From Variovorax soli NBRC 106424 (GTDB lineage: Bacteria; Pseudomonadota; Gammaproteobacteria; Burkholderiales; Burkholderiaceae_C): 64,000 bases of DNA. The DNA lies in NCBI RefSeq assembly GCF_001591385.1, contig NZ_BCUU01000002.1, positions 62,001-126,000 on the forward strand, given 5' to 3'. Positions 1 through 64,000 of the stretch are shown here, piece after piece (the first letter of the stretch is position 1; the number at the start of each line of letters is the position of its first letter). The notes beneath the pieces were generated by a model. The model was given only the letters and a program-made list of their open reading frames with translations, ran no database searches and was not told where the DNA came from. A program made the position numbers and the translations under genes.

Positions 1-126
1 GTGGAGGTGGAGCGCATCATGGACATCAGTGCCCGCCTGGTGGTGAACCAGGCGGCGCTCAAGCTCAAGCGCGAGCCCATCCGCCACATCATCGACGCCT
101 TCGCTTCCGCTATTCCAATTCAATGA
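1..126 (+). CDS. hisG: ATP phosphoribosyltransferase, C-terminal end (partial)
   Basis: Only the last 41 codons lie in the window; the 5' part is cut off. The tail contains [16 protein letters not shown], the usual end of the short form of HisG, which catalyses the first step of histidine synthesis (PRPP plus ATP). Short HisG forms depend on a separate regulatory subunit, HisZ, which is not in this window (known for the family; inferred here). The stop codon at 124-126 overlaps the hisD start as ATGA, which points to translational coupling within the his operon. Confidence 0.9.
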
Positions 127-1442
127 GCACCAACGCCGCCCCCGTCCGACTGACCACGACCTCCGCCAGCTTCGAGGCTGATTTCAAGGCGCGGCTGCAT
201 TGGTCTGCGGACGCGGACGCGGCCATCGAGGAGACGGTGGCCGACATCCTGGCCGACGTGCAGCAGCGCGGCGACGCGGCGGTGCTCGAGTACACCACCC
301 GATTCGACCGGCTGAGCGCGAAGTCCCTGGCCGAGCTTGAACTCACCAAGGCCGAACTCAAGGCCGCCTTCGATTCGCTGCCTGCCGCGCAGCGCGGCGC
401 GCTCGAATCGGCCGCGCGCCGCGTCCGCAGCTACCACGAGGCGCAGAAGAAGGCCAGCGGCGAAAGCTGGAGCTACCGCGACGAAGACGGAACGCTGCTG
501 GGCCAGAAGGTCACGCCGCTGGACCGCGTGGGCATCTACGTGCCCGGCGGCAAGGCGGCCTATCCGTCCAGCGTGCTGATGAACGCCATTCCGGCCCATG
601 TGGCCGGCGTCGGCGAGATCATCATGGTGGTGCCCACGCCCGGTGGCGAGAAGAACCCGCTGGTGCTGGCCGCCGCCTACGTGGCTGGCGTCACGCGCGC
701 CTTCACCGTCGGCGGCGCCCAGGCCGTGGCCGCGCTGGCCTACGGCACCGCGACCATTCCCGCGGTCGACAAGATCACCGGCCCCGGCAACGCCTACGTG
801 GCCGCCGCCAAGCGCCGCGTATTCGGCACCGTGGGCATCGACATGATCGCCGGCCCCAGCGAGATCCTGGTGCTGGCTGACGGCAGCACGCCGCCCGAGT
901 GGGTGGCCATGGACCTGTTCAGCCAGGCCGAGCACGATGAACTGGCGCAGAGCATCCTGCTGTGCCCCGACGCCGCCTACATCGACCAGGTGCAGGCCGA
1001 GATCGACCGCCTGCTGCCCACCATGCCGCGCGCGGAAATCATCGCCGCCTCGCTCAACGGCCGGGGCGCGCTGATCCAGACGAAGAGCATGGAAGAGGCC
1101 TGCGAGATCAGCAACCGCATCGCGCCCGAGCACCTCGAAGTGAGCAGCCGCGAGCCGGGCCGCTGGGAGCCGCTGCTGCGCCACGCCGGCGCGATCTTCC
1201 TGGGCGCGTTCACCAGCGAGAGCCTGGGCGACTACTGCGCCGGCCCGAACCACGTGCTGCCCACCAGCGGTACGGCGCGCTTCTCCAGCCCGCTGGGGGT
1301 GTACGACTTCCAGAAGCGCAGCAGCCTGATCGAGGTGAGCCAGGCCGGCGCGCAGGTGCTGGGCCCCATCGCCGTCACGCTGGCCGAAGGCGAGGGCCTG
1401 CAGGCGCACGCCGAAGCCGCCCGCATGCGGCTGGGCAAGTAG
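123..1442 (+). CDS. hisD: Histidinol dehydrogenase
   Basis: This 439-residue protein matches the usual length of HisD, the zinc enzyme that oxidises L-histidinol to L-histidine with two NAD in the cytoplasm. Visible family motifs in order are GIYVPGG near residue 140, GPGNAYV near 220, [11 protein letters not shown] near 245, SQAEHDE (zinc ligand region) near 265, APEHLE near 335 and [10 protein letters not shown] near 375. The ATG overlaps the hisG stop by four bases. It is followed after two bases by a small secreted-protein gene, so the three genes are probably on one transcript. Confidence 0.98.
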
Positions 1443-1444
1443 CC

Positions 1445-1801
1445 ATGCGCCTGCAGGTACGCGCCTTCCTGGCGCTCGCGTTCGTTGCATTGGCCGGCGC
1501 CGCGCAGGCCATGAGCATCCGCGAGATGCGCGTCCTGGAGGCCAACGAGAAGGACGGCAAAACCTACGCCAACTACTACCTGGTGGGCGTGATGGAGGGC
1601 CTGCGCGAGGCCAGCGACACGGCGGTTCGCGATGGGCGCAAGCCGATCTTCTGCGTCGACGGCCGGCGCCTGGAGCCCTCCATGGCCCGCTCGCTCTACC
1701 AGGCCGAGCTCAGCCGGAACGCGGACCAGTACGAGGCCGACATGCCCGTGCAGCTCGTCGTGAAGGCCGCGCTGCAAAGCAGCTACCGCTGCACCCACTG
1801 A
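1445..1801 (+). CDS. Small secreted protein, Rap1a/Tai-like fold
   Basis: This 118-residue protein begins with a clear Sec signal peptide (MRLQVRAFLALAFVALAGAA, cleavage near residue 22). The mature part contains YYLVGVMEGL, a Cys in PIFCVDG, and ends in a second Cys in SSYRC. This spacing of two cysteines with a helical C-terminus resembles the Rap1a/Tai family, best known as periplasmic immunity proteins against type VI amidases, although many family members have no known effector. The gene sits between hisD and hisC with gaps of 2 and 13 bases, so it is almost certainly co-transcribed with histidine genes. No effector gene is nearby, so an immunity role is unsupported. The start was chosen because it gives the signal peptide. 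Confidence 0.75.
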   Translation: MRLQVRAFLALAFVALAGAAQAMSIREMRVLEANEKDGKTYANYYLVGVMEGLREASDTAVRDGRKPIFCVDGRRLEPSMARSLYQAELSRNADQYEADMPVQLVVKAALQSSYRCTH

Positions 1802-1814
1802 AATTCCCGAACAC

Positions 1815-2903
1815 ATGACTGCCGACATTGCCGCTTCCCCTTTGCAACGCATCCGCGCCGACGTCCAGGGCATGCATGCCTACGCCGTCCAGGATTCGCG
1901 CGGCATGGTCAAGCTCGACGCCATGGAGAACCCCTTCGGCCTGCCGCCCGAACTGCAGGCCGAGCTGGGCAAGCGGCTGGGCGCGGTCGCCATCAACCGC
2001 TATCCGGGCGAGCGCGTGGCGGACCTGCAACGCGCCCTGGCCAAGTACGCGGGCCTGCCCGAGGGCTTCGGGCTGATGCTGGGCAACGGCTCGGACGAGC
2101 TCATCTCGCTCCTGGCCATGGCCTGCGACCTGCCGGATGCGAGCATCCTGGCGCCTGTGCCCGGCTTCGTGATGTATGCCATGAGCGCACAGCTGCAGGG
2201 CCTGAAGTTCGTCGGCGTGCCGCTCACGGCCGACTTCGAGCTCGACGAGGCCGCCATGCTGGCCGCCATCGCCAAGGAGCGCCCGGCCATCGTGTACCTG
2301 GCCTACCCGAACAATCCCACGGCCAACCTGTGGGACGACGCCGTCATCGAGCGCGTCATCCAGGCGCAGCGCGTGCAGGGCGGCCTGGTGGTCATCGACG
2401 AGGCCTACCAGCCCTTTGCCTCGCGCAGTTATATCGACCGGATCGAGCGCCACGGGCATGTTCTGCTCATGCGCACGCTCAGCAAGTTCGGCCTGGCCGG
2501 CGCCCGGCTGGGCTACCTCATGGGGCCGGCAGCGATCATTGCCGAGGTGGACAAGCTGCGCCCGCCTTACAACATCAGCGTGCTCAACTGCGAGTGCGCG
2601 CTGTTTGCGCTGGAGCACGAGCAGGTCTTCGCCGAGCAGGCGCGGCAGATCCGCGAACAGCGCGACTGGATCTTCACGGCGCTGGCGCGCCTGCCGGGCG
2701 TGAAGAGCTGGCCCAGCCAGGCCAACATGATCCTGGTGCGCGTTCCCGATGCCGGCAAGGCCTTCGAGGGTATGAAGGCGCGCGGCGTGCTCGTCAAGAA
2801 CATTTCTAAAATGCACCCATTGCTGGCCAACTGCCTGCGCCTCACGGTCGGAACGGCCGAAGAGAACAAGCAGATGCTGGCAGCCCTCGAACAGTCACTA
2901 TGA
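1815..2903 (+). CDS. hisC: Histidinol-phosphate aminotransferase
   Basis: A 362-residue class I/II PLP-dependent aminotransferase converting imidazole acetol phosphate plus glutamate to histidinol phosphate. The N-terminus has [11 protein letters not shown], the usual substrate-entry segment. AYPNNPTAN near residue 160 and DEAYQPFA near 200 are cofactor-contact motifs. [15 protein letters not shown] carries the PLP lysine at about K224, followed by the Arg that binds the cofactor phosphate. The end overlaps hisB by four bases (ATGA), which indicates coupled translation. Its place in the his operon separates it from the aromatic aminotransferases of the same fold. Confidence 0.97.
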
Positions 2904-3535
2904 ACACCCCCACGGCTCCCGAAGCAGTCACCAGCATCGCCACCGGCGCGCGCACGGCCGAGGTCGAGCGCAACACGGCCGAAACCAGGATCAAGGTACG
3001 CGTCAACCTCGACGGCACCGGCAAGGCGCAGCTGTCCACCGGCATCGGCTTCTTCGACCACATGCTCGACCAGATCGCCCGCCACGGGCTGATCGACCTG
3101 TTCATCGACTGCAAGGGCGACCTGCACATCGACGGCCACCACACGGTGGAAGACGTCGGCATCACCCTGGGCCAGGCCGTGGCCAAGGCGGTGGGCGACA
3201 AGAAGGGCATCCGCCGCTACGGACATGCCTACGTGCCGCTGGACGAGGCGCTGTCGCGTGTCGTCATCGATTTTTCGGGCCGTCCGGGCCTGGTGATGGA
3301 CGTGCCCTTCACCAGTGGCATGATCGGAACCTTCGACAGCCAGCTCACCTACGAGTTCTTCCAGGGCTTTGTGAACCACGCCTTCGTCACGCTGCACATC
3401 GACAACCTCAAGGGCGTCAATGCGCATCACCAGTGCGAAACCGTTTTCAAGGCCTTTGCGCGCGCCCTGCGCGCCGCGCTGGAACTCGATCCGCGTTCCG
3501 CAGGCGTCATTCCCTCCACCAAGGGCTCCCTCTGA
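2900..3535 (+). CDS. hisB: Imidazoleglycerol-phosphate dehydratase
   Basis: A 211-residue monofunctional dehydratase, which removes water from imidazole glycerol phosphate. The protein lacks the histidinol phosphatase domain found in the bifunctional enterobacterial HisB. The metal-binding signatures are visible: [13 protein letters not shown] near residue 50, [11 protein letters not shown] near 80, and AHHQCET near 175, the His/Glu clusters that hold the two manganese ions. Because this HisB is monofunctional, histidinol phosphatase must come from another gene not seen here. The start overlaps the hisC stop. Confidence 0.97.
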
Positions 3536-3562
3536 TCTTTTGCTTCGCTAGCAGCAGTACGC

Positions 3563-4210
3563 ATGGCTAATACCGTTGCGGTCGTCGATTACGGCATGGG
3601 CAACCTGCGCTCCGTGTCCCAGGCCGTCCAGCACGCGGCCGACGAGGTCGGCGTCCAGGTTTTCGTGACCTCCGATCCACAGGTGGTGCGCGACTGCACC
3701 CGTGTCGTGCTGCCGGGGCAGGGCGCCATCCCCGATTGCATGCGCGAGTTGCGCGAGTCGGGCCTGCTCGAATCCGTGCTCGAAGCCGCCGCCAGCAAGC
3801 CGCTGTTCGGCGTGTGCGTGGGCATGCAGATGCTGCTCAGCCACAGCGAGGAGGGTGATACCGCGGGGCTGGGCCTCATTCCCGGACGGGTCATGAAGTT
3901 CGAGCTCGAAGGCCGCACGCAGCCCGACGGCAGCCGCTACAAGGTGCCGCAGATGGGCTGGAACCAGGTGCGCCAGGCCCAGCCGCATGCGCTGTGGGAC
4001 AAGGTGCCCGACCAGGCCTGGTTCTACTTCGTGCACAGCTTCTATGCGCGTCCGACGGATTCGCGCCACAGTGTGGGCGAAGCCGAATACGGTGATCGCT
4101 TTACCGCTGCCGTGGCACGCGATAACATTTTTGCGACCCAGTTCCACCCAGAGAAAAGTGCGGACTTCGGGTTGCAGCTCTATCGAAACTTTCTCCACTG
4201 GAACCCTTGA
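3563..4210 (+). CDS. hisH: Imidazole glycerol phosphate synthase, glutaminase subunit
   Basis: A 215-residue class I glutamine amidotransferase. [12 protein letters not shown] at the start is the HisH N-terminal signature. The nucleophile is C85 in [10 protein letters not shown], and the His/Glu pair lies in ATQFHPEKS near residue 195. HisH delivers ammonia from glutamine to HisF, which then forms IGP and AICAR. Here hisH and hisF are separated by hisA and by the block at 5.0-8.3 kb that is not part of the pathway, although their products form one heterodimer. Confidence 0.97.
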
Positions 4211-4242
4211 GCCCCTGACCGGGAGCTATTTCCTCGCCTGCC

Positions 4243-4983
4243 ATGCTGCTGATTCCCGCAATCGATCTCAAAGACGGCCGCTGCGTTCGCCTCAAGCAGG
4301 GCGACATGGACCAATCCACCATCTTCTCCGAAGACCCGGCGGCCATGGCGCGCAAGTGGGTGGACGCCGGTGCGCGTCGCCTGCACCTGGTCGACTTGAA
4401 CGGTGCCTTTGCCGGCAAGCCGCAGAACCATGCGGCCATCAAGGCCATCCTGCGCGAAGTGGGTGACGACATTCCCGTGCAGCTGGGTGGCGGCATCCGC
4501 GACCTGGACACCATCGAGCGCTACATCGACGACGGCCTGCGCTACGTGATCATCGGCACCGCCGCGGTGAAGAACCCCGGGTTCCTGAAGGACGCGTGCA
4601 GCGCCTTCGGCGGCCACATCATCGTGGGCCTGGATGCCAAGGATGGCAAGGTGGCCACCGACGGCTGGAGCAAGCTCACCGGCCACGAGGTGGCCGACCT
4701 GGGCAAGAAGTTCGAGGACTACGGTGTCGAGTCGATCATCTACACCGACATCGGCCGCGATGGCATGCTTTCGGGCATCAACATCGACGCCACGGTGCGC
4801 CTGGCGCAGGCGCTGACCATTCCGGTCATCGCCTCGGGCGGCCTGGCCGGCATGGCCGATATCGAGAAGCTGTGCGCCGTCGAGGAAGACGGCGTCGAAG
4901 GCGTGATCTGCGGCCGCGCCATCTACACCGGCGACCTCGACTTTGCGGCGGCGCAGCTGCGCGCCGACGAACTCGCGGCCTGA
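4243..4983 (+). CDS. hisA: ProFAR isomerase (phosphoribosylformimino-AICAR-phosphate isomerase)
   Basis: A 246-residue (beta/alpha)8 barrel. [20 protein letters not shown] carries the N-terminal catalytic Asp of the family, and [14 protein letters not shown] carries the second catalytic Asp at the C-terminal half. VQLGGGIRD and ASGGLAG are the two phosphate-binding loops. It performs an Amadori rearrangement in the fourth step of histidine synthesis. It is the last gene of the first his block. The next gene is on the opposite strand, so transcription of the downstream hisFIE genes presumably has another start. Confidence 0.97.
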
Positions 4984-5023
4984 CGCAGCCCTGGCCCGAA
5001 CGCGCCGGCGGCGGCCAACTGCC

Positions 5024-5986
5024 CTAATCGGCCGGCTTGACCGCCATGGCCTCGATGATGCTGGCGAGCTGCGCGCTCATCGGCAGATCGATGCTCTGGC
5101 CGGTGGGCAGCTTGCGCAGGAACCAGCGCTTGTACTGCCGCTCCATCTCGCCGTCCTCGGCCAGGATCTGGAAGGCATCGCGCACCACCTTGGCCAGCTG
5201 CGGATCGTTCTTGCGGAACACGATGCCGTACGGGTCGTACGACAGGTCATCCCCGAGCACGACGTAGTCCGCCTTGGCGCCGCGCTGCGCGATCAGGCCG
5301 TACAGCAGCACATCATCGGTGGCGAAGGCGTCGGCCTGCCCGCGGGCCACCAGGTCGAAGGACTGTGCATGCTCGGGCGACACGACGATCTGCATGCCGA
5401 GCTTGAAGCGGCGGTCCAGGTCCTGCAGCGCCTTCTCGTTGGTGGTGCCGGCCGTGACCGCCACCTTCCTGCCGGCGAGGTCGCGGAAGGACGCCACGGG
5501 AGAGCCCTTCTTCACCATCAGCCGGGTGCCCGAGACGAAGATGGTCGGCGAGAAGGCCACGCGCTTCTGGCGCTCGAGGTTGTTGGTGGTCGAGCCGCAC
5601 TCCAGGTCGATCTGGCCGCCTTCCACCGCGTCGATGCGGGAGGCGGCCGTCACCGGCACCCAGCGTATGGCCAGGCTCCTGTTGATGGCATCCTCGATGG
5701 AAGACACCAGCGCCTTGCACAGCTCGACCGAATAGCCGATGGGCTCCTGCCGCGGCGACAGGAAGGAAAAGGGCACCGACGATTGCCGGTAGCCCAGCGC
5801 GATGGTGCCGCTGGCGCGCACCTTGGCCAGCGTGCCGGACAGTTCGACCGGGGCGGAGGCGACGGTGGGCGGCGTCGCGTCCTGCGCATGGGCGGTGGGT
5901 ACGCCCGCTTGCAGGACGGCGGCCAGCAGCGCACTCGCCGCGCGGCCCAGCCAGGCGGACCGGAATGAGTGCGCCAGTGCGTTCAT
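5024..5986 (-). CDS. Periplasmic amino-acid binding protein (GltI-like), next to a symporter
   Basis: A 320-residue solute-binding protein. The chosen start gives a signal peptide ending near VPTAHAQ; a longer reading frame to 6073 adds an Arg-rich stretch without signal character. A strong ribosome binding site (GAGGGGG) precedes this ATG. The mature protein has EPIGYSVELC, IDLECGSTTNN and GTTNEKA, typical of glutamate/aspartate binding proteins such as GltI. No ABC permease or ATPase gene is adjacent. Instead the gene follows, after 16 bases on the same strand, a sodium/proton-dicarboxylate family symporter, so the two are likely one operon. Ligand is inferred as an acidic amino acid. Confidence 0.85.
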   Translation of the reverse strand: MNALAHSFRSAWLGRAASALLAAVLQAGVPTAHAQDATPPTVASAPVELSGTLAKVRASGTIALGYRQSSVPFSFLSPRQEPIGYSVELCKALVSSIEDAINRSLAIRWVPVTAASRIDAVEGGQIDLECGSTTNNLERQKRVAFSPTIFVSGTRLMVKKGSPVASFRDLAGRKVAVTAGTTNEKALQDLDRRFKLGMQIVVSPEHAQSFDLVARGQADAFATDDVLLYGLIAQRGAKADYVVLGDDLSYDPYGIVFRKNDPQLAKVVRDAFQILAEDGEMERQYKRWFLRKLPTGQSIDLPMSAQLASIIEAMAVKPAD

Positions 5987-6002
5987 TCGTTCCCCCTCGG
6001 AA

Positions 6003-7307
6003 TCAGCCCTGCGCCGGATGCGCCAGCGATGCCGAGGCTTCCTTGTCGAGCTGGCGCGCATTGGCGTCCGCATCGGCTTCCGGCATCAGTTCGCCCTCCC
6101 ATTTGGCGACCACGGCGGTGGCGATGGAGTTGCCCACGGCGTTGGTGGCCGAGCGCCCCATGTCGAGGAAGGTGTCCACGCCCAGGATCAGCAGCAGGCC
6201 GGCTTCGGGAATGTTGAAGTGGTTCAGCGTGGCCGCGATCACCACCAGCGAGGCCCGCGGTACGCCCGCCATGCCCTTGGAGGTGAGCATCAGGATCAGC
6301 AGCATGGTGACCTGGGTGCCCAGCGACAGGTGGATGTCGTAGGCCTGCGCGATGAAGAGCACGGCAAAGGTGCAATACATCATCGAACCATCCAGGTTGA
6401 ACGAATAGCCCATGGGCATCACGAAGCTGGAGATCTTGCGCTTGACGCCGAAGCGGTCCAGCGCATCGAGGATCTTGGGATAGGCCGCCTCCGAACTGGC
6501 GGTGGCGAAGGACAGCAGGAAGGCCTCCTTGATCAGCACCAGCAGCTTGAACACCCGCCGGCCCAGGAACAGGAAGCCGGCGAGCACCAGCACGCCCCAC
6601 AGCAGGAAGAGGCTGATGTAGAAGTCGCCCATGAACACGGCGAACTTGAGCAGGATGCCCAGGCCGTTGACAGCCACGGTGGCAGCCATGGCGGCCATCA
6701 CCGCCAGGGGGGCGAGCTTCATCACGTAGCCGGTGATCTTGAGCATGGCGTGCGAGAGCTCGTCGATGGCGTTGATCAGCGTGCGGGCCTTCTCCCCCAG
6801 CGAGGCCAGCGCCACGCCGAAGAACATGGAGAACACCACGATCTGCAGGATCTCGTTGTTGGCCATGGCCTCGGCGAAGGATTTGGGCACCAGGTGGGTG
6901 ACGAAATCCTTGACCGTGAACTTGGAAGTGGCCAGGTTGGCCGAGGTGCCGATGTCCGGCAGCGGCAGGCCCAGGTTGGCGCCGGGCTGCAGCAGGTTGG
7001 CCATGACCAGGCCGAGGACCAGCGAGACCAGGGAGGCGGTGATGAACCAGGCCAGCGACTTGCCGAACACCCGGCCCACCGAAGCGGCGTCGCCCATGTG
7101 CGCGATGCCCACCACCAGTGTGGAGAACACCAGCGGCCCGATCAGCATCTTGATCAGGCGCAGGAACACGTCGGAGACCAGCGAGATGTAGCCGGCAATC
7201 TGACTGGCGGCCTTCGGGTCGGGAAAGCTGGCGTGGACCATGTGTCCCAGGATGACGCCGATCACCATGGCGATCAGGATCCACAGCGCAGGTGGAAGTT
7301 TTCTCAT
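6003..7307 (-). CDS. Dicarboxylate/amino acid:cation symporter (SDF family)
   Basis: A 434-residue inner-membrane secondary transporter with the hydrophobic profile of GltP/DctA proteins. The two re-entrant loop motifs are visible: SFATASSEAAYPKIL near residue 275 and LTSKGMAGVPRASLVV near 355. GYSFNLDGSMMY near 310 is the ion-binding NMDGT-like segment (here NLDGS). The final helix has NAVGNSIATAVVAKWE. Substrates of the family are C4-dicarboxylates, glutamate or aspartate. Which of these applies cannot be read from the sequence. The start at MRKLPPALW was preferred over upstream ATGs because it begins the first helix. It is followed by the binding-protein gene. Confidence 0.92.
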   Translation of the reverse strand: MRKLPPALWILIAMVIGVILGHMVHASFPDPKAASQIAGYISLVSDVFLRLIKMLIGPLVFSTLVVGIAHMGDAASVGRVFGKSLAWFITASLVSLVLGLVMANLLQPGANLGLPLPDIGTSANLATSKFTVKDFVTHLVPKSFAEAMANNEILQIVVFSMFFGVALASLGEKARTLINAIDELSHAMLKITGYVMKLAPLAVMAAMAATVAVNGLGILLKFAVFMGDFYISLFLLWGVLVLAGFLFLGRRVFKLLVLIKEAFLLSFATASSEAAYPKILDALDRFGVKRKISSFVMPMGYSFNLDGSMMYCTFAVLFIAQAYDIHLSLGTQVTMLLILMLTSKGMAGVPRASLVVIAATLNHFNIPEAGLLLILGVDTFLDMGRSATNAVGNSIATAVVAKWEGELMPEADADANARQLDKEASASLAHPAQG

Positions 7308-7462
7308 GTGCCCCTCTGAAATGTTGGTTCTTTCTCTCGATTGCCGCGCCCGCCCTTCTCGGGCGGCCATCGCATTTCATGCGATTTTTCCGGCTGCCGC
7401 AATGCCGCTCGAACCCCCGAGGGAACGGTTCGGCCGCATTCATTGCGGGTCCGGCGCCTCCC

Positions 7463-7468
7463 TAGAAT
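7463..7468 (+). promoter_or_regulatory. -10 element, possible leaderless start of the mutarotase gene
   Basis: TAGAAT lies exactly six bases before the ATG at 7475, so transcription would start on the A of the start codon. No convincing -35 hexamer is seen 17 bases upstream. The only purine-rich stretch (GAGGG) touches the ATG and is too close to act as a ribosome binding site. Confidence 0.45.
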
Positions 7469-7474
7469 CGAGGG

Positions 7475-8308
7475 ATGTCCATCCAAACCCTCGAATTTCG
7501 CGGCCTGCCGGCGTTTCGACTCGCACTGCCCGAAGGCGACGCCGTCGTGGTGGCTCGGCACGGCGCGCAAGTGCTGTCCTGGGTCAGCGGCGGCGACGAG
7601 CGAATCTACCTCAGCCCGCAGGCCATGATGGATGGGCACAGCGCCATCCGGGGCGGGGTGCCCATCTGCTTTCCGCAGTTCAACCAGCGCGGCCCGCTGC
7701 CCAAGCACGGCTTCGTGCGCAACATGCCGTGGCAGCTGGAAGAGCGCGACGCCCCAGCCGGCGAACTGGCCCTGGTGCTGCATGACGGCGACGCGACGCG
7801 CGCGTTCTGGCCCCACGCCTTCCGGGCCGAATTGCGGGTGGCGCTGCAGCCGCGCACACTGCGCGTGACCCTGACCGTCGACAACACCGGCTCGGCGCCC
7901 TGGAACTTTGCCGCGGCCTTGCATACCTACCTGCGCGTCGACGAGATCGCCGACGTGCGGCTGGAGGGCTTGCAGGGCGCCAACCGCTGGGATGCGGTGC
8001 GTGACGACCGCCATGTGGAGATGGCGCCTGCCTTGCGCTTCGACGGCGAATTCGACAGCGTCTACACGTCGCCGGCCCAGGGCCTGCGCCTGGTGCAACC
8101 CGGGGCGACGCTGGCCATCAAACAGAGCGCGAGCTGCACCGAAACCGTGGTCTGGAACCCTGGCGCACAATTGAGTGCCAAGCTGGCCGACATGCCGGAC
8201 GATGGTTACCGCCATATGCTGTGCGTGGAAGCCGCGCGGATCGACGAACCGGTCCAACTGCAGGGCGGCGCCCAATGGAAGGGTTGGCAAGAGCTGACTC
8301 TGGCCTAG
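7475..8308 (+). CDS. D-hexose-6-phosphate mutarotase (aldose 1-epimerase family)
   Basis: A 277-residue galactose-mutarotase-fold protein resembling YeaD. Supporting features are IRGGVPICFPQFN near residue 55 (substrate-binding Arg), KHGFVRNMPW near 75 (catalytic His), and FAAALHTYLRVDEI near 145 (second catalytic His). Near the end, CVEAARID matches the family's conserved segment. Family members interconvert alpha and beta anomers of glucose 6-phosphate. It lies 18 bases upstream of hisF and may be co-transcribed with it. Its promoter seems to sit directly at the start codon. Confidence 0.88.
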   Translation: MSIQTLEFRGLPAFRLALPEGDAVVVARHGAQVLSWVSGGDERIYLSPQAMMDGHSAIRGGVPICFPQFNQRGPLPKHGFVRNMPWQLEERDAPAGELALVLHDGDATRAFWPHAFRAELRVALQPRTLRVTLTVDNTGSAPWNFAAALHTYLRVDEIADVRLEGLQGANRWDAVRDDRHVEMAPALRFDGEFDSVYTSPAQGLRLVQPGATLAIKQSASCTETVVWNPGAQLSAKLADMPDDGYRHMLCVEAARIDEPVQLQGGAQWKGWQELTLA

Positions 8309-8326
8309 TTTCTTTCTTTCCTCATC

Positions 8327-9127
<801 letters not shown>

Positions 9128-9160
9128 TGTGTTGATGATCTACAGCGACTCAATGCCTGA

Positions 9161-9255
9161 AGCACCGCGGAACCGGCTTTGCCGGGCCGCTGGTGTGGCC
9201 CCCTCGAAGGGGTTGGCGAAGCGACACGAAGTGCGCGAAGACTGGGGGTGGGCCA
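9161..9255 (-). repeat. Dispersed intergenic repeat, copy 1 (hisF-hisI)
   Basis: A GC-rich non-coding unit shared with 12426-12532 and 57860-57960. The reverse complement contains CCCGGCAAAGCCGGTTCCGC, part of a 29-base string identical to the copy at 12.5 kb. The internal CCGGC-TTT-GCCGG can form a hairpin. On the plus strand the unit ends in GGGGGTGGG immediately before the hisI ATG, so it probably supplies the ribosome binding site. Confidence 0.8.
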
Positions 9256-9645
9256 ATGACTTGGCTCGATGAAGTGAAATGGGACGCGAACGGCCTGGTG
9301 CCGGTGATCGCGCAGGAAGCGTCCAGCGGCGACGTCATGATGTTCGCCTGGATGAACCGCGAGGCCCTGGCCAAGACGGCCGAACTGGGCCGCGCGGTGT
9401 ACTTCAGCCGCTCGCGCGGCAAGCTGTGGTTCAAGGGCGAAGAGTCGGGCCACGTGCAGACGGTGCACGAGATCCGCATCGATTGCGACAACGACGTGGT
9501 GCTGCTCAAGATCACCCAGCTGGGCCACGAGCCGGGCATTGCCTGCCACACGGGGCGTCACAGCTGCTTCTTCAGCAAATATGAAAATGGCCAATGGGTC
9601 GTGACCGAACCGGTCTTGAAAGACCCGGAAAGCATCTACAAGTAA
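9256..9645 (+). CDS. hisI: Phosphoribosyl-AMP cyclohydrolase
   Basis: A 129-residue monofunctional cyclohydrolase, third step of histidine synthesis. Motifs are [11 protein letters not shown] near residue 30, [18 protein letters not shown] near 55, IDCDNDVVL (metal-binding Asp residues) near 80, and [11 protein letters not shown] with zinc cysteines near 102-109. The start MTWLDEVKW was chosen over an in-frame ATG at 9193, which would put repeat-derived sequence into the protein. The ribosome binding site (GGGGGT, six bases upstream) lies in the repeat copy. HisE is encoded separately just downstream. Confidence 0.96.
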
Positions 9646-9658
9646 ATTCCAAGAGAAG

Positions 9659-10024
9659 ATGAGTACCGACGCCCTGGCGCGCCTAGCCGCCGTGATCGAA
9701 AGCCGCCTGCCGGCGCGCGGGGGCGACCCCGACAAGAGCTACGTCGCCCGCCTGCTGCACAAGGGCCCCGACGCGTTCCTGAAAAAGATTGGTGAAGAAG
9801 CCACCGAGGTGGTCATGGCTGCCAAGGACGCGGACCATGGCGGTGAGCGCCAGAAGGTGGTCAACGAAGTGGCAGACCTGTGGTTTCACAGCATGATCGC
9901 CCTGGCGCACTACGGGCTTTCGCCAGCCGACGTGGTGGCCGAACTGGAGCGCCGCGAAGGCACCAGCGGCATCGAGGAAAAGGCGCTGCGCAAGGCGCAG
10001 GCGCGCGAAGCCTCGAACGACTGA
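9659..10024 (+). CDS. hisE: Phosphoribosyl-ATP pyrophosphatase
   Basis: A 121-residue MazG-fold pyrophosphatase, second step of histidine synthesis. The family signatures [15 protein letters not shown] near residue 42 and [14 protein letters not shown] near 71 supply the Glu and Asp residues that bind magnesium. The C-terminal extension is charged and alanine-rich. The gene begins 13 bases after hisI with AAGAGAAG as likely ribosome binding site. It is followed within 26 bases by a small membrane protein gene, so the operon continues beyond histidine genes. Confidence 0.96.
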
Positions 10025-10050
10025 TCCGCGAAGAAGGAGCCGCAAAGACT

Positions 10051-10440
10051 ATGGCCAACGAGATCGTTCCCGCGCCGGCCGACGATTCGCTCAAGACCTG
10101 GGGCTGGGTCAGCTACATCCTGCATCTGGTCGTGGCGGTGGCCGCGGTGGTGCCCGGCGCCTACGTTTCCATCGGCCTGCTGCTGATTGCGTTGGTCATG
10201 GATCTGGTCAAGCGCGACGACGCGGCCGGCACGTGGCAGGCCTCGCATTTCAGCTGGCGCATCCGCTCGGTGCTGTGGGCGGGCGTGCTCTATGTGGTAA
10301 CTATTCCGCTCTATCTGCTTCTTTATGTGCCCGGCTGGATCGCCTGGGCGCTGATTTCGCTCTGGTTTCTCTACCGCATCGTCAAGGGGATGGTGCGCAT
10401 GAACGCCGGCCAACCCATGGAGCCCACGAATGTCGTCTGA
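10051..10440 (+). CDS. DUF4870-family membrane protein
   Basis: A 129-residue protein with three to four hydrophobic segments (about residues 18-50, 68-85 and 88-108). The N-terminal SYILHLVV and the central DAAGTWQASHFSWRIRS resemble DUF4870 proteins, small inner-membrane proteins without known function. The ATG at 10051 follows AAGAAGGAGC, a good ribosome binding site. A longer frame upstream overlaps hisE and is not credible. The gene is located between hisE and a HIT protein gene, overlapping the latter by 11 bases. Function is unknown. Confidence 0.82.
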   Translation: MANEIVPAPADDSLKTWGWVSYILHLVVAVAAVVPGAYVSIGLLLIALVMDLVKRDDAAGTWQASHFSWRIRSVLWAGVLYVVTIPLYLLLYVPGWIAWALISLWFLYRIVKGMVRMNAGQPMEPTNVV

Positions 10441-10789
10441 CCCGAACTGCATCTTCTGCAAGATCATCGAAGGCAAGATCCCCTCGAAGAAGGTCTACGA
10501 GGACGAGGAACTGTTCGGTTTTCACGACATCGCCCCCTGGGCGCCGGTGCATTTCATGCTGGTGCCCAAGCGCCACATTCCTTCCATGGCCCAATTGACG
10601 CCGGAGGATTCCGCGCTGATGGGAAAAATCATGACACTGGCGCCCCAGCTGGCGCTCGAGAATGGCTGCCGTCCCTACCCGGAAGGCGGATTCCGGGTCG
10701 TGGTCAATACCGGTGCGGAAGGCGGCCAGGAAGTGCAGCATCTCCATGTTCACGTCATGGGCGGCCCCCGCCCTTGGGCACGGGGATGA
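10430..10789 (+). CDS. HIT-family purine nucleoside phosphoramidase
   Basis: A 119-residue histidine-triad protein of the HinT branch. NCIFCKIIEGKIPSKKVYED is the standard N-terminus of the branch with a CxxC pair. HLHVHVMGG near the end is the histidine triad carrying the catalytic His. Such proteins hydrolyse AMP-lysine and other adenosine phosphoramidates. The start overlaps the preceding membrane protein gene by 11 bases. tatA follows after 45 bases, in which TAAAAT at 10804-10809 may be a -10 element for the tat genes. Confidence 0.93.
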   Translation: MSSDPNCIFCKIIEGKIPSKKVYEDEELFGFHDIAPWAPVHFMLVPKRHIPSMAQLTPEDSALMGKIMTLAPQLALENGCRPYPEGGFRVVVNTGAEGGQEVQHLHVHVMGGPRPWARG

Positions 10790-10834
10790 CATCTTCGGCC
10801 GTCTAAAATTGCAGCAATTCTTCAGGAGCTTTCC

Positions 10835-11071
10835 ATGGGTTCGTTTTCTATCTGGCACTGGCTGATCGTGCTGCTCATCGTCGTGATGGTGTTTGGCACC
10901 AAGAAGCTCAAGAACATGGGCTCCGACCTGGGCGGCGCCGTCAAGGGCTTCAAGGACGGCATGAAGGACGGCTCTGCGCCCGACGCGCCGGCCGCCCCGC
11001 CTGCGCAGGTGACCTCGGCCACCGCCGCCGACAAGCCGACCATCGACGTCGAAGCGCGTCAGAAGTCCTGA
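10835..11071 (+). CDS. tatA: Sec-independent protein translocase subunit TatA
   Basis: A 78-residue protein with one N-terminal membrane helix ([16 protein letters not shown]) followed by the [20 protein letters not shown] hinge and amphipathic helix that define TatA. The tail is alanine- and proline-rich. TatA oligomers form the pathway for folded proteins crossing the inner membrane. The start is preceded by a good ribosome binding site, AGGAG, seven bases upstream. The Rieske protein encoded at 16.2 kb is a likely client. Confidence 0.96.
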
Positions 11072-11087
11072 TCCGGCTGCTGCTCAC

Positions 11088-11543
11088 GTGCTCGAACTCG
11101 GCATTTCCAAGCTGGCACTGATCGGCGCCGTGGCGCTGGTCGTCATCGGCCCGGAAAAGCTGCCTCGGGTCGCGCGGACCGTCGGCACCCTGCTGGGCAA
11201 GGCGCAGCGCTATGTCAACGACGTCAAGGCCGAGGTCAACCGGTCGATGGAGTTGGACGAGCTGCGCAAGATGAAGGACACGGTCGAGGGCGCTGCCCGC
11301 GACGTGGAGCAGAGCATCCGCACCGAGGCCGAAGGGGTCAAGCAGCAACTGGAAGGCGAAAGCCTGCCCTTTACGCCGCTCGAGACCCCGCCCGACTATC
11401 CCCAGTACAAGCACCCGCGCAAGAACTGGCGCTTGAAGCAGGGGGCCACGCCCCAGTGGTACAAGGCACGCAACGGCGTGCGCACCAAGGCGCTTTCCGG
11501 CGCGGCACGGGTGGCACGCTACCGTCCGCACAAGTTCAATTAG
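11088..11543 (+). CDS. tatB: Sec-independent protein translocase subunit TatB
   Basis: A 151-residue TatB: a single N-terminal membrane helix with [18 protein letters not shown], where the Glu in the helix and the GPEKLPR hinge are typical, then a long charged amphipathic helix (about residues 30-85). TatB with TatC recognises twin-arginine signal peptides. The start codon used is GTG at 11088 (GTGCTCGAACTCGG). The gene is followed directly by an intrinsic terminator, unlike most tatABC operons. Confidence 0.94.
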
Positions 11544-11544
11544 C

Positions 11545-11569
11545 AAGGCGCCCACGTCGCGCCTTTTTT
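11545..11569 (+). terminator. Intrinsic terminator between tatB and tatC
   Basis: The arms AAGGCGC (11545-11551) and GCGCCTT (11559-11565) enclose a seven-base loop and are followed by a run of six T. It starts one base after the tatB stop and 42 bases before tatC, so it should reduce readthrough from tatAB into tatC. Confidence 0.85.
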
Positions 11570-11610
11570 CGCGTTCCAACGCGTGCCGGATACCGGCCCA
11601 CCCACGATCC

Positions 11611-12417
11611 ATGGCTGAATCCGACAAGAACAAAGAAGACGAACTCGCCGGCACCGAGCAGCCCTTCGTCGCGCACCTCATGGAGCTGCGCGACCGCCTG
11701 CTGTACTGCATCTACGGGCTGGCGGTGGCCGGTGCGCTGCTGGCCATCTGGCCGGGGCCCTCGGGGCTGATCGACATGATCGCGGTTCCCATCAAGGCCC
11801 ACATGCCGCCCGATGCCAAGCTGATCGCGGTGGGCGTGTTCTCTCCCTTCTTCGTGCCGCTCAAGGTGCTGCTGATGGCGGCGGTGCTGCTGGCGCTGCC
11901 CTGGCTCATGTACCAGGCGTGGATGTTCGTGGCGCCCGGCCTGTACAGCCACGAGAAGAAATTCGCCCTGCCGCTGATCATTTTCGGCAGCCTGCTGGCC
12001 TACGGCGGCATCGCTTTCGTTCAGTTCTTCGTGCTGGACAAGATGTTCGGCTTCATCCAGCGCTTCACGCCGGCCAGTGTGGCGGCCACGCCGGACATCG
12101 CGTCCTACGTGGAATCGATTCTTTCCCTCTACATCGCCTTCGGGGTGGCTTTCCAGGTGCCCATCGTGGTGATGCTGCTGGTGCGCTTCGAGATGGTCAC
12201 GGTCGAGAAGCTGCGCAGCTTCCGCGGCTACTTCGTGGTGGGTGCCTTCGTGGTCGCGGCCGTGCTGACACCGCCCGACGTCATCTCGCAACTCGCCCTG
12301 GCGGTGCCGATGTGCCTGCTCTACGAGGTCGGCATCATCGCGGCCCAGTACTTCGTGAAGGTCTCGAAGTCGCCGGAGGCCGAGGGCGAAGCGTCCGAAA
12401 AAGCGGATTCCGCTTGA
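11611..12417 (+). CDS. tatC: Sec-independent protein translocase subunit TatC
   Basis: A 268-residue polytopic membrane protein with the six helices of TatC. FVAHLMELRDRLL near residue 13 is the cytoplasmic N-terminal signature, where the Glu contacts the twin-arginine motif. FVVGAFVVAAVLTPPDVISQ near 210 is the conserved helix 5 region. The N-terminal 13 residues are highly charged. An intrinsic terminator separates the gene from tatAB, so either regulated readthrough or a local promoter is needed; I cannot identify one in the 42-base gap. Confidence 0.96.
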   Translation: MAESDKNKEDELAGTEQPFVAHLMELRDRLLYCIYGLAVAGALLAIWPGPSGLIDMIAVPIKAHMPPDAKLIAVGVFSPFFVPLKVLLMAAVLLALPWLMYQAWMFVAPGLYSHEKKFALPLIIFGSLLAYGGIAFVQFFVLDKMFGFIQRFTPASVAATPDIASYVESILSLYIAFGVAFQVPIVVMLLVRFEMVTVEKLRSFRGYFVVGAFVVAAVLTPPDVISQLALAVPMCLLYEVGIIAAQYFVKVSKSPEAEGEASEKADSA

Positions 12418-12425
12418 ACTGAGTC

Positions 12426-12532
12426 CTCCCGGCTTTTCACTCCGCTTCGCTGCGTGTAGTTCGCCACCTCCCGAGGAGGGGACCCCACCTGCGGCCCGGC
12501 AAAGCCGGTTCCGCGGTGCGGGGCTGGCTCTA
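12426..12532 (+). repeat. Dispersed intergenic repeat, copy 2 (tatC-htrA)
   Basis: A second copy of the repeat family, lying between the convergent tatC and htrA-type genes. It shares 29 identical bases with copy 1 in the opposite orientation (GCGGCCCGGCAAAGCCGGTT is the first part of that string) and shares CCGGCTTTTCACTCC with copy 3. It also contains CTCCCGAGGAGGGG, a short self-complementary stretch. It may help terminate transcription between convergent genes, but no T-tract follows. Confidence 0.8.
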
Positions 12533-12543
12533 AGGCCGGTTGT

Positions 12544-13701
12544 CTATTCCCTTTCCGGGACGCGCCGCACCGGCGTCCTGGGCCGCAGGCCCGGGGTGAC
12601 GTCGAGCTCCATCCGGTCGCCGCCGCGCTGCAGCGAGAAGCGCGCGGCATTGCCGGGCTTGAGGCCTGCCACTGCCGTCAGCAGCTCCTGCACGTTCTCG
12701 ATCTTCTTCTCGGCCACGCTGGTGATCACATCGCCAGGCCGGATGCCGGCGCGTGCGGCCGGACCGTTCTGGAGCACGCCGGTGATGATGACGCCGCTCT
12801 TGGCCTTCACGCCGAAGGTCTCGGCCAACTCGGGGGAGAGGTCGTTGGGTTCCACGCCGATCCAGCCGCGCGTGACCTTGCCTTCCTTCACGATGTCTTC
12901 CAGCACATGCTTGGCGGTGGACACCGGAATGGCGAATCCGATGCCCATGCTGCCGCCCGAGCGGGAGTAGATCGCGGTATTGATGCCTTCGAGGTTGCCA
13001 CCAACGTCCACCAGCGCGCCGCCGGAGTTGCCGGGGTTGATGGCCGCATCGGTCTGGATGAAGTTCTCGAAGGTGTTGATGCCCAGCTGGTTGCGGCCCA
13101 GGGCCGAGACGATGCCGCTGGTGACCGTCTGCCCCACCCCGAACGGATTGCCGATGGCCAGCACCTGGTCGCCCACCTGCAGCGTGTCGGAGTTGCCCAG
13201 CACGATGACGGGCAGCTTGTCCAGGTCGATCTTGAGCACGGCCAGGTCGGTGTCGGGGTCGGTGCCGATCACCTTGGCTTGGGCCTGGCGGCCGTCGGTG
13301 AGGGTGACGGCGATCTCGTCGGCACCTTCCACCACATGGTTGTTGGTGAGGATGTAGCCCTCGGGGCTGACGATCACGCCGCTGCCCAGGCCCACCTGGG
13401 GCTGGTCGTCCTGGTCGCCGAAGAAGAAGCGGAACCAGGGGTCGTTGCTGCGCGGATGGCGCGGCGCGGCCTTGCTGGTGTTGATGCTCACCACCGCCGG
13501 CGCCGCGCGCTTGGCCGCGGCGCTCAGGCTGCCCGCGGCAGGCGGCTGCGGCGCGGCCACGGGCGCCTCGAGCACCGAGACCACGCCGCCCAGGCTGGTG
13601 GACCGCTGGTGTATCCACTCCGGCTTCAGGGTGGCCACGACGAAATAGCCGGCCAGGACGACCGTGACGGCCTGGGAAAAGAGCAACCAGAAACGCTTCA
13701 T
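12544..13701 (-). CDS. Membrane-anchored HtrA/Deg-type serine protease with one PDZ domain
   Basis: A 385-residue trypsin-like protease. An uncleaved N-terminal helix (about residues 5-23) anchors it, giving a DegS-like layout. The catalytic triad is visible: His in TNNHVVEG near residue 118, Asp in DPDTDLAVLK near 148, and Ser in NPGNSGGAL near 225. One PDZ domain follows (about 275-365). DegS starts the envelope stress cascade in gammaproteobacteria, but no sigma-E or anti-sigma gene is nearby, so a general periplasmic quality-control role is equally possible. The C-terminus is Arg- and Pro-rich. Confidence 0.93.
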   Translation of the reverse strand: MKRFWLLFSQAVTVVLAGYFVVATLKPEWIHQRSTSLGGVVSVLEAPVAAPQPPAAGSLSAAAKRAAPAVVSINTSKAAPRHPRSNDPWFRFFFGDQDDQPQVGLGSGVIVSPEGYILTNNHVVEGADEIAVTLTDGRQAQAKVIGTDPDTDLAVLKIDLDKLPVIVLGNSDTLQVGDQVLAIGNPFGVGQTVTSGIVSALGRNQLGINTFENFIQTDAAINPGNSGGALVDVGGNLEGINTAIYSRSGGSMGIGFAIPVSTAKHVLEDIVKEGKVTRGWIGVEPNDLSPELAETFGVKAKSGVIITGVLQNGPAARAGIRPGDVITSVAEKKIENVQELLTAVAGLKPGNAARFSLQRGGDRMELDVTPGLRPRTPVRRVPERE

Positions 13702-13787
13702 GTGAGATGGGGATGTTGACGCTGCGGATTGTCCCTCAGCCGCCGGGTCCTGCGCGAGCAGGGGATGCAGGCCGGCGCGGGCGGGGT

Positions 13788-13793
13788 GAAAAT
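13788..13793 (+). promoter_or_regulatory. Possible -10 element placed for a leaderless nif3-like transcript
   Basis: GAAAAT ends six bases before the ATG at 13800, the same spacing seen upstream of the mutarotase, uvrD and polA genes. No ribosome binding site is found at usual distance and no -35 hexamer is clear. Confidence 0.35.
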
Positions 13794-13799
13794 GATGCG

Positions 13800-14570
13800 A
13801 TGAGCACGACGCGCCATGAACTCCTCCATGCCTTCGACCTGCTGCTCGCCCCCGAGCGCTTCAAGGACTACGGCCCCAACGGCCTGCAAGTCGAAGGCCG
13901 TACCGCGGTGCGAAAGATCGTCTCCGGCGTAACGGCGAGCCGCGCCTTGATCGAGGCGGCCATTCACGCCGACGCCGATGCGATCTTCGTGCACCATGGC
14001 CTGTTCTGGCGCGGCCAGGACGGCCGGGTCACCGGCTGGATGCGGCAGCGGCTGGGGCTGCTGCTGGGCGACGACGTCAACCTGTTCGCCTATCACCTGC
14101 CGCTGGATGCGCACCCCGAGCTGGGCAACAACGCGCAGTTGGGCCTGCAACTGGGGCTGGTGGCGCACACGGGCTCTGCGGGCCGTTTCGGCGACCAGGA
14201 AATCGGCTTCCTGGGGGCGCCCGAGGATGGCGCCACCTTTGCCAATGGCAGGAAGCTCGCGGCTCACGTCGAGCGCGTGCTCAAGCGCCCCGTGACCCTG
14301 GTCGAAGGGCAGCGCCCCATCAAGAACGTGGCCTGGTGCACGGGCGGCGCGCAAGGCTACTTCGAAGCGGCGATTGCGGCCGGTGCCGATGCCTTCATCA
14401 CCGGCGAGATCTCGGAGCCGCAGGCGCACTACGCGCGCGAGATGGGTGTGAGCTTCCTCGCCTGCGGGCACCATGCCACCGAGCGCTACGGCGCACCGGC
14501 CGTGGCAGCGCATGTGGCGGCCCAGCTGGGCCTGGCGCACGAATTCATCGACATCGACAATCCCGCGTGA
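13800..14570 (+). CDS. Nif3-like dinuclear metal centre protein
   Basis: A 256-residue member of the Nif3/YbgI family. The metal-binding signatures are FVHHGLFWRGQ near residue 62 (His-His) and FLACGHHATERYGAPAVA near 220 (His and Glu). DYGPNGLQVEG near residue 20 is the family N-terminus. These proteins form ring-shaped hexamers with two metals per subunit; their reaction is not firmly established, though GTP cyclohydrolase activity has been discussed. The gene is divergent from the htrA-type gene and overlaps the next gene by four bases (GTGA). Confidence 0.92.
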   Translation: MSTTRHELLHAFDLLLAPERFKDYGPNGLQVEGRTAVRKIVSGVTASRALIEAAIHADADAIFVHHGLFWRGQDGRVTGWMRQRLGLLLGDDVNLFAYHLPLDAHPELGNNAQLGLQLGLVAHTGSAGRFGDQEIGFLGAPEDGATFANGRKLAAHVERVLKRPVTLVEGQRPIKNVAWCTGGAQGYFEAAIAAGADAFITGEISEPQAHYAREMGVSFLACGHHATERYGAPAVAAHVAAQLGLAHEFIDIDNPA

Positions 14571-15607
14571 CCACCGCTTCCGCAGCGCCGGCGCCGCTGG
14601 CCATCACCATGGGCGATCCGGCCGGCATCGGCCCCGAGATCGTGGTGAAGGCCTTCCGCGAAGCGCCCGAACTCGTGCGTGGCACCTTCGTCGCAGGCGA
14701 CGTGGGCTGCATGCGGCGCGCCGCATCGATCCTGGCCCGTCCGGGGGCGCCGGCATGGCCGACGGTGGTGATCGACGATCCGGCCGAGGCCTGGTCTGCG
14801 CCGCCGGGCAGCGTGCCCGTCATGCAGGTGGTCGGCACGGTGCCCGAAGTGGTGCTTGGACAGGTGAGCGCCGCGGCGGGCCGCGCCGCGGGCGATGCGG
14901 TGACCTGGGCGGCACGGGCCGCACTGGCTGGCGACGTCGCGGCCATCGTCACCGCGCCCCTGCACAAGGAGGCGCTGTCGGCCGCCGGCTTCGATTTTCC
15001 CGGCCACACGGAGCTGCTGCAGAGCGAGGCTGCGCGGCATCTTGGACGCACGGTGGCAGAAGTGCCCGTGCGCATGATGCTGGCCAATGACGAGTTGCGC
15101 ACCGTGCTCGTGAGCATCCATGTGTCCCTGCGTGCCGCCATCGAAGCCGTCACCTTTGATGGTGTAGCGCAGACCTTGCGCATCACGCACGAAGCCTTGT
15201 CGAAGGCGCTGGGCCATGCGCCACGCATTGCCGTGGCGGGGCTCAATCCGCATGCGGGGGAGGGCGGCCTGTTCGGCTCGGAAGAACAGCTCGTCATCGC
15301 GCCTGCCATCGAGACCGCGCGAGCCGGGGGCATCGTGGCCAGCGGCCCCTACGCTCCGGACACGGTCTTCATGCGCGCCCGCAAGGGTGAATTCGATGTC
15401 GTGGTTGCGATGTACCACGACCAGGGCCTGATCCCCGTGAAGTACCTCGGCGTGGAAAAAGGCGTGAACGTCACGCTCGGGCTGCCGCTGGTGCGCACCA
15501 GCCCCGACCATGGTACCGCATTCGACCTTGCCGGCACCGGTCGGGCCGACGCCGCCAGCCTGGTCGAGGCGATCCGGGTCGCCCGCGCGCTCGTCAGGAC
15601 CGCTTGA
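14567..15607 (+). CDS. pdxA: 4-hydroxythreonine-4-phosphate dehydrogenase
   Basis: A 346-residue NAD-dependent dehydrogenase of pyridoxal phosphate synthesis. [18 protein letters not shown] at residues 14-31 is the PdxA signature, FPGHTELLQ carries a zinc-binding His, and [13 protein letters not shown] near residue 222 and [13 protein letters not shown] near 280 carry the other two metal His residues. The start is GTG, overlapping the stop of the preceding gene; no ATG gives a full N-terminus. The last 14 bases overlap the 3' end of mscL on the other strand. Confidence 0.95.
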
Positions 15608-16016
15608 GGCTGTCGCGGATCTCGCGCAGCAGCGTGATGTCTTCCGGCGTGGCCGCAGGCGGCGGAGGCGCCGTGTTGCGCAGGCGGTTGATCTGCTTGA
15701 CCATCACGAAGATCACGAAGGCCAGGATCACGAAGTTGACCGCCACGGTGATGAAGTTGCCGTAGGCCAGCACCGGCACGCCCGCCTTCTTCAGATCGGC
15801 CAGCGTGTTCGCCACGCCGGCGGGCACGGTGCCCAGCACGATGTACAGGTTCGAGAAGTCCAGCTTGCCGAAGATCAGGCCCACGATCGGCATGATCACA
15901 TCGGCCACCAGGGAGTCGACGATCTTGCCAAAGGCGCCGCCGATGATCACGCCGACGGCCAGGTCGACGACGTTGCCCTTGACTGCGAACTCTCGAAACT
16001 CGCTCATGAAGCTCAT
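15594..16016 (-). CDS. mscL: Large-conductance mechanosensitive channel
   Basis: A 140-residue Msc[21 protein letters not shown] forms the N-terminal amphipathic helix and the start of the pore-lining helix, and [18 protein letters not shown] carries the glycine-rich pore constriction. A second helix (about residues 75-97) and a charged cytoplasmic helix ending DSLKRS follow. The channel opens under membrane tension after osmotic downshock. The start at MSFMSEF was chosen because the 35 residues upstream are not hydrophobic or conserved. The 3' end overlaps pdxA convergently. Confidence 0.96.
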
Positions 16017-16108
16017 GTTGATTCCCCGCGCGCTTGTTGTTGAAAACGGCGCCAAGTATAGGGAGGAGGCTTGGGCGCAACACGGTGCGCACCTCGGGTC
16101 TGCTCGCG

Positions 16109-16138
16109 TTGAGTTCGCCATTTACGCTCCGCTACAAT
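16109..16138 (+). promoter_or_regulatory. Promoter of the petABC operon
   Basis: TTGAGT (16109-16114) and TACAAT (16133-16138) are spaced by 18 bases and lie about 50 bases before the petA start, giving a short leader. This is the clearest sigma-70-type promoter in the window. Confidence 0.6.
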
Positions 16139-16189
16139 GATTCGTTGAGCCTGCAAGTACCCCAACGAAGAAGATTGAGGACCCTATAA

Positions 16190-16807
16190 ATGAGTGAGAC
16201 CACCGTCGGCCAGCCCCGGGTCGACAGCAGCAAAAGGACTTGGTTGATCGCATCCGGCTGTGCCGGAGTGGTGGGCGGCGTGGCAACTGCCGTCCCCTTC
16301 GTGAGTACCTTCGAACCTTCAGAAAAGGCCAAGGCGGCGGGGGCCCCGGTCGAGGTGGACATCAGTGGGCTCAAGCCCGGCGAAAAGGTCACCGTCGAAT
16401 GGCGGGGCAAGCCGGTGTGGATCCTCAAGCGAACGCCCCAGCAGATCGCAGAACTTGCCAAGCTCGATGGCCAGCTGGCCGACCCGGCGTCCAAGCGCAA
16501 TCCAGACGAATTCACCCCCAAATACGCGCAGAACGAGCACCGCTCGATCAAGCCCGACGTGCTGGTGGTGGTGGGCATCTGCACCCACCTGGGCTGCTCG
16601 CCCATCGACAAGTTCCAGACCGGGCCGCAGCCGTCGCTGCCCGACAACTGGGAGGGCGGCTTCCTCTGCCCCTGCCACGGCTCGACCTTCGACCTGGCCG
16701 GCCGCGTCTTCAAGAACAAGCCCGCGCCCGACAACCTGCCGGTCCCACCCCACATGTATCTTTCCGACACGCGCCTTCTGATCGGCGATGACAAGAAGGC
16801 CGCCTGA
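16190..16807 (+). CDS. petA: Ubiquinol-cytochrome c reductase, Rieske iron-sulfur subunit
   Basis: A 205-residue Rieske protein of the bc1 complex. The N-terminus has DSSKRTWLIASG, a Tat-like signal anchor with Lys-Arg instead of two Arg, followed by a hydrophobic helix. The 2Fe-2S cluster is bound by CTHLGCSP (residues about 129-136) and CPCHGSTFD (about 163-171). The protein passes electrons from ubiquinol to cytochrome c1 on the periplasmic side. The gene heads petABC, with a good promoter upstream. Confidence 0.97.
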   Translation: MSETTVGQPRVDSSKRTWLIASGCAGVVGGVATAVPFVSTFEPSEKAKAAGAPVEVDISGLKPGEKVTVEWRGKPVWILKRTPQQIAELAKLDGQLADPASKRNPDEFTPKYAQNEHRSIKPDVLVVVGICTHLGCSPIDKFQTGPQPSLPDNWEGGFLCPCHGSTFDLAGRVFKNKPAPDNLPVPPHMYLSDTRLLIGDDKKAA

Positions 16808-16817
16808 GGAAAAGAAC

Positions 16818-18218
16818 ATGGCAGAACTCAAGGAAATCTCCCCCAACGCCGCCGCCAGCCAGAAACTGCTCAACTGGGTGGACAACCGCTTCCCGTTGTC
16901 CAAGCTCTACAACGAGCACATGGCGGACTACTACGCGCCGAAGAACTTCAACTTCTGGTACATCTTCGGCTCGCTGGCGCTGCTGGTCCTGGTCATCCAG
17001 ATCGTCACCGGCATCTTCCTGGTGATGCACTACAAGCCCGACGCGACGCTGGCCTTCGCATCGGTCGAGTACATCATGCGAGACGTCCCGTGGGGATGGC
17101 TCATCCGCTACATGCACTCCACGGGCGCCTCGGCCTTCTTCGTGGTGGTGTACCTGCACATGTTCCGCGGGCTGCTCTACGGCAGCTACCGCAAGCCGCG
17201 CGAGCTGGTCTGGATCTTCGGCTGCGCCATCTTCCTGTGCCTGATGGCCGAAGCCTTCATGGGCTACCTGCTGCCCTGGGGCCAGATGTCGTACTGGGGC
17301 GCACAGGTGATCGTGAACCTGTTCTCCGCCATTCCCTTCATCGGTCCTGACCTGGCCCTGCTGATCCGCGGCGACTACGTGGTGAGCGACGCCACGCTCA
17401 ACCGCTTCTTCAGCTTCCACGTCATCGCCGTGCCGCTGGTGCTGCTGGGCCTGGTGGTGGCGCACCTGATCGCGCTGCACGAAGTTGGCTCCAACAACCC
17501 CGACGGCGTGGAAATCAAGAGCAAGCTCGACGACAAGGGCCGCCCGCTCGACGGTATCCCCTTCCACCCCTACTACACGGTGCATGACATCCTGGGCGTG
17601 GTGGTGTTCCTGCTGGTGTTCTCGGCGGTGATCTTCTTCGCCCCCGAGGCCGGCGGCTACTTCCTCGAGTACAACAACTTCATCCCGGCCGATTCGCTCA
17701 AGACGCCCAACCACATCGCCCCGGTGTGGTACTTCACGCCGTTCTATTCGATGCTGCGTGCCATCACCAGCGAGATGATGTATGCGCTGATCGCCTGCGT
17801 GGTGGCCGGCGCCGTGTTCGGCGTGTGGAAGACGCGCCTCATCGGCCTGGTCAAGGCCGTGATCGTGATCGCCGCGGTCGTGGTGGCGGCCGCCATGCTG
17901 TCCATCGACGCCAAGTTCTGGGGCGTCGTGGTCATGGGCGGCGCGGTCATCATCCTGTTCTTCCTGCCCTGGCTGGACCACAGCCCGGTGAAGTCGATCC
18001 GCTATCGCCCGAGCTGGCACAAGTGGGTCTACTTCGTGTTCGTCGTCGATTTCATCGTGCTGGCGTACCTGGGTGTGCAGCCGCCGTCGCCCACCGGCGA
18101 GCGTGTGTCGCAGATCGGCACCCTGTTCTATTTCGGCTTCTTCCTGCTCATGCCCTGGTGGAGCCGGCTTGGCGAATTCAAGCCGGTACCCGACCGCGTG
18201 ACCTATTCGGCGCATTGA
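16818..18218 (+). CDS. petB: Ubiquinol-cytochrome c reductase, cytochrome b subunit
   Basis: A 466-residue undivided cytochrome b with about eight membrane helices plus extra C-terminal helices. LIRYMHSTGASAFFVVVYLHM and FSFHVIAVPLVLLGLVVAHL carry the paired His ligands of the two hemes. PEAGGYF lies near the quinol oxidation site, where PEWY is usual in many other organisms. WGAQVIVNLFSAIPFIG is the conserved cd region. The start MAELKEISPN follows GAGGAAAAG. The gene lies 10 bases after petA and 16 before petC. Confidence 0.97.
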   Translation: MAELKEISPNAAASQKLLNWVDNRFPLSKLYNEHMADYYAPKNFNFWYIFGSLALLVLVIQIVTGIFLVMHYKPDATLAFASVEYIMRDVPWGWLIRYMHSTGASAFFVVVYLHMFRGLLYGSYRKPRELVWIFGCAIFLCLMAEAFMGYLLPWGQMSYWGAQVIVNLFSAIPFIGPDLALLIRGDYVVSDATLNRFFSFHVIAVPLVLLGLVVAHLIALHEVGSNNPDGVEIKSKLDDKGRPLDGIPFHPYYTVHDILGVVVFLLVFSAVIFFAPEAGGYFLEYNNFIPADSLKTPNHIAPVWYFTPFYSMLRAITSEMMYALIACVVAGAVFGVWKTRLIGLVKAVIVIAAVVVAAAMLSIDAKFWGVVVMGGAVIILFFLPWLDHSPVKSIRYRPSWHKWVYFVFVVDFIVLAYLGVQPPSPTGERVSQIGTLFYFGFFLLMPWWSRLGEFKPVPDRVTYSAH

Positions 18219-18234
18219 GCGGGAGCACACAAGA

Positions 18235-18990
18235 ATGAAAAAGATCATCCTCACGCTGATTGCCGCCCTGGGTTTCGCGGCGGGCGCCCAAGCCGCCGAG
18301 GGCGGCATCGCCTGGGACAAGGCGCCCAACAAGACCACCGACATGGCCTCGCTGCAAAACGGCGCCAAGCTTTTCGTCAATTACTGCCTCAACTGCCATT
18401 CGGCCGCCTTCATGCGCTACAACCGCCTGCAGGACATCGGCATCACCGAAAAGCAGATCAAGGACAACCTGCTGTTCACCACCGACAAGGTGGGCGAAAC
18501 CATGCAGGCCAACATCAATCCCCGCCAAGCCAAGGACTGGTTCGGCACGGTGCCGCCCGACCTCACGCTGGTGGCCCGCTCGCGCGCCGGCCATGGCGGC
18601 ACGGGTGCCGATTACCTCTACACCTACCTGCGCACTTTCTACCGCGACGAGAGCAAGGCCACGGGATGGGATAATCTGGCCTTCCCGAGCGTGGCCATGC
18701 CCAACGTCCTCTGGGAACTGCAAGGCGAGCGCCGCCCGGTCTACAAGGAAATCGAACAGCACGGGCACAAGGTGCGTGTGGTGTCGGGCTTCGAGCAGGT
18801 CACCCCGGGTACCATGACGCCGATGCAGTTCGACCAGGCCGTGGGCGACCTCGTCAACTACATGCAGTGGATGGCCGAGCCAGCGCAGAACACCCGCATC
18901 CGGGTCGGCGTCTGGGTCTTGCTATTCCTGTCGCTGGCACTGGTTTTCGTGTGGCGCTTGAACGCCGCTTATTGGAAAGACGTCAAGTAA
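18235..18990 (+). CDS. petC: Ubiquinol-cytochrome c reductase, cytochrome c1 subunit
   Basis: A 251-residue cytochrome c1. A signal peptide (MKKIILTLIAALGFAAGAQA) is followed by the heme c site CLNCHSA near residue 46. Met in the FPSVAMPNVLWEL segment near 160 is the likely sixth heme ligand. A C-terminal anchor helix (about 222-242, VGVWVLLFLSLALVFVWRL) holds the protein in the inner membrane. It hands electrons to soluble or membrane cytochrome c. An intrinsic terminator lies 45 bases after the stop. Confidence 0.97.
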   Translation: MKKIILTLIAALGFAAGAQAAEGGIAWDKAPNKTTDMASLQNGAKLFVNYCLNCHSAAFMRYNRLQDIGITEKQIKDNLLFTTDKVGETMQANINPRQAKDWFGTVPPDLTLVARSRAGHGGTGADYLYTYLRTFYRDESKATGWDNLAFPSVAMPNVLWELQGERRPVYKEIEQHGHKVRVVSGFEQVTPGTMTPMQFDQAVGDLVNYMQWMAEPAQNTRIRVGVWVLLFLSLALVFVWRLNAAYWKDVK

Positions 18991-19035
18991 TTCCAAGCAA
19001 CGCTGATCGAGGCGGGCTTTGCCCCCTCGTCCCGC

Positions 19036-19070
19036 AGAGTGGTTGCCCTTGGGGGCAAACCACTCTTTTT
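19036..19070 (+). terminator. Intrinsic terminator of petABC
   Basis: A long hairpin: AGAGTGGTTGCCC pairs with GGGC-AAACCACTCT, with one unpaired A in the second arm and a TTGG loop, followed by TTTTT. It separates petC from sspA. Confidence 0.9.
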
Positions 19071-19091
19071 GATTTTTAGGAGTCTCTCGCC

Positions 19092-19703
19092 ATGATGGTG
19101 CTTTATTCAGGAACCACCTGCCCCTTTTCCCACCGCTGCCGCTTCGTGCTGTTTGAAAAGGGCATGGATTTCGAGATCCGCGACGTCGATCTCTACAACA
19201 AGCCCGAAGACATCAGCGTGATGAACCCGTACGGCCAGGTGCCGATCCTGGTCGAGCGCGATCTCATCCTGTACGAGTCGAACATCATCAACGAGTACAT
19301 CGACGAGCGCTTCCCGCACCCGCAGCTGATGCCCGGCGACCCGGTGGACCGCGCCCGCGTTCGCCTGTTCCTGCTCAACTTCGAGAAGGAACTGTTCGTG
19401 CATGTCTCCACCCTGGAGAACCGCACCACCAAGGGCAACGAGAAGGCGCTCGAAAAGGCCCGCTCGCACATCCGCGACCGCCTGACGCAGCTGGCCCCCG
19501 TGTTCCTCAAGAACAAGTACATGCTGGGCGACAACTTCTCGATGCTCGACGTGGCCATCGCGCCGCTGCTGTGGCGCCTGGACTACTACGGCATCGACCT
19601 GAGCAAGAATGCCGCGCCGCTGCTGAAGTACGCCGAGCGCATTTTTTCACGCCCTGCCTACATCGAAGCATTGACCCCCTCCGAAAAGGTGATGCGCAAG
19701 TAA
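19092..19703 (+). CDS. sspA: Stringent starvation protein A (GST-fold RNA polymerase partner)
   Basis: A 203-residue glutathione-S-transferase-fold protein. The N-terminal thioredoxin-like half begins MMVLYSGTTCPFSHRCR and includes GQVPILVERDLILYESNII near residue 50. The helical half ends with DYYGIDLSKNAAPLL. SspA-type proteins bind RNA polymerase and act in stress survival; they usually lack glutathione transferase activity. Linkage to sspB is the usual arrangement and supports the name. The second ATG, three bases later, could also be the start. Confidence 0.94.
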   Translation: MMVLYSGTTCPFSHRCRFVLFEKGMDFEIRDVDLYNKPEDISVMNPYGQVPILVERDLILYESNIINEYIDERFPHPQLMPGDPVDRARVRLFLLNFEKELFVHVSTLENRTTKGNEKALEKARSHIRDRLTQLAPVFLKNKYMLGDNFSMLDVAIAPLLWRLDYYGIDLSKNAAPLLKYAERIFSRPAYIEALTPSEKVMRK

Positions 19704-19748
19704 GCTGTAGAGTTGCGGCAGGCAACTTTTCAGCACACTTTCGAGCCA

Positions 19749-20318
19749 ATGATCAGCGCGATCGAGTCCTCTTCCACCCGCCCGTACCTCATCCGGGCCT
19801 TGTACGAATGGTGCACCGACAACGGCTTCACGCCGTACATCGCCGTGCAGGTCGACGAGGGCGTGCAGGTGCCCCGCGAATACGTGAAGAACGGCGAGAT
19901 CGTGCTGAACATCAGCTTCGATGCCACCAGCTCGCTCAAGCTGGGCAATGACTTCATCGAGTTCAAGGCCCGCTTTGCCGGCACCGCGCGCGAGATCATC
20001 GTGCCGGTGGGTCGGGTGATTGCCATCTACGCACGCGAGAACGGGCAGGGCATGGCCTTCCCGGCGCCAGCCCCGTCGGCTGCCGGCGGCGCCGGGCACG
20101 CGCCTGCGCCAGTGCCTTCCGCGGGTCCTTCGCCGGCCAAGGGCGCCGGTGCGCGCACGGCAGAAGCCGATGCGTCCCGCATCGTTCACCTGGTGACAGG
20201 CGACGAGGTGGAACTGGGGGCCGAAACGGCATCGCCTTCGTCGCCTGCCGGCGACGACGAGCCGCCCAAGCCGCCTTCGGGCGCGGGCGCCCGTCCCTCG
20301 CTCAAGCGTATCAAGTAG
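19749..20318 (+). CDS. sspB: ClpXP adaptor protein SspB
   Basis: A 189-residue SspB. The conserved fold covers about residues 5-105: RPYLIRALYEWCTDNGFTPY, then VKNGEIVLNISFDATSSLKL and GRVIAIYARENGQGMAF. A variable, alanine/proline-rich linker follows, and the protein ends in RPSLKRIK, resembling the short motif that docks on the ClpX zinc domain. SspB brings ssrA-tagged products of stalled translation to ClpXP. The start was set at MISAIESS, where family similarity begins. It is 45 bases after sspA. Confidence 0.95.
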   Translation: MISAIESSSTRPYLIRALYEWCTDNGFTPYIAVQVDEGVQVPREYVKNGEIVLNISFDATSSLKLGNDFIEFKARFAGTAREIIVPVGRVIAIYARENGQGMAFPAPAPSAAGGAGHAPAPVPSAGPSPAKGAGARTAEADASRIVHLVTGDEVELGAETASPSSPAGDDEPPKPPSGAGARPSLKRIK

Positions 20319-20377
20319 TCAATTCATCTCAACCGGCAGCAACGAGGGGCTCCCCGAGGAACGGCGGGGGACCCCGA

Positions 20378-20383
20378 TAGAAT
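20378..20383 (+). promoter_or_regulatory. -10 element of tRNA-Thr
   Basis: TAGAAT ends ten bases before the first base of the mature tRNA, a normal distance for a tRNA gene. The -35 region (around 20355) is poor. Confidence 0.4.
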
Positions 20384-20393
20384 GCCGGGCTAC

Positions 20394-20469
20394 GCCGCTT
20401 TAGCTCAGTTGGTAGAGCACCCGCCTTGTAAGCGGAAGGTCGTCAGTTCGATTCCGACAAGCGGCACCA
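20394..20469 (+). tRNA. tRNA-Thr (anticodon TGT)
   Basis: The gene folds as a cloverleaf: acceptor arms GCCGCTT and AAGCGGC, D-arm GCTC/GAGC, anticodon loop CTTGTAA with TGT reading ACA, T-loop TTCGATT, and an encoded CCA end. Two positions are imperfect: C27 faces A43 at the top of the anticodon stem, and A52 faces C62 in the T-stem. All other helices pair, and a -10 element and a terminator flank the gene, so it is probably functional. Confidence 0.93.
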
Positions 20470-20473
20470 TTCG

Positions 20474-20509
20474 AAGGCCCGGCAACGTCCAGCGTTGGCC
20501 GGGCCTTTT
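20474..20509 (+). terminator. Intrinsic terminator of tRNA-Thr
   Basis: AAGGCCCGGC (20474-20483) pairs perfectly with GCCGGGCCTT (20498-20507) around a 14-base loop, followed by T residues. It starts five bases after the tRNA end. Confidence 0.85.
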
Positions 20510-20522
20510 CCTTGTTCGAACG

Positions 20523-21482
20523 CTAGCCGTGGCGCACTGATCGCGGCTTCCCGGCAGCGCCGATTCCGCATTCGAGGCCGCGATCCCAATCCGCCAGATC
20601 GGCGGCCGCCCGGTAGGTGGTGTTCAGGAAGGCCAGCAAGGCCGCATCAGGATCCGCCGCCGTGCGGACCGCCTCATAAGGCAGCATCCACTCGCCGAAC
20701 GTCTCGCTCCAGAACGCCTGGCCCGGTTGGACGGCCGCCTGGGCGAATCCGGACGGTGTCGGGTAGGCGTACGAAAAGAAGGCCGCCTCGGGATGCGCCT
20801 CGCTGCCGGGCCAGAAACCGGCGCTGCTGACTTCGTGCGAATACGCTTCACGCGTGACCGGATCCGGCAAGCCTGGGAAGCCGCCCGGGTGCAAGGGCGC
20901 CGGCCGGCCCGAGAAGCGCGTGACGGCCAGGTCGAAGCTGCCCCAGAAGAAATGCACCGGGCTGCACTTGCCGAGGAAGCTGGTGCGAAACATCCTGAAG
21001 ACGCGGTCCACCTGCACCAGCGCCCGCCAGAAGCGATGCACCGCATCGCCGTCGTAGGAGGCGTGCAGTTCGTCATCGGGAAAGCGGATCGGGTCCGGCA
21101 CTTCGTTGGGCACCACGTTGATGGCGACCGCAAAGCCTGCCGCCTGCAGTCCGTTCATCAACCGGCGGTAGAAAGAGGCGACGGACATCGGCTCCAAGGC
21201 AAAGCCGCGGTCCGGCCCTTGCGAATGGCGCACCACAAGTCGGTGATCGATGAAGTCGAACTCGATCTCGAGCAGGCCGCCGGCCGCATGGATGGCCGTG
21301 GTGCCGAGCCCGCGTGCGGTGACGTACAGGGGAACCTGCCAGCCGTGATTGAGCCAGGGCGACAGGGTCAGCCGCACCTTGCCGACGATCTGCGTCCACA
21401 GGTGCAAGGTCTGCAAGGTGTCGCGCCACTGGGCGTAGTCCAGTGCCGGCCAAGGCTTCTGAAGGCGCTGAGCTTCTTGCAT
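20523..21482 (-). CDS. DUF5996-family protein
   Basis: A 319-residue soluble protein without signal peptide or membrane helix. The N-terminal WPALDYAQWRDTLQTLHLW followed by TQIVGKVRLTLSPW and LLEIEFDFIDHRLVV are the hallmarks of DUF5996, a family of unknown function found in many soil bacteria. The centre has many His, Trp and Phe residues (VHFFWGSFDLAVTRF), which could form a binding pocket. It faces tRNA-Thr convergently and is divergent from a LuxR-type regulator gene with 133 bases between. No reaction can be proposed from sequence. Confidence 0.85.
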   Translation of the reverse strand: MQEAQRLQKPWPALDYAQWRDTLQTLHLWTQIVGKVRLTLSPWLNHGWQVPLYVTARGLGTTAIHAAGGLLEIEFDFIDHRLVVRHSQGPDRGFALEPMSVASFYRRLMNGLQAAGFAVAINVVPNEVPDPIRFPDDELHASYDGDAVHRFWRALVQVDRVFRMFRTSFLGKCSPVHFFWGSFDLAVTRFSGRPAPLHPGGFPGLPDPVTREAYSHEVSSAGFWPGSEAHPEAAFFSYAYPTPSGFAQAAVQPGQAFWSETFGEWMLPYEAVRTAADPDAALLAFLNTTYRAAADLADWDRGLECGIGAAGKPRSVRHG

Positions 21483-21615
21483 CGCATGGCTCCTGGTTTC
21501 GGGGCAGATTCTCCCTGCAAACCACCCGCAACGCCTGCGCCCGTCACCGATCCGGTTGACCGACGAGTAATGATTTGGTCCACTGTGTCTAAAAGTTAAT
21601 TGCGGATCAGATCAG

Positions 21616-22743
21616 ATGACGAGTTCCCCGCATTCGAAGTCCCCTGTGCATGAAGACGCCGTGGCGGGGCTTTACCGTGCGGCGCTCTATCCGGGCGAGA
21701 TGCATGGCGCCATCTCGGCGGTTGCCGCGAGGGTGGGCGCCGACACCTTCCATTTCCTGGCTTGGGACCGTCAGCGGATGACGACCCGCTTCAACGTCTA
21801 TTCGCATGCCGGCCTGGCGGACGGCATCGAAGACTATGCGGCCTACTACGGCGCCATCGACCCGCGCCGCAAGCTGCTGGATTCGCAGCCCATCGGCAGC
21901 GTGCTGGCCTGCCATGAGCATTTCTCGAGCGATGTGGTCAGCCGGGACGAGTTCTTCCAGGATTTCCTCATCCCGGCGGGTTCGCGCTACGTGGCTGGCG
22001 CCAGGGTCTGGACCGACGGCAACCAGGATTTCGTGCTGGGGCTCATGCGCGACGTCGGCAACCAGCCCTTTGCCGCGGATGCGCTGATGGAGGCCGAGCG
22101 CCTGGTGGCTCACTTCGGCCGGGCCTCCCAGTTATGGGCCGACACGCGGGCGCTGCGGATGGCCGCCGCCGCTGGGGAACACGTCGCGCAGTCGCAAGGG
22201 CTGGCCCTCTTCGGCCTCAATTCACTGGGCGAGCTGGTCTATGCCAACGAGAAGGCGGAGGCGCACCTGCGCGAAGCTTCCATCCTCCGGCTGCGGCACG
22301 CCAGGCTGATGGCATGCGACCCGCGGGACGACGAGGCGCTGAGCGCCGCCGTGCGGCATGCGCTGGACCATCGCTCGGGATGCAGCCGGCTCGTGGGGCA
22401 ACATGCGCCCGGCGGCGCGCTGATGGTCAGCATCGCCCCGCTGGATCTCGACCGCAGCGCTTCTGCCTGGAATCTCGACCTGGCCAGCGTGCTGGTCACG
22501 GTACGCCAGCGCAACCTGGGCGTCGCACCGTCTCCCAATGCGCTGAACCAGATGTACGGCCTGAGCCGGGCCGAGGGGGCGCTCGCGGTCGCCCTGTGCC
22601 GCGGCGATACGCTGCAGGAGTACGCGGAGGTGGCAGGCCTGTCCGTGGCGACGGTGCGCACGCAACTCAAGGCCATCTTCCAGAAGACCACGACTTCGCG
22701 GCAGGCCGAACTGGTGAGCCTGCTGCTGCACGTGCCCGGCTGA
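21616..22743 (+). CDS. LuxR-type HTH transcriptional regulator
   Basis: A 375-residue protein. The C-terminal 60 residues form a LuxR/FixJ-type helix-turn-helix: LSRAEGALAVALCRGDTLQE, then the recognition helix around GLSVATVRTQLKAIFQKT. The N-terminal 190 residues (YSHAGLADGIEDYAAYYGAI) and a central PAS-like segment (LALFGLNSLGELVYANEKAE) probably sense a ligand, but no receiver domain or acyl-homoserine-lactone signature is seen. It is divergent from the DUF5996 gene and may control it (inference from position). Ligand and targets are unknown. Confidence 0.85.
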   Translation: MTSSPHSKSPVHEDAVAGLYRAALYPGEMHGAISAVAARVGADTFHFLAWDRQRMTTRFNVYSHAGLADGIEDYAAYYGAIDPRRKLLDSQPIGSVLACHEHFSSDVVSRDEFFQDFLIPAGSRYVAGARVWTDGNQDFVLGLMRDVGNQPFAADALMEAERLVAHFGRASQLWADTRALRMAAAAGEHVAQSQGLALFGLNSLGELVYANEKAEAHLREASILRLRHARLMACDPRDDEALSAAVRHALDHRSGCSRLVGQHAPGGALMVSIAPLDLDRSASAWNLDLASVLVTVRQRNLGVAPSPNALNQMYGLSRAEGALAVALCRGDTLQEYAEVAGLSVATVRTQLKAIFQKTTTSRQAELVSLLLHVPG

Positions 22744-22774
22744 CCCGCCGGCGGCGGGCCTGGCGGCTGCTCAA

Positions 22775-23254
22775 TCAATCGATGTACGACAGCGGCAAGG
22801 CGGTGGTGAACTTGAGCTCTTCCATGGCGAAGCTCGAAGAAACGTCGAAGAGCTGCGTGCCGGCGATCAGTCGCTTGTAGACCTTGTCGTAGGCGCCGAT
22901 GTCCGGCACCACGACGCGCAGCAGGTAGTCGATGTCGCCGCTCATCCGGTAGAACTCGACGACTTCCGGAATGGCCTCCACCGTCGCGCGAAACTGGTCG
23001 AACCAGGCTTGCGTGTGTGTGTTGGTGCGCACGGAAACAAACACGGTGACCCCCACATTGACCTTGTGGCGGTCCAGCAGAGCCACATTGCGGGTGATGA
23101 CGCCGGCATCCCTCAGCCGCTGAACGCGCCGCCAGCACGGGGTCTGGGACAGGCCGACCGCCTCGGCCAGCTCGGCCACCTGGCGGCCGGCATCTTCCTG
23201 CAGAAGCGCGAGCAGCTTGCGGTCCGTGGAATCCAATTTCAATAGTTTGGTCAT
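22775..23254 (-). CDS. Lrp/AsnC-family regulator, DecR-like
   Basis: A 159-residue regulator. The N-terminal winged HTH runs from LDSTDRKLLALLQEDAGRQV through LSQTPCWRRVQRLRDAGVI, and a C-terminal RAM domain includes VVEFYRMSGDIDYLLRVVV. The TPCWRR helix and the ending SSFAMEELKFTTALPL closely resemble DecR (YbaO), the cysteine-responsive activator of cysteine detoxification in Escherichia coli. It is transcribed divergently from the desulfurase/dioxygenase/rhodanese gene with only 84 bases between, so regulation of that gene is the natural inference. Confidence 0.9.
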   Translation of the reverse strand: MTKLLKLDSTDRKLLALLQEDAGRQVAELAEAVGLSQTPCWRRVQRLRDAGVITRNVALLDRHKVNVGVTVFVSVRTNTHTQAWFDQFRATVEAIPEVVEFYRMSGDIDYLLRVVVPDIGAYDKVYKRLIAGTQLFDVSSSFAMEELKFTTALPLSYID

Positions 23255-23259
23255 TATTG

Positions 23260-23276
23260 GAATCTGATGCTCATTC
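23260..23276. promoter_or_regulatory. Candidate operator between the DecR-like gene and the fusion gene
   Basis: GAAT-N9-ATTC forms an imperfect inverted repeat six bases from the start of the regulator gene, within the shared 84-base promoter region. Lrp-family proteins often bind such AT-rich imperfect dyads in GC-rich genomes. The assignment is inference only. Confidence 0.3.
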
Positions 23277-23338
23277 TTGGTGGCAACCGGTCGAATTTAG
23301 CACCCGGATTCCACGACTGCATCCGCAGAATTGCGCGT

Positions 23339-25603
23339 ATGGAAATCTATCTCGACGCGAATGCCACGACCCCGGTGCTTGCGCAGGCCCGTGCGGCCGC
23401 GCTGTCCGTCATGGCCGACACCTTCGGCAACCCGAGCAGCATCCACGGCAGCGGCCTGAGGGCACGCGCACTGCTCGACGAGGTCCGCGCGGCGGCGCGC
23501 CGGGTGCTGGGCGCACCGACCGGCCAACTGCTGTTCACCAGCGGGGCCACCGAAGGCATCCAGACCGCCGTGCTGTCTGCGCTGCATGCGTTGCGCCAGC
23601 GCCGTATTGCCGGCGAAACCATTCCCGCCCGCGTGCTCTATGGCGCTACCGAGCACAAGGCCGTGCCCGAAGCGCTTCGGCACTGGAACGCGCTGCTCGG
23701 CCTGCAATTGCACATCGAGGCGATTCCGGTGGGCGCCGACGGGCGCCACGACCTGGCCTGGCTGAGCCGCCACGCGCCTGAAGCGGGGCTGGTGTGCACC
23801 ATGGCGGCCAACAACGAAACCGGCGTCATCAGCGACCTGGACGGCATCGCCGCGGCGCTGGCAGGCAGCGGCGCGCTGTGGCTGGTCGACGGCGTGCAGG
23901 CGCTCGGCAAGCTGCCGCTGCACCTGGCCGAGCGCCGCATCGACTACGCCCCGTTCTCCGGCCACAAGCTGTATGCGCCCAAAGGCATCGGCATGCTCTA
24001 CGTGCGCGAAGGCGCGCCGCTCACGCCGCTGCTCATGGGGGGAGGGCAGGAGGGCGCACTGCGCGCAGGCACCGAGAACATGGCCGGCATCGCGGCACTG
24101 GGCGCGGTGCTGTCCGCGCTGGAGGCGGGTGGCGTGTTCGCGTCGCCCGAGCGCCTTCAGGCCCAGCGCGACCGGCTCGCCGCCGCCTTGCGCGATGCCT
24201 TTCCCGGCGTGGTGTTCAACGCGCCCTTCGAATCCAGCCTGCCCACGACGCTGAACTTCTCGGTGCCCGGCATGAGTGCCCGCATGCTGCTCGACCTGTT
24301 CGATGCTGCCGGCCTGCGCATGAGCGGCGGCTCCGCCTGCAGCGCGGCGCGTGCGCAGCCCAGCTACGTGCTCGAGGCGATGGGCTTGCCCGCGTGGCAG
24401 ACCGAATCGGCGGTGCGCCTGTCCTTCGGCGCGGCCGACAGCGCCGGGCTCATCGACGAAGCCTGTGCCCGGCTGCAAAGCTGCGGCGAAGCCTTGCGTG
24501 CCACCTGCCAGAGCGAGGGTGTCCAGGGGGCCGACGGGCCCGTCGAGCTGCTCACCCGCTTCGTCGTCGACGGCGCCTGCTGCTACATCGTGGCGGACGA
24601 AAGCAGCCGGCGCTGCGTGGTGATCGATCCGCTGCCGCAACTGACGGACAGGCTGGCCCAATGGATCCACTGCCGCCAGCTCGAACTGGCCGCGGTGCTG
24701 GACACGCACAGCCATGGCGACCATGCCTCTTCCGCCCAGGCGCTGCGCGACGCGCTGCCCGCATCCTTGGGCAAGTGCGACGCCGTCGACGGCCTGGGCT
24801 GGCCGAGGGGCGTCCAGGCCCTTGACCTGGGCGGGCATCGCCTCTTGCGGATGTCCGTGCCGGGCCACACCCAGGACTCGACCGCCTATCTCCTGCACGA
24901 CGGATTGCAGCAACTGCGCCTGGCTTTTGTCGGCGACACCGTGATGCCCGGCGCCTTGGGTCGAAGCGACTTCGAGCAGAGCGCGCCTGCGGCGTTCGGC
25001 GCGTCGCTGCGCGCCCTCGAGCAGGCCGTGGGGCCGCACACGCTGCTGTTGCCTGCCCACGACTACGACAACCGGTTCGCCACCACGCTGAGCGTCGAAT
25101 GCGCGGCGCAGCCCCTGCTGGCCGCGGTTTTGCAAGGTCGATTGAGCGACGAGTCCTTTGCCATGGAAAAGGCCGCGCTCGAGCAGGCGTTGGCACCCAC
25201 CGAGTACCAGACCCTGGCCTGCGGTGCGCGCTCCGAATGCAGCCTCTTCGACGAGCAGGTGGAGTTGCCGTCGACCGAACTGCTGGCGCAAATGTCTGCC
25301 GGGCCGGCGCCGATGCTGGTCGACGTGCGCGAGCCCTTCGAGTCGCGCATGGGCATGGCCGGCGGCGCGCTCGACGCGCAGCCGGTGCCGCTGTCCACCC
25401 TGATCAACGCCCTGCCGGCATTGACCCGGCTGCCGGCTGAAACTCCGCTGGTCTTTGTCTGCCGCAGCGGCAACCGCAGTGCGCAGGCGGCGCGGGCGCT
25501 GCGCCGGCTCGGCCATGCGCAGGCCTGGAGCCTGGCAGGCGGGCTTGCGCTGTGGCCCGCGCAGGCGGGCGATGTGCCTGGCGCCGAGGCGCTGGCGATC
25601 TGA
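23339..25603 (+). CDS. Fusion protein: cysteine desulfurase - ETHE1-like persulfide dioxygenase - rhodanese
   Basis: A 754-residue protein with three catalytic domains. Residues about 1-385 are a class V aminotransferase of NifS/IscS type, with PLP lysine K210 in FSGHKLYAPKG and catalytic C334 in GGSACSAAR. Residues about 395-615 are a metallo-beta-lactamase fold with THSHGDH at 456-462, then PGHTQDS, VGDTVMPGALGRSDF and LLPAHDYDNR. These match the iron site and substrate loops of ETHE1-type persulfide dioxygenases. Residues about 640-745 are a rhodanese with C708 in CRSGNRSAQA. The natural order is sulfur removal from cysteine, oxidation of the persulfide to sulfite, and sulfane transfer. 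The start is the ATG whose product begins MEIYLDANATT, the usual desulfurase start. No frameshift is seen across the joints. Confidence 0.92.
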   Translation: MEIYLDANATTPVLAQARAAALSVMADTFGNPSSIHGSGLRARALLDEVRAAARRVLGAPTGQLLFTSGATEGIQTAVLSALHALRQRRIAGETIPARVLYGATEHKAVPEALRHWNALLGLQLHIEAIPVGADGRHDLAWLSRHAPEAGLVCTMAANNETGVISDLDGIAAALAGSGALWLVDGVQALGKLPLHLAERRIDYAPFSGHKLYAPKGIGMLYVREGAPLTPLLMGGGQEGALRAGTENMAGIAALGAVLSALEAGGVFASPERLQAQRDRLAAALRDAFPGVVFNAPFESSLPTTLNFSVPGMSARMLLDLFDAAGLRMSGGSACSAARAQPSYVLEAMGLPAWQTESAVRLSFGAADSAGLIDEACARLQSCGEALRATCQSEGVQGADGPVELLTRFVVDGACCYIVADESSRRCVVIDPLPQLTDRLAQWIHCRQLELAAVLDTHSHGDHASSAQALRDALPASLGKCDAVDGLGWPRGVQALDLGGHRLLRMSVPGHTQDSTAYLLHDGLQQLRLAFVGDTVMPGALGRSDFEQSAPAAFGASLRALEQAVGPHTLLLPAHDYDNRFATTLSVECAAQPLLAAVLQGRLSDESFAMEKAALEQALAPTEYQTLACGARSECSLFDEQVELPSTELLAQMSAGPAPMLVDVREPFESRMGMAGGALDAQPVPLSTLINALPALTRLPAETPLVFVCRSGNRSAQAARALRRLGHAQAWSLAGGLALWPAQAGDVPGAEALAI

Positions 25604-25630
25604 CGACCGGCGGGGCGCGCTGCCGCTGCG

Positions 25631-27241
25631 TCAGAGCAGCGATTCGATCGGCAGGATCTTCAGGAAGTCCACCCACAGCCGGCGCAGTCCTCCCGTGCCC
25701 GGCTCGCTGGTGTAGGTCGTCTCTCGGCCACCGGCCTCGCGCTCGATCCATTCCAGGTCGCCCTGCGGCGTCAGGCGGACCTGGTACGCGGCGTTGGGCA
25801 GGGCGCTGTCCAGCTGGCTGGACAACTGGCCGGCCAGCTTCGGGCTGTCGATGACCACGCCCATCTCGGTATTGAGCTGGGCCGAGCGCGGGTCCAGGTT
25901 GAACGAGCCCACGAAGATCCGCTTGCGGTCGGCCGCGAAGGTCTTCGCATGCAGGCTGGCGGCCGAGCCGCCGCCGGTGGAGCCGCTGCCGGGCAGGCCG
26001 TGCGGCCGGCTTTCCTTGTCGGGCGGCGGCACGGCGGCGCCGGGCTTGAGCTCGTAGAGCGTGATGCCTGCCTCGAGCAGGTCCTTGCGGTACTTGGCGT
26101 AGCCCGCGTGCACCGGTGCGACGTCGGTGGCGGCGAGCGAATTGGTCAGCACCCGGACCTTGACCCCGCGCTTGGCCAAGGCGGACAGGCCCGCGGTGCC
26201 GTCCTTGCCCGGCACGAAGTAGGGCGAGACCAGATCCAGTTCCTTGTCGGGCCGGCCCAACGCAGCCTCCAGGTGCGGCAGCATCTGCAGGTCCTTGCGG
26301 TCGACCGGCTGCAGGGCCTTGGCCGGGTCGTCGTGCAGCACGCGCGCGCGGGTCCATTCGAAGTCGAGCTGGCCCTGCATCACCTGCGCGACCAGCGGCG
26401 TGCGGCTGGTCTCCCCGATGTATCCACGGGCCTCGTCGCGGTTGCGATTGGCCTCCCACGAAGCCTGCAGCTGCGCCACGCCGTCGGGTGGGGCCGCGGG
26501 CAGCAGGCTGGCGCCGGGATAGGCCGAGGCGCTGTTCCAGAAAAGATCGAACTCCTGCGATACCTCGCGCACCACCGGGCCCACCGTCATCACGTCCAGG
26601 TCCTGGAAGCCCACTTCCATGTTGGCACCGAAGTACTCGTCGCCGATATTGCGGCCGCCCACGATTGCCACCTGGTTGTCGGCGGTGAAGGACTTGTTAT
26701 GCATGCGGTGGTTCACCCGCGTGAAGTCGCGCATGAAGTCCCCTGCCCGGAAGCTGCGATTGGCAAACGGATTGAACAGGCGCAGCTCGATGTTGGGGTG
26801 TGCGTCCAGCGTGGCCAGCATCTCGTCCTGGCCGCCGGTGTTGGCGTCGTCGATCAGAACGCGCACGCGCACGCCGCGTTCGGCGGCGCGCCAGACTTCT
26901 TCCCACAGCAGCTGGCCGGTGGTGTCGCGGTGCCAGATGTAGTACTGCAGGTCGAGGCTGCGCTGCGCACCGCGCGCCAGAAGAATGCGGGCCGCGAAAG
27001 CCTCGTTGGCCACCGGAAGCGCCCGAATGCCCGACTGGCCCGGGTGCGCCTTGGTCAGTTCGCCCACACCTTGCCCCAGCCGTGTGTCGCTCGTGTCGCT
27101 CAGCGCCTTGGATTCGGTTCGCGCGACGTCGGTGGGAAGAGACGAACAGGCGCTGAACAGGAGCGCGAGCGCGCTTGCGAGAACGGCGCGCAGCAGCGGG
27201 GAGGTCGGCACGGCATCTCCGGTTGGCGAGAGGTGCCGCAA
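25631..27241 (-). CDS. Phospholipase D-family lipoprotein (ClsC-like)
   Basis: A 536-residue protein with two HKD motifs. The N-terminus has a lipoprotein signal peptide with lipobox LLFSACSS. The first catalytic motif is HNKSFTADNQVAIVGGRN (near residue 180) and the second HAKTFAADRKRIFVGSFN (near 415). The layout matches cardiolipin synthase C/YmdC-type proteins, which join phosphatidyl groups, although toxin-like or nuclease members exist. The partner YmdB is not nearby. The ATG at 27241 adds ten polar residues; a GTG at 27211 would start directly at the signal peptide and may be the true start. Confidence 0.88.
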   Translation of the reverse strand: MRHLSPTGDAVPTSPLLRAVLASALALLFSACSSLPTDVARTESKALSDTSDTRLGQGVGELTKAHPGQSGIRALPVANEAFAARILLARGAQRSLDLQYYIWHRDTTGQLLWEEVWRAAERGVRVRVLIDDANTGGQDEMLATLDAHPNIELRLFNPFANRSFRAGDFMRDFTRVNHRMHNKSFTADNQVAIVGGRNIGDEYFGANMEVGFQDLDVMTVGPVVREVSQEFDLFWNSASAYPGASLLPAAPPDGVAQLQASWEANRNRDEARGYIGETSRTPLVAQVMQGQLDFEWTRARVLHDDPAKALQPVDRKDLQMLPHLEAALGRPDKELDLVSPYFVPGKDGTAGLSALAKRGVKVRVLTNSLAATDVAPVHAGYAKYRKDLLEAGITLYELKPGAAVPPPDKESRPHGLPGSGSTGGGSAASLHAKTFAADRKRIFVGSFNLDPRSAQLNTEMGVVIDSPKLAGQLSSQLDSALPNAAYQVRLTPQGDLEWIEREAGGRETTYTSEPGTGGLRRLWVDFLKILPIESLL

Positions 27242-27281
27242 ATTCTAGTGGGGGACCTCGGCCGCAGCGGCAGCATCCAGG

Positions 27282-27623
27282 TCAGCGGCGGGAGCGCACC
27301 TTGATGCGCAGGCTGCTCACGTGCCAGCCGCGCAGGCGCAGCCGTCCCAGCAGCATGGGAATCATCTGGCGCAGCTTGGCGGCTGCCGCATTGCTGCCCA
27401 CCAGCAGGCACCACTCCTCGCCTTCGGCGGGGCCGGCCTGCACGCCCGCACGCAGATCCCTGGGAATCAGGTCCTCGACGGCACGCAACCGTTCGGCTGC
27501 GTCGCGCGCGCGCTCGGCAAGGGCCGCCAGGGTGGGCGAGGCCTCCGTGGCTTGGAGCACGGTCAGGGGGTTGAAGCGCCGGTTCACGGTCGAATTGAAG
27601 ACAGACAAGGTGGCTAAAATCAA
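27282..27623 (-). CDS. DUF721/DciA-like protein (start uncertain)
   Basis: The conserved part (about 105 residues) contains NPLTVLQATEASPTLAALAE at the N-terminus and ends in RGWHVSSLRIKV. This fits DUF721 proteins related to DciA, the ancestral loader of the replicative helicase, and such genes often sit beside secA. No ATG is close to the conserved start. TTG at 27623 or 27608 are possible; an ATG at 27689 would add an unconserved stretch. The gene is divergent from secA. Evidence is moderate because the protein is short and diverged. Confidence 0.72.
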   Translation of the reverse strand: MILATLSVFNSTVNRRFNPLTVLQATEASPTLAALAERARDAAERLRAVEDLIPRDLRAGVQAGPAEGEEWCLLVGSNAAAAKLRQMIPMLLGRLRLRGWHVSSLRIKVRSRR

Positions 27624-27781
27624 TGGTTTGCCGGCGTTCCGGCGGCCTGGGCAGCTTGCTTGGCTTGCATTTGCCAAAGATGCACCCAATTGAGCAGGCC
27701 CAAGTGTTGATATCGACTATTTTAGGAATTCAGGTCCAAGTGCCCGCATGCACAGTCTAGGTGCGGGACCGACCTCCACTC

Positions 27782-30559
<2,778 letters not shown>

Positions 30560-30592
30560 TTCGAGGAGATCAGCCCCCGTTTCGAACCGACG

Positions 30593-30638
30593 CGCCCGCG
30601 CCAGCCGGATGGATTTCCGGTGACGCGGGCGTTTTTTT
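30593..30638 (+). terminator. Intrinsic terminator of secA
   Basis: CGCCCGCG (30593-30600) pairs with CGCGGGCG (30624-30631); an inner CCGG/CCGG pair extends the stem. Seven T follow. The terminator lies 34 bases after the secA stop. Confidence 0.88.
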
Positions 30639-30679
30639 CTTGACATCATCCTCAGCGCACGTTCCCCAGGAGTAAGACG

Positions 30680-31909
30680 ATGCCCGTGAACCTTTCCGCC
30701 CCCGAGCCGGCCGCACTTTTCCCCGTGCCGGGCGTTCGAATCGGCGTTGCCGAAGCCGGCATCCGCAAGGCCAACCGCAAGGACCTGACCGTGGTGCTGG
30801 TCGACGAAGGCGCGGCCGTGGGCGGCGTGTTCACGCAGAACCGTTTCTGCGCCGCGCCGGTGCAGGTCTGCCGCGAGCACCTGCAGAAGAACTTCGGCAT
30901 CCGCGCGATGGTCATCAATACCGGCAATGCCAATGCCGGCACCGGCGAAGACGGCCTGGCCCGCACGCGCGCCACCTGCATCGCCCTGGCCCGCAAGCTG
31001 GAGATCGCGCCCGAGGAGGTGCTGCCGTTCTCCACCGGCGTGATCATGGAGCCGCTGCCCATCGACCGCATCGAAGCGGGCCTGCCCGCCGCCCTGGCCG
31101 ACGCCAGGCCCGACAACTGGGCGCGTGCGGCCGAAGGCATCATGACCACCGACACGATTCCCAAGGCGTTCAGCGCCAAGGTGAAGATCGGCGGTGCCGA
31201 GGTCACCATCAGCGGCATCAGCAAGGGCGCCGGCATGATCCGGCCCAACATGGCGACCATGCTGGGCTTCATGGCGACCGACGCGCGCATCGACCCGGCG
31301 CTGGTCCAGCCGCTGGCCAGGCAATTGGCTGACGCATCGTTCAACCGCGTGACCATCGATGGCGATACGTCGACCAACGATTCCTTCGTGGTCATTGCCA
31401 CGCAGAAGGCGGCGAATCCCGTCATCACCTCGCTCGAGTCGGCCGATGGGCAGGCACTGCTCCAGGCCATGCAGGACGTGGCCCGGCAGCTGGCGCAGGC
31501 CATCGTGCGGGACGGCGAGGGCGCCACCAAGTTCATCACCGTGCGCGTCGAAGGCGGCCGCAATGACGCCGAGTGCCGGCAGGTGGCCTACGCCATCGCC
31601 CACTCGCCCCTGGTCAAGACGGCATTCTTCGCCAGCGACCCGAACCTGGGCCGCATCCTGGCGGCCGTGGGCTATGCCGGCATCAAGGATCTCGACCAGA
31701 CCGGCATCGACCTGTACCTGGACGATGTGCATGTGGCCGTCAAGGGCGGCCGCAATCCTGCGTATAAGGAAGAAGACGGCCAGCGCGTGATGAAGAAGAG
31801 CGAGATCACGGTGCGCGTGGTGCTGGGCCGTGGCGAGGCCGCCGACACGGTGTGGACCTGCGACCTGAGCCACGACTACGTCTCCATCAACGCTGATTAC
31901 CGTTCCTGA
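30680..31909 (+). CDS. argJ: Bifunctional ornithine acetyltransferase / N-acetylglutamate synthase
   Basis: A 409-residue ArgJ. The precursor is cleaved before the nucleophile T193 in [13 protein letters not shown], producing alpha and beta chains. The N-terminal [13 protein letters not shown] near residue 77 forms the oxyanion region, and [12 protein letters not shown] near 235 is conserved in the beta chain. ArgJ recycles the acetyl group from N-acetylornithine to glutamate in arginine synthesis. SD-like AGGAGTAAG precedes the ATG. Two genes follow closely (gaps of 9 bases and a 4-base overlap). Confidence 0.97.
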
Positions 31910-31918
31910 TCCAGCGCA

Positions 31919-32794
31919 ATGAACGAGAAATTCGAACACCTGATCGAACGGGCCGAGCAGCTCATCTCCCGCATCGAATCGATCCTGCCGCAGCCGCTGG
32001 CCGCGCCGGCCGACTGGAATGCGTCCATCGCCTGGCGCTACCGCCGCCGCAGCTCGGGCCACGGCACGCTGGAGCCGGTGCGCCACGTGGCGACCATGGC
32101 GCTGGACGACCTCAAGGAAATCGACCAACAGAAGGAAAAGATCGAGCGCAACACGCGCCAGTTCGTCCAGGGCAAGCCGGCCAACAACGTGCTGCTGACG
32201 GGCGCGCGCGGCACCGGCAAGTCGTCGCTGATCCGCGCTTGCCTGCACGCCTATGCGCCGCAGGGCCTGCGTTTGATCGAAGTGGACAAGGCCGAACTGG
32301 TGGACCTGCCGGACATCATCGAGGTGGTGTCGCAGCGCCCCGAGAAGTTCATCATCTTCAGCGACGACCTCAGCTTCGATGAAGGCGAGGCCGGCTACAA
32401 GGCGCTCAAGTCGATCCTGGACGGCTCGGTGGCCGCCTCCACGCCCAACGTGCTGATCTACGCCACCAGCAACCGGCGCCACCTGCTGCCGGAGTACATG
32501 AAGGACAACCTCACCTACACCCACACGGACGACGGCGAGGTGCATCCGGGCGAGGTGATCGAGGAGAAGATCTCGTTGTCCGAGCGCTTCGGCCTCTGGG
32601 TGAGCTTCTATCCCTTCACCCAGGCGGAGTACCTGGCGATCGTCGGGCAATGGCTCTCGCACTTCGGCGTCAGCGCCCAGGACGTCGAGGCGGCCCGGCC
32701 CGAGGCGCTCGTGTGGGCGCTGGAGCGCGGTTCGCGCAGCGGCCGCGTCGCCTTCCAGTTTGCGCGCGACTACGCGGGGCGTGCCGCGTCATGA
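31919..32794 (+). CDS. DUF815-family AAA ATPase
   Basis: A 291-residue P-loop ATPase. Walker A is GARGTGKSSLIRACL near residue 97, and FIIFSDDLSFDEGEAGYKAL near 145 carries the Walker B acidic pair. YATSNRRHLLPEY resembles sensor 1, and the C-terminal part looks like an AAA lid. The family (DUF815) is widely conserved next to argJ and mutT in betaproteobacteria, but its task is unknown. The stop overlaps the mutT start by four bases, so it is probably translationally coupled. Confidence 0.9.
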   Translation: MNEKFEHLIERAEQLISRIESILPQPLAAPADWNASIAWRYRRRSSGHGTLEPVRHVATMALDDLKEIDQQKEKIERNTRQFVQGKPANNVLLTGARGTGKSSLIRACLHAYAPQGLRLIEVDKAELVDLPDIIEVVSQRPEKFIIFSDDLSFDEGEAGYKALKSILDGSVAASTPNVLIYATSNRRHLLPEYMKDNLTYTHTDDGEVHPGEVIEEKISLSERFGLWVSFYPFTQAEYLAIVGQWLSHFGVSAQDVEAARPEALVWALERGSRSGRVAFQFARDYAGRAAS

Positions 32795-33204
32795 GCGAGC
32801 CGCGCAAGCACACCGAAGTCGCGGTCGGCATTCTGATTCGTGCCGACGGCGCATTGCTGCTGTCCACCCGGCCGGAAGGCAAGCCCTACGCGGGCTACTG
32901 GGAGTTTCCGGGCGGCAAGATCGAGGCCGGAGAAACCGTGGAAGAAGCGCTGCGGCGCGAACTGCACGAAGAGCTGGGCATCACCATCGGTGGCGCCCAG
33001 GTCTGGAAAACCACCGAGCACGACTACCCGCATGCCCTGGTGCGCCTGCACTGGTGCAAGGTGCACGAGTGGACTGGCGAATTCGAGATGCGCGAAGGCC
33101 AGGCCATGTGCTGGCAGCAGTTGCCGCTGGACGTGAGCCCGGTGCTGCCCGGCGCCATGCCGGTGCTTGAGTGGATGGCCCAGGAGCGCGGCCTGGCCGC
33201 GTAG
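32791..33204 (+). CDS. mutT: NUDIX hydrolase, MutT-type (8-oxo-dGTP diphosphatase)
   Basis: A 137-residue NUDIX protein. The box matches the consensus exactly from G42 to I64, with E48, R56, E57, E60 and E61 in place (GETVEEALRRELHEELGI). The flanking GYWEFPGGKIE and the size fit MutT, which hydrolyses oxidised guanine nucleotides and prevents A-to-C transversions. The ATG overlaps the stop of the DUF815 gene. MutT specificity is likely but rests on similarity only. Confidence 0.9.
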   Translation: MSEPRKHTEVAVGILIRADGALLLSTRPEGKPYAGYWEFPGGKIEAGETVEEALRRELHEELGITIGGAQVWKTTEHDYPHALVRLHWCKVHEWTGEFEMREGQAMCWQQLPLDVSPVLPGAMPVLEWMAQERGLAA

Positions 33205-33221
33205 GCCGCGCTGCCCCTGCG

Positions 33222-33431
33222 CTATTGCAGGCGCGGGTCGCCGAAGGGCTCGTCGTCCGGCGGCGCTTCCGCCGGCAGGGTGAACTCCTCGCTGGCCCAG
33301 GCGCCCAGGTCGATCCCCTTGCAGCGCGCGCTGCAGAAAGGCCGGTAGGGGTTGCTGCTGGCGTAGACGCTGTCCTGCCCGCAGGCAGGGCATTTCACGA
33401 TGCGCGCGGCAAAGCTGCCTTCGTCCGTCAT
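33222..33431 (-). CDS. yacG: DNA gyrase inhibitor / zinc-binding protein YacG
   Basis: A 69-residue zinc protein. The four ligands are in CPACGQDSVY (residues 15 and 18) and FCSARCKGIDLG (about 33 and 37), followed by the acidic-aromatic segment GAWASEEFTLPAE. YacG binds GyrB and inhibits gyrase in Escherichia coli. The arrangement coaE-zapD-yacG is conserved between betaproteobacteria and gammaproteobacteria, which supports the assignment. Confidence 0.93.
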   Translation of the reverse strand: MTDEGSFAARIVKCPACGQDSVYASSNPYRPFCSARCKGIDLGAWASEEFTLPAEAPPDDEPFGDPRLQ

Positions 33432-33441
33432 GGCGTGTGTC

Positions 33442-34233
33442 TCAGGCGCAGAGCGTCAGCTCGAAGGCCGCGTCGTCGGTGCTCTGGTGCAGCCGGTCGT
33501 CGGCCTCGTGCCGCATCAGCCGCACCGACACCATCAGGCGGTTGCCGCTGATCTCCGGAATGAGGCCCAGTGCCGGGTCGATGCGCAGGCGCAGCAGCTG
33601 GAAGCTGCGCCCTTGCGGAAGCGTCTGCTGGTAGGTGCCGCCGGTGGCGATGACCTTGTAGGGCACGTCGGCGTCGCGCAGCAGCTTGAGCAGCAGGTAC
33701 ACCGCCTCGGCCATGGGCGCGAGCGTGCCGGCCCATTTCTCGACGTCGGCGCGGCGCGCCGCGGCCGGTCGGTGCTGCCAGGCGTAGTAGGCCGGCAGAT
33801 CGAACTCGCAGGTGCCGCCCGGAATGTTGGCGCGGCTGCGGATGCTCATCAGCCATTCGCTCTCGGTCAAGGTCTGTCCGGCCTTGCCGTGAATGGCGTT
33901 GAGCGTGTTGAAGTTGCGCTCCAGCTGCCCGATGACCTGCTCCAGCATCTTTTCCGAGATGGCCGGATTGCCGCGATAACTCGCGAAGATGGTCTTGTGC
34001 TTCTCAAGATCGCGAAGGATGTCGGACTTGAGGTCGGCGCGCGCAGTCACATCCATGATCTCGAAGATCGTGACCAGCGCGTAGTGGTGCGACAGCGGGG
34101 AATCGGCGGGCACCAGTTCGCCCAGGCGGCGGAACAGGTGCTCCAGACGAAGGTAGGTCCGGATGCGCTCGTTGAAGGGGTACTCGTAAAGGATCACGCG
34201 GCTCGGTTTCCAGTCGAGGTCATCATAGTTCAC
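33442..34233 (-). CDS. zapD: Cell division protein ZapD (FtsZ-bundling)
   Basis: A 263-residue ZapD. SRVILYEYPFNERIRTYLRL near residue 11 is the N-terminal signature, QLERNFNTLNAI and SRANIPGGTCEFDLPAYYAW are conserved further in, and the C-terminal half is the beta-rich domain. ZapD crosslinks FtsZ filaments at the division ring. The start is GTG at 34233, which is just where similarity begins; the longer frame reading into coaE is antisense-like noise. It overlaps coaE by four bases. Confidence 0.93.
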   Translation of the reverse strand: MNYDDLDWKPSRVILYEYPFNERIRTYLRLEHLFRRLGELVPADSPLSHHYALVTIFEIMDVTARADLKSDILRDLEKHKTIFASYRGNPAISEKMLEQVIGQLERNFNTLNAIHGKAGQTLTESEWLMSIRSRANIPGGTCEFDLPAYYAWQHRPAAARRADVEKWAGTLAPMAEAVYLLLKLLRDADVPYKVIATGGTYQQTLPQGRSFQLLRLRIDPALGLIPEISGNRLMVSVRLMRHEADDRLHQSTDDAAFELTLCA

Positions 34234-34841
34234 AGTGGTGCAGCGCTGGCGTTTCCGGCCCACAGGCGCCACAAGGCACGCACCTCGTCCTCGAGTTGCG
34301 CAAGCGTCAGATTCTCGTTGCAAATCACCGCATCGGCAGCCGCGCGGCGCAATGGCCTGCTGGCCTGCTGGGCGATGACGGCCCGCACGGCCTCGGATGT
34401 CCATGCGGAGCGTGCCACGACTCGTTGCAATTGAATCTCTTCGCTTGCATCGACCACCAGCACCCGCTCGACGATGGCGCGCCAGCGCTTGGATTCGACC
34501 AGCAGCGGCACGTCGAAGACGATCAGTGCGCCGGTGGCGGCCTGGGCCTGGCGTTCGCACTCCTGGCCGATCAGGGGGTGCAGGATGGATTCGAGCTTGC
34601 GCTTGGTCTCGGGGTGGCCGAAGGCCAGTTCACGCATGCGTGCCCGATCGAGACCGCCGTCGGGCGCGACCAGTTCGGGGCCGAACGCGGCGGCAATGGC
34701 CGGCATGGCCGCGCCGCCCGGGGCGGCCAGGGCGCGCGCAATGCCGTCGGTGTCGATCAGGCTGGCGCCTTGCGCCACCAGCATGGCAGCCACGGTGCTC
34801 TTGCCGCTGCCGATGCCACCGGTCAGGCCGATGCGTCGCAT
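34230..34841 (-). CDS. coaE: Dephospho-CoA kinase
   Basis: A 203-residue P-loop kinase for the last step of coenzyme A synthesis. Walker A is IGLTGGIGSGKST at residues 4-16, the substrate motif DTDGIARAL is near 33, and VFDVPLLVESKRW near 109 is the dephospho-CoA kinase signature. Its start lies 10 bases after the pilD stop on the same strand, so it is probably transcribed together with the pilus genes, an order common in this group. Confidence 0.97.
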   Translation of the reverse strand: MRRIGLTGGIGSGKSTVAAMLVAQGASLIDTDGIARALAAPGGAAMPAIAAAFGPELVAPDGGLDRARMRELAFGHPETKRKLESILHPLIGQECERQAQAATGALIVFDVPLLVESKRWRAIVERVLVVDASEEIQLQRVVARSAWTSEAVRAVIAQQASRPLRRAAADAVICNENLTLAQLEDEVRALWRLWAGNASAAPL

Positions 34842-34851
34842 GGACAAGGGC

Positions 34852-35817
34852 TCAGAGCGACAGCGCGCCCAGGGGGAATGCGAAGGGGATCCATTGCCGC
34901 ACAGTATCGGGCCCCAGCGCCAGGCAGACGAGCCCCGCGCCGGCCAGGAAGGGACCGAAGGCAATAGGAATGTTCTTGTGGGCCAGCCGGCCCGCCACCA
35001 GCATGATCGAGCCGAGCACCGCCCCCACCAGCGAAGACACCAGCACGATGGCGATCAGGTAGTCCGCGCCGAGCCAGGCTCCCATGGCCGCGAGCAGCTT
35101 GAAGTCGCCATAGCCCATGCCTTCCTTGCCCGTGGCCAGCCGATAGGCGTGATAGATGAGCCACAGGCCCAGGTAGCCGAACACCGCGCCCCAGACGGCC
35201 GATGGCAGCGACACGCCCGTGAGCCCCGCCGCCGCCCCGATCAGCCCCAGCCAGAGCAGGACGTAGTTGATCGAATCGGGCAGGTACTGGGTGTCCAGGT
35301 CGATCAGGAACTGGCAAATGAGCAGGGCCGCGAAGGCGGCCCACAGCGCGCCCGTCAGGCTCAGGCCGAAGCGCCAGGCACACAGCGCGAAAAGGGCGCC
35401 GGTGACCAGTTCCACGATGGGATAGCGCACGCTGATCGGTGCCTTGCACGCGGCGCAGCGGCCGCGCAGGAACAGGTAGCTCAGCACCGGCACGTTCTGA
35501 TAGAAGCGGATCGGCGCGCCGCAATGCCCGCAGCGCGAGGCCGGCCGCGACAGGTTGAAGGGCGGCAGCGCATCCAGCGACTTCGCGGCTTCGTCCGCTG
35601 CCGCCTCCAGGGCCGGCGGCGTGTCGGCCTTGGGGCCGAACACGAGGCTCCACAGCGAGGGAATTCCTTCGACCTTGGCCAGGTTGCCCACCGCGTCGTT
35701 CAGCCACTGCCGGTACATCATGACCGGCGTGCGGTAGACCACCACGTTCAGAAAGCTGCCCACGAGCAAACCCAGGACGCCGGCCAGTGCGGCGTCGAAC
35801 CCTTGCGAAACCAGCAT
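34852..35817 (-). CDS. pilD: Type IV prepilin peptidase / N-methyltransferase
   Basis: A 321-residue inner-membrane protein with about seven helices. The N-terminal domain carries two zinc-binding CxxC pairs (CGHCGAP and CAACKAP). The peptidase aspartates lie in LIDLDTQYLPD and in GMGYGDFKLLAAMGAWLG. PilD removes the leader from prepilins and methylates the new N-terminus. Between the first helix and the first CxxC there is a longer insert (about residues 35-90) than in many homologues. Its ATG overlaps the pilC stop (ATGA-type). Confidence 0.96.
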   Translation of the reverse strand: MLVSQGFDAALAGVLGLLVGSFLNVVVYRTPVMMYRQWLNDAVGNLAKVEGIPSLWSLVFGPKADTPPALEAAADEAAKSLDALPPFNLSRPASRCGHCGAPIRFYQNVPVLSYLFLRGRCAACKAPISVRYPIVELVTGALFALCAWRFGLSLTGALWAAFAALLICQFLIDLDTQYLPDSINYVLLWLGLIGAAAGLTGVSLPSAVWGAVFGYLGLWLIYHAYRLATGKEGMGYGDFKLLAAMGAWLGADYLIAIVLVSSLVGAVLGSIMLVAGRLAHKNIPIAFGPFLAGAGLVCLALGPDTVRQWIPFAFPLGALSL

Positions 35818-37040
35818 CAGACGACCTGGCCGAGCTTGAAGATGGGCAGGTACATCGACACCACGATGCCGCCGATGATCACGCCCAGGAACACGATGAT
35901 GATCGGCTCCATGAGGCTGGACAGGCCCGCCACCATGTCGTCGACTTCCTGTTCGTAGAACTCGGCCGCCTTGCCCAGCATGTGGTCGATGGAGCCGGAT
36001 TCTTCGCCGATGGCCGTCATCTGCAGCACCATCGAGGGGAAGATGTTGGCGTTGGTCATGGCGCTCGTCAGGCTGGTGCCGGTCGAGACTTCCTGCTGGA
36101 TCTTGGTCGTGGCTTGCGCGTAGACCGAATTGCCCGAGGCGCCGCCCACGGAGTCGAGCGCTTCGACCAGCGGCACGCCGGCCGCGAACATGGTGGAGAG
36201 GGTGCGCGTCCAGCGCGCGATGCACGACTTTTCCACCAGTTCGCCGAAGATCGGCAGCTTCAGCAGCAGGCGGTCCATGAACTGCTGCACGCGTTCATTG
36301 CGCTTCCAGGCCTGGAAGAAGAAGTACAGGCCGCCGCCGATCACGCCGAAGATCAGCCACCAGTAGGACACGAAGAACTCGCTCATGCCCATCACGAACA
36401 GGGTGGGCGCGGGCAGGTCGGCGCCGAAGGAGGTGAACACCTGCTTGAAGGCCGGGATCACGAAGATCATGATGATGGCCACCACCACGAAGGCCACCAC
36501 GATCACCGACGTGGGATACATCAGCGCCGACTTGATCTTGGACTTGATCGCCTCGGTCTTCTCCATGTAGGTGGCCAGGCGGTCGAGCAGTTCTTCCAGG
36601 ATACCGGCCGCCTCACCCGCCTCGACCAGGTTGCAGTAGAGGCTGTCGAAGTACTTCGGGAACTTGCGGAAGGCCGAGGACAGCGAGGTGCCGGTCTCGA
36701 CGTCCGCGCGGATGTCGTTGAGCAGCTTGGACACGCTCGGGTTGGCGTTGCCGCGGCCGACGATGTCGAAGGCCTGCAGCAGCGGCACGCCGGCCTTCAT
36801 CATCGTGGCCAGCTGGCGCGTGAAGATGGCGATGTCCTTGGGCTTGATCGCCTTGCCCGAGCTCATCTTCTTCTTCTTGATCTTGGTCGTCAGCACGCCC
36901 TGGCGGCGCAGCGAGGCAATGACCTGGTTCTCGCCGGCGGCACGGACTTCGCCGCGAACGGTCTTGCCGTTGCGGTCCTTGCCTTCCCATTCGAAGACGA
37001 ATTCCTTGTGCGTGATGCGAGGCGTTGCTGCGGTGGCCAT
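35817..37040 (-). CDS. pilC: Type IV pilus inner-membrane platform protein
   Basis: A 407-residue GspF/PilC protein with two repeated cytoplasmic helical domains (about residues 70-190 and 275-390) and three membrane helices (about 175-195, 225-245 and 375-400). FTRQLATMMKAGVPLLQAFD and RTLSTMFAAGVPLVEALD are the duplicated signatures. PilC couples the motor ATPases to pilin entry and exit. The N-terminal FVFEWEGKDRNGKTVRGEV is typical. The gene lies 23 bases after pilB. Confidence 0.97.
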   Translation of the reverse strand: MATAATPRITHKEFVFEWEGKDRNGKTVRGEVRAAGENQVIASLRRQGVLTTKIKKKKMSSGKAIKPKDIAIFTRQLATMMKAGVPLLQAFDIVGRGNANPSVSKLLNDIRADVETGTSLSSAFRKFPKYFDSLYCNLVEAGEAAGILEELLDRLATYMEKTEAIKSKIKSALMYPTSVIVVAFVVVAIIMIFVIPAFKQVFTSFGADLPAPTLFVMGMSEFFVSYWWLIFGVIGGGLYFFFQAWKRNERVQQFMDRLLLKLPIFGELVEKSCIARWTRTLSTMFAAGVPLVEALDSVGGASGNSVYAQATTKIQQEVSTGTSLTSAMTNANIFPSMVLQMTAIGEESGSIDHMLGKAAEFYEQEVDDMVAGLSSLMEPIIIVFLGVIIGGIVVSMYLPIFKLGQVV

Positions 37041-37063
37041 CAGTTCTTCTCCGGTGCGCCGTG

Positions 37064-38797
37064 TTATTCGTTGGTGACTGCCACCACTTCTTCAAGCGAT
37101 GTCAGGCCCTGCATGACTTTCTGCAAACCCGATTGACGCAGGGTCCGCACGCCTTCGGCCTCGGCCTGCTTGGCGATATCGAGCGCGCTGCCGTCGCGCA
37201 GAATGATCTTCTGGATCTCTTCGCTGATCGGCATCACCTGGTAGATGCCCACCCGGCCCTTGTAGCCGCCGTTGCAGGCCGAGCAGCCCACCGCGCGATA
37301 CGGCTTCCAGGTGCCATTGATTTCGGCCGGCTTGAAGCCGGCGTCGAGCAGCGCCTGGCGCGGCACGTCGTGCACTTCGCGGCACACGGTGCAGAGCCGG
37401 CGCGCCAGGCGCTGGGCCGTGATCAGGATCACGCTGGATGCGATGTTGAAGGGCGCAATGCCCATGTTGCGCATGCGCGTAAGCGTGGTGGGCGCATCGT
37501 TGGTGTGCAGCGTCGACAGCACCAGGTGGCCCGTCTGCGCCGCCTTGATGGAGATGTCCGCCGTTTCCAGGTCGCGGATTTCGCCCACCATGATGATGTC
37601 CGGATCCTGGCGCAGGAAGGCCCGCAGCGCGGTCGCAAAGGTCAGGCCCGCCTTCTCGTTGACGTTGACCTGGTTGACGCCGGGCAGGTTGATTTCGGAC
37701 GGGTCTTCCGCCGTGGCGATGTTCACGCCCGGCTTGTTGAGCAGGTTCAGGCAGGTGTAGAGCGACACCGTCTTGCCCGAGCCGGTGGGGCCGGTGACCA
37801 GCACCATGCCGTACGGGCGGCCGATGGCGGCCAGCAGCCGTTCCTTCTCGACGGCGTCGTAGCCGAGGGCGTCGATGCCCAGGCGTGCGCTGCTGGGGTC
37901 GAGAATACGGATCACGATCTTCTCGCCGAACAGCGTCGGCAAGGTGCTCACCCGGAAATCGATGACGCGTTCCGGCCCGATCTTGAGCTTCATCCGGCCG
38001 TCTTGCGGAATGCGCTTTTCGGAGATGTCCAGCCGCGAGATCACCTTGATGCGCGAGGCCAGCTTCTCCTTGATGACCACCGGCGGCGTGGCCACTTCGC
38101 GCAGTTCGCCGTCGACCCGGAAGCGCACCCGGTAGTTGTGCTCGTAGGGCTCGAAGTGAATGTCGGACGCCCGCATGCTGAAGGCGTCGAGCAGCATTTT
38201 GTGCAGGAAGCGCACCACCGGCGCGTCTTCGACTTCGGCGCTGGCCTGGTCGGTGCTTTCCTGCGTTTCGGTGGAGGTCTCGTCGAACTCGAACTCGACG
38301 CCGACGATGCTGTCGATGGTCTCGGCCGCGCTCACGGCTGCGGCCTCGATCATGCGCGAAAGCTTGTCGTACTCCGCGATGACCCAGTCCACGCCCATCT
38401 GCGACGCGAACTTGATCTTTTCGACCGCCTGCTGGTCCGACGGGTCGGCCGTGGCCACGATCAGGCGGTTGTTGCGCTTGCTCAGGACCACGATGCGGTA
38501 GGCCTGGCACATCTTGGGGTCGAGCAGGTCCTTGGGCAGGCGCTGCGGGTCGACCGCATCCAGGTCGAGCAGGGGCGCACCGAAGGCGCTCGAGAGCGTA
38601 TGAGCGAGGTCGGCAGGCGACACGGCGCCTGTTCCCGTCAGTTCGGCAATGAAACTGCTGCGCGCGCTTTGCGAGCGTTGGTAGATTTCCTCGGCCGTGC
38701 GGGCCTGCAGCTTGCCCGCCGAGATGAGCGCGCGCGCCAGCCCCGGCAATGCAACGGGCGCGTTGTCCTTAGCGAGGGGTTCTGCAGCAGCAGCCAT
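37064..38797 (-). CDS. pilB: Type IV pilus assembly ATPase
   Basis: A 577-residue GspE/PilB motor. The N-terminal MshEN-like domains (about residues 30-180) are followed by the ATPase core with Walker A GPTGSGKTVSLYTCL (K342), Asp box and His box (LRQDPDIIMVGEIRD, LSTLHTNDAP), and a zinc site formed by CTVCRE and CSACNGG near 470-515. It powers pilus extension. The order pilB-pilC-pilD is the usual one. A 16-base palindrome lies about 155 bases upstream. No pilT or pilA is in the window. Confidence 0.97.
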   Translation of the reverse strand: MAAAAEPLAKDNAPVALPGLARALISAGKLQARTAEEIYQRSQSARSSFIAELTGTGAVSPADLAHTLSSAFGAPLLDLDAVDPQRLPKDLLDPKMCQAYRIVVLSKRNNRLIVATADPSDQQAVEKIKFASQMGVDWVIAEYDKLSRMIEAAAVSAAETIDSIVGVEFEFDETSTETQESTDQASAEVEDAPVVRFLHKMLLDAFSMRASDIHFEPYEHNYRVRFRVDGELREVATPPVVIKEKLASRIKVISRLDISEKRIPQDGRMKLKIGPERVIDFRVSTLPTLFGEKIVIRILDPSSARLGIDALGYDAVEKERLLAAIGRPYGMVLVTGPTGSGKTVSLYTCLNLLNKPGVNIATAEDPSEINLPGVNQVNVNEKAGLTFATALRAFLRQDPDIIMVGEIRDLETADISIKAAQTGHLVLSTLHTNDAPTTLTRMRNMGIAPFNIASSVILITAQRLARRLCTVCREVHDVPRQALLDAGFKPAEINGTWKPYRAVGCSACNGGYKGRVGIYQVMPISEEIQKIILRDGSALDIAKQAEAEGVRTLRQSGLQKVMQGLTSLEEVVAVTNE

Positions 38798-39141
38798 TCA
38801 AGGGGTCGTAAAAACCGTCACAAAATGATTCTTGGATCATCGCTGATCGATTCCGGGGCGTAAACCGCCGGTCCGGGCTGTATCGCGAAACATTTGGCAT
38901 TACTCCGCCAATTCCGCCTTGGGAAAGGAGCACCGTCTCTCCACACAGGTAGAGGTTGCGCGCAACCTTACAAAAGGATAGCGCACCAGAGGCGGCGAAG
39001 GCCCACTGTCATGGCGCCGTTACCGAAGGTGTCGACTTCGCGCCACGTTTGCTCTTGACGGGAGTTCTCTTGGATTAAGCCGAAGGAATGCGGCCGGCAA
39101 ATTGCTGCAAGCGGCGTGGACAGGTCGCGGGAGAGGCAATG
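38798..39141. other. Non-coding region upstream of pilB
   Basis: About 340 bases without a credible gene on either strand. It should contain the pilB promoter on the minus strand, but I find no convincing sigma-54 or sigma-70 pair. The one clear structure is the palindrome at 38953-38968. Base composition is lower in GC than in the neighbouring genes, as expected for a regulatory region. Confidence 0.5.
38953..38968. promoter_or_regulatory. Perfect 16-base palindrome upstream of pilB
   Basis: AGGTTGCGCGCAACCT is perfectly self-complementary and lies about 155 bases before the pilB start codon. It has the size and symmetry of a binding site for a dimeric regulator. No T-tract follows, so it is not a terminator. 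Confidence 0.4.
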
Positions 39142-39176
39142 AAAAAGGCCAGTCTTCCGCGAAGAAGACTGGCCTT
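39142..39176 (-). terminator. Intrinsic terminator of tRNA-Lys
   Basis: AAGGCCAGTCTTC (39145-39157) pairs perfectly with GAAGACTGGCCTT (39164-39176) around a six-base loop. Read on the minus strand the stem is followed by TTTTT. It ends transcription of the tRNA-Lys gene. Confidence 0.88.
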
Positions 39177-39182
39177 GTATGT

Positions 39183-39258
39183 TGGTGGGCCCTGAGTGAC
39201 TCGAACACTCGACCTACGGATTAAGAGTCCGCTGCTCTACCAACTGAGCTAAGAGCCC
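39183..39258 (-). tRNA. tRNA-Lys (anticodon CTT)
   Basis: On the minus strand the cloverleaf is complete: acceptor GGGCTCT/AGGGCCC with one G-T pair, D-arm GCTC/GAGC, anticodon stem GCGGA/TCCGT with loop CTCTTAA (CTT reads AAG), T-loop TTCGAGT, discriminator A and encoded CCA. A consensus TATAAT lies 33 bases upstream and a terminator follows. Confidence 0.96.
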
Positions 39259-39291
39259 CTGAAAGCATTGCTGTTTTCAGGCAATCCAAAA

Positions 39292-39297
39292 ATTATA
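39292..39297 (-). promoter_or_regulatory. -10 element of tRNA-Lys
   Basis: On the minus strand the hexamer reads TATAAT, a perfect consensus. TGAAGA 17 bases further upstream is a possible weak -35. The short leader between promoter and tRNA can form a hairpin (CCTGAAA with TTTCAGG). Confidence 0.6.
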
Positions 39298-39548
39298 GCG
39301 CATATTTTTGCACTTCTTCAGACCGCGGCGTTTGATCGAAGAAATCGGGCCGCCATCGCGTTCGACAAGCGCCGGTTTGCGCCCTGTGTTAATCGAAGGT
39401 TCGCATTCTGCCCGCACGTCAAGAAACCGAGTGTGGCAAAGGTGGCGAAACCGCCAAAAAGTGCCACTTACAGTCAACTCCTTGTGCCCAAGAACTCGGT
39501 TGTCAGGCCTACCATGCCTGCGACTCCGCAAGACGAACAGGTCATTCC

Positions 39549-39851
39549 ATGCATTCCGTGCGCATCTTCCGCTCTGTGCTTGTCACCGCCCTGGCCGTGG
39601 CAAGTTTCGCCGCCAGCGCCCAGATCCACCGCTGCAAGGACGAGAAGGGCCAGACCATTCTTTCCGACCGGCCGTGCGCTACGCCGGATGCGGCAGCGCA
39701 ACAGCAGGCAAGCCGGAGCGGCTCGGGTGCCGTCGATCGGCTCGCCGCGCCTCAGATGATCAGCGCGCGGATGCGCGACATGTCCGGACAGTACGACTTC
39801 ATTCCGGATCGCGCCGCGCGGCCGGCGGCGTCTGCGCAGCAAGGGAAGTAG
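39549..39851 (+). CDS. DUF4124-domain protein, secreted
   Basis: A 100-residue protein with a signal peptide (cleavage near residue 24 in AASFAASAQ). IHRCKDEKGQTILSDRPC is a DUF4124 motif with its two cysteines, as seen in many small periplasmic proteins of betaproteobacteria. The remainder is Ala/Gln-rich and probably disordered. It lies between two tRNA genes that point the other way, so it must be transcribed alone. Function is unknown. Confidence 0.8.
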   Translation: MHSVRIFRSVLVTALAVASFAASAQIHRCKDEKGQTILSDRPCATPDAAAQQQASRSGSGAVDRLAAPQMISARMRDMSGQYDFIPDRAARPAASAQQGK

Positions 39852-39920
39852 TGGCGGTCTCGTCAAGGCGAGTGCGTCGGCCAGCCTTGCAGCGATGGCG
39901 CCTGGTTTGGATCCAGCAAA

Positions 39921-39956
39921 AGAAAAGGGCTCGGAAAGAAGACTTTCCGAGCCCTT
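39921..39956 (-). terminator. Intrinsic terminator of tRNA-Ala
   Basis: AAGGGCTCGGAAAG (39925-39938) pairs perfectly with CTTTCCGAGCCCTT (39943-39956) around a four-base loop; on the minus strand a T-rich run follows. It is seven bases from the tRNA CCA end. Confidence 0.88.
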
Positions 39957-39963
39957 GAACCTG

Positions 39964-40039
<76 letters not shown>

Positions 40040-40145
40040 ACATCGCAATCAATCAGACAGCAAGTCTAACGCCAAACGGCGCAGGCGTATGTCGGCGCCA
40101 TGTCAAGATCGCTGCCTTCCGACCCCGTACCAGGAGCCTCGACCG

Positions 40146-41030
40146 ATGCCGCTTGACGATCCCGAATGGCTGGAGCGCATGTACAACAACCGCGCACGCG
40201 TGCCGGAGCATGGCGAGTATTTCGCGCGCTGGGCGGCAGCTTCGGCCGAGGTGCGCCGCACGCAGCCCTGCAGCATCGATGTGCCTTATGGCAGCGGGGT
40301 GAACGAGACGCTGGATATCTTCCCAGCGCAAGGCGGCGGCGGCGGCGACGGCGCGCCGGTGCTGGTCTTCGTCCATGGCGGCTATTGGCGCGCCCTGGAC
40401 AAGCGGGATCACTCCTTCATTGCACCGCCCTTCACCCGGCGCGGGGCGTGCGTGGTGGTGCCCAACTACGCCCTGTGCCCCGGCACGGATGCTGCGCCCG
40501 TCGGCATTTCGCACATTGCCTTGCAGATGGCGCGTGCGCTTGAGTGGACATGGCGCAACATTGCCGCATACGGTGGCGATCCGCGCCGCATCACGGTGGC
40601 GGGGCACTCGGCGGGCGGGCACCTGGCCGCCATGCTGCTGGCGTGCCGCTGGCAGCAGGTGGCCCCCGACCTGCCTCGGCACCTGGTGCGCCATGCGCTG
40701 GCCATTTCGGGTCTTTTCGAACTCGAGCCCATGCGCCTCACGCCGTCGTTCCAGGTATCGCTGCGGCTGTCGCCCGAGGAGGTACGGCGAACCAGTCCCG
40801 CCATGTGGCCTGCACCCGCAGCGGGTACGCTCTACGCCGTTGCCGGTGGGCTGGAGAGCGACGAGTTCATTCGCCAGAACGAGGCCATCGCCCGGGCGTG
40901 GGGCCCGGACGCGGTGCCGGTGTGCAAACTGGCACCGGGCCGCGACCATTTCAGCATCGTCGATGCCTTTGCGGACCCGGCGCACCGGGTGCACGAACTG
41001 GCGGTGGAACTGCTGCAGCGCCGCGACTGA
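40146..41030 (+). CDS. Alpha/beta hydrolase (carboxylesterase / kynurenine formamidase-like)
   Basis: A 294-residue alpha/beta hydrolase of the hormone-sensitive-lipase-like branch. FVHGGYWRALDK near residue 75 is the oxyanion-hole motif and VAGHSAGGHLAA holds the nucleophile S155. PGRDHFSIVDAF near 272 supplies the catalytic His. The N-terminal MYNNRARVPEHGEYFARW is shared with arylformamidase-like proteins. No tryptophan catabolism genes are nearby, so the substrate remains open. The start MPLDDPEWLE was preferred because upstream residues have no family similarity. Confidence 0.85.
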   Translation: MPLDDPEWLERMYNNRARVPEHGEYFARWAAASAEVRRTQPCSIDVPYGSGVNETLDIFPAQGGGGGDGAPVLVFVHGGYWRALDKRDHSFIAPPFTRRGACVVVPNYALCPGTDAAPVGISHIALQMARALEWTWRNIAAYGGDPRRITVAGHSAGGHLAAMLLACRWQQVAPDLPRHLVRHALAISGLFELEPMRLTPSFQVSLRLSPEEVRRTSPAMWPAPAAGTLYAVAGGLESDEFIRQNEAIARAWGPDAVPVCKLAPGRDHFSIVDAFADPAHRVHELAVELLQRRD

Positions 41031-41058
41031 TCGACAGGAGCAGGCGCGGCGCCCGCGA

Positions 41059-42036
41059 TCACATCAGCAGGTGTTCGCCGGCGTTGTCACCGCCCAGGGT
41101 GACGTAGTTGACCTTGCGGATGTCCATCAGCTTCTTGCCACCCGAGTAGCTGATGGAGCTTTGCACGTCCTGCTCCATTTCCACCAGGGTTTCGGCCAGC
41201 TTGCCCTTGATCGGCTCGAGGATGCGCTTGCCCTCGACGTGCTTGTATTCGCCCTTGTTGAAGTCGCTGGCCGAGCCGTAGTACTCCTTGAAGAGCTGGC
41301 CGTCCACTTCCACGGTCTTGCCGGGCGACTCTTCATGGCCTGCGAACAGCGAGCCGATCATGACCATCGAGGCCCCGAAGCGGATGCTCTTGGCGATGTC
41401 GCCGTGGTCGCGGATGCCGCCGTCGGCAATGATGGGCTTGGTGGCCACGCGGGCGCACCACTTGAGCGCCGACAGCTGCCAGCCGCCGGTGCCGAAGCCG
41501 GTCTTCAGGCGGGTGATGCAGACCTTGCCCGGGCCGATGCCCACCTTGGTGGCATCGGCGCCCCAGTTTTCCAGGTCGATGACGGCCTCGGGCGTGCCCA
41601 CGTTGCCGGCAATGACGAAGGACTTCGGCAGCTTCTGCTTGAGGTAGCCGATCATGTTCTTCACCGTGTCGGCATGGCCGTGGGCGATGTCGATGGTGAT
41701 GAACTCCGGCACCAGGCCTTGCGCCGCCAGGCGGTCGACGGTGTCGTAGTCGGGCTTTTTCACGCCCAGCGAGATCGACGCGAACACGCCCTGGCCGTGC
41801 ATGTCCTTCACGAACTTGACGTTGTCGATGTCGAAGCGGTGCATCACGTAGAAGTAGCCGTTCTTGGCCAGCCAGACGCAGATGGATTCGTCCACCACCG
41901 TCTTCATGTTGGCCGGCACGACCGGGATGCGGAACTTGCGGCCGCCCAGCTCGACGCTGGCGTCGCACTCGGAACGGCTTTCCACGCGGCACTTGCGCGG
42001 AAGAAGAAGGATGTTGTCGTAGTCGAAGATTTGCAT
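41059..42036 (-). CDS. guaC: GMP reductase
   Basis: A 325-residue IMPDH/GMPR-family barrel without a CBS insert, so it is a reductase rather than IMP dehydrogenase. [14 protein letters not shown] opens the protein, [12 protein letters not shown] holds the catalytic Cys near residue 175, and [20 protein letters not shown] is the phosphate site. Length and [21 protein letters not shown] indicate the second GuaC subgroup common outside enterobacteria. It turns GMP into IMP with NADPH in purine salvage. Its leader carries a repeat copy and a terminator-like hairpin. Confidence 0.95.
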
Positions 42037-42055
42037 GAACCAGGCTCCAGAAAAT

Positions 42056-42150
42056 ATGGCCCCCCGGCTTGCCACTGCGTGTGCTTCGCCACCCCCCGAG
42101 GGGGAGGCCCGAGCCGCCTTGGGGCGGCCCGGCGGCGGCCGGAGTCGTTG
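42056..42150 (-). repeat. Dispersed intergenic repeat, copy 4 (guaC leader)
   Basis: A diverged member of the family. The plus strand has CCCCCCGGCTTGCCACTGCG, GTGCTTCGCCACCCCCCGAG and a later GCCGCCTTGGGGCGGCCCGG, which matches copy 5 more closely than copies 1-3. It lies in the guaC 5' untranslated region, ending 20 bases before the start codon. Confidence 0.7.
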
Positions 42151-42224
42151 AAGAACGAATGAGCGCTTGGTCCGGCCGGGTTCTTGTGTCTGCTCCAGAA
42201 GGGGTTTCGGGAGTTTTCGGCCAC

Positions 42225-42256
42225 AAAAAACCGGGCGCAAGAAACTTGGGCCCGGT
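42225..42256 (-). terminator. Terminator-like hairpin in the guaC leader
   Basis: On the minus strand ACCGGGC (42256-42250) pairs with GCCCGGT (42236-42230). Inside, CAAG/CTTG adds four pairs around an AAA loop, with one G-G mismatch. A run of six T follows. There is no gene upstream on this strand, so it would stop either the guaC leader or a short antisense/small RNA. Confidence 0.6.
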
Positions 42257-42328
42257 GACTGATTCTACGCCATCGCCCAGGATGGCGCAGACATGGGAAT
42301 TCGTATGGAGCCCATACGCGGCGCTTTC

Positions 42329-42334
42329 TACAAT
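42329..42334 (+). promoter_or_regulatory. -10 element placed for a leaderless uvrD transcript
   Basis: TACAAT ends six bases before the uvrD ATG at 42341, so the transcript would begin at the start codon. No ribosome binding site is visible and the -35 (TGGAGC) is weak. Confidence 0.45.
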
Positions 42335-42340
42335 CGGTCA

Positions 42341-44749
42341 ATGTTGACTGACTTCGAGGCGGCCGCCGCCCAATCCCCGCTGCTCCAGCACCTGAACGCC
42401 GAGCAGCGCGCCGCCGTGACGCTGCCCGAGGGGCATGCCCTGATCCTGGCCGGCGCAGGCTCCGGCAAGACCCGCGTGTTGACCACGCGCATTGCGTGGC
42501 TTTTGCAGACCGGCCAGGTCTCGCCCGGCGGCATCCTGGCCGTCACCTTCACCAACAAGGCGGCCAAGGAAATGCTGACGCGCCTGTCGGCCCTGCTGCC
42601 GGTGAACGTGCGCGGCATGTGGATCGGCACCTTCCACGGGCTGTGCAACCGCCTGCTGCGGGCGCACTGGAAGCTGGCGGGCCTGCCGTCCACCTTCCAG
42701 ATCCTCGATACGCAAGACCAGCTCTCGGCCATCAAGCGGCTGATGAAGCAGTTCAACGTCGACGAAGAGCGCTTTCCGGCCAAGCAGACCCAGTGGTTCA
42801 TCGCCGGCGCCAAGGAAGACGGCCTGCGCCCGCGCGACATCGAGGCGCGCAGCAGCGACGACCGCAAGAAGATCGAGATCTACCAGCTCTACGAAGAGCA
42901 ATGCCAGCGCGAGGGCGTGGTCGACTTCGGCGAACTCATGCTGCGCAGCTACGAGCTTCTGCGCGACAACGACGCGGTGCGCGAGCACTACCAGCGGCGC
43001 TTTCGCCACATCCTGATCGACGAATTCCAGGACACCAACCGCCTGCAGTACGCCTGGATCAAGATGCTGGCCGGCCACACGGTGGAAGGCCGCTTCGTGC
43101 CCGGCGACAACAGCGTGCTGGCGGTGGGCGACGACGACCAGAGCATCTACGCCTTCCGCGGCGCGCGGGTGGGCAACATGGCCGATTTCGTGCGTGAGTT
43201 CAGCGTTGAGCACCAGATCAAGCTGGAGCAGAACTACCGCAGCTTCAGCAACATCCTCGATTCGGCCAACCAGCTCATCAGCCACAACAGCCAGCGCCTG
43301 GGCAAGAACCTGCGCACCGACCAGGGGCCCGGCGAGCCGGTGCGCGTGTACGAGGCGCCCACCGATTTCGCCGAGGCGCAGTGGGTGGTGGAAGAGATGC
43401 GCCAGCTGGTGCGCGACGATTTCGAGCGCAAGGAAATGGCGGTGCTCTACCGCAGCAACGCCCAGAGCCGCGTGCTGGAAACCGCGCTCTTCAATGCCGG
43501 CGTGCCCTACCGCGTGTATGGCGGCCTGCGCTTCTTCGAGCGGGCCGAGATCAAGCACGCGCTGGCCTACCTGCGCCTCTTGGAAAACAAGGACGACGAC
43601 ACGAGCTTCCTGCGGGTGGTCAACTTCCCGCCGCGCGGCATCGGCGCGCGCACGCTGGAGCAGTTGCAGGATGCGGCGCGTGCCGCAGGCACCTCGCTGC
43701 ATGCGGCCGTCAGCACCCTCAGCGGCAAGGCCGGTGCCAACCTGTCGGCCTTCGTCGCCAAGCTGGATGTGCTGCGCGAGCAGACGCAGGGCATCACGCT
43801 GCGCGAGATCATCGAGCTGGTGCTGCAGCACAGCGGCCTGGTGGAGCACTACCGGGCCGACCGCGAAGGCGCCGACAGGGTGGAGAACCTGGAGGAACTG
43901 GTGAATGCCGCCGAAAGCTTCGTCACGCAGGAAGGGTTCGGCCGTGACGCCGTGGCCCTGCCGCTGGACGAGCTGCGCCAGTCGCCGGCCAGCCAGGGCA
44001 TCGACACCTCGCGCCCGGTGCTGGACGACGTCCTGCCGCCGCCACCGGACGCCGACACCGGCGAAACGGTGAGCCCGCTGGCAGCCTTCCTCACCCATGC
44101 CTCGCTGGAAGCCGGCGACAACCAGGCCCAGGCCGGGCAGGACGCCGTGCAGCTCATGACGGTGCATGCTGCCAAGGGCCTGGAGTTCGACTGCGTGTTC
44201 ATCACCGGGCTGGAAGACGGCATCTTCCCGCACGAGAACTCCATGAGCGACCGCGAAAGCCTGGAGGAAGAGCGCCGCCTGATGTATGTGGCCATCACCC
44301 GCGCCCGCAAGCGCCTGTACCTGAGTCATTCGCAGACGCGCATGCTGCACGGCCAGACCCGCTACAACGTCAAGAGCCGCTTCTTCGACGAGCTGCCCGA
44401 GGAGGCGCTCAAGTGGCTCACGCCCAAGAACCAAGGCTTCACGCCCTCCGCCTTCGGCTACGGCGGCGGCTACGGCAGCACGCGCAGCCAGGGCGGCGGC
44501 GGGAGCTACGGCAGCAGCTACGGTAGCGGCGCCAGCCGCGACACCTTCGCCAGCCCGCCCGTGCCGCCGCAGAAGGCGGCGCCGTCGCACGGCCTGCGTT
44601 CAGGCATGCAGGTGTTCCACAACAAGTTCGGCGAAGGCACCGTGCTCGCCCTGGAAGGCACCGGCGACGACGCCCGCGCCCAGGTCAAGTTCACCCGCCA
44701 CGGAGTCAAGTGGCTCGCCCTGAGCGTGGCCAAGCTCACGCCGATCTGA
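42341..44749 (+). CDS. uvrD: DNA helicase II (UvrD/PcrA, superfamily 1A)
   Basis: An 802-residue 3'-5' helicase of nucleotide excision and mismatch repair. LNAEQRAAV is the Q motif, LAGAGSGKTRVL holds Walker A (K43), DEFQDTN near residue 228 is motif II, AVGDDDQSIYAFRGA motif III, LMTVHAAKGLEFDCVFITGL motif V, and EERRLMYVAITRAR motif VI. A Gly/Ser/Tyr-rich low-complexity linker (about residues 700-745) precedes a Tudor-like RNA-polymerase-binding domain (VFHNKFGEGTVLALEG). The start was set at MLTDFE, directly downstream of the -10 element. Confidence 0.97.
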   Translation: MLTDFEAAAAQSPLLQHLNAEQRAAVTLPEGHALILAGAGSGKTRVLTTRIAWLLQTGQVSPGGILAVTFTNKAAKEMLTRLSALLPVNVRGMWIGTFHGLCNRLLRAHWKLAGLPSTFQILDTQDQLSAIKRLMKQFNVDEERFPAKQTQWFIAGAKEDGLRPRDIEARSSDDRKKIEIYQLYEEQCQREGVVDFGELMLRSYELLRDNDAVREHYQRRFRHILIDEFQDTNRLQYAWIKMLAGHTVEGRFVPGDNSVLAVGDDDQSIYAFRGARVGNMADFVREFSVEHQIKLEQNYRSFSNILDSANQLISHNSQRLGKNLRTDQGPGEPVRVYEAPTDFAEAQWVVEEMRQLVRDDFERKEMAVLYRSNAQSRVLETALFNAGVPYRVYGGLRFFERAEIKHALAYLRLLENKDDDTSFLRVVNFPPRGIGARTLEQLQDAARAAGTSLHAAVSTLSGKAGANLSAFVAKLDVLREQTQGITLREIIELVLQHSGLVEHYRADREGADRVENLEELVNAAESFVTQEGFGRDAVALPLDELRQSPASQGIDTSRPVLDDVLPPPPDADTGETVSPLAAFLTHASLEAGDNQAQAGQDAVQLMTVHAAKGLEFDCVFITGLEDGIFPHENSMSDRESLEEERRLMYVAITRARKRLYLSHSQTRMLHGQTRYNVKSRFFDELPEEALKWLTPKNQGFTPSAFGYGGGYGSTRSQGGGGSYGSSYGSGASRDTFASPPVPPQKAAPSHGLRSGMQVFHNKFGEGTVLALEGTGDDARAQVKFTRHGVKWLALSVAKLTPI

Positions 44750-44774
44750 TCTGAGAGGCGAGCGGCTCGGGCGA

Positions 44775-45578
44775 TCAGTCGCCCGCGAACGAGTCGCGGA
44801 AGCTGAACCAGATCGAGCAGAAGAACATGGCGGCCATGACCAGCGCACCGCCCACCATCAGCACGCTGGCAATGGCCGATCCGGCGTCGCCGCCGCCCAT
44901 GGCGCCCACGGCCATCATCAGCCCGGTGAGCAGGCTGATCACGATGCCGACGCCGATGAAAAAGCCCAGCCATACGATGCCGAACATGGTGAGCGCGCCG
45001 ATGTTGCGAAAGCAGGCCACCAGGCTGAAGAAGATGCTCTTGGCAGGCGGCACCCGGTGCCAGTGCATCAGCGCCGGCGCATGCCAGAAGGCCAGCGAAA
45101 GCGGCAGGTACAGCGCCATCGCGATCCACAGCGCGACCTGGAAGTCGGTTTCTTGTGCCGCTTCGCGCGTGAGCGGGCGGCCCAGCAGGTAGACGCCGGC
45201 GAACTTGCCGCCGTCGGCCAGGGCCGACACAGCCATCACCAGCAGGAAGCCCACCGCGTAGAAGGCGCCCAGCACCAGCAGCGGACGCAGGTCCTGGCGC
45301 ACGGCGCGCAGCGCGGCCATGAACACGCTGCCGGCGGGCGGGCGCATGTCCGGCGCGGCCTCGATGTTGGCGCTGGCCACCATGAGGCCCAGCGTCATGG
45401 TCGGCAGCAGCACCAGCGCCAGCGTGCCGCCGATGACCGGGAACTGCGAGGCGATCGAGATCATCGCCATGAAGAAGAAGAACAGCGAGATGAGGGCCAG
45501 CGGCTGCTTGAAGAAAGTCTTCAGGCCCTGGCGCACCCAGAGCGAGCCGTTGCGGGCGGGGACGATGTTGAGCTTCAT
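44775..45578 (-). CDS. BPSS1780-family inner-membrane protein
   Basis: A 267-residue protein with about six membrane helices (near residues 25-45, 50-70, 105-130, 160-180, 205-230 and 235-260). The N-terminal MKLNIVPARNGSLWVRQGLK and the central RPLLVLGAFYAVGFLL resemble an uncharacterised family typical of Burkholderiales. It starts one base after the stop of thrB on the same strand, so the genes form one operon. No transport motif is recognised and the function is unknown. Confidence 0.8.
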   Translation of the reverse strand: MKLNIVPARNGSLWVRQGLKTFFKQPLALISLFFFFMAMISIASQFPVIGGTLALVLLPTMTLGLMVASANIEAAPDMRPPAGSVFMAALRAVRQDLRPLLVLGAFYAVGFLLVMAVSALADGGKFAGVYLLGRPLTREAAQETDFQVALWIAMALYLPLSLAFWHAPALMHWHRVPPAKSIFFSLVACFRNIGALTMFGIVWLGFFIGVGIVISLLTGLMMAVGAMGGGDAGSAIASVLMVGGALVMAAMFFCSIWFSFRDSFAGD

Positions 45579-45579
45579 G

Positions 45580-46638
45580 TCAGGCCGCCATCTCGGCAGG
45601 CTCTTGCGGATAGATGTCGGCCGTTTGCAGAGCGCGCGCCCGATGCCGCAGCACGCGCTCGAAATGCCGCGGATCGTGCGGCTTGAGCATCGATGCCTCG
45701 CGCGGCAGGTGGAAGTCCCACAGGCGGGAGATCCAGAAGCGCAGCGCCGCCGCACGCAGCATGGCCGGCAGCAGGTGGCGCTCGGCCGCGCCGAGCGGGC
45801 GCACCGACTGGTAGGCCTCCAGCAGCGCGGCGGCGCGTTCGGGGTGGTCGACGCCGGTGGGCAGGTCGACGGCCCAGTCGTTCAGGCACACGGCCAGGTC
45901 GAAGAGCCAGCTGTCGGTGCCGGCAAAGTAGAAGTCGAACACGCCCGAGAGGTGCGGCGGGTGGCCTGCTTCATCCTCACGCACGGCGAACATCACGTTG
46001 TCGCGGAACAGGTCGGCATGCACCGGTCCGCGGGGCACGGCGGCATAGGCGGCCGACTCGGCCACGTGGTTCTGGTAGGCGAGTTCGCTGGCCAGCAGCG
46101 CCGCCTGCGATTCGTCCAGGTAGGGCATGACCACGGGGGCCGTCTCATTCCACCAGTGCAGGCCGCGCAGGTTGGGCTGGATGCGCGGAAAGTCGCGCCC
46201 GGCCACATGCATGCGGGCCAGCATCCGGCCCAGCTCGGCGCAGTGCGCGGCGCCCGGGTCCAGCTCGCTCTTGCCCGCCAGGCGATGCACCACCGCGGCG
46301 GGCTTGCCGGCCACCGTGTGCAGGAACTCGCAAGGCGCATTGGCCGGAATCTCGAGCGCATGGCCGTCAGGCGGCGCGATGGCCGGGTCGGCAAAGGGCT
46401 CCGGCACCGGCAGGCCCTTGGCCGCCAAGTGCTTCATGAGGCACAGGTAGTAGGGGAGCTGGTCGGCCCGAAGGCGCTCGAACAGCGTCAGCACGAACTC
46501 GCCCTGGTCCGTGGTGGCGAAGTAGTTGGTGTTCTCGATGCCGCCTTCGATGCCCTTGAGCGCTTGCAGCTCACCCAGGCCCAGGCGCGTCATCAACTCG
46601 CGGGCCTCGTCCAGCCCGACTTCGGTGAAGACTGCCAC
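45580..46638 (-). CDS. thrB: Homoserine kinase (ThrB type II, APH fold)
   Basis: A 352-residue aminoglycoside-phosphotransferase-fold kinase, the alternative homoserine kinase used by pseudomonads and betaproteobacteria. MAVFTEVGLDEARELM and GIEGGIENTNYFATT are the N-terminal signature. RGPVHADLFRDNVMF near residue 193 is the Brenner motif with the catalytic Asp, and GVFDFYFAGTDSWLFDLAV carries the metal Asp. It makes O-phosphohomoserine for threonine synthesis. Neighbours polA and the DUF2782-like gene match the arrangement in pseudomonads. Confidence 0.95.
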   Translation of the reverse strand: MAVFTEVGLDEARELMTRLGLGELQALKGIEGGIENTNYFATTDQGEFVLTLFERLRADQLPYYLCLMKHLAAKGLPVPEPFADPAIAPPDGHALEIPANAPCEFLHTVAGKPAAVVHRLAGKSELDPGAAHCAELGRMLARMHVAGRDFPRIQPNLRGLHWWNETAPVVMPYLDESQAALLASELAYQNHVAESAAYAAVPRGPVHADLFRDNVMFAVREDEAGHPPHLSGVFDFYFAGTDSWLFDLAVCLNDWAVDLPTGVDHPERAAALLEAYQSVRPLGAAERHLLPAMLRAAALRFWISRLWDFHLPREASMLKPHDPRHFERVLRHRARALQTADIYPQEPAEMAA

Positions 46639-46645
46639 GCGGTGC

Positions 46646-47041
46646 TCAGAACTTCAGCACGTTCCACAGCGTGGGGCCGGTGCCGCTGCCGGCATCGCCT
46701 CCGCCTTGCTGGCCGGTGCGGCTGTTGTTGTTGTTCGGCACGACCTCGTACTGGGGCATGTTGGCGTTCTTGGGCGTGACGGTGATGCTTTGCGTCTGCC
46801 CGCCATAGCGCAGCTCGTCGACCTTGGCGCCGCCGTCGTCCACGTGGATGCGCTCGATCTTCTGGTTGCGGCGGCCTTCCTCCCGCTTCTCGGCCCGGCT
46901 CAGACCGTCGGCCGGTGCCGGCGCTGCGGACGGGGCGGCAGCGTCGGGCGCGGTGGTCTGGGCCTGTGCGATGCCGGCAAGGGCAAGGCATGCAATGGAC
47001 AGCAGCGCGCTGCGGAAGAAGGAGGAGTGTGAGGCGGCCAT
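46646..47041 (-). CDS. Small secreted DUF2782-like protein
   Basis: A 131-residue protein with a signal peptide ending near AGIAQAQ (residue 27). A low-complexity Ala/Pro stretch follows, then KIERIHVDDGGAKVDELRYG and QSITVTPKNANMPQYEVV, which resemble DUF2782, short periplasmic beta-rich proteins that accompany thrB and polA in many proteobacteria. The tail is Gly/Asn-rich. The gene ends seven bases before thrB on the same strand. The start MAASHSS gives the signal peptide; a longer frame does not. The function is unknown. Confidence 0.72.
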   Translation of the reverse strand: MAASHSSFFRSALLSIACLALAGIAQAQTTAPDAAAPSAAPAPADGLSRAEKREEGRRNQKIERIHVDDGGAKVDELRYGGQTQSITVTPKNANMPQYEVVPNNNNSRTGQQGGGDAGSGTGPTLWNVLKF

Positions 47042-47117
47042 GATGCAGATATTGTAGGTGGCGCCAAAGCCGCCTGCTGCCCATTTTGCGCCCGCGAACG
47101 GCCCTGGCGCCGGCAGG

Positions 47118-47123
47118 CAAAAT
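47118..47123 (+). promoter_or_regulatory. Possible -10 element placed for a leaderless polA transcript
   Basis: CAAAAT ends six bases before the polA ATG at 47130, the spacing also found at the mutarotase, nif3-like and uvrD genes. No ribosome binding site lies at a normal distance. No -35 is clear. Confidence 0.35.
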
Positions 47124-47129
47124 GCCTGG

Positions 47130-49922
47130 ATGACCGAGAACAAGACCCTGCTGCTCGTGGACGGTTCGAGCTACCTCTACCGCGCCTTCCATGCCATGCC
47201 CGACCTTCGCGCGGTGCCGGGCGACAGCACCAGCCCCGCGACCGGTGCCATTCGCGGAATGATCAACATGATGACGGCGCTGCGCCGGGAGGTTCGGGCC
47301 GACTACGCCGCCTGCATATTTGATGCGCCCGGAAAGACCTTCCGCGACGAGTGGTATCCCCAGTACAAGGCCAACCGCTCGCCCATGCCGGACGACCTGC
47401 GAAGCCAGATCGAGCCGATCCACGAGGTGGTGCGCCTCTTGGGCTGGCCGGTGCTCCATGTGCCGGACGTGGAAGCGGACGACGTCATCGGCACGCTGGC
47501 GCGCCTGGGCGCCGAGCAGGGCATGCAGGTCATCGTCTCCAGCGGCGACAAGGACCTGAGCCAGCTGGTGACCGATCGCATCACCATCATCGACACGATG
47601 AACGGCAAGAAGCGCGACGTGGCGGGCGTCACGGCCGAGTTCGGCGTGCCGCCCAGCCTGATGGTCGACTACCAGACCCTGGTGGGCGACAGCGTGGACA
47701 ACGTGCCCGGCGTGGAGAAGGTCGGGCCCAAGACGGCGGCCAAGTGGCTGCTGCAGTACGGTTCGCTCGATGCGCTGATCGCCAGTGCGTCCGAGATCAA
47801 GGGCGCTGCCGGCGAGAACCTGCGCAAGGCGCTGGACTGGCTGCCGCAGGGGCGCCGCCTGGTGACCATCCGCACCGACTGCGACCTTGCGGGTCACGTC
47901 GAGGGGTTGCCGGCGCTGGACGGCATCGCCATCGGGCCGCAGCAGGTCGATGCGCTCAAGAAGTTCTACGACCGCTTCGGCTTCAAGAGCCTGGTGAAGG
48001 CGCTGGAGGCGCAGGAAGCGCCGCCGGAGCTGGTGGGCGAGGTGCCTTGCCCACCCGGCATGGAAGGCGCTGCGGGTGTCATCGATGCGAGCGCGATGGC
48101 CGCGGCCGCGCCGGCCAGCAACCTGGTCTACGACACGGTGCTGACCTGGGAAGCGTTCGACAAGTGGCTGGACAAGCTGCACGCGGCGGAACTCACCGCC
48201 ATCGACACCGAAACCAGCTCGCTGGACGAAATGGTCGCGCAGATCGTCGGCATTTCCTTCAGCGTGACGCCCGGCGAGGCGGCCTACGTGCCGCTGGCGC
48301 ACAACTATCCCGATGCGGCCGTGCAGCTGCCGATCGACGAAGTGCTCGCGCGCCTCAAGCCCTGGCTGGAAGACCCAGCCAAGAAGAAGCTGGGCCAGCA
48401 CATCAAGTACGACCGCCACGTGTTCGCCAACCACGGCATCGAGGTGCAGGGCTACGCACACGACACCATGCTGCAAAGCTACGTGCTCGAAGTGCACAAG
48501 CCGCACGGCCTCACCAGCCTGGCAGAGCGCCACCTGGGCCGCACCGGCATCGACTACGAAGACCTGTGCGGCAAGGGCGCGCACCAGATTCCTTTTTCGC
48601 AGGTGGACATCGCCAAGGCGGCCGAATATGCCTGCGAAGACTCGGATCTGACGCTGGACGTGCACCGCAGCCTGTGGCCGCAGCTGCAGGCCAACGCGCA
48701 GTTGGGCTTCATCTACCAGCTGGAGATGGACAGCAGTGAGACGCTCTATCGCATCGAACGCAACGGCGTGCTGATCGACGCGCCCACGCTGGCGGCGCAG
48801 AGCCACGAGCTGGGCACCCGCATCATGGCGCTGGAGCAGGAGGCCTACAACCTGGCCGGCCAGCCCTTCAACCTGGGCAGCCCCAAGCAGATCGGCGACA
48901 TCTTCTTCAACAAGCTGGGCCTGCCCGTGGTGAAGAAAACGCCCAGCGGCGCGCCCAGCACCGATGAAGAAGTGCTCGAGAAACTGGCCGAGGACTTTCC
49001 GCTGCCGGCCAAGATCCTGGAGCACCGCGGCCTGTCCAAGCTCAAGAGCACCTACACCGACAAGCTCGGGCAGCTGGCCCATCCGCGCAGCGGGCGGGTC
49101 CACACCCACTACGCGCAGGCGGTGGCGGTGACGGGGCGGCTGTCGAGCAACGAGCCGAACCTGCAGAACATTCCGATCCGCACGCCCGAAGGCCGGCGCG
49201 TGCGCGAGGCCTTCGTGGCGCCCGCCGGCAGCCAGATCGTGAGCTGCGACTACTCGCAGATCGAGCTGCGCATCATGGCCCACATCAGCGGGGACGAGGC
49301 GCTGCTGCGCGCCTTCACCGAAGGGCTGGACGTGCACCGCGCCACCGCCGCCGAGGTGTTCGGCGTGCCGCCCGAGCAGGTCAGCAGCGAGCAGCGCCGC
49401 TATGCCAAGGTGATCAACTTCGGCCTGATCTACGGCATGAGCAGCTTCGGCCTGGCGCGCAACCTCGGCATCGACAATGCGGCGGCCAAGAGCTACATCG
49501 ACCGCTACTTCGCGCGCTACCCGGGCGTGAAGGCCTACATGGACGACACGCGGCAGTCGGCCAAGGACCGGGGCTATGTGGAGACGGTGTTCGGCCGGCG
49601 CCTGTACCTGCCCGAGATCAAGTCGCCCAACGGCCCGCGCCGCGGGGCGGCCGAGCGTGCCGCCATCAATGCGCCAATGCAGGGCACGGCGGCCGACCTG
49701 ATCAAGTTGAGCATGGTCAAGATCCAGGACGTGCTCGATGCCGAGAAGCGCGCCACCAAGATGATCATGCAGGTGCACGACGAACTGGTGTTCGAGGTGC
49801 CCGATGCCGAGATCGACTGGGTGAAGGCCGAGATGCCGCGCCTCATGGCCGGCGTGGCGCAGCTCAAGGTGCCGCTACTGGCAGAGGTCGGTGTCGGTCC
49901 CAACTGGGACAAGGCGCACTGA
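47130..49922 (+). CDS. polA: DNA polymerase I
   Basis: A 930-residue full-length polymerase I. Residues 1-290 form the 5'-3' exonuclease (LLLVDGSSYLYRAFHAMP; GDKDLSQLV). The 3'-5' proofreading domain has intact motifs: D359 and E361 in IDTETSS, then QHIKYDRHVF and YACEDSDLTL. The polymerase domain has DYSQIELRIMAHISGDEALL (D707, motif A), KVINFGLIYGMSSFG (O-helix) and QVHDELVFEV (motif C). It fills gaps in repair and Okazaki fragment processing. The start MTENKTLLLVDGS was chosen at the family N-terminus. Its last 48 bases overlap an MFS gene on the opposite strand. Confidence 0.98.
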   Translation: MTENKTLLLVDGSSYLYRAFHAMPDLRAVPGDSTSPATGAIRGMINMMTALRREVRADYAACIFDAPGKTFRDEWYPQYKANRSPMPDDLRSQIEPIHEVVRLLGWPVLHVPDVEADDVIGTLARLGAEQGMQVIVSSGDKDLSQLVTDRITIIDTMNGKKRDVAGVTAEFGVPPSLMVDYQTLVGDSVDNVPGVEKVGPKTAAKWLLQYGSLDALIASASEIKGAAGENLRKALDWLPQGRRLVTIRTDCDLAGHVEGLPALDGIAIGPQQVDALKKFYDRFGFKSLVKALEAQEAPPELVGEVPCPPGMEGAAGVIDASAMAAAAPASNLVYDTVLTWEAFDKWLDKLHAAELTAIDTETSSLDEMVAQIVGISFSVTPGEAAYVPLAHNYPDAAVQLPIDEVLARLKPWLEDPAKKKLGQHIKYDRHVFANHGIEVQGYAHDTMLQSYVLEVHKPHGLTSLAERHLGRTGIDYEDLCGKGAHQIPFSQVDIAKAAEYACEDSDLTLDVHRSLWPQLQANAQLGFIYQLEMDSSETLYRIERNGVLIDAPTLAAQSHELGTRIMALEQEAYNLAGQPFNLGSPKQIGDIFFNKLGLPVVKKTPSGAPSTDEEVLEKLAEDFPLPAKILEHRGLSKLKSTYTDKLGQLAHPRSGRVHTHYAQAVAVTGRLSSNEPNLQNIPIRTPEGRRVREAFVAPAGSQIVSCDYSQIELRIMAHISGDEALLRAFTEGLDVHRATAAEVFGVPPEQVSSEQRRYAKVINFGLIYGMSSFGLARNLGIDNAAAKSYIDRYFARYPGVKAYMDDTRQSAKDRGYVETVFGRRLYLPEIKSPNGPRRGAAERAAINAPMQGTAADLIKLSMVKIQDVLDAEKRATKMIMQVHDELVFEVPDAEIDWVKAEMPRLMAGVAQLKVPLLAEVGVGPNWDKAH

Positions 49923-51428
49923 GCCTGCGCTGCTCGCGCTGCGGCGGAAGAAGGCGCGGCTCGCGAGCGCAAGTGCGCCCACGCCCAGGCCGGCATACAG
50001 CATCGCGTCGCCGAATCCCTGGCGCAGCGCTGCCTGCGCGAGTGCCGGGCCGCCTGCGGCCGCCATGGCATCGAGCTTGCCCGCGGCGATGTCCTGCGCG
50101 AGCTGCAGCAGCGCTTGCGGCGTTGCGTCCAGCGCGGCTTCGCCCAGGCGGCGCGCAATGCCGCTCACCAGCACGAAACCCATCAGCGCGATGTTGAAGG
50201 CCAGCGTGATCAGCCGCGCGCTGAAGTCGATGCCCGAGGCCATGCCCGCGCGCGCCGCCGGCACCGAACCGGTGCTGGTGTTGGTGACGGGCGAGTTCGT
50301 GAGGCCCAGGCCGACGCCGGCCGCCAGGCAGGCGGCGATCACCGTGGCGTCGCTGCCGCGCGCATTGCCCGCGGCCATGAGCAGGAAGGCCGCGGCCATG
50401 AGCCCCAGGCCTGCGGGGATGACGCGCTCGGCGCCATGGCGCAGTGCCAGGCGCTCGGCCACCGGCGGCACCATCAGCGTCGGCAGCGTGTAGGCCAGCA
50501 GCGCCCAGCCCGCACGCATCACGTCATAGCCCAGGGCCGCCTGGAAATAGATCGGCAGGTAGATCATGAAGGGCCAGAAGCTGAAGTTCATGCCCATCGA
50601 GCCCATCATCGCGCCGTTGAAGCGGTGGATGCGCAGCACCGAGAAGTCGAACATCGGATGCGCGCTGCGCCGCTCGGCCACGATGAAGAGCACGAGGCCG
50701 GCAGCCGCCACCGCAAGCAGCGCGAGCCCGGGCCCGCTCGCAAAGCCCCGCACCGTGCCGAGGGTGATGAAGTAGACCAGCGCGAACACCGCCAGCGTCA
50801 GCGTGAGCATGCCGGCCACATCGAGCCGGTGCGCCGCCGGGTCGCGCGACTCCTGCACGCTTGCATGCACGAGGCCGAGCGTGAGCAGCGTGAGCGGCGC
50901 GTGCACCAGGAATACCCAGCGCCAGTCGGCCAGCGCCACGATGGCGGCGCCCGCCAGCGGGCCGAAGCCCAGCCCGATGCCCGCGACCACACCCCAGACC
51001 GCGAAGGCGCGCGAGCGCGCCGCTGGCTCGCGGAACTGCTGCGACAGGATCGCAAACTGGCAGATCATCATCGCGCCGGCGCCCACGCCCTGCGCGAAGC
51101 GCGCGGCGATCAAGAGCGGCGCGCTCGGCGCAAGTCCGCAGGCCAGCGAGGCGAGCCCGAACAGCCACAGGCTCGCCACCAGCACGCGGCGCCGGCCGTA
51201 GCGGTCCGCCAGCGTGCCAGCGGCCATCAGCACCGAGGTGCAGGCGAGGGTGTAGGCATTCATGATCCATTGCGCGTCCTGGAAGTCGGCGTGCAGCACT
51301 TCTTCGAGTGCGGGCAGGATCACGGGCACGCTGGAGATCTCGAGCCCGAACATCAGGGCGACGAGGCAGATGGCGGTGAGCGCGGCGCCATCGCGGCGCG
51401 CAGGGGAAGTGGAAGAGGTCGTGTGCAT
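49875..51428 (-). CDS. MFS multidrug exporter, DHA2 (14-helix) family
   Basis: A 517-residue protein with 14 predicted membrane helices. The family motifs are SVLMAAGTLADRYGRRRVLV near residue 65 (motif A) and WVFLVHAPLTLLTLGLV near 172. Such proteins expel drugs, dyes or detergents with protons. It is divergent from a LysR regulator with 83 bases between, the usual layout for a regulated exporter. The C-terminal 16 residues are encoded within the 3' end of polA on the other strand, and the tail is hydrophilic, so the overlap is tolerated. Confidence 0.92.
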   Translation of the reverse strand: MHTTSSTSPARRDGAALTAICLVALMFGLEISSVPVILPALEEVLHADFQDAQWIMNAYTLACTSVLMAAGTLADRYGRRRVLVASLWLFGLASLACGLAPSAPLLIAARFAQGVGAGAMMICQFAILSQQFREPAARSRAFAVWGVVAGIGLGFGPLAGAAIVALADWRWVFLVHAPLTLLTLGLVHASVQESRDPAAHRLDVAGMLTLTLAVFALVYFITLGTVRGFASGPGLALLAVAAAGLVLFIVAERRSAHPMFDFSVLRIHRFNGAMMGSMGMNFSFWPFMIYLPIYFQAALGYDVMRAGWALLAYTLPTLMVPPVAERLALRHGAERVIPAGLGLMAAAFLLMAAGNARGSDATVIAACLAAGVGLGLTNSPVTNTSTGSVPAARAGMASGIDFSARLITLAFNIALMGFVLVSGIARRLGEAALDATPQALLQLAQDIAAGKLDAMAAAGGPALAQAALRQGFGDAMLYAGLGVGALALASRAFFRRSASSAGSVRLVPVGTDTDLCQ

Positions 51429-51511
51429 CCGCCGATCTTGTTGGGAAACGGCTTCCTCATTGGCGACATCTTCTCAGCGGATTCGGGAATGCAAAGGCAC
51501 AATCGCCGCCC

Positions 51512-52477
51512 ATGACGACCGACCGATTCGATGGCATCCAGACCTTTCTCGAGGTGGTGGAAAGCGGCAGTCTCACGCTCGCGGCCGAGCGCCTGAACCT
51601 CACGCGGTCGGCCGTGGGCAAGGCGCTCGCGCGGCTGGAGGCGCGCCTCGGCGTGCGCCTGCTCCAGCGCACCACGCGCAGCCAGAGCCTCACTGAGGAA
51701 GGGCAGGCCTACTACGAGCACTGCCTGCGTGCGCAGGCCGAGCTCGAGGCCGCGGAATCGGGCCTCGAGAGCGGCCGGCGCGAGCCGCGCGGACGGCTGC
51801 GCGCAAGCGTGCCGCTGGCCTTTGGCCACCACTATGCGGCGCCCGCGCTGCTGGGCCTGATCGATCGCCATCCGCAGCTGCATGTGGAGGTCTCGATCAA
51901 CGACCGCTTCGTCGACCTGGTGCAGGAGGGCTACGACCTGGCGGTGCGCATCGGCGACCTGCCCGACAGCGACCGGCTGGTGGCGCGCCGCCTGGGCGAG
52001 CAGACCATGATGCTCGCGGCGGCGCCGTCGTACCTGGCGCGATTCGGCCGGCCGGCCAGCGTGGCCGAACTGGCGCAGCACCGCGGCATCGACTACTGCT
52101 GCCCCGACCGTGCGCAGCGCGAACTGCGCGATCCGCAGGGCCGCACGCACACCGTCATGCTGCCCTGGCGCGCCCGCTTCAGCGACCTGCAGGCGGTGGC
52201 CGACGCGGCCATCGCAGGCGCCGGCATCGGCTGGCTGCCGAACTGGCTGCTGGCGCGTTATGCGCGCTCGGGTCAGCTGGAGGCGGTGCTGGCCGATCAC
52301 CGCGCCGAACCGATGCCGATCCATGTGGTGTGGCCGCGTGCGCGCCACATGCCGGCCAAGACGCGCTGCGCGGTCGACGCCCTGGTCGCGGCCGTGCCCG
52401 AGTGCATGGAAGAATGCCGGGCCCGCGAACCATCCGACACGCGGCGCAGTAGAAGAACACAAGGAAGCCATTCATGA
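51512..52477 (+). CDS. LysR-family transcriptional regulator
   Basis: A 321-residue regulator. The N-terminal HTH spans about residues 8-66, with the recognition region LTLAAERLNLTRSAVGKALA. The periplasmic-binding-protein-like effector domain follows (ASVPLAFGHHYAAPALLGLI; YDLAVRIGDLPDSDRLVAR), of the CrgA/DmlR type. It is divergent from the MFS gene and overlaps the downstream peptidase gene by four bases. This suggests that one regulator controls both an exporter and a secreted peptidase. Effector unknown. Confidence 0.92.
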   Translation: MTTDRFDGIQTFLEVVESGSLTLAAERLNLTRSAVGKALARLEARLGVRLLQRTTRSQSLTEEGQAYYEHCLRAQAELEAAESGLESGRREPRGRLRASVPLAFGHHYAAPALLGLIDRHPQLHVEVSINDRFVDLVQEGYDLAVRIGDLPDSDRLVARRLGEQTMMLAAAPSYLARFGRPASVAELAQHRGIDYCCPDRAQRELRDPQGRTHTVMLPWRARFSDLQAVADAAIAGAGIGWLPNWLLARYARSGQLEAVLADHRAEPMPIHVVWPRARHMPAKTRCAVDALVAAVPECMEECRAREPSDTRRSRRTQGSHS

Positions 52478-53769
52478 CCCGATTCCCCTCTCGATCGTGG
52501 CGCCGCCTGGGCGGTGCCGTCCTGCTGGCCGCGGCCTGCCAATGCGCCCTGGCGGCGCCCGATGCGCGCATAGCTGCCCTGGCCGCGCAGCAGAAGCAGC
52601 CGCTGCTCGACTCGCTGTCGCAGCTGGTGGGCATCGAGTCCGGCAGCCGCGACCTGGAGGGCCTCGCGAAGATCGCGGATCTGATCGCCGGCAAGCTCAA
52701 GGCGATGGGCGGTGAGGTGGAGCTGGTCGACACCACGGCCCATGCCTACCGCATGGAGGACACGCCCGAGCAGATCGGCCGCGCGGTACGCGCCACCTTC
52801 AAGGGCGCGGGCACGAAGAAGATCATGCTGATTGCCCACATGGATACGGTGTACCAGCGCGGCATGCTGGAAAAGCAGCCGTTCCGCATCGAGGGCGACA
52901 AGGCCTACGGCCTGGGCATCGCGGACGACAAGCAGGGCATCGCCGTCATCCTGCACACGGTGGCGCTGCTGAAGGCGCTGCAGTTCAACGACTACGGCAC
53001 ACTCACGGTGCTGATCAACGGCGACGAGGAAATCAGCTCGCCCGGTTCGCGCGCACTCATCACGAAGCTGGGCAGCGAGCATGACGCGGTGCTGTCCTTC
53101 GAAGGCGCGTCGATCAAGGAAGACAAGCTGTCGCTGGCCACGGCCGGCATCGCTTCGGTCACGCTCAATGTCACGGGCAAGGCCTCGCATGCGGGTTCGG
53201 CGCCCGAGGCGGGCGTGAACGCGCTGTACGAGCTGTCGCACCAGATCCTGCAGATGCGCGACCTGTCGGACCCGGCCACGGGCCTGAAGATGAACTGGAC
53301 GATCGCCAAGGCCGGCACGAACCGCAACGTGATTCCCGCAACGGCATCCGCCGGTGCGGATGTGCGTGTGCTGAAGGTGAGCGACTATGACCGCATCGAG
53401 CAGCAGGTGAACGAGCGCATCAAGAAGCAGCTGGTGCCGCAGGCCAAGGTCGAGATGCGCTTCGAGCGCCGCCGTCCGCCGCTGGAGGCCAACGCCGCCT
53501 CGCGCGCCATGGCCAGCCATGCGCAGGCCATCTACAAGGAGCTGGATCGTCCCCTGGGCGCGGACGCGGTGGCGGCCGGCGGCGGCACCGATGCCGCCTT
53601 TGCTGCGTTGCAGGCCAAGGGCGCGGTGGTCGAGCGCTTCGGGCTGCAGGGATTTGGCGCGCATTCCGCGGATGCCGAGTACGTGCTCATCGATTCGATC
53701 GAGCCGCGCTTGTACCTGGCGGCGCGTTTGATCATGGACATTTCACGGGGGCAGGTCGGCGGGATGTAA
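52474..53769 (+). CDS. Secreted M20-family metallopeptidase (glutamate carboxypeptidase-like)
   Basis: A 431-residue zinc peptidase with a signal peptide (cleavage near residue 29, CQCALAAP). The di-zinc ligands are visible: HMDTVYQRG, GIADDKQG, NGDEEISSPGS (general base Glu and metal Glu) and FGAHSADAEYV. The dimerisation domain lies at about residues 215-330. It resembles carboxypeptidase G2, which removes C-terminal glutamate from folates and peptides; that substrate is an inference. The ATG overlaps the lysR stop, so the two are coupled. Confidence 0.92.
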   Translation: MTRFPSRSWRRLGGAVLLAAACQCALAAPDARIAALAAQQKQPLLDSLSQLVGIESGSRDLEGLAKIADLIAGKLKAMGGEVELVDTTAHAYRMEDTPEQIGRAVRATFKGAGTKKIMLIAHMDTVYQRGMLEKQPFRIEGDKAYGLGIADDKQGIAVILHTVALLKALQFNDYGTLTVLINGDEEISSPGSRALITKLGSEHDAVLSFEGASIKEDKLSLATAGIASVTLNVTGKASHAGSAPEAGVNALYELSHQILQMRDLSDPATGLKMNWTIAKAGTNRNVIPATASAGADVRVLKVSDYDRIEQQVNERIKKQLVPQAKVEMRFERRRPPLEANAASRAMASHAQAIYKELDRPLGADAVAAGGGTDAAFAALQAKGAVVERFGLQGFGAHSADAEYVLIDSIEPRLYLAARLIMDISRGQVGGM

Positions 53770-54165
53770 GGTGCCGCTTTCGGGTGTTTGTGCGGGGCAA
53801 AGGCCTGTGTGCCTGCGGGCGGCGGTGCGCCCACTCAGGCGGTCGGCTTCGCCGCCTTCCCTGCGCTGCTCGGCGCCCGAGAGGGCGCACCGCCGCCCGC
53901 AGGCACACAGGCCTTTGCCAGGACGCGTTGTTGTTCTTCCGCTGGTCTAACGAACGAAGCTGGCGGTCATCGCTCAGCGGTGATACGACCGACCACTTGT
54001 TGAGGGAACGATGGTTGGCTTTTCCCTGCTTTCTCTCGCTGATACCGACACGCCGTCTCCAGGCGGGGTGCGGCAGGCATCGACCGCCCCGGTACGAGCC
54101 CCCGGCCCCTGGCGCCTGCCGCGCCCGCCCACCCACGAGCTCAGGCCACCCCGAAACAAGCGCAC
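53770..54165. other. Non-coding region between convergent genes
   Basis: About 400 bases between the M20 peptidase and dadA. The first 150 bases are dominated by the perfect inverted repeat described separately. The rest has several GC-rich self-complementary stretches but no gene with credible codon use, no tRNA and no T-tract terminator. Confidence 0.6.
53796..53919. repeat. Perfect 37-base inverted repeat with 50-base spacer
   Basis: The left arm at 53796-53832 is the exact reverse complement of the right arm at 53883-53919 (both read GGCAAAGGCCTGTGTGCCTG at their outer ends). Inside the spacer, AGGCGG (53837-53842) pairs with CCGCCT (53852-53857). The unit would form a very stable cruciform or RNA hairpin. 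No transposase remnant is seen. Confidence 0.95.
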
Positions 54166-55395
54166 TCAGTCCGCCGTCAACGCCGTTCCAATCCGAAGCG
54201 CAGACCCGAACGCCAGCGTGAATCCCAGCGCCCCGTGCCCCGTGTTGAACAGCAGGTTGGAAGGCGCGTTCGGAAGACGCCCGATGATGGGCCGTCCGGT
54301 CGGCGTGGCCGGCCGCATGCCCGTCCATGGATGGAGGTCGTCGAAGCGGCTGCAGTGCGGAAACAGGGCGCGGGTGGCGGCCACCAGCGACTCGATGCGC
54401 TCGGCCGGAATGCTGGCGTCATGCCCCACCAGCTCGGCCATGCCCGCCACCCGCAAGCGGGAGCCGATGCGCGCGAACACCACCTTGCGCGCACTGTCCG
54501 TCACGTTCACATGCGGCGCCGCACCGGGCGCGTCGTCCACATCCACGGTGATGCTGTAGCCCTTGAGCGGATACACCGGCAGGTAGGCGCCCAGTTCGCG
54601 CCCGAGCCTTTGAGACGCGCTGCCCAGCGCCAGCACATAGGCGTCCGCCTCGAAGGGGCCGGCACTGGTGAGTGCCGCGGCCACCCTGCTGCCCGATTGC
54701 ACGAAACCCTGCACCTCCACGCCCAGGTGAAAGTTCACGCCGCGCTGCGCCAGCGCTGCTTCGAGTTCGGTGCACAGCTTCAGGCAGTCGGCAGCGCATT
54801 CGCTGGGCGTGTGGATCGCCCCGGCGATTCGGTTCTTGTAGTAGGCCAGGGCGGGCTCGATCGCGATGCACTCGTCGGGCGTCAACAGCCGCTGGCCGCC
54901 GCCACTGCCCAGCTCGCGCTGCAGTTCCAGCTGACGCCGCGCGCCTTCCAGGCTGGGGGCGCTGCTGTAGAGCACCAGCTTGCCGGTGGCTGAAAAGTCG
55001 CAGTGCGGCTCCAGCTCCGCCATCATTTCCTCGAAAGCGGCGCGGCTTTGCGCGGCCAGCGCCAGCAATTGGGCCGTCGTTTCGCGCGAGGTGTTCGCAT
55101 TGCAGGCGGCCAGGAAGGCCAGCCCCCAGCGCCATTGCAGCGGATCGAGCCGGGGGCGCAGCTTCAGCGGCGACTGGGGCGACAGCAGCAGCTTGGGCAA
55201 CTGCTTCCAGATCGAGGGATCGGCCAGGGGCTGCACGTACGAATAGCTCAGCTGCGCGCCGTTGCCGCCGCTGGCCCCGTGGCCGGGTGCGTCCCGTTCG
55301 ATCACGCTCACCCGATAGCCCTCGCGGTGCAGCTGCCAGGCGGTCGCCAGTCCGACGATGCCGGCGCCCAGAACGCAAACGTGCTTTGGATTCAT
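54166..55395 (-). CDS. dadA: D-amino acid dehydrogenase small subunit
   Basis: A 409-residue FAD oxidoreductase of the DAO family. The dinucleotide fold opens with VCVLGAGIVGLATAWQLHRE. GASGGNGAQLSYSYVQPLAD near residue 45 is the DadA-specific segment, and PTGRPIIGRLPNAPSNLLFN with GHGALGFTLAFGSA marks the C-terminal FAD site. DadA oxidises D-alanine and other D-amino acids and passes electrons to quinones. No racemase gene (dadX) is adjacent. The start MNPKHV begins at the FAD fold. It is divergent from a GltI-like binding protein gene. Confidence 0.93.
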   Translation of the reverse strand: MNPKHVCVLGAGIVGLATAWQLHREGYRVSVIERDAPGHGASGGNGAQLSYSYVQPLADPSIWKQLPKLLLSPQSPLKLRPRLDPLQWRWGLAFLAACNANTSRETTAQLLALAAQSRAAFEEMMAELEPHCDFSATGKLVLYSSAPSLEGARRQLELQRELGSGGGQRLLTPDECIAIEPALAYYKNRIAGAIHTPSECAADCLKLCTELEAALAQRGVNFHLGVEVQGFVQSGSRVAAALTSAGPFEADAYVLALGSASQRLGRELGAYLPVYPLKGYSITVDVDDAPGAAPHVNVTDSARKVVFARIGSRLRVAGMAELVGHDASIPAERIESLVAATRALFPHCSRFDDLHPWTGMRPATPTGRPIIGRLPNAPSNLLFNTGHGALGFTLAFGSALRIGTALTAD

Positions 55396-55546
55396 CGGCC
55401 TCGATTGTGTGGCGGCCAAACCGGACGCATCAAGGCGTGGAAGGCTTATTGGGGCTGCCGCCATTGCATCGGCGCGACGGTCCTTCCTACACTGGCCCCG
55501 CTCTTGCTAACGCATGGCCACTTCCAACTTAAATCGAAAGGTTCGA

Positions 55547-56431
55547 ATGAACAAGAAGATCTCTTTGTTTTTCGCGGCTCTCCTGCTGGGCGCCACCGGC
55601 GCGCAGGCCGCGGACACGCTGGGCAAGATCGCCCAGAGCGGCAAGATCACGCTGGCCTATCGCGAGTCGTCGGTGCCCTTCAGCTACCTCAACGGGCCGA
55701 ACCAGCCGATCGGCTTCTCGGTCGAGCTGTCCAACGCGGTGGTCGAGTCGGTCAAGAAGAAGCTGAACAAGCCCAACCTGGAAGTGGCCTGGATGCCGGT
55801 GACTTCTCAGAACCGCATTCCGCTGCTGAGCAACGGCACCATCGACCTGGAATGCGGCTCCACCACCAACAACTCGGCGCGCGCCAAGGAAGTGAGCTTT
55901 GCCATCAACCACTTCTACACCGGCACGCGCCTCTTGGTGAAGAAGAGCTCCAACATCAAGGACTACGCCGACCTGGCCAAGAAGACCGTGTCTTCCACCA
56001 CCGGCACCACCAATGCCCAGGTCATGCGCAAGTACAACAACGACAAGGGCCTGGACATGGACATCGTGCTGGCCAAGGACCATGCCGATGCCTTCCTGCT
56101 GGTGGAGTCGGGCCGCGCGGTGGCCTTTGCCATGGACGACATCCTGCTCTACGGCCTCATGAGCAATGCCAAGACGCCCTCGGACTTCGAGGTGGTGGGC
56201 GAGGCGCTGCAGGTCGAGCCCTATGCCTGCATGCTGCCCAAGGACGATGCGGCCTTCAAGCAGGTGGTGGACGACACCATCATCGGGCTGATGAAGAGCG
56301 GCGAGTTCGAGAAGATGTACACCAAGTGGTTCATGTCGCCCATTCCGCCCAAGAACGCGCCCCTGGGCCTGCCCATGAGCCCCCAGCTGCGGGACAACAT
56401 CAAGGCGCCCAGCGACAAGCCGGCCACCTGA
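55547..56431 (+). CDS. Periplasmic glutamate/aspartate binding protein (GltI-like), no ABC partner nearby
   Basis: A 294-residue binding protein with signal peptide (MNKKISLFFAALLLGATGAQ). QPIGFSVELSNAVVESVKKK, IDLECGSTTNNSARAKEV, TTGTTNAQVM and the ending SPIPPKNAPLGLPMS are very close to GltI of the glutamate/aspartate ABC importer. GltJKL-like permease and ATPase genes are absent here. It resembles the binding protein at 5.0 kb, so the genome has at least two such genes away from ABC partners. GAAAGG before the ATG is a likely ribosome binding site. It is divergent from dadA. Confidence 0.92.
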   Translation: MNKKISLFFAALLLGATGAQAADTLGKIAQSGKITLAYRESSVPFSYLNGPNQPIGFSVELSNAVVESVKKKLNKPNLEVAWMPVTSQNRIPLLSNGTIDLECGSTTNNSARAKEVSFAINHFYTGTRLLVKKSSNIKDYADLAKKTVSSTTGTTNAQVMRKYNNDKGLDMDIVLAKDHADAFLLVESGRAVAFAMDDILLYGLMSNAKTPSDFEVVGEALQVEPYACMLPKDDAAFKQVVDDTIIGLMKSGEFEKMYTKWFMSPIPPKNAPLGLPMSPQLRDNIKAPSDKPAT

Positions 56432-56521
56432 AGGATCAGCGGCACTTGACAGCGTTGCTAAGATGACCGGAAGGCTGCCGGCCCTGGCTGGCAGCACAGG
56501 TCATTCCTTTCCTCGGGGATG

Positions 56522-56553
56522 AAAAAGCCGGCCCGTGCCGGCTTTCCCTTTTT
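56522..56553 (+). terminator. Intrinsic terminator of the GltI-like gene
   Basis: AAAGCCGGC (56524-56532) pairs with GCCGGCTTT (56537-56545) around a CCGT loop, and TTTTT follows at 56549-56553. It lies just before the ZIP gene and argues against an upstream ZIP start at 56519. Confidence 0.75.
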
Positions 56554-56563
56554 CTGCCTTGCC

Positions 56564-57493
56564 ATGAATCTTCTAGCCATCCTTGTGGCGACCCTGGTCG
56601 CGGGAATCGGCAGCGTGTGGATCGCCGCGCTGCTGCTGCGCCTGCAGCGCCGCCCCGCCAGCGGCAGCCTGCCTGCGGGCGACGCCGCTGCCAGCAGCGC
56701 GCAGTCGTTGCTGAGCCTGGCGGCCGGCGCGCTGCTGGCCACCGCCTTCATGCACCTGCTGCCCGAGGCCTTCGAGAGCGGCCGTGCGCCGGGCGCGCTG
56801 TTCGCCACGCTGCTGGGCGGGCTGGTGCTGTTCTTCCTGCTGGACAAGGCCGAGCTCTGGCACCACGGGCACGAGCATCACCATGGGCACGAACACCCCC
56901 CTGGCGAGCACGATGACCACCACGCGCACCATGGCCATGAGCATCATCATCACCATCACCACCACGCCCCGCGTGCCGGCGGCGGCTGGGCCGTGCTCAC
57001 CGGCGACAGCGTGCACTGCTTCGGCGACGGCATCCTGATCGCATCGGCCTTCATGGCCGACCTGCGGCTGGGCGCGGTGGCGGCGCTGGCGGTGCTGGCG
57101 CACGAGGTGCCGCACCACATCGGCGACCTGGTGGTGCTGCGTCAGAGTTCATCCGACGCGCGCGTGGCACTGGTCAAGGTGTCGCTGGCCGGCACCATGA
57201 CCGCCCTGGGCGGGCTGGCGGGCTGGTGGCTGGTCGACCAGCTGCAGGGCCTGCTGCCTTTCTTCCTGGTGCTGGCCAGCAGCAGCTTCATCTACGTGGC
57301 CCTGGCCGACCTGATTCCGCAACTGCAGAAGCGGCTGGGCGCGCGGCAGACTGGCGCCCAGATCGCCTGGCTGCTGGGCGGTATTGCCATGGTGACGCTG
57401 GTGAGCCTGGCGGTCCACGGCGGCCACGACCACGACCATGGTCATGACCACGACAGCCACGGCGAGGCGGGCCACGAGGATCACCGTCACTGA
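56564..57493 (+). CDS. ZIP-family metal transporter with His-rich loop
   Basis: A 309-residue ZIP protein with about eight membrane helices. The metal-binding helices are recognisable: HCFGDGILIASAF (helix IV, near residue 151) and AHEVPHHIGDLVVL (helix V, near 176). The loop between helices III and IV (about 100-135) holds some 20 histidines, and the C-terminus is a second His/Asp/Gly-rich tail (HGGHDHDHGHDHDSH). Zinc or another divalent ion is the expected substrate. The start was placed at MNLLAILVATL, after the terminator hairpin. The His clusters suggest metal sensing or storage. Confidence 0.9.
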   Translation: MNLLAILVATLVAGIGSVWIAALLLRLQRRPASGSLPAGDAAASSAQSLLSLAAGALLATAFMHLLPEAFESGRAPGALFATLLGGLVLFFLLDKAELWHHGHEHHHGHEHPPGEHDDHHAHHGHEHHHHHHHHAPRAGGGWAVLTGDSVHCFGDGILIASAFMADLRLGAVAALAVLAHEVPHHIGDLVVLRQSSSDARVALVKVSLAGTMTALGGLAGWWLVDQLQGLLPFFLVLASSSFIYVALADLIPQLQKRLGARQTGAQIAWLLGGIAMVTLVSLAVHGGHDHDHGHDHDSHGEAGHEDHRH

Positions 57494-57595
57494 GCCGCCA
57501 CGGCCGGGGCAGCAAACTTTCTGACACGCTCTGGCTCTGGCGAAATAGCGCGAACGCGCGCAACATCGGGGTCTGTCCGCCGAGGAAGTCCGATC

Positions 57596-57859
57596 ATGAA
57601 GCGCCAGGAACCCAAAGTTCAGCCCGCCAAAGCTGCTGCCTCCAACGCCGTCGCCAACAACGAAGCCAAGGGTCGCAAGTTGCCTGGCGATGGCGAAGTG
57701 TTCGATCCGCCCGAGTCAGAGATCGAGGACGAATCCGACGTGCCGGACGACGAGCTGGAAGAGGAAACCGGCCTGGACCTCACTGACGCCAGCGAACTCG
57801 ACGCGGACAACGTGTTGGCCGACGAGGAGTTCGATCGGGTGATGCAAGCACCGGACTGA
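57596..57859 (+). CDS. Small acidic protein of unknown function
   Basis: An 87-residue soluble protein with a basic N-terminus (about residues 1-28) and a strongly acidic second half (EIEDESDVPDDELEEETGLD). It has no signal peptide, helix-turn-helix or metal motif and is likely disordered. It starts with ATG and ends just before a repeat copy. Codon use fits the genome. Small acidic proteins like this accompany many genomes of the group without known role. I do not recognise a family. Confidence 0.6.
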   Translation: MKRQEPKVQPAKAAASNAVANNEAKGRKLPGDGEVFDPPESEIEDESDVPDDELEEETGLDLTDASELDADNVLADEEFDRVMQAPD

Positions 57860-57960
57860 AGCCCCCCGGCTTTTCACTCCCTTCGGTCGTGTAACTCCAC
57901 CCCCCGAGGGGGAGACCCCACCAGGGGCCCGGCAAAGCCGGTTCCCCGGTGCGTGGCTGG
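57860..57960 (+). repeat. Dispersed intergenic repeat, copy 3
   Basis: It shares CCGGCTTTTCACTCC and GGCCCGGCAAAGCCGGTTCC with copy 2 in the same orientation, and the latter string with copy 1 in the reverse orientation. It begins at the stop codon of the small acidic protein gene. CACCCCCCGAGGGGGAG is a self-complementary centre. Confidence 0.8.
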
Positions 57961-58023
57961 TATGGGCCTGTCCTTTCGGACGGCCTCACTTTTCTTGGTG
58001 GGGGAGGCGCCTCGGACTACTTC

Positions 58024-58935
58024 TCAAGGATTGGGGCCCTGGCGGGTCGGGAGGCCGGGGGTGTTGCTCCACTCGCTCCAGCTGCCGGCGTAGAGGGCGG
58101 TGGTGCCCAGGCCGGCGATCTGCATGGCCAGGAGGTTGGGGACGGCGCTGACACCGCTGCCGCATTGGTGGACCACTGTGGCGGGGTCGCGGCCGGCGAG
58201 CAGGGCTTCGAATTCGGCGCGCAGCTGGGCGGCGGGCTTGAACTTGCCGTCGGGGCCCAGGTTCTCGGCAAAGGGGCGGTTCAGGGCGCCGGGAATGTGG
58301 CCGGCAATGGGGTCCAGCGGCTCGACTTCACCGCGATAGCGCGGCGCGGCGCGGGCGTCCACCACGGTCTGGGCGGGGTTGTCCAGCCGCTCGGCCACCT
58401 GGCGCGTGTCCACCAGGGTGGCCAGGGGGGGGCCGGGCACGAAGTTGGTCCGGAAGTGGGTGGGCTCCTCGCCGCTGCCGAGGGCGCCGCCCGCGGCCTG
58501 CCAGGCGGCGAGGCCGCCGTCGAGCACGGCCACGGCCTCGTGCCCCGCCCACTTGAGCATCCACCACAGCCGGCCGCAGTAGTTGGCGCCGTTGCGGTCG
58601 TAGACCACGGCCTGCATGTCGTTGGCAAATCCGACGCTGGACAGCCAGGCCGCAAAGGTCTCGCGGCTGGGCAGGGGGTGGCGGCCGCCGGAGGCCGGCG
58701 CGCCGGCTTCCTTCTGTGCAATGACCACGCCGCCCTTGCCGGGCGCGCCGTGCTTGGCGCTCAGATCGGTGTCGAGGTTGGCATAGACGGCGCCGGGAAT
58801 GTGCGCCTCGCGGTAGAGCTGTTCGCCGGCCTCGGGCTTCATCAGGTCGAAGCTGCAGTCGAAGATCATCAGCGGCGCCTTGGCGCGCAACAGGTCCTGC
58901 AGTTCGCTGGCGGAAATCAGGGTGGTGTAGGCCAT
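58024..58935 (-). CDS. sseA: 3-mercaptopyruvate/thiosulfate sulfurtransferase
   Basis: A 303-residue two-domain rhodanese. The inactive N-terminal domain contains IFDCSFDLMKPEAGEQLY and HIPGAVYANLDTDLS, and the catalytic C-terminal domain ends in QCGSGVSAVPNLLAMQIAG, where CGSGVSA is close to the CGSGVTA loop of SseA. It moves sulfur from 3-mercaptopyruvate to thiol acceptors or cyanide. The gene follows a DMT exporter gene on the same strand with 35 bases between, so the two may be co-transcribed. Confidence 0.9.
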   Translation of the reverse strand: MAYTTLISASELQDLLRAKAPLMIFDCSFDLMKPEAGEQLYREAHIPGAVYANLDTDLSAKHGAPGKGGVVIAQKEAGAPASGGRHPLPSRETFAAWLSSVGFANDMQAVVYDRNGANYCGRLWWMLKWAGHEAVAVLDGGLAAWQAAGGALGSGEEPTHFRTNFVPGPPLATLVDTRQVAERLDNPAQTVVDARAAPRYRGEVEPLDPIAGHIPGALNRPFAENLGPDGKFKPAAQLRAEFEALLAGRDPATVVHQCGSGVSAVPNLLAMQIAGLGTTALYAGSWSEWSNTPGLPTRQGPNP

Positions 58936-58970
58936 GGTGGTGGAGCGTCCTTCGGGGGAATATTCTGTTC

Positions 58971-59894
58971 TCAATGCTCTTCGGCGGGCGCGCGCGGCAC
59001 GGCGCGCTGGCGCAGCACGGTGGCCGCGATGCCGCTGGCGACGATCAGGGCCATGCCGGCCCAGCCCATCGAATCGAGATGGTCGTTGAAGATGATCAGG
59101 CTGTAGATGGCGGCGAACACGATGCCCGAATACTGCAGGTTGGCCACCATCAACGTGGCCGCCGGGGTCTTGGCGGTGGCATAGGCGCGCGTCATGCACA
59201 ACTGGCCCAGGGCGGCCAGCACGCCCACCGGAATCAACCACAGGGCATGGCTCCAGTTCCAGGGCGAAATGCCGGTCATGAGGGTGGCCACGCCGCCGGC
59301 CACCATGGAGCCCAGGGCAAAGTAGAAGACGGTGCGGGTCTCGGGCTCGCCGATGCGCGACAGGGCGATCACCTGCATGTAGGCAAAGGCGGCGGTGAGG
59401 CCCGACAGCAGCCCCATCAGGCCCGCGAAGCCCTGGTCTGCGCCCACGGTGGGGCGCAGCATCATCACCACGCCGCCGAAGCCGGCCAGCACGGTCAGGA
59501 TCAAGGGGCCTTGCAGCGGGGGGCGCGGCACGCGGCCGTCGCGCCCGGGCATGGGCATCCAGGCCAGCAGCGTGCCGCCGACAAGGAAGGCGGCAATCCA
59601 GACGCTGCTCATGTAGTTCAGCGTCATGGCCGCGGCCAGCGGCATGCCGGCAATGGCGTAGAACCACGCACCCAGCGAGAACACGCCGACCAGGCTGCGC
59701 CAGGCATGCATGCCGGGATAGCGCGTGGCCAGCGACACGCCCTGGCGCCGCGCCAGCAGCCACAGGAAGACGATGCCGATGACGCCGCGCCAGAACACCA
59801 GCTCGGCGCTGGTGAACCAGGCCGAGGCCAGCTTGACGCACACCCCCATCGAGGCGAAGAAGAGTGCGGCCAAGACCATCCACAGTGCTTGCAT
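58971..59894 (-). CDS. EamA/DMT-family transporter
   Basis: A 307-residue protein with ten membrane helices in two EamA repeats: MVLAALFFASMGVCVKLASA with ELVFWRGVIGIVFLWLLA in the first, and LGQLCMTRAYATAKTPAAT with ALIVASGIAATVL in the second. Members export metabolites such as amino acids or purines. The start MQALWMV begins the first helix; the longer frame has an unlikely Phe/Ser run. The upstream neighbour on the same strand is a Rieske oxygenase gene 62 bases away. Confidence 0.88.
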   Translation of the reverse strand: MQALWMVLAALFFASMGVCVKLASAWFTSAELVFWRGVIGIVFLWLLARRQGVSLATRYPGMHAWRSLVGVFSLGAWFYAIAGMPLAAAMTLNYMSSVWIAAFLVGGTLLAWMPMPGRDGRVPRPPLQGPLILTVLAGFGGVVMMLRPTVGADQGFAGLMGLLSGLTAAFAYMQVIALSRIGEPETRTVFYFALGSMVAGGVATLMTGISPWNWSHALWLIPVGVLAALGQLCMTRAYATAKTPAATLMVANLQYSGIVFAAIYSLIIFNDHLDSMGWAGMALIVASGIAATVLRQRAVPRAPAEEH

Positions 59895-59956
59895 GTGCGT
59901 CCCAGGAAAAGACCTCCGGCACCGCAAGCTGGCGCTGGATGAAAAAAAGAAAAAAC

Positions 59957-61090
59957 TCAGTCGGCGGTGGCGTTCATCTGCGCGCGGTACCACTCGTGGA
60001 ACTGCTGCATGCCGTCTTCCATGGGGCTCTGGTAGGGGCCCGCCTCGTTTTCGCCGCGCAGCAACAGGGCGCGGCGGCCGGCGTCCATGCGCTCGGCGAT
60101 CTCGTCGTCTTCCACGCAGGTTTCCATGTAGGCGGCGCGCTGCGCCTCGACGAACTCGCGCTCGAAGAGGGCGATCTCCTCAGGGTAGAAGAACTCCACC
60201 ATGTTCAGCGTCTTCTGCGGCCCCACCGGGTGCAGCGTGGAGACGGTGAGCACGTGCGGGTACCACTCGATCATCACGTGCGGGTAGTAGGTCAGCCAGA
60301 TGGCGCCGTACTTCGGCGGCTTGCCCTCGCGGTACTTGAGCAACTGCTCCTGCCAGCGCTGGTACACCGGGCTGCCGGCGCGGCCCAGGCGGTTGGCCAC
60401 GCCCACGGTCTGCACCGAGAAGTTGCGGTTGAACTCCCAGCGCAGGTCGTCGCAGGTCACGAAGCTGCCCAGGCCCGGATGGAAGGGCCCCACGTGGTAG
60501 TCCTCGAGGTAGACCTCGATGAAGGTCTTCCAGTTGTAGTTGCACTCGTGCAGCTCGACGTGGTCGAGCGTGTAGCCCTCGAAGTCGAGGTCGGCGCGCG
60601 GGCCCAGCTGGGCCAGGTCGGCCGCCACGTCGCGCCCGTTGGCCTCGAACAGCAGGCCGTTCCACTCGGTGAGCGGATAGTTGTGCAGGTTCAGGCACGG
60701 GTCCTGCGCGAAGTGGGGCGCACCGATGAGCGTGCCCGTGGTGCGCGGGTCGGCCGCCGCATAGGTCCAGCGGTGCAGCGGGCACACGATGTTGCCGCCG
60801 CCTTGCGTGTCCAGGCTGCCGCGGCCCTGCAGGATGACGGCCTGCCGGTGGCGGCACACGTTGGAGATGAGCTCCACGCCCTTGGGCGTGTGCACCAGCG
60901 CCCGGCCCTCGTGCTCCTGGGGCAGGGTGTGGAAGTTGCCCACCTCGGGCACCGCCAGGCGGTGGCCGACGTAGCGCGGCCCCTTGGCGAAGAGTGTCTG
61001 CATTTCGCGGGCGTACAGCGCCTCGTCGAAATACGCGGAAACGTGAAGTTGGCTGGAAGCCTGCTGCAGTTGAAGACTTAAATCAGACAT
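59957..61090 (-). CDS. Rieske non-heme iron oxygenase, alpha subunit
   Basis: A 377-residue ring-hydroxylating-type oxygenase. The Rieske cluster is bound by CRHRQAVIL and CPLHRWTY (about residues 78-102). The mononuclear iron site is in YLEDYHVGPFHPG (near 192), with two His and an upstream Asp. No ferredoxin or reductase gene is adjacent, and the substrate cannot be read. Similar single-gene oxygenases act on choline-like or aromatic compounds. The start MSDLSLQLQQ was preferred over an ATG 14 codons upstream. Confidence 0.9.
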   Translation of the reverse strand: MSDLSLQLQQASSQLHVSAYFDEALYAREMQTLFAKGPRYVGHRLAVPEVGNFHTLPQEHEGRALVHTPKGVELISNVCRHRQAVILQGRGSLDTQGGGNIVCPLHRWTYAAADPRTTGTLIGAPHFAQDPCLNLHNYPLTEWNGLLFEANGRDVAADLAQLGPRADLDFEGYTLDHVELHECNYNWKTFIEVYLEDYHVGPFHPGLGSFVTCDDLRWEFNRNFSVQTVGVANRLGRAGSPVYQRWQEQLLKYREGKPPKYGAIWLTYYPHVMIEWYPHVLTVSTLHPVGPQKTLNMVEFFYPEEIALFEREFVEAQRAAYMETCVEDDEIAERMDAGRRALLLRGENEAGPYQSPMEDGMQQFHEWYRAQMNATAD

Positions 61091-61306
61091 GGGTGACCTG
61101 ACCAAGCTCCCCACAGGGAGAGAACGACGCAAATGAAAAGGCAGGGGAACGAAGTTGGGTGCCCTGCCGCGTGGCGCACGTGCCGCGCATGTCTTGCCGA
61201 TGCAGATCGGCCAGCTCGCACGGTTGCACGAAAAAAGAGGGTGGATTGTACCCGGCGCCCGTATTTCCGCCCCAGCCCTAAAATCCCTGGTTTCACACGA
61301 GATTGC

Positions 61307-61555
61307 ATGCCCAAGGCGTCCTCATCCTCCCTCTTCGACGCGAGCGCGCTGCCGGCCACCTACGAGGCCGGGCTGGCCGAACTCGAACAACTGGTTTCCG
61401 CCCTCGAATCGGGGCAGCTCCCGCTGGACCAGCTGCTGGCCAGCTACCAGCGCGGGGCGGCCCTGCTGGCGTTCTGCCGCGACAAGCTGCAGGCGGTCGA
61501 AGACCAGATCAAGGTGCTCGACGCCGGCAACCTCAAGACATGGGCACCGGAATGA
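61307..61555 (+). CDS. xseB: Exodeoxyribonuclease VII small subunit
   Basis: An 82-residue Xse[21 protein letters not shown] and [20 protein letters not shown] are the family core, followed by [12 protein letters not shown]. It regulates the XseA nuclease that degrades single-stranded DNA. The gene lies upstream of ispA and dxs, the usual order. TAAAAT at 61279-61284 is a possible -10. A longer reading frame from 61133 has no family similarity. Confidence 0.95.
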
Positions 61556-61640
61556 GCGCCGCGCCGGGCCGTCCCAAGCAAGCGAGCGCCCCCTTGGGGG
61601 GCAGCGAGTACACGCAGTGCCGAGCGTGGGGGTATCAGTA
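61556..61640 (-). repeat. Dispersed intergenic repeat, copy 5 (xseB-ispA)
   Basis: Related most closely to copy 4: the reverse complement contains CACTGCGTGT, CCCCCCAAGGGGG and GGACGGCCCGGCG in the same order. The plus strand ends GGGGGTATCAGTA directly before the ispA ATG, placing GGGGG at ribosome-binding distance, as copy 1 does for hisI. Confidence 0.72.
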
Positions 61641-62561
61641 ATGGCTGCAGTCATCGAAGAACAACGCTGGGATGCCAGCCAGCTCGCCGCCTGGAGCGAG
61701 CCGCAACTGGCCCGCGTGGAAGACGCGCTGTCGCGCTGGGTGGGCGTGAATGCGCCCGTGCTGCTGGGCGATGCCATGCGCTATGCGGTGCTCGACGGTG
61801 GCAAGCGCCTGCGGCCCCTGCTGGTGCTGGCCGCTGCCGAAGCCGTCGGCGGCCACGCGGACGCGGCCCTGCGCGCCGCCTGCGCCGCCGAGCTGATCCA
61901 TGCCTATTCGCTGGTGCACGACGACCTGCCGTGCATGGACAACGACGTGCTGCGCCGCGGCAAGCCTACGGTGCACGTCAAGTTCGGCGAGGCCGATGCG
62001 CTGCTGGCCGGCGATGCGCTCCAGGCCCTGGCCTTCGAGCTGCTCACCCCTGAAGAAGCCAGCTTCACGCCCGCGGTACAGGCCCGCCTGTGCCGCCTGC
62101 TGGCACGCGCCGCCGGCAGCGAAGGCATGGCCGGCGGCCAGGCCATCGACCTGGCCAGCGTGGGCGTGGCGCTCGACGAAGACAGCCTGCGGCGCATGCA
62201 CCGGCTCAAGACCGGCGCGCTCTTGCAGGGCAGCGTCGAAATGGGTGCGGCCTGTGCCGAACACGTGACGGCCGCGGCGCTCGCGGCCCTGCGCGACTAC
62301 GGCGCCGCGCTGGGCCTGGCCTTCCAGATCGTCGACGACATCCTCGACGTCACCGCCGATTCGCAGACGCTGGGCAAGACGGCCGGCAAGGACGCCGCGA
62401 GCGACAAGCCCACCTATGTGTCTCTGCTGGGCCTCGATGGCGCGCGGGCCGAGGCGGCGCAACTGCACCGCGAGGCGCTTGCTGCGCTCGAGCGCAGCGG
62501 CCTGGCTCACACCGGCGCCCTGCGTGCCCTGGCCAGCATGGTCGTCGAGCGCGACCGATAA
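61641..62561 (+). CDS. ispA: Farnesyl diphosphate synthase
   Basis: A 306-residue trans-isoprenyl diphosphate synthase. The first aspartate-rich motif DDLPCMDND begins at residue 94 and the second is VDDILDVTAD near 230. VLDGGKRLRPLLVLAAAEAV near 50 carries the substrate-binding Lys and Arg. It makes farnesyl diphosphate from DMAPP and IPP for quinones and undecaprenol. The start lies right after repeat copy 5, whose GGGGG acts as likely ribosome binding site. It is followed by dxs after 15 bases. Confidence 0.96.
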   Translation: MAAVIEEQRWDASQLAAWSEPQLARVEDALSRWVGVNAPVLLGDAMRYAVLDGGKRLRPLLVLAAAEAVGGHADAALRAACAAELIHAYSLVHDDLPCMDNDVLRRGKPTVHVKFGEADALLAGDALQALAFELLTPEEASFTPAVQARLCRLLARAAGSEGMAGGQAIDLASVGVALDEDSLRRMHRLKTGALLQGSVEMGAACAEHVTAAALAALRDYGAALGLAFQIVDDILDVTADSQTLGKTAGKDAASDKPTYVSLLGLDGARAEAAQLHREALAALERSGLAHTGALRALASMVVERDR

Positions 62562-62576
62562 CAACAACCGAATTCA

Positions 62577-64000
62577 ATGGCTCCGCTTCTTCCCACGATT
62601 TCCGACCCCTCGCAGCTGCGCGGCCTGGACCGCGCGCAGCTCAAGCAGCTGGCCGACGAGGTGCGCGCCTGCGTGCTCGACAACGTGTCGCGCACCGGCG
62701 GCCACCTGAGCTCCAACCTCGGCACCGTGGAGCTGACGGTGGCGCTGCACCACGTGTTCGACACGCCGTACGACCGTATCGTGTGGGACGTGGGCCACCA
62801 GACCTATCCGCACAAGATCCTCACCGGCCGGCGCGAGCGCATGCCCACACTGCGCCAGCTCGGCGGCCTGTCGGGCTTTCCGCAGCGCACCGAGAGCGAA
62901 TACGACACCTTCGGCACCGCGCATTCGTCCACCAGCATTTCGGCCGCACTGGGCATGGCCATGGCGGCCCGGCAGAAGGGCGAGGACCGCCACGCCATCG
63001 CCGTGATCGGCGACGGTGCCATGACGGCGGGCATGGCCTTCGAGGCGCTCAACAACGCCGGCGTGTACGAAGACTGCAAGCTGCTGGTCATCCTGAACGA
63101 CAACGACATGTCGATCAGCCCGCCGGTGGGCGCGCTCAACCGCTACCTCGCGCAGCTGATGAGCGGCCAGTTCTATGCCAAGGCCAAGACCGTGGGCAAG
63201 AACGTGCTGTCCAAGGCGCCGCCCCTGTTCGAGCTGGCCAAGCGCCTCGAAGAACACGCCAAGGGCATGGTGGTGCCGGCCACGCTGTTCGAGAAGTTCG
63301 GCTTCAACTACGTGGGCCCCATCGACGGGCACGACCTCGAGTCGCTCATCCCCACGCTGGAGAACCTCAAGCACCTGGACGGCCCGCAGTTCCTGCACGT
63401 GGTCACCAGGAAGGGCCAGGGCTACAAGCTGGCCGAGGCCGACCCGGTGGCCTACCACGGGCCGGGCAAGTTCGATCCGTCCGTGGGCCTGGTCAAGCCG
63501 GCCACCGCGCCCAAGACCACCTTCACGCAGGTGTTCGGCCAATGGCTGTGCGACATGGCCGCGCAGGACGCGCGCCTGGTCGGCATCACGCCGGCCATGC
63601 GCGAGGGCTCGGGCCTGGTGGAGTTCGAGCAGCGCTTTCCCGAGCGCTACTACGACGTGGGCATTGCCGAGCAGCATGCGGTCACCTTCGCCGCCGGCCT
63701 GGCGTGCGAAGGGCTCAAGCCGGTGGTGGCGATCTACTCCACCTTCCTGCAGCGCGCCTACGACCAGCTGGTGCACGACGTGGCCATCCAGAACCTGCCG
63801 GTGGTGTTCGCGCTCGACCGCGCGGGCCTGGTGGGCGCCGACGGCGCCACGCATGCCGGCGCCTACGACATTCCCTTCCTGCGCTGCATTCCCAACATGA
63901 GCGTTGCCTGCCCGGCCGACGAAGCCGAGTGCCGCCAGCTGCTCACCAGCGCCTTCGAGCAGGACCACCCCGTGGCGGTGCGCTATCCGCGCGGCGCCGG
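62577..64000 (+). CDS. dxs: 1-deoxy-D-xylulose-5-phosphate synthase (3' end outside window)
   Basis: The first 474 codons of Dxs, the thiamine-diphosphate enzyme that opens the MEP route to isoprenoids. [20 protein letters not shown] and [17 protein letters not shown] near residues 40-80 are the N-terminal signatures. [20 protein letters not shown] near 143 is the cofactor motif, [12 protein letters not shown] near 247 follows, and [20 protein letters not shown] near 360 holds the catalytic Glu. The usual length is about 630 residues, so roughly a quarter is missing. It follows ispA in what is probably one operon. Confidence 0.97.

Follow-up and report, generated by a model that had tools for sequence, protein, structure and literature searches.

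Within the 64,000-nucleotide window from Variovorax soli NBRC 106424 that we analyzed, a gene for a three-domain protein lies divergent from a gene for a putative regulator. The features are:

23339..25603, + strand: fusion of a cysteine desulfurase, a metallo-β-lactamase (MBL), and a rhodanese, 754 amino acids (ORF call, Pfam, homologs)
23345..24442, + strand: class-I cysteine desulfurase domain, with H106, K210 (PLP), and C334 (Pfam, Foldseek, conserved residues)
24581..25042, + strand: ETHE1-type MBL domain, with T456, H457, H459, D461, H462, H510, D533, R542, and D544 (Pfam, PDB sequence matches)
25220..25222, + strand: codon for C628, the probable counterpart of the conserved cysteine of persulfide dioxygenases (PDOs; C224 in AcPDO), from a moderate-confidence alignment to BpPRF
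25277..25555, + strand: rhodanese domain, CRSGNRS loop with C708 (Pfam, loop conservation)
22775..23254, − strand: DecR/CyuR-like regulator of the Lrp/AsnC type, 159 amino acids (Pfam HTH_AsnC and AsnC_trans_reg)
23255..23338, no strand: divergent intergenic region, 84 bp from start codon to start codon (ORF coordinates)
23257..23273, no strand: operator-like palindrome with the family consensus TTGGAAT-N3-ATTCCAA, imperfect here (TTGGAATCTGATGCTCA; intergenic comparison)

An earlier, sequence-only reading of this DNA had the reading frames, coordinates, and divergent 84-base spacing right, and it placed K210, C334, H457/H459/D461/H462 (within THSHGDH), H510, D533, H574, and C708 correctly. 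The domain order that it gave for the 754 residues is confirmed by the homologs and by Pfam: Aminotran_5 at residues 3–368 (E = 9e-54), Lactamase_B at 415–568 (2e-11), and Rhodanese at 647–739 (2e-12). An alternative ATG upstream, at 23267, would give a protein of 778 amino acids. Because the homologs start at MEIYLDANATTP, and because the ATG at 23267 lies inside the conserved palindrome, the 754-residue form has the better start. The AlphaFold2 model of the full-length protein has a pLDDT of 86.2 and a pTM of 0.84. When we compared this model to known structures with Foldseek and VIA-align, the matches listed were desulfurases (1ecx, E = 1.8e-30) and selenocysteine lyases, which is uninformative about the fold of the MBL and rhodanese parts. 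A single-sequence AlphaFold model of the C-terminal half alone had a pLDDT of 40.7 and was set aside.

To describe the family, we extracted 108 proteins and left out L069 (whose match begins at residue 132 and whose reading frame is broken) and L077 (truncated at the end of a contig). The remaining 106 include the near-copies L108, L120, and L121, which we dropped from the tree and from the palindrome and neighbor counts. All 106 proteins retain H106, K210, and C334, which identifies them as class-I cysteine desulfurases, and all 106 retain the rhodanese motif CRxGxR with C708. Thus, the catalytic cysteines of a desulfurase and a rhodanese are present in one chain, as in the enzyme CD-Rhd (discussed below). 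The desulfurase domain scored below the NCBIfam cut-offs for NifS (274 vs. 530.75 bits), IscS (181.1 vs. 643.2 bits), and DndA (215 vs. 480 bits). We rejected a role in DNA phosphorothioation: the DndA/SspA matches from PADLOC, being below the NCBIfam cut-off, reflect generic desulfurase homology. We noticed no dnd or ssp genes by eye among the window's listed ORFs.

The best sequence matches of the C-terminal half in the PDB are persulfide dioxygenases: BpPRF (8e-23) and ETHE1 (4chl, 1e-16). The iron ligands of type I PDOs are present (H457, H510, and D533), as is the motif T-H-x-H-x-D-H (T456 to H462). The equivalents of R139/D141, H171, Y173, and C224 of AcPDO are R542, D544, H574, Y576, and C628; H574 and Y576 lie just beyond the Pfam match to Lactamase_B. 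D544 is replaced by asparagine in 118 of the 120 listed matches of a Shewanella query, and C628 is invariant in a 55-row alignment, although its alignment to BpPRF is of moderate confidence. The role of this cysteine is described in PMC6060420; according to the same source, a type II PDO has not conserved the lysine that contacts glutathione. In the fusion, this lysine (K212 in AcPDO, K216 in BpPRF) aligns to Q616 in a low-confidence alignment, with an invariant K611 nearby.

A single phmmer alignment, of residues 20–349 of the C-terminal half to 5ve3, spans both the MBL and the rhodanese. The fusion therefore resembles BpPRF (PDB 5ve3, 5ve4, and 5ve5) in having an MBL followed by a rhodanese, with the metal ligands, the arginine, the tyrosine, and probably the conserved cysteine, but BpPRF lacks a desulfurase and its glutathione-contacting lysine is not clearly kept in the fusion. 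The iron ligands and second shell of the MBL domain are shared with ETHE1 and type I PDOs, which are single-domain enzymes that use GSSH made elsewhere. CstB of S. aureus likewise joins a PDO to a sulfurtransferase and handles persulfides. CstB produces thiosulfate and is not known to have a desulfurase part.

Hydrolases also occur among the MBL folds that carry these seven ligands, so the domain could instead be a zinc-dependent hydrolase, similar to glyoxalase II or a thioesterase, that acts on S-acyl or S-sulfo glutathione. The GloB family does match weakly (62.8 bits), but this misses its NCBIfam cut-off of 200.8 bits, and the top PDB sequence matches are PDOs. Also, GRxDF, PAHDY, and C628 agree with the PDO pattern, and L101 and L102 retain the iron-triad positions even though D461 and H462 are replaced. 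We consider a hydrolase very improbable. A match to Blh (NF040641) was far below its cut-off (38.9 vs. 625 bits).

All three Pfam domains are present in all of the 120 closest listed homologs (of 4,444 scored), and relatives extend to Shewanella. When our own list and the Shewanella-query list are taken together, all 241 proteins retain the histidine, lysine, and cysteine of the desulfurase, the seven metal-site residues of the MBL, and the loop of the rhodanese; these are closest matches, so they are biased toward intact forms. Some of the listed Shewanella-query matches lack a precomputed Pfam match to the MBL, and one lacks a match to the rhodanese. Among 399 family-level genomes, 61 contain a family gene (E ≤ 1e-100; this includes our genome), and 27 of these have all three domains intact. 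The 61 genomes overlap with the 106 proteins (many of the assemblies of L127–L169 are those of L006–L085), so the two sets are not additive. This distribution rules out a sequencing or assembly artifact, which the sequence-only reading had proposed to recognize by finding the domains encoded separately in related genomes. In the homolog lists, most NCBI names are “aminotransferase class V-fold” or “cysteine desulfurase.” Among the JGI names, some concatenate the domain names, so the architecture is visible in the annotation, unexplained.

The MBL is less constant than the rest of the protein. Of the 106 proteins, 72 have a complete metal site, 3 have only the iron triad, 18 have a decayed site, and 13 lack it; loss has occurred several times within the family. 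By genome, the MBL is decayed or deleted in 34 of 61. The constant core of the family is the desulfurase plus the rhodanese, and the MBL is the part that decays or disappears; this modular pattern is what is new here.

The MBL-less form is already known. CD-Rhd from Pseudorhodoferax sp. Leaf274, as described in portions of PMC8931425 and PMC12319549, is a two-domain enzyme without an MBL, for which a persulfide relay from Cys334 to Cys466 was shown experimentally; the desulfurase and rhodanese are in one chain, and Cys334 is at the same position as in our protein. The words “lactamase,” “dioxygenase,” and “regulator” are absent from the main text of PMC8931425, and “metallo” is absent from PMC12319549. 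Cysteines at exactly positions 334 and 466 are found in 4 of the 24 two-domain copies (L107, L108, L159, and L160), and the highest-ranking named relatives of L107 come from Pseudorhodoferax. By sequence, the published CD-Rhd matches an MBL-deleted branch of the family. In the open-access literature that we searched, nothing describes an enzyme with all three domains. The sequence-only reading had missed the two-domain form.

The regulator shares 51% of its residues with E. coli DecR/CyuR and 39% with Lrp. It is the best of 11 matches to DecR in its genome (E = 2e-46; the next is 40% identical, 2e-28), so the close resemblance to DecR that had been claimed is upheld. A DecR-like regulator is within 3 kb at 68 of the 106 family loci. 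The linkage is thus common but not universal: 38 loci lack it, including all 8 loci from other orders. DecR-like genes were found in 18 of 31 family-bearing genomes, as compared to 11 of 169 others (p = 1.7e-10), and in 16 of the 18 they are within 1 kb of the family gene. These counts led us to reject chance adjacency. Among 378 placements compared across 60 intergenic sequences, the palindrome is the most self-complementary (z = 5.8 against the full set of placements), but in a composition-shuffle test of the best palindrome anywhere, the signal was weak (5.43 vs. 5.07 of 7). By eye, it looks different from the E. coli motif, given in the part of PMC11408624 that we used as GAAwAAATTGTxGxxATTTsyCC. 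Related Lrp-type regulators control cysteine-degrading enzymes, encoded by cyuPA or cdsH, and in Salmonella, YbaO/DecR is required for cysteine-induced expression of cdsH and for cysteine resistance (PMC11408624 and PMC7767077, in part). The enzyme in those systems is unrelated to the fusion: it is a desulfidase that forms pyruvate, ammonia, and sulfide.

We think that the fusion is probably a sulfur relay for cysteine catabolism that carries its own sink, under a cysteine-responsive regulator. The PLP domain would take sulfur from L-cysteine, yielding alanine and a persulfide on C334. By analogy to the MBL-less Pseudorhodoferax relative, this sulfane sulfur would move to C708 of the rhodanese and then to glutathione, which would become GSSH. 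The residues of the ETHE1-type MBL suggest a mononuclear iron on H457, H510, and D533, which would convert GSSH and O2 to sulfite and GSH. Given its homology and linkage, the regulator probably senses cysteine and turns the fusion gene on. The core function would be cysteine desulfuration, and in lineages with a decayed or missing MBL, a separate PDO could accept the persulfide in trans. The sequence-only reading had proposed a self-contained route from cysteine to alanine plus sulfite or thiosulfate. Our comparisons support the idea of a route from cysteine to sulfite, but since the MBL is lost in 34 of 61 genomes, it would be self-contained in some members only.

A different role would be biosynthetic delivery or signaling, with the rhodanese persulfide passed to partners in tRNA thiolation, Moco synthesis, or protein persulfidation, and the MBL merely clearing excess persulfide. 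The retention of the CD-Rhd core throughout, with an optional MBL, is compatible with this. Also, a UPF0176-rhodanese gene, which we take to be of the TrhO family with a role in tRNA, is directly downstream at 13 of 103 loci, 12 of which have a decayed or missing MBL. However, these 13 loci lack an adjacent regulator and many share a phosphatidylserine decarboxylase neighbor, so synteny may explain the link, and linkage to a DecR-type regulator indicates cysteine excess, not cofactor demand. The published CD-Rhd persulfidates roGFP2, and when it is fused to roGFP2, its apparent KM is 35 µM for cysteine (PMC12319549, in part), but the KM of the free enzyme, 0.27–0.48 mM, fits catabolism (PMC8931425, in part). 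We consider delivery unlikely. Even less likely, in our view, is that the fusion's purpose is to release sulfide from cysteine via thiols, with the MBL as a minor or vestigial guard against the accumulation of sulfide and persulfide. CD-Rhd does produce H2S with GSH (kcat of 8.2 per second; PMC8931425, in part), and the repeated loss of the MBL would fit, but the complete metal site at 72 of 106 loci and in all 241 closest matches suggests selection where the domain is present.

In favor of a relay with a sink, MBL-lost genomes usually encode a separate PDO and MBL-intact genomes seldom do. Using one PDO query, we found a separate PDO (E ≤ 1e-30) in 29 of 34 MBL-lost genomes and 6 of 27 MBL-intact genomes (p = 1.1e-6, Fisher's exact test). 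At E ≤ 1e-20, the MBL-intact count rises to 10 of 27, versus 29 of 34 (p = 1.4e-4), and 5 of the 34 MBL-lost genomes have no detected PDO. A separate PDO is also found in 80 of the 169 genomes without a family gene (E ≤ 1e-100; 200-genome set). In the tree of 61 genomes, the state of the MBL changes only 6 times, and there are just 2 supported independent pairs (on average, 1.5 with the association, 0.1 against, and 0.5 with no difference), so the association is not significant after phylogenetic correction, which is underpowered. For the first 31 genomes, the p values were 0.044 (E ≤ 1e-20) and 0.0068 (E ≤ 1e-30), but p was 0.18 when each genus was collapsed.

More speculatively, and with a little less than even confidence, we suggest that the fusion is a single-polypeptide “cysteine persulfide oxidase” that carries cysteine sulfur to sulfite without free H2S. 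Controlled by a cysteine sensor, it would stand in for cysteine dioxygenase or desulfidase in aerobic members of the Burkholderiales and in Shewanella-like bacteria. The middle catalytic domain would be shed repeatedly, via stages of decay, where a dioxygenase in trans covers its step, and CD-Rhd would be a remnant. In the V. soli genome, we found no CDO_I and no CyuA-like match (no positive control accompanied the search for CyuA), so the fusion would provide a direct route from cysteine to sulfite in such a bacterium. It would also give CD-Rhd, which now serves as a cysteine biosensor, a physiological role (in cysteine excess) and an ancestor. The intact, decaying, and deleted dioxygenase domains would form a natural series for asking why domains fuse or are shed.

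As for other neighbors, a TauE-type exporter gene is directly 3′ of the family gene at 2 of 103 loci (L057 and L066), which speaks for the relay; its rarity, with only 2 more loci having it 6–7 kb upstream, speaks against. Recurrent neighbors include phosphatidylserine decarboxylase, kynurenine-pathway genes, an ammonium transporter (identified by eye), and a histidine kinase (by Pfam); these look like local synteny.

Within the window, the fusion gene and its divergent regulator are arranged as follows:

22775-23254, minus strand: Lrp/AsnC-type regulator, DecR-like, divergent from the fusion gene; 51% identity to E. coli DecR/CyuR
23339-25603, plus strand: three-domain fusion, 754 amino acids, with Pfam class-V aminotransferase, metallo-beta-lactamase (MBL), and rhodanese domains

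The N-terminal part of the fusion has a class-I desulfurase fold, as judged by structural matching, and scores below the NCBIfam cut-offs of NifS, IscS, and DndA. The C-terminal half aligns with BpPRF, a fusion of persulfide dioxygenase (PDO) and rhodanese, across both domains (8e-23; BpPRF residue numbers are chain numbering minus a presumed 20-residue tag), and the MBL aligns with ETHE1 (1e-16). Compared with the mutational map of Acidithiobacillus PDO (PMC6060420), the fusion retains all three ligands of the iron, the T-H-x-H-x-D-H motif, the paired Arg and Asp, the second-shell His, and the Tyr; by alignment, C628 is probably the conserved cysteine. The lysine that contacts GSH is not clearly kept: a low-confidence alignment places Q616 there, and an invariant lysine (K611) is nearby.

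We analyzed 106 family proteins (two of 108 were left out). All 106 retain the desulfurase H/K/C residues and the rhodanese motif C-R-x-G-x-R. The seven metal-site residues of the MBL are complete in 72 proteins, three others (from loci L063, L101, and L102) keep just the Fe triad, 18 have a degenerate MBL, and 13 have none. In an overlapping set of 61 genomes, the MBL is intact in 27, degenerate in 10, and absent in 24, with G457 counted as intact though it has one intact and one decayed copy. Judging from these sequences, the MBL is an expendable module of the family.

A few copies stand out. In the HxHxDH motif of L101 and L102, residues of the second site are replaced and the Fe-triad positions are unchanged, so nature provides here a way to test for mononuclear iron in the domain. 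The intact and decayed copies of G457 (L140 and L154) are in one genome, so subfunctionalization could be tested inside one strain. One of the 62 copies in the 61 genomes (L168) has CQxGxR in its rhodanese loop.

In a rapidly built tree based on the desulfurase domain, comprising 103 family rows plus two outgroup desulfurases on a long branch, the absent state of the MBL requires 5 changes and the degenerate state 6, with at least 4 of each forced by supported branches. The branches closest to the root are from other orders (the eight loci L096-L103) and are intact or Fe-triad-only, and the degenerate MBL of L104 is placed among an MBL-less deep branch. Because of these placements, loss of the MBL is a simpler reading than repeated gain, on a tree with many weakly supported branches. 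The genes from L076 (labelled Pantoea sp.) and L038 (labelled Methylotenera sp.) group inside the Burkholderiales-type copies, possibly due to contamination, misbinning, or transfer.

All three domains are present in all 120 of the homologs listed (the best 120 of 4444 scored matches). The named ones are from Variovorax, Comamonas, Roseateles, and relatives, which belong to the order Burkholderiales. With L099 as the query, the matches listed include an identical protein in Shewanella glacialimarina and proteins from other Shewanella, Colwellia, Pseudoalteromonas, and Paraglaciecola. In a phylum-wide sample, 10/398 genomes had a match at E ≤ 1e-70 (own included), of which eight were from other families in the same class as the window. 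Within its own family, the gene was found in 31/200 and 61/399 genomes (E ≤ 1e-100, own included).

A natural two-domain desulfurase-rhodanese (CD-Rhd) is known from Pseudorhodoferax sp. Leaf274. According to two reports, persulfide passes from Cys334 to the rhodanese Cys466, with a kcat of 8.2 per second with GSH (PMC8931425, PMC12319549). Of 24 two-domain copies of our family, four (L107, L108, L159, and L160) carry their cysteines at just these positions, Cys334 and Cys466. For L107, the highest-ranking relatives with a name are Pseudorhodoferax proteins, at 81-90% identity. Because of these cysteines and relatives, the CD-Rhd, as far as it is described there, matches an MBL-deleted branch of the family. 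A record named Pseudorhodoferax sp. (P0025) also has the three-domain form. CD-Rhd enzymes and PDO-rhodanese fusions were known already, and the three-domain fusion is a variant on them; we found no description of it in the open-access literature that we searched.

In the two CD-Rhd reports, the relay from desulfurase to rhodanese was shown experimentally in an enzyme without the MBL. We propose that the window's fusion uses the same relay. What its sequence and those of the family show are the catalytic residues, a PDO-type pattern, the class of the regulator and its linkage, and the way the MBL has been lost. We infer that GSSH would be the transfer species, that the MBL would bind iron and yield sulfite, and that the gene would be induced by cysteine and have a role in detoxification.

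Where the MBL is lost, a separate PDO could act in trans. We searched with one query, the MBL-rhodanese protein from the window's genome, and excluded matches to the fusion itself; other PDO types may be missed. At E ≤ 1e-30, a separate PDO was found in 6/27 intact, 9/10 degenerate, and 20/24 MBL-less genomes (Fisher 1.1e-6, MBL-lost vs. intact); at E ≤ 1e-20, in 10/27 intact vs. 29/34 MBL-lost genomes (1.4e-4). It is also present in 80 of the 169 genomes without the fusion gene in the 200-genome set. Shared ancestry weakens the association, because a kinship-corrected comparison has just 6 changes of MBL state and 2 supported independent pairs, and collapsing the first 31 genomes by genus gives p = 0.18. 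The query gene (L003, G000:C58:218-1270) adjoins a peroxiredoxin-like ORF, as judged by eye. Another 4 genomes have a match 73-76% like its product, and the remaining matches are about 29-43% like it, which suggests a distinct subtype. The same 5.6 Mb genome encodes an ordinary desulfurase (33% identical).

The regulator is 39% identical to Lrp, and it ranks first among the 11 DecR matches of its genome, which places it by sequence in the DecR class. Across the 106 loci, a DecR-like gene is divergent within 3 kb in 61, upstream and co-directional in 5, downstream and convergent in 2, and none or far in 38 (8 of these are the other-order loci). The two genes stay paired while their orientation varies. 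Among 200 genomes, this regulator type (E ≤ 1e-42) is present in 18/31 with the fusion gene vs. 11/169 without (p = 1.7e-10), and it is within 1 kb of the fusion gene in 16 of those 18. In the 61-genome set, the fetched stretch contains it in 20/24 MBL-less, 15/27 intact, and 0/10 degenerate genomes. Across 60 intergenic sequences, the palindrome TTGGAAT-N3-ATTCCAA keeps a constant distance from the start of the regulator gene (z = 5.8, 378 placements); its result in a composition-shuffle test was weak. In Salmonella, according to one study, YbaO/DecR mediates cysteine-induced expression of cdsH, and without it the cysteine MIC falls from 6.4 to 0.4 mM (PMC7767077).

Other neighbors fit with sulfur redox chemistry, but they are few. 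Immediately downstream on the same strand (103 loci), we found a TauE/SafE-type exporter in 2 (L057 and L066), a thioredoxin-reductase-like gene in 7 (one position farther along in L057), a thioredoxin/DsbA-like gene in 5, and a UPF0176-rhodanese (TrhO-type) gene in 13. L099 and L100 have a TauE/SafE-type exporter 6-7 kb upstream. At L096, a SLAC1-family transporter is encoded downstream; on the upstream side, a single ORF separates the family gene from a cysteine-synthase-type (PALP) gene. The TrhO-type genes (L065, L071, L074, L080-L085, L111-L113, and L122) overlap the fusion-family gene, or nearly so, in several loci; 12 of the 13 family members are MBL-decayed or MBL-less and 1 is intact. 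This gene may single out family members whose role is different and related to tRNA.

The window's GC content is 62-69%. A DUF5996 protein is encoded at 20523-21482 (minus strand), between tRNA-Thr and a LuxR-type regulator. Within 23326-23338, a -10-like CAGAAT stops 7 bp short of the ATG of the fusion, and positions -9 to -11 are A-rich across the 29 short intergenic regions, hinting at a leaderless transcript.
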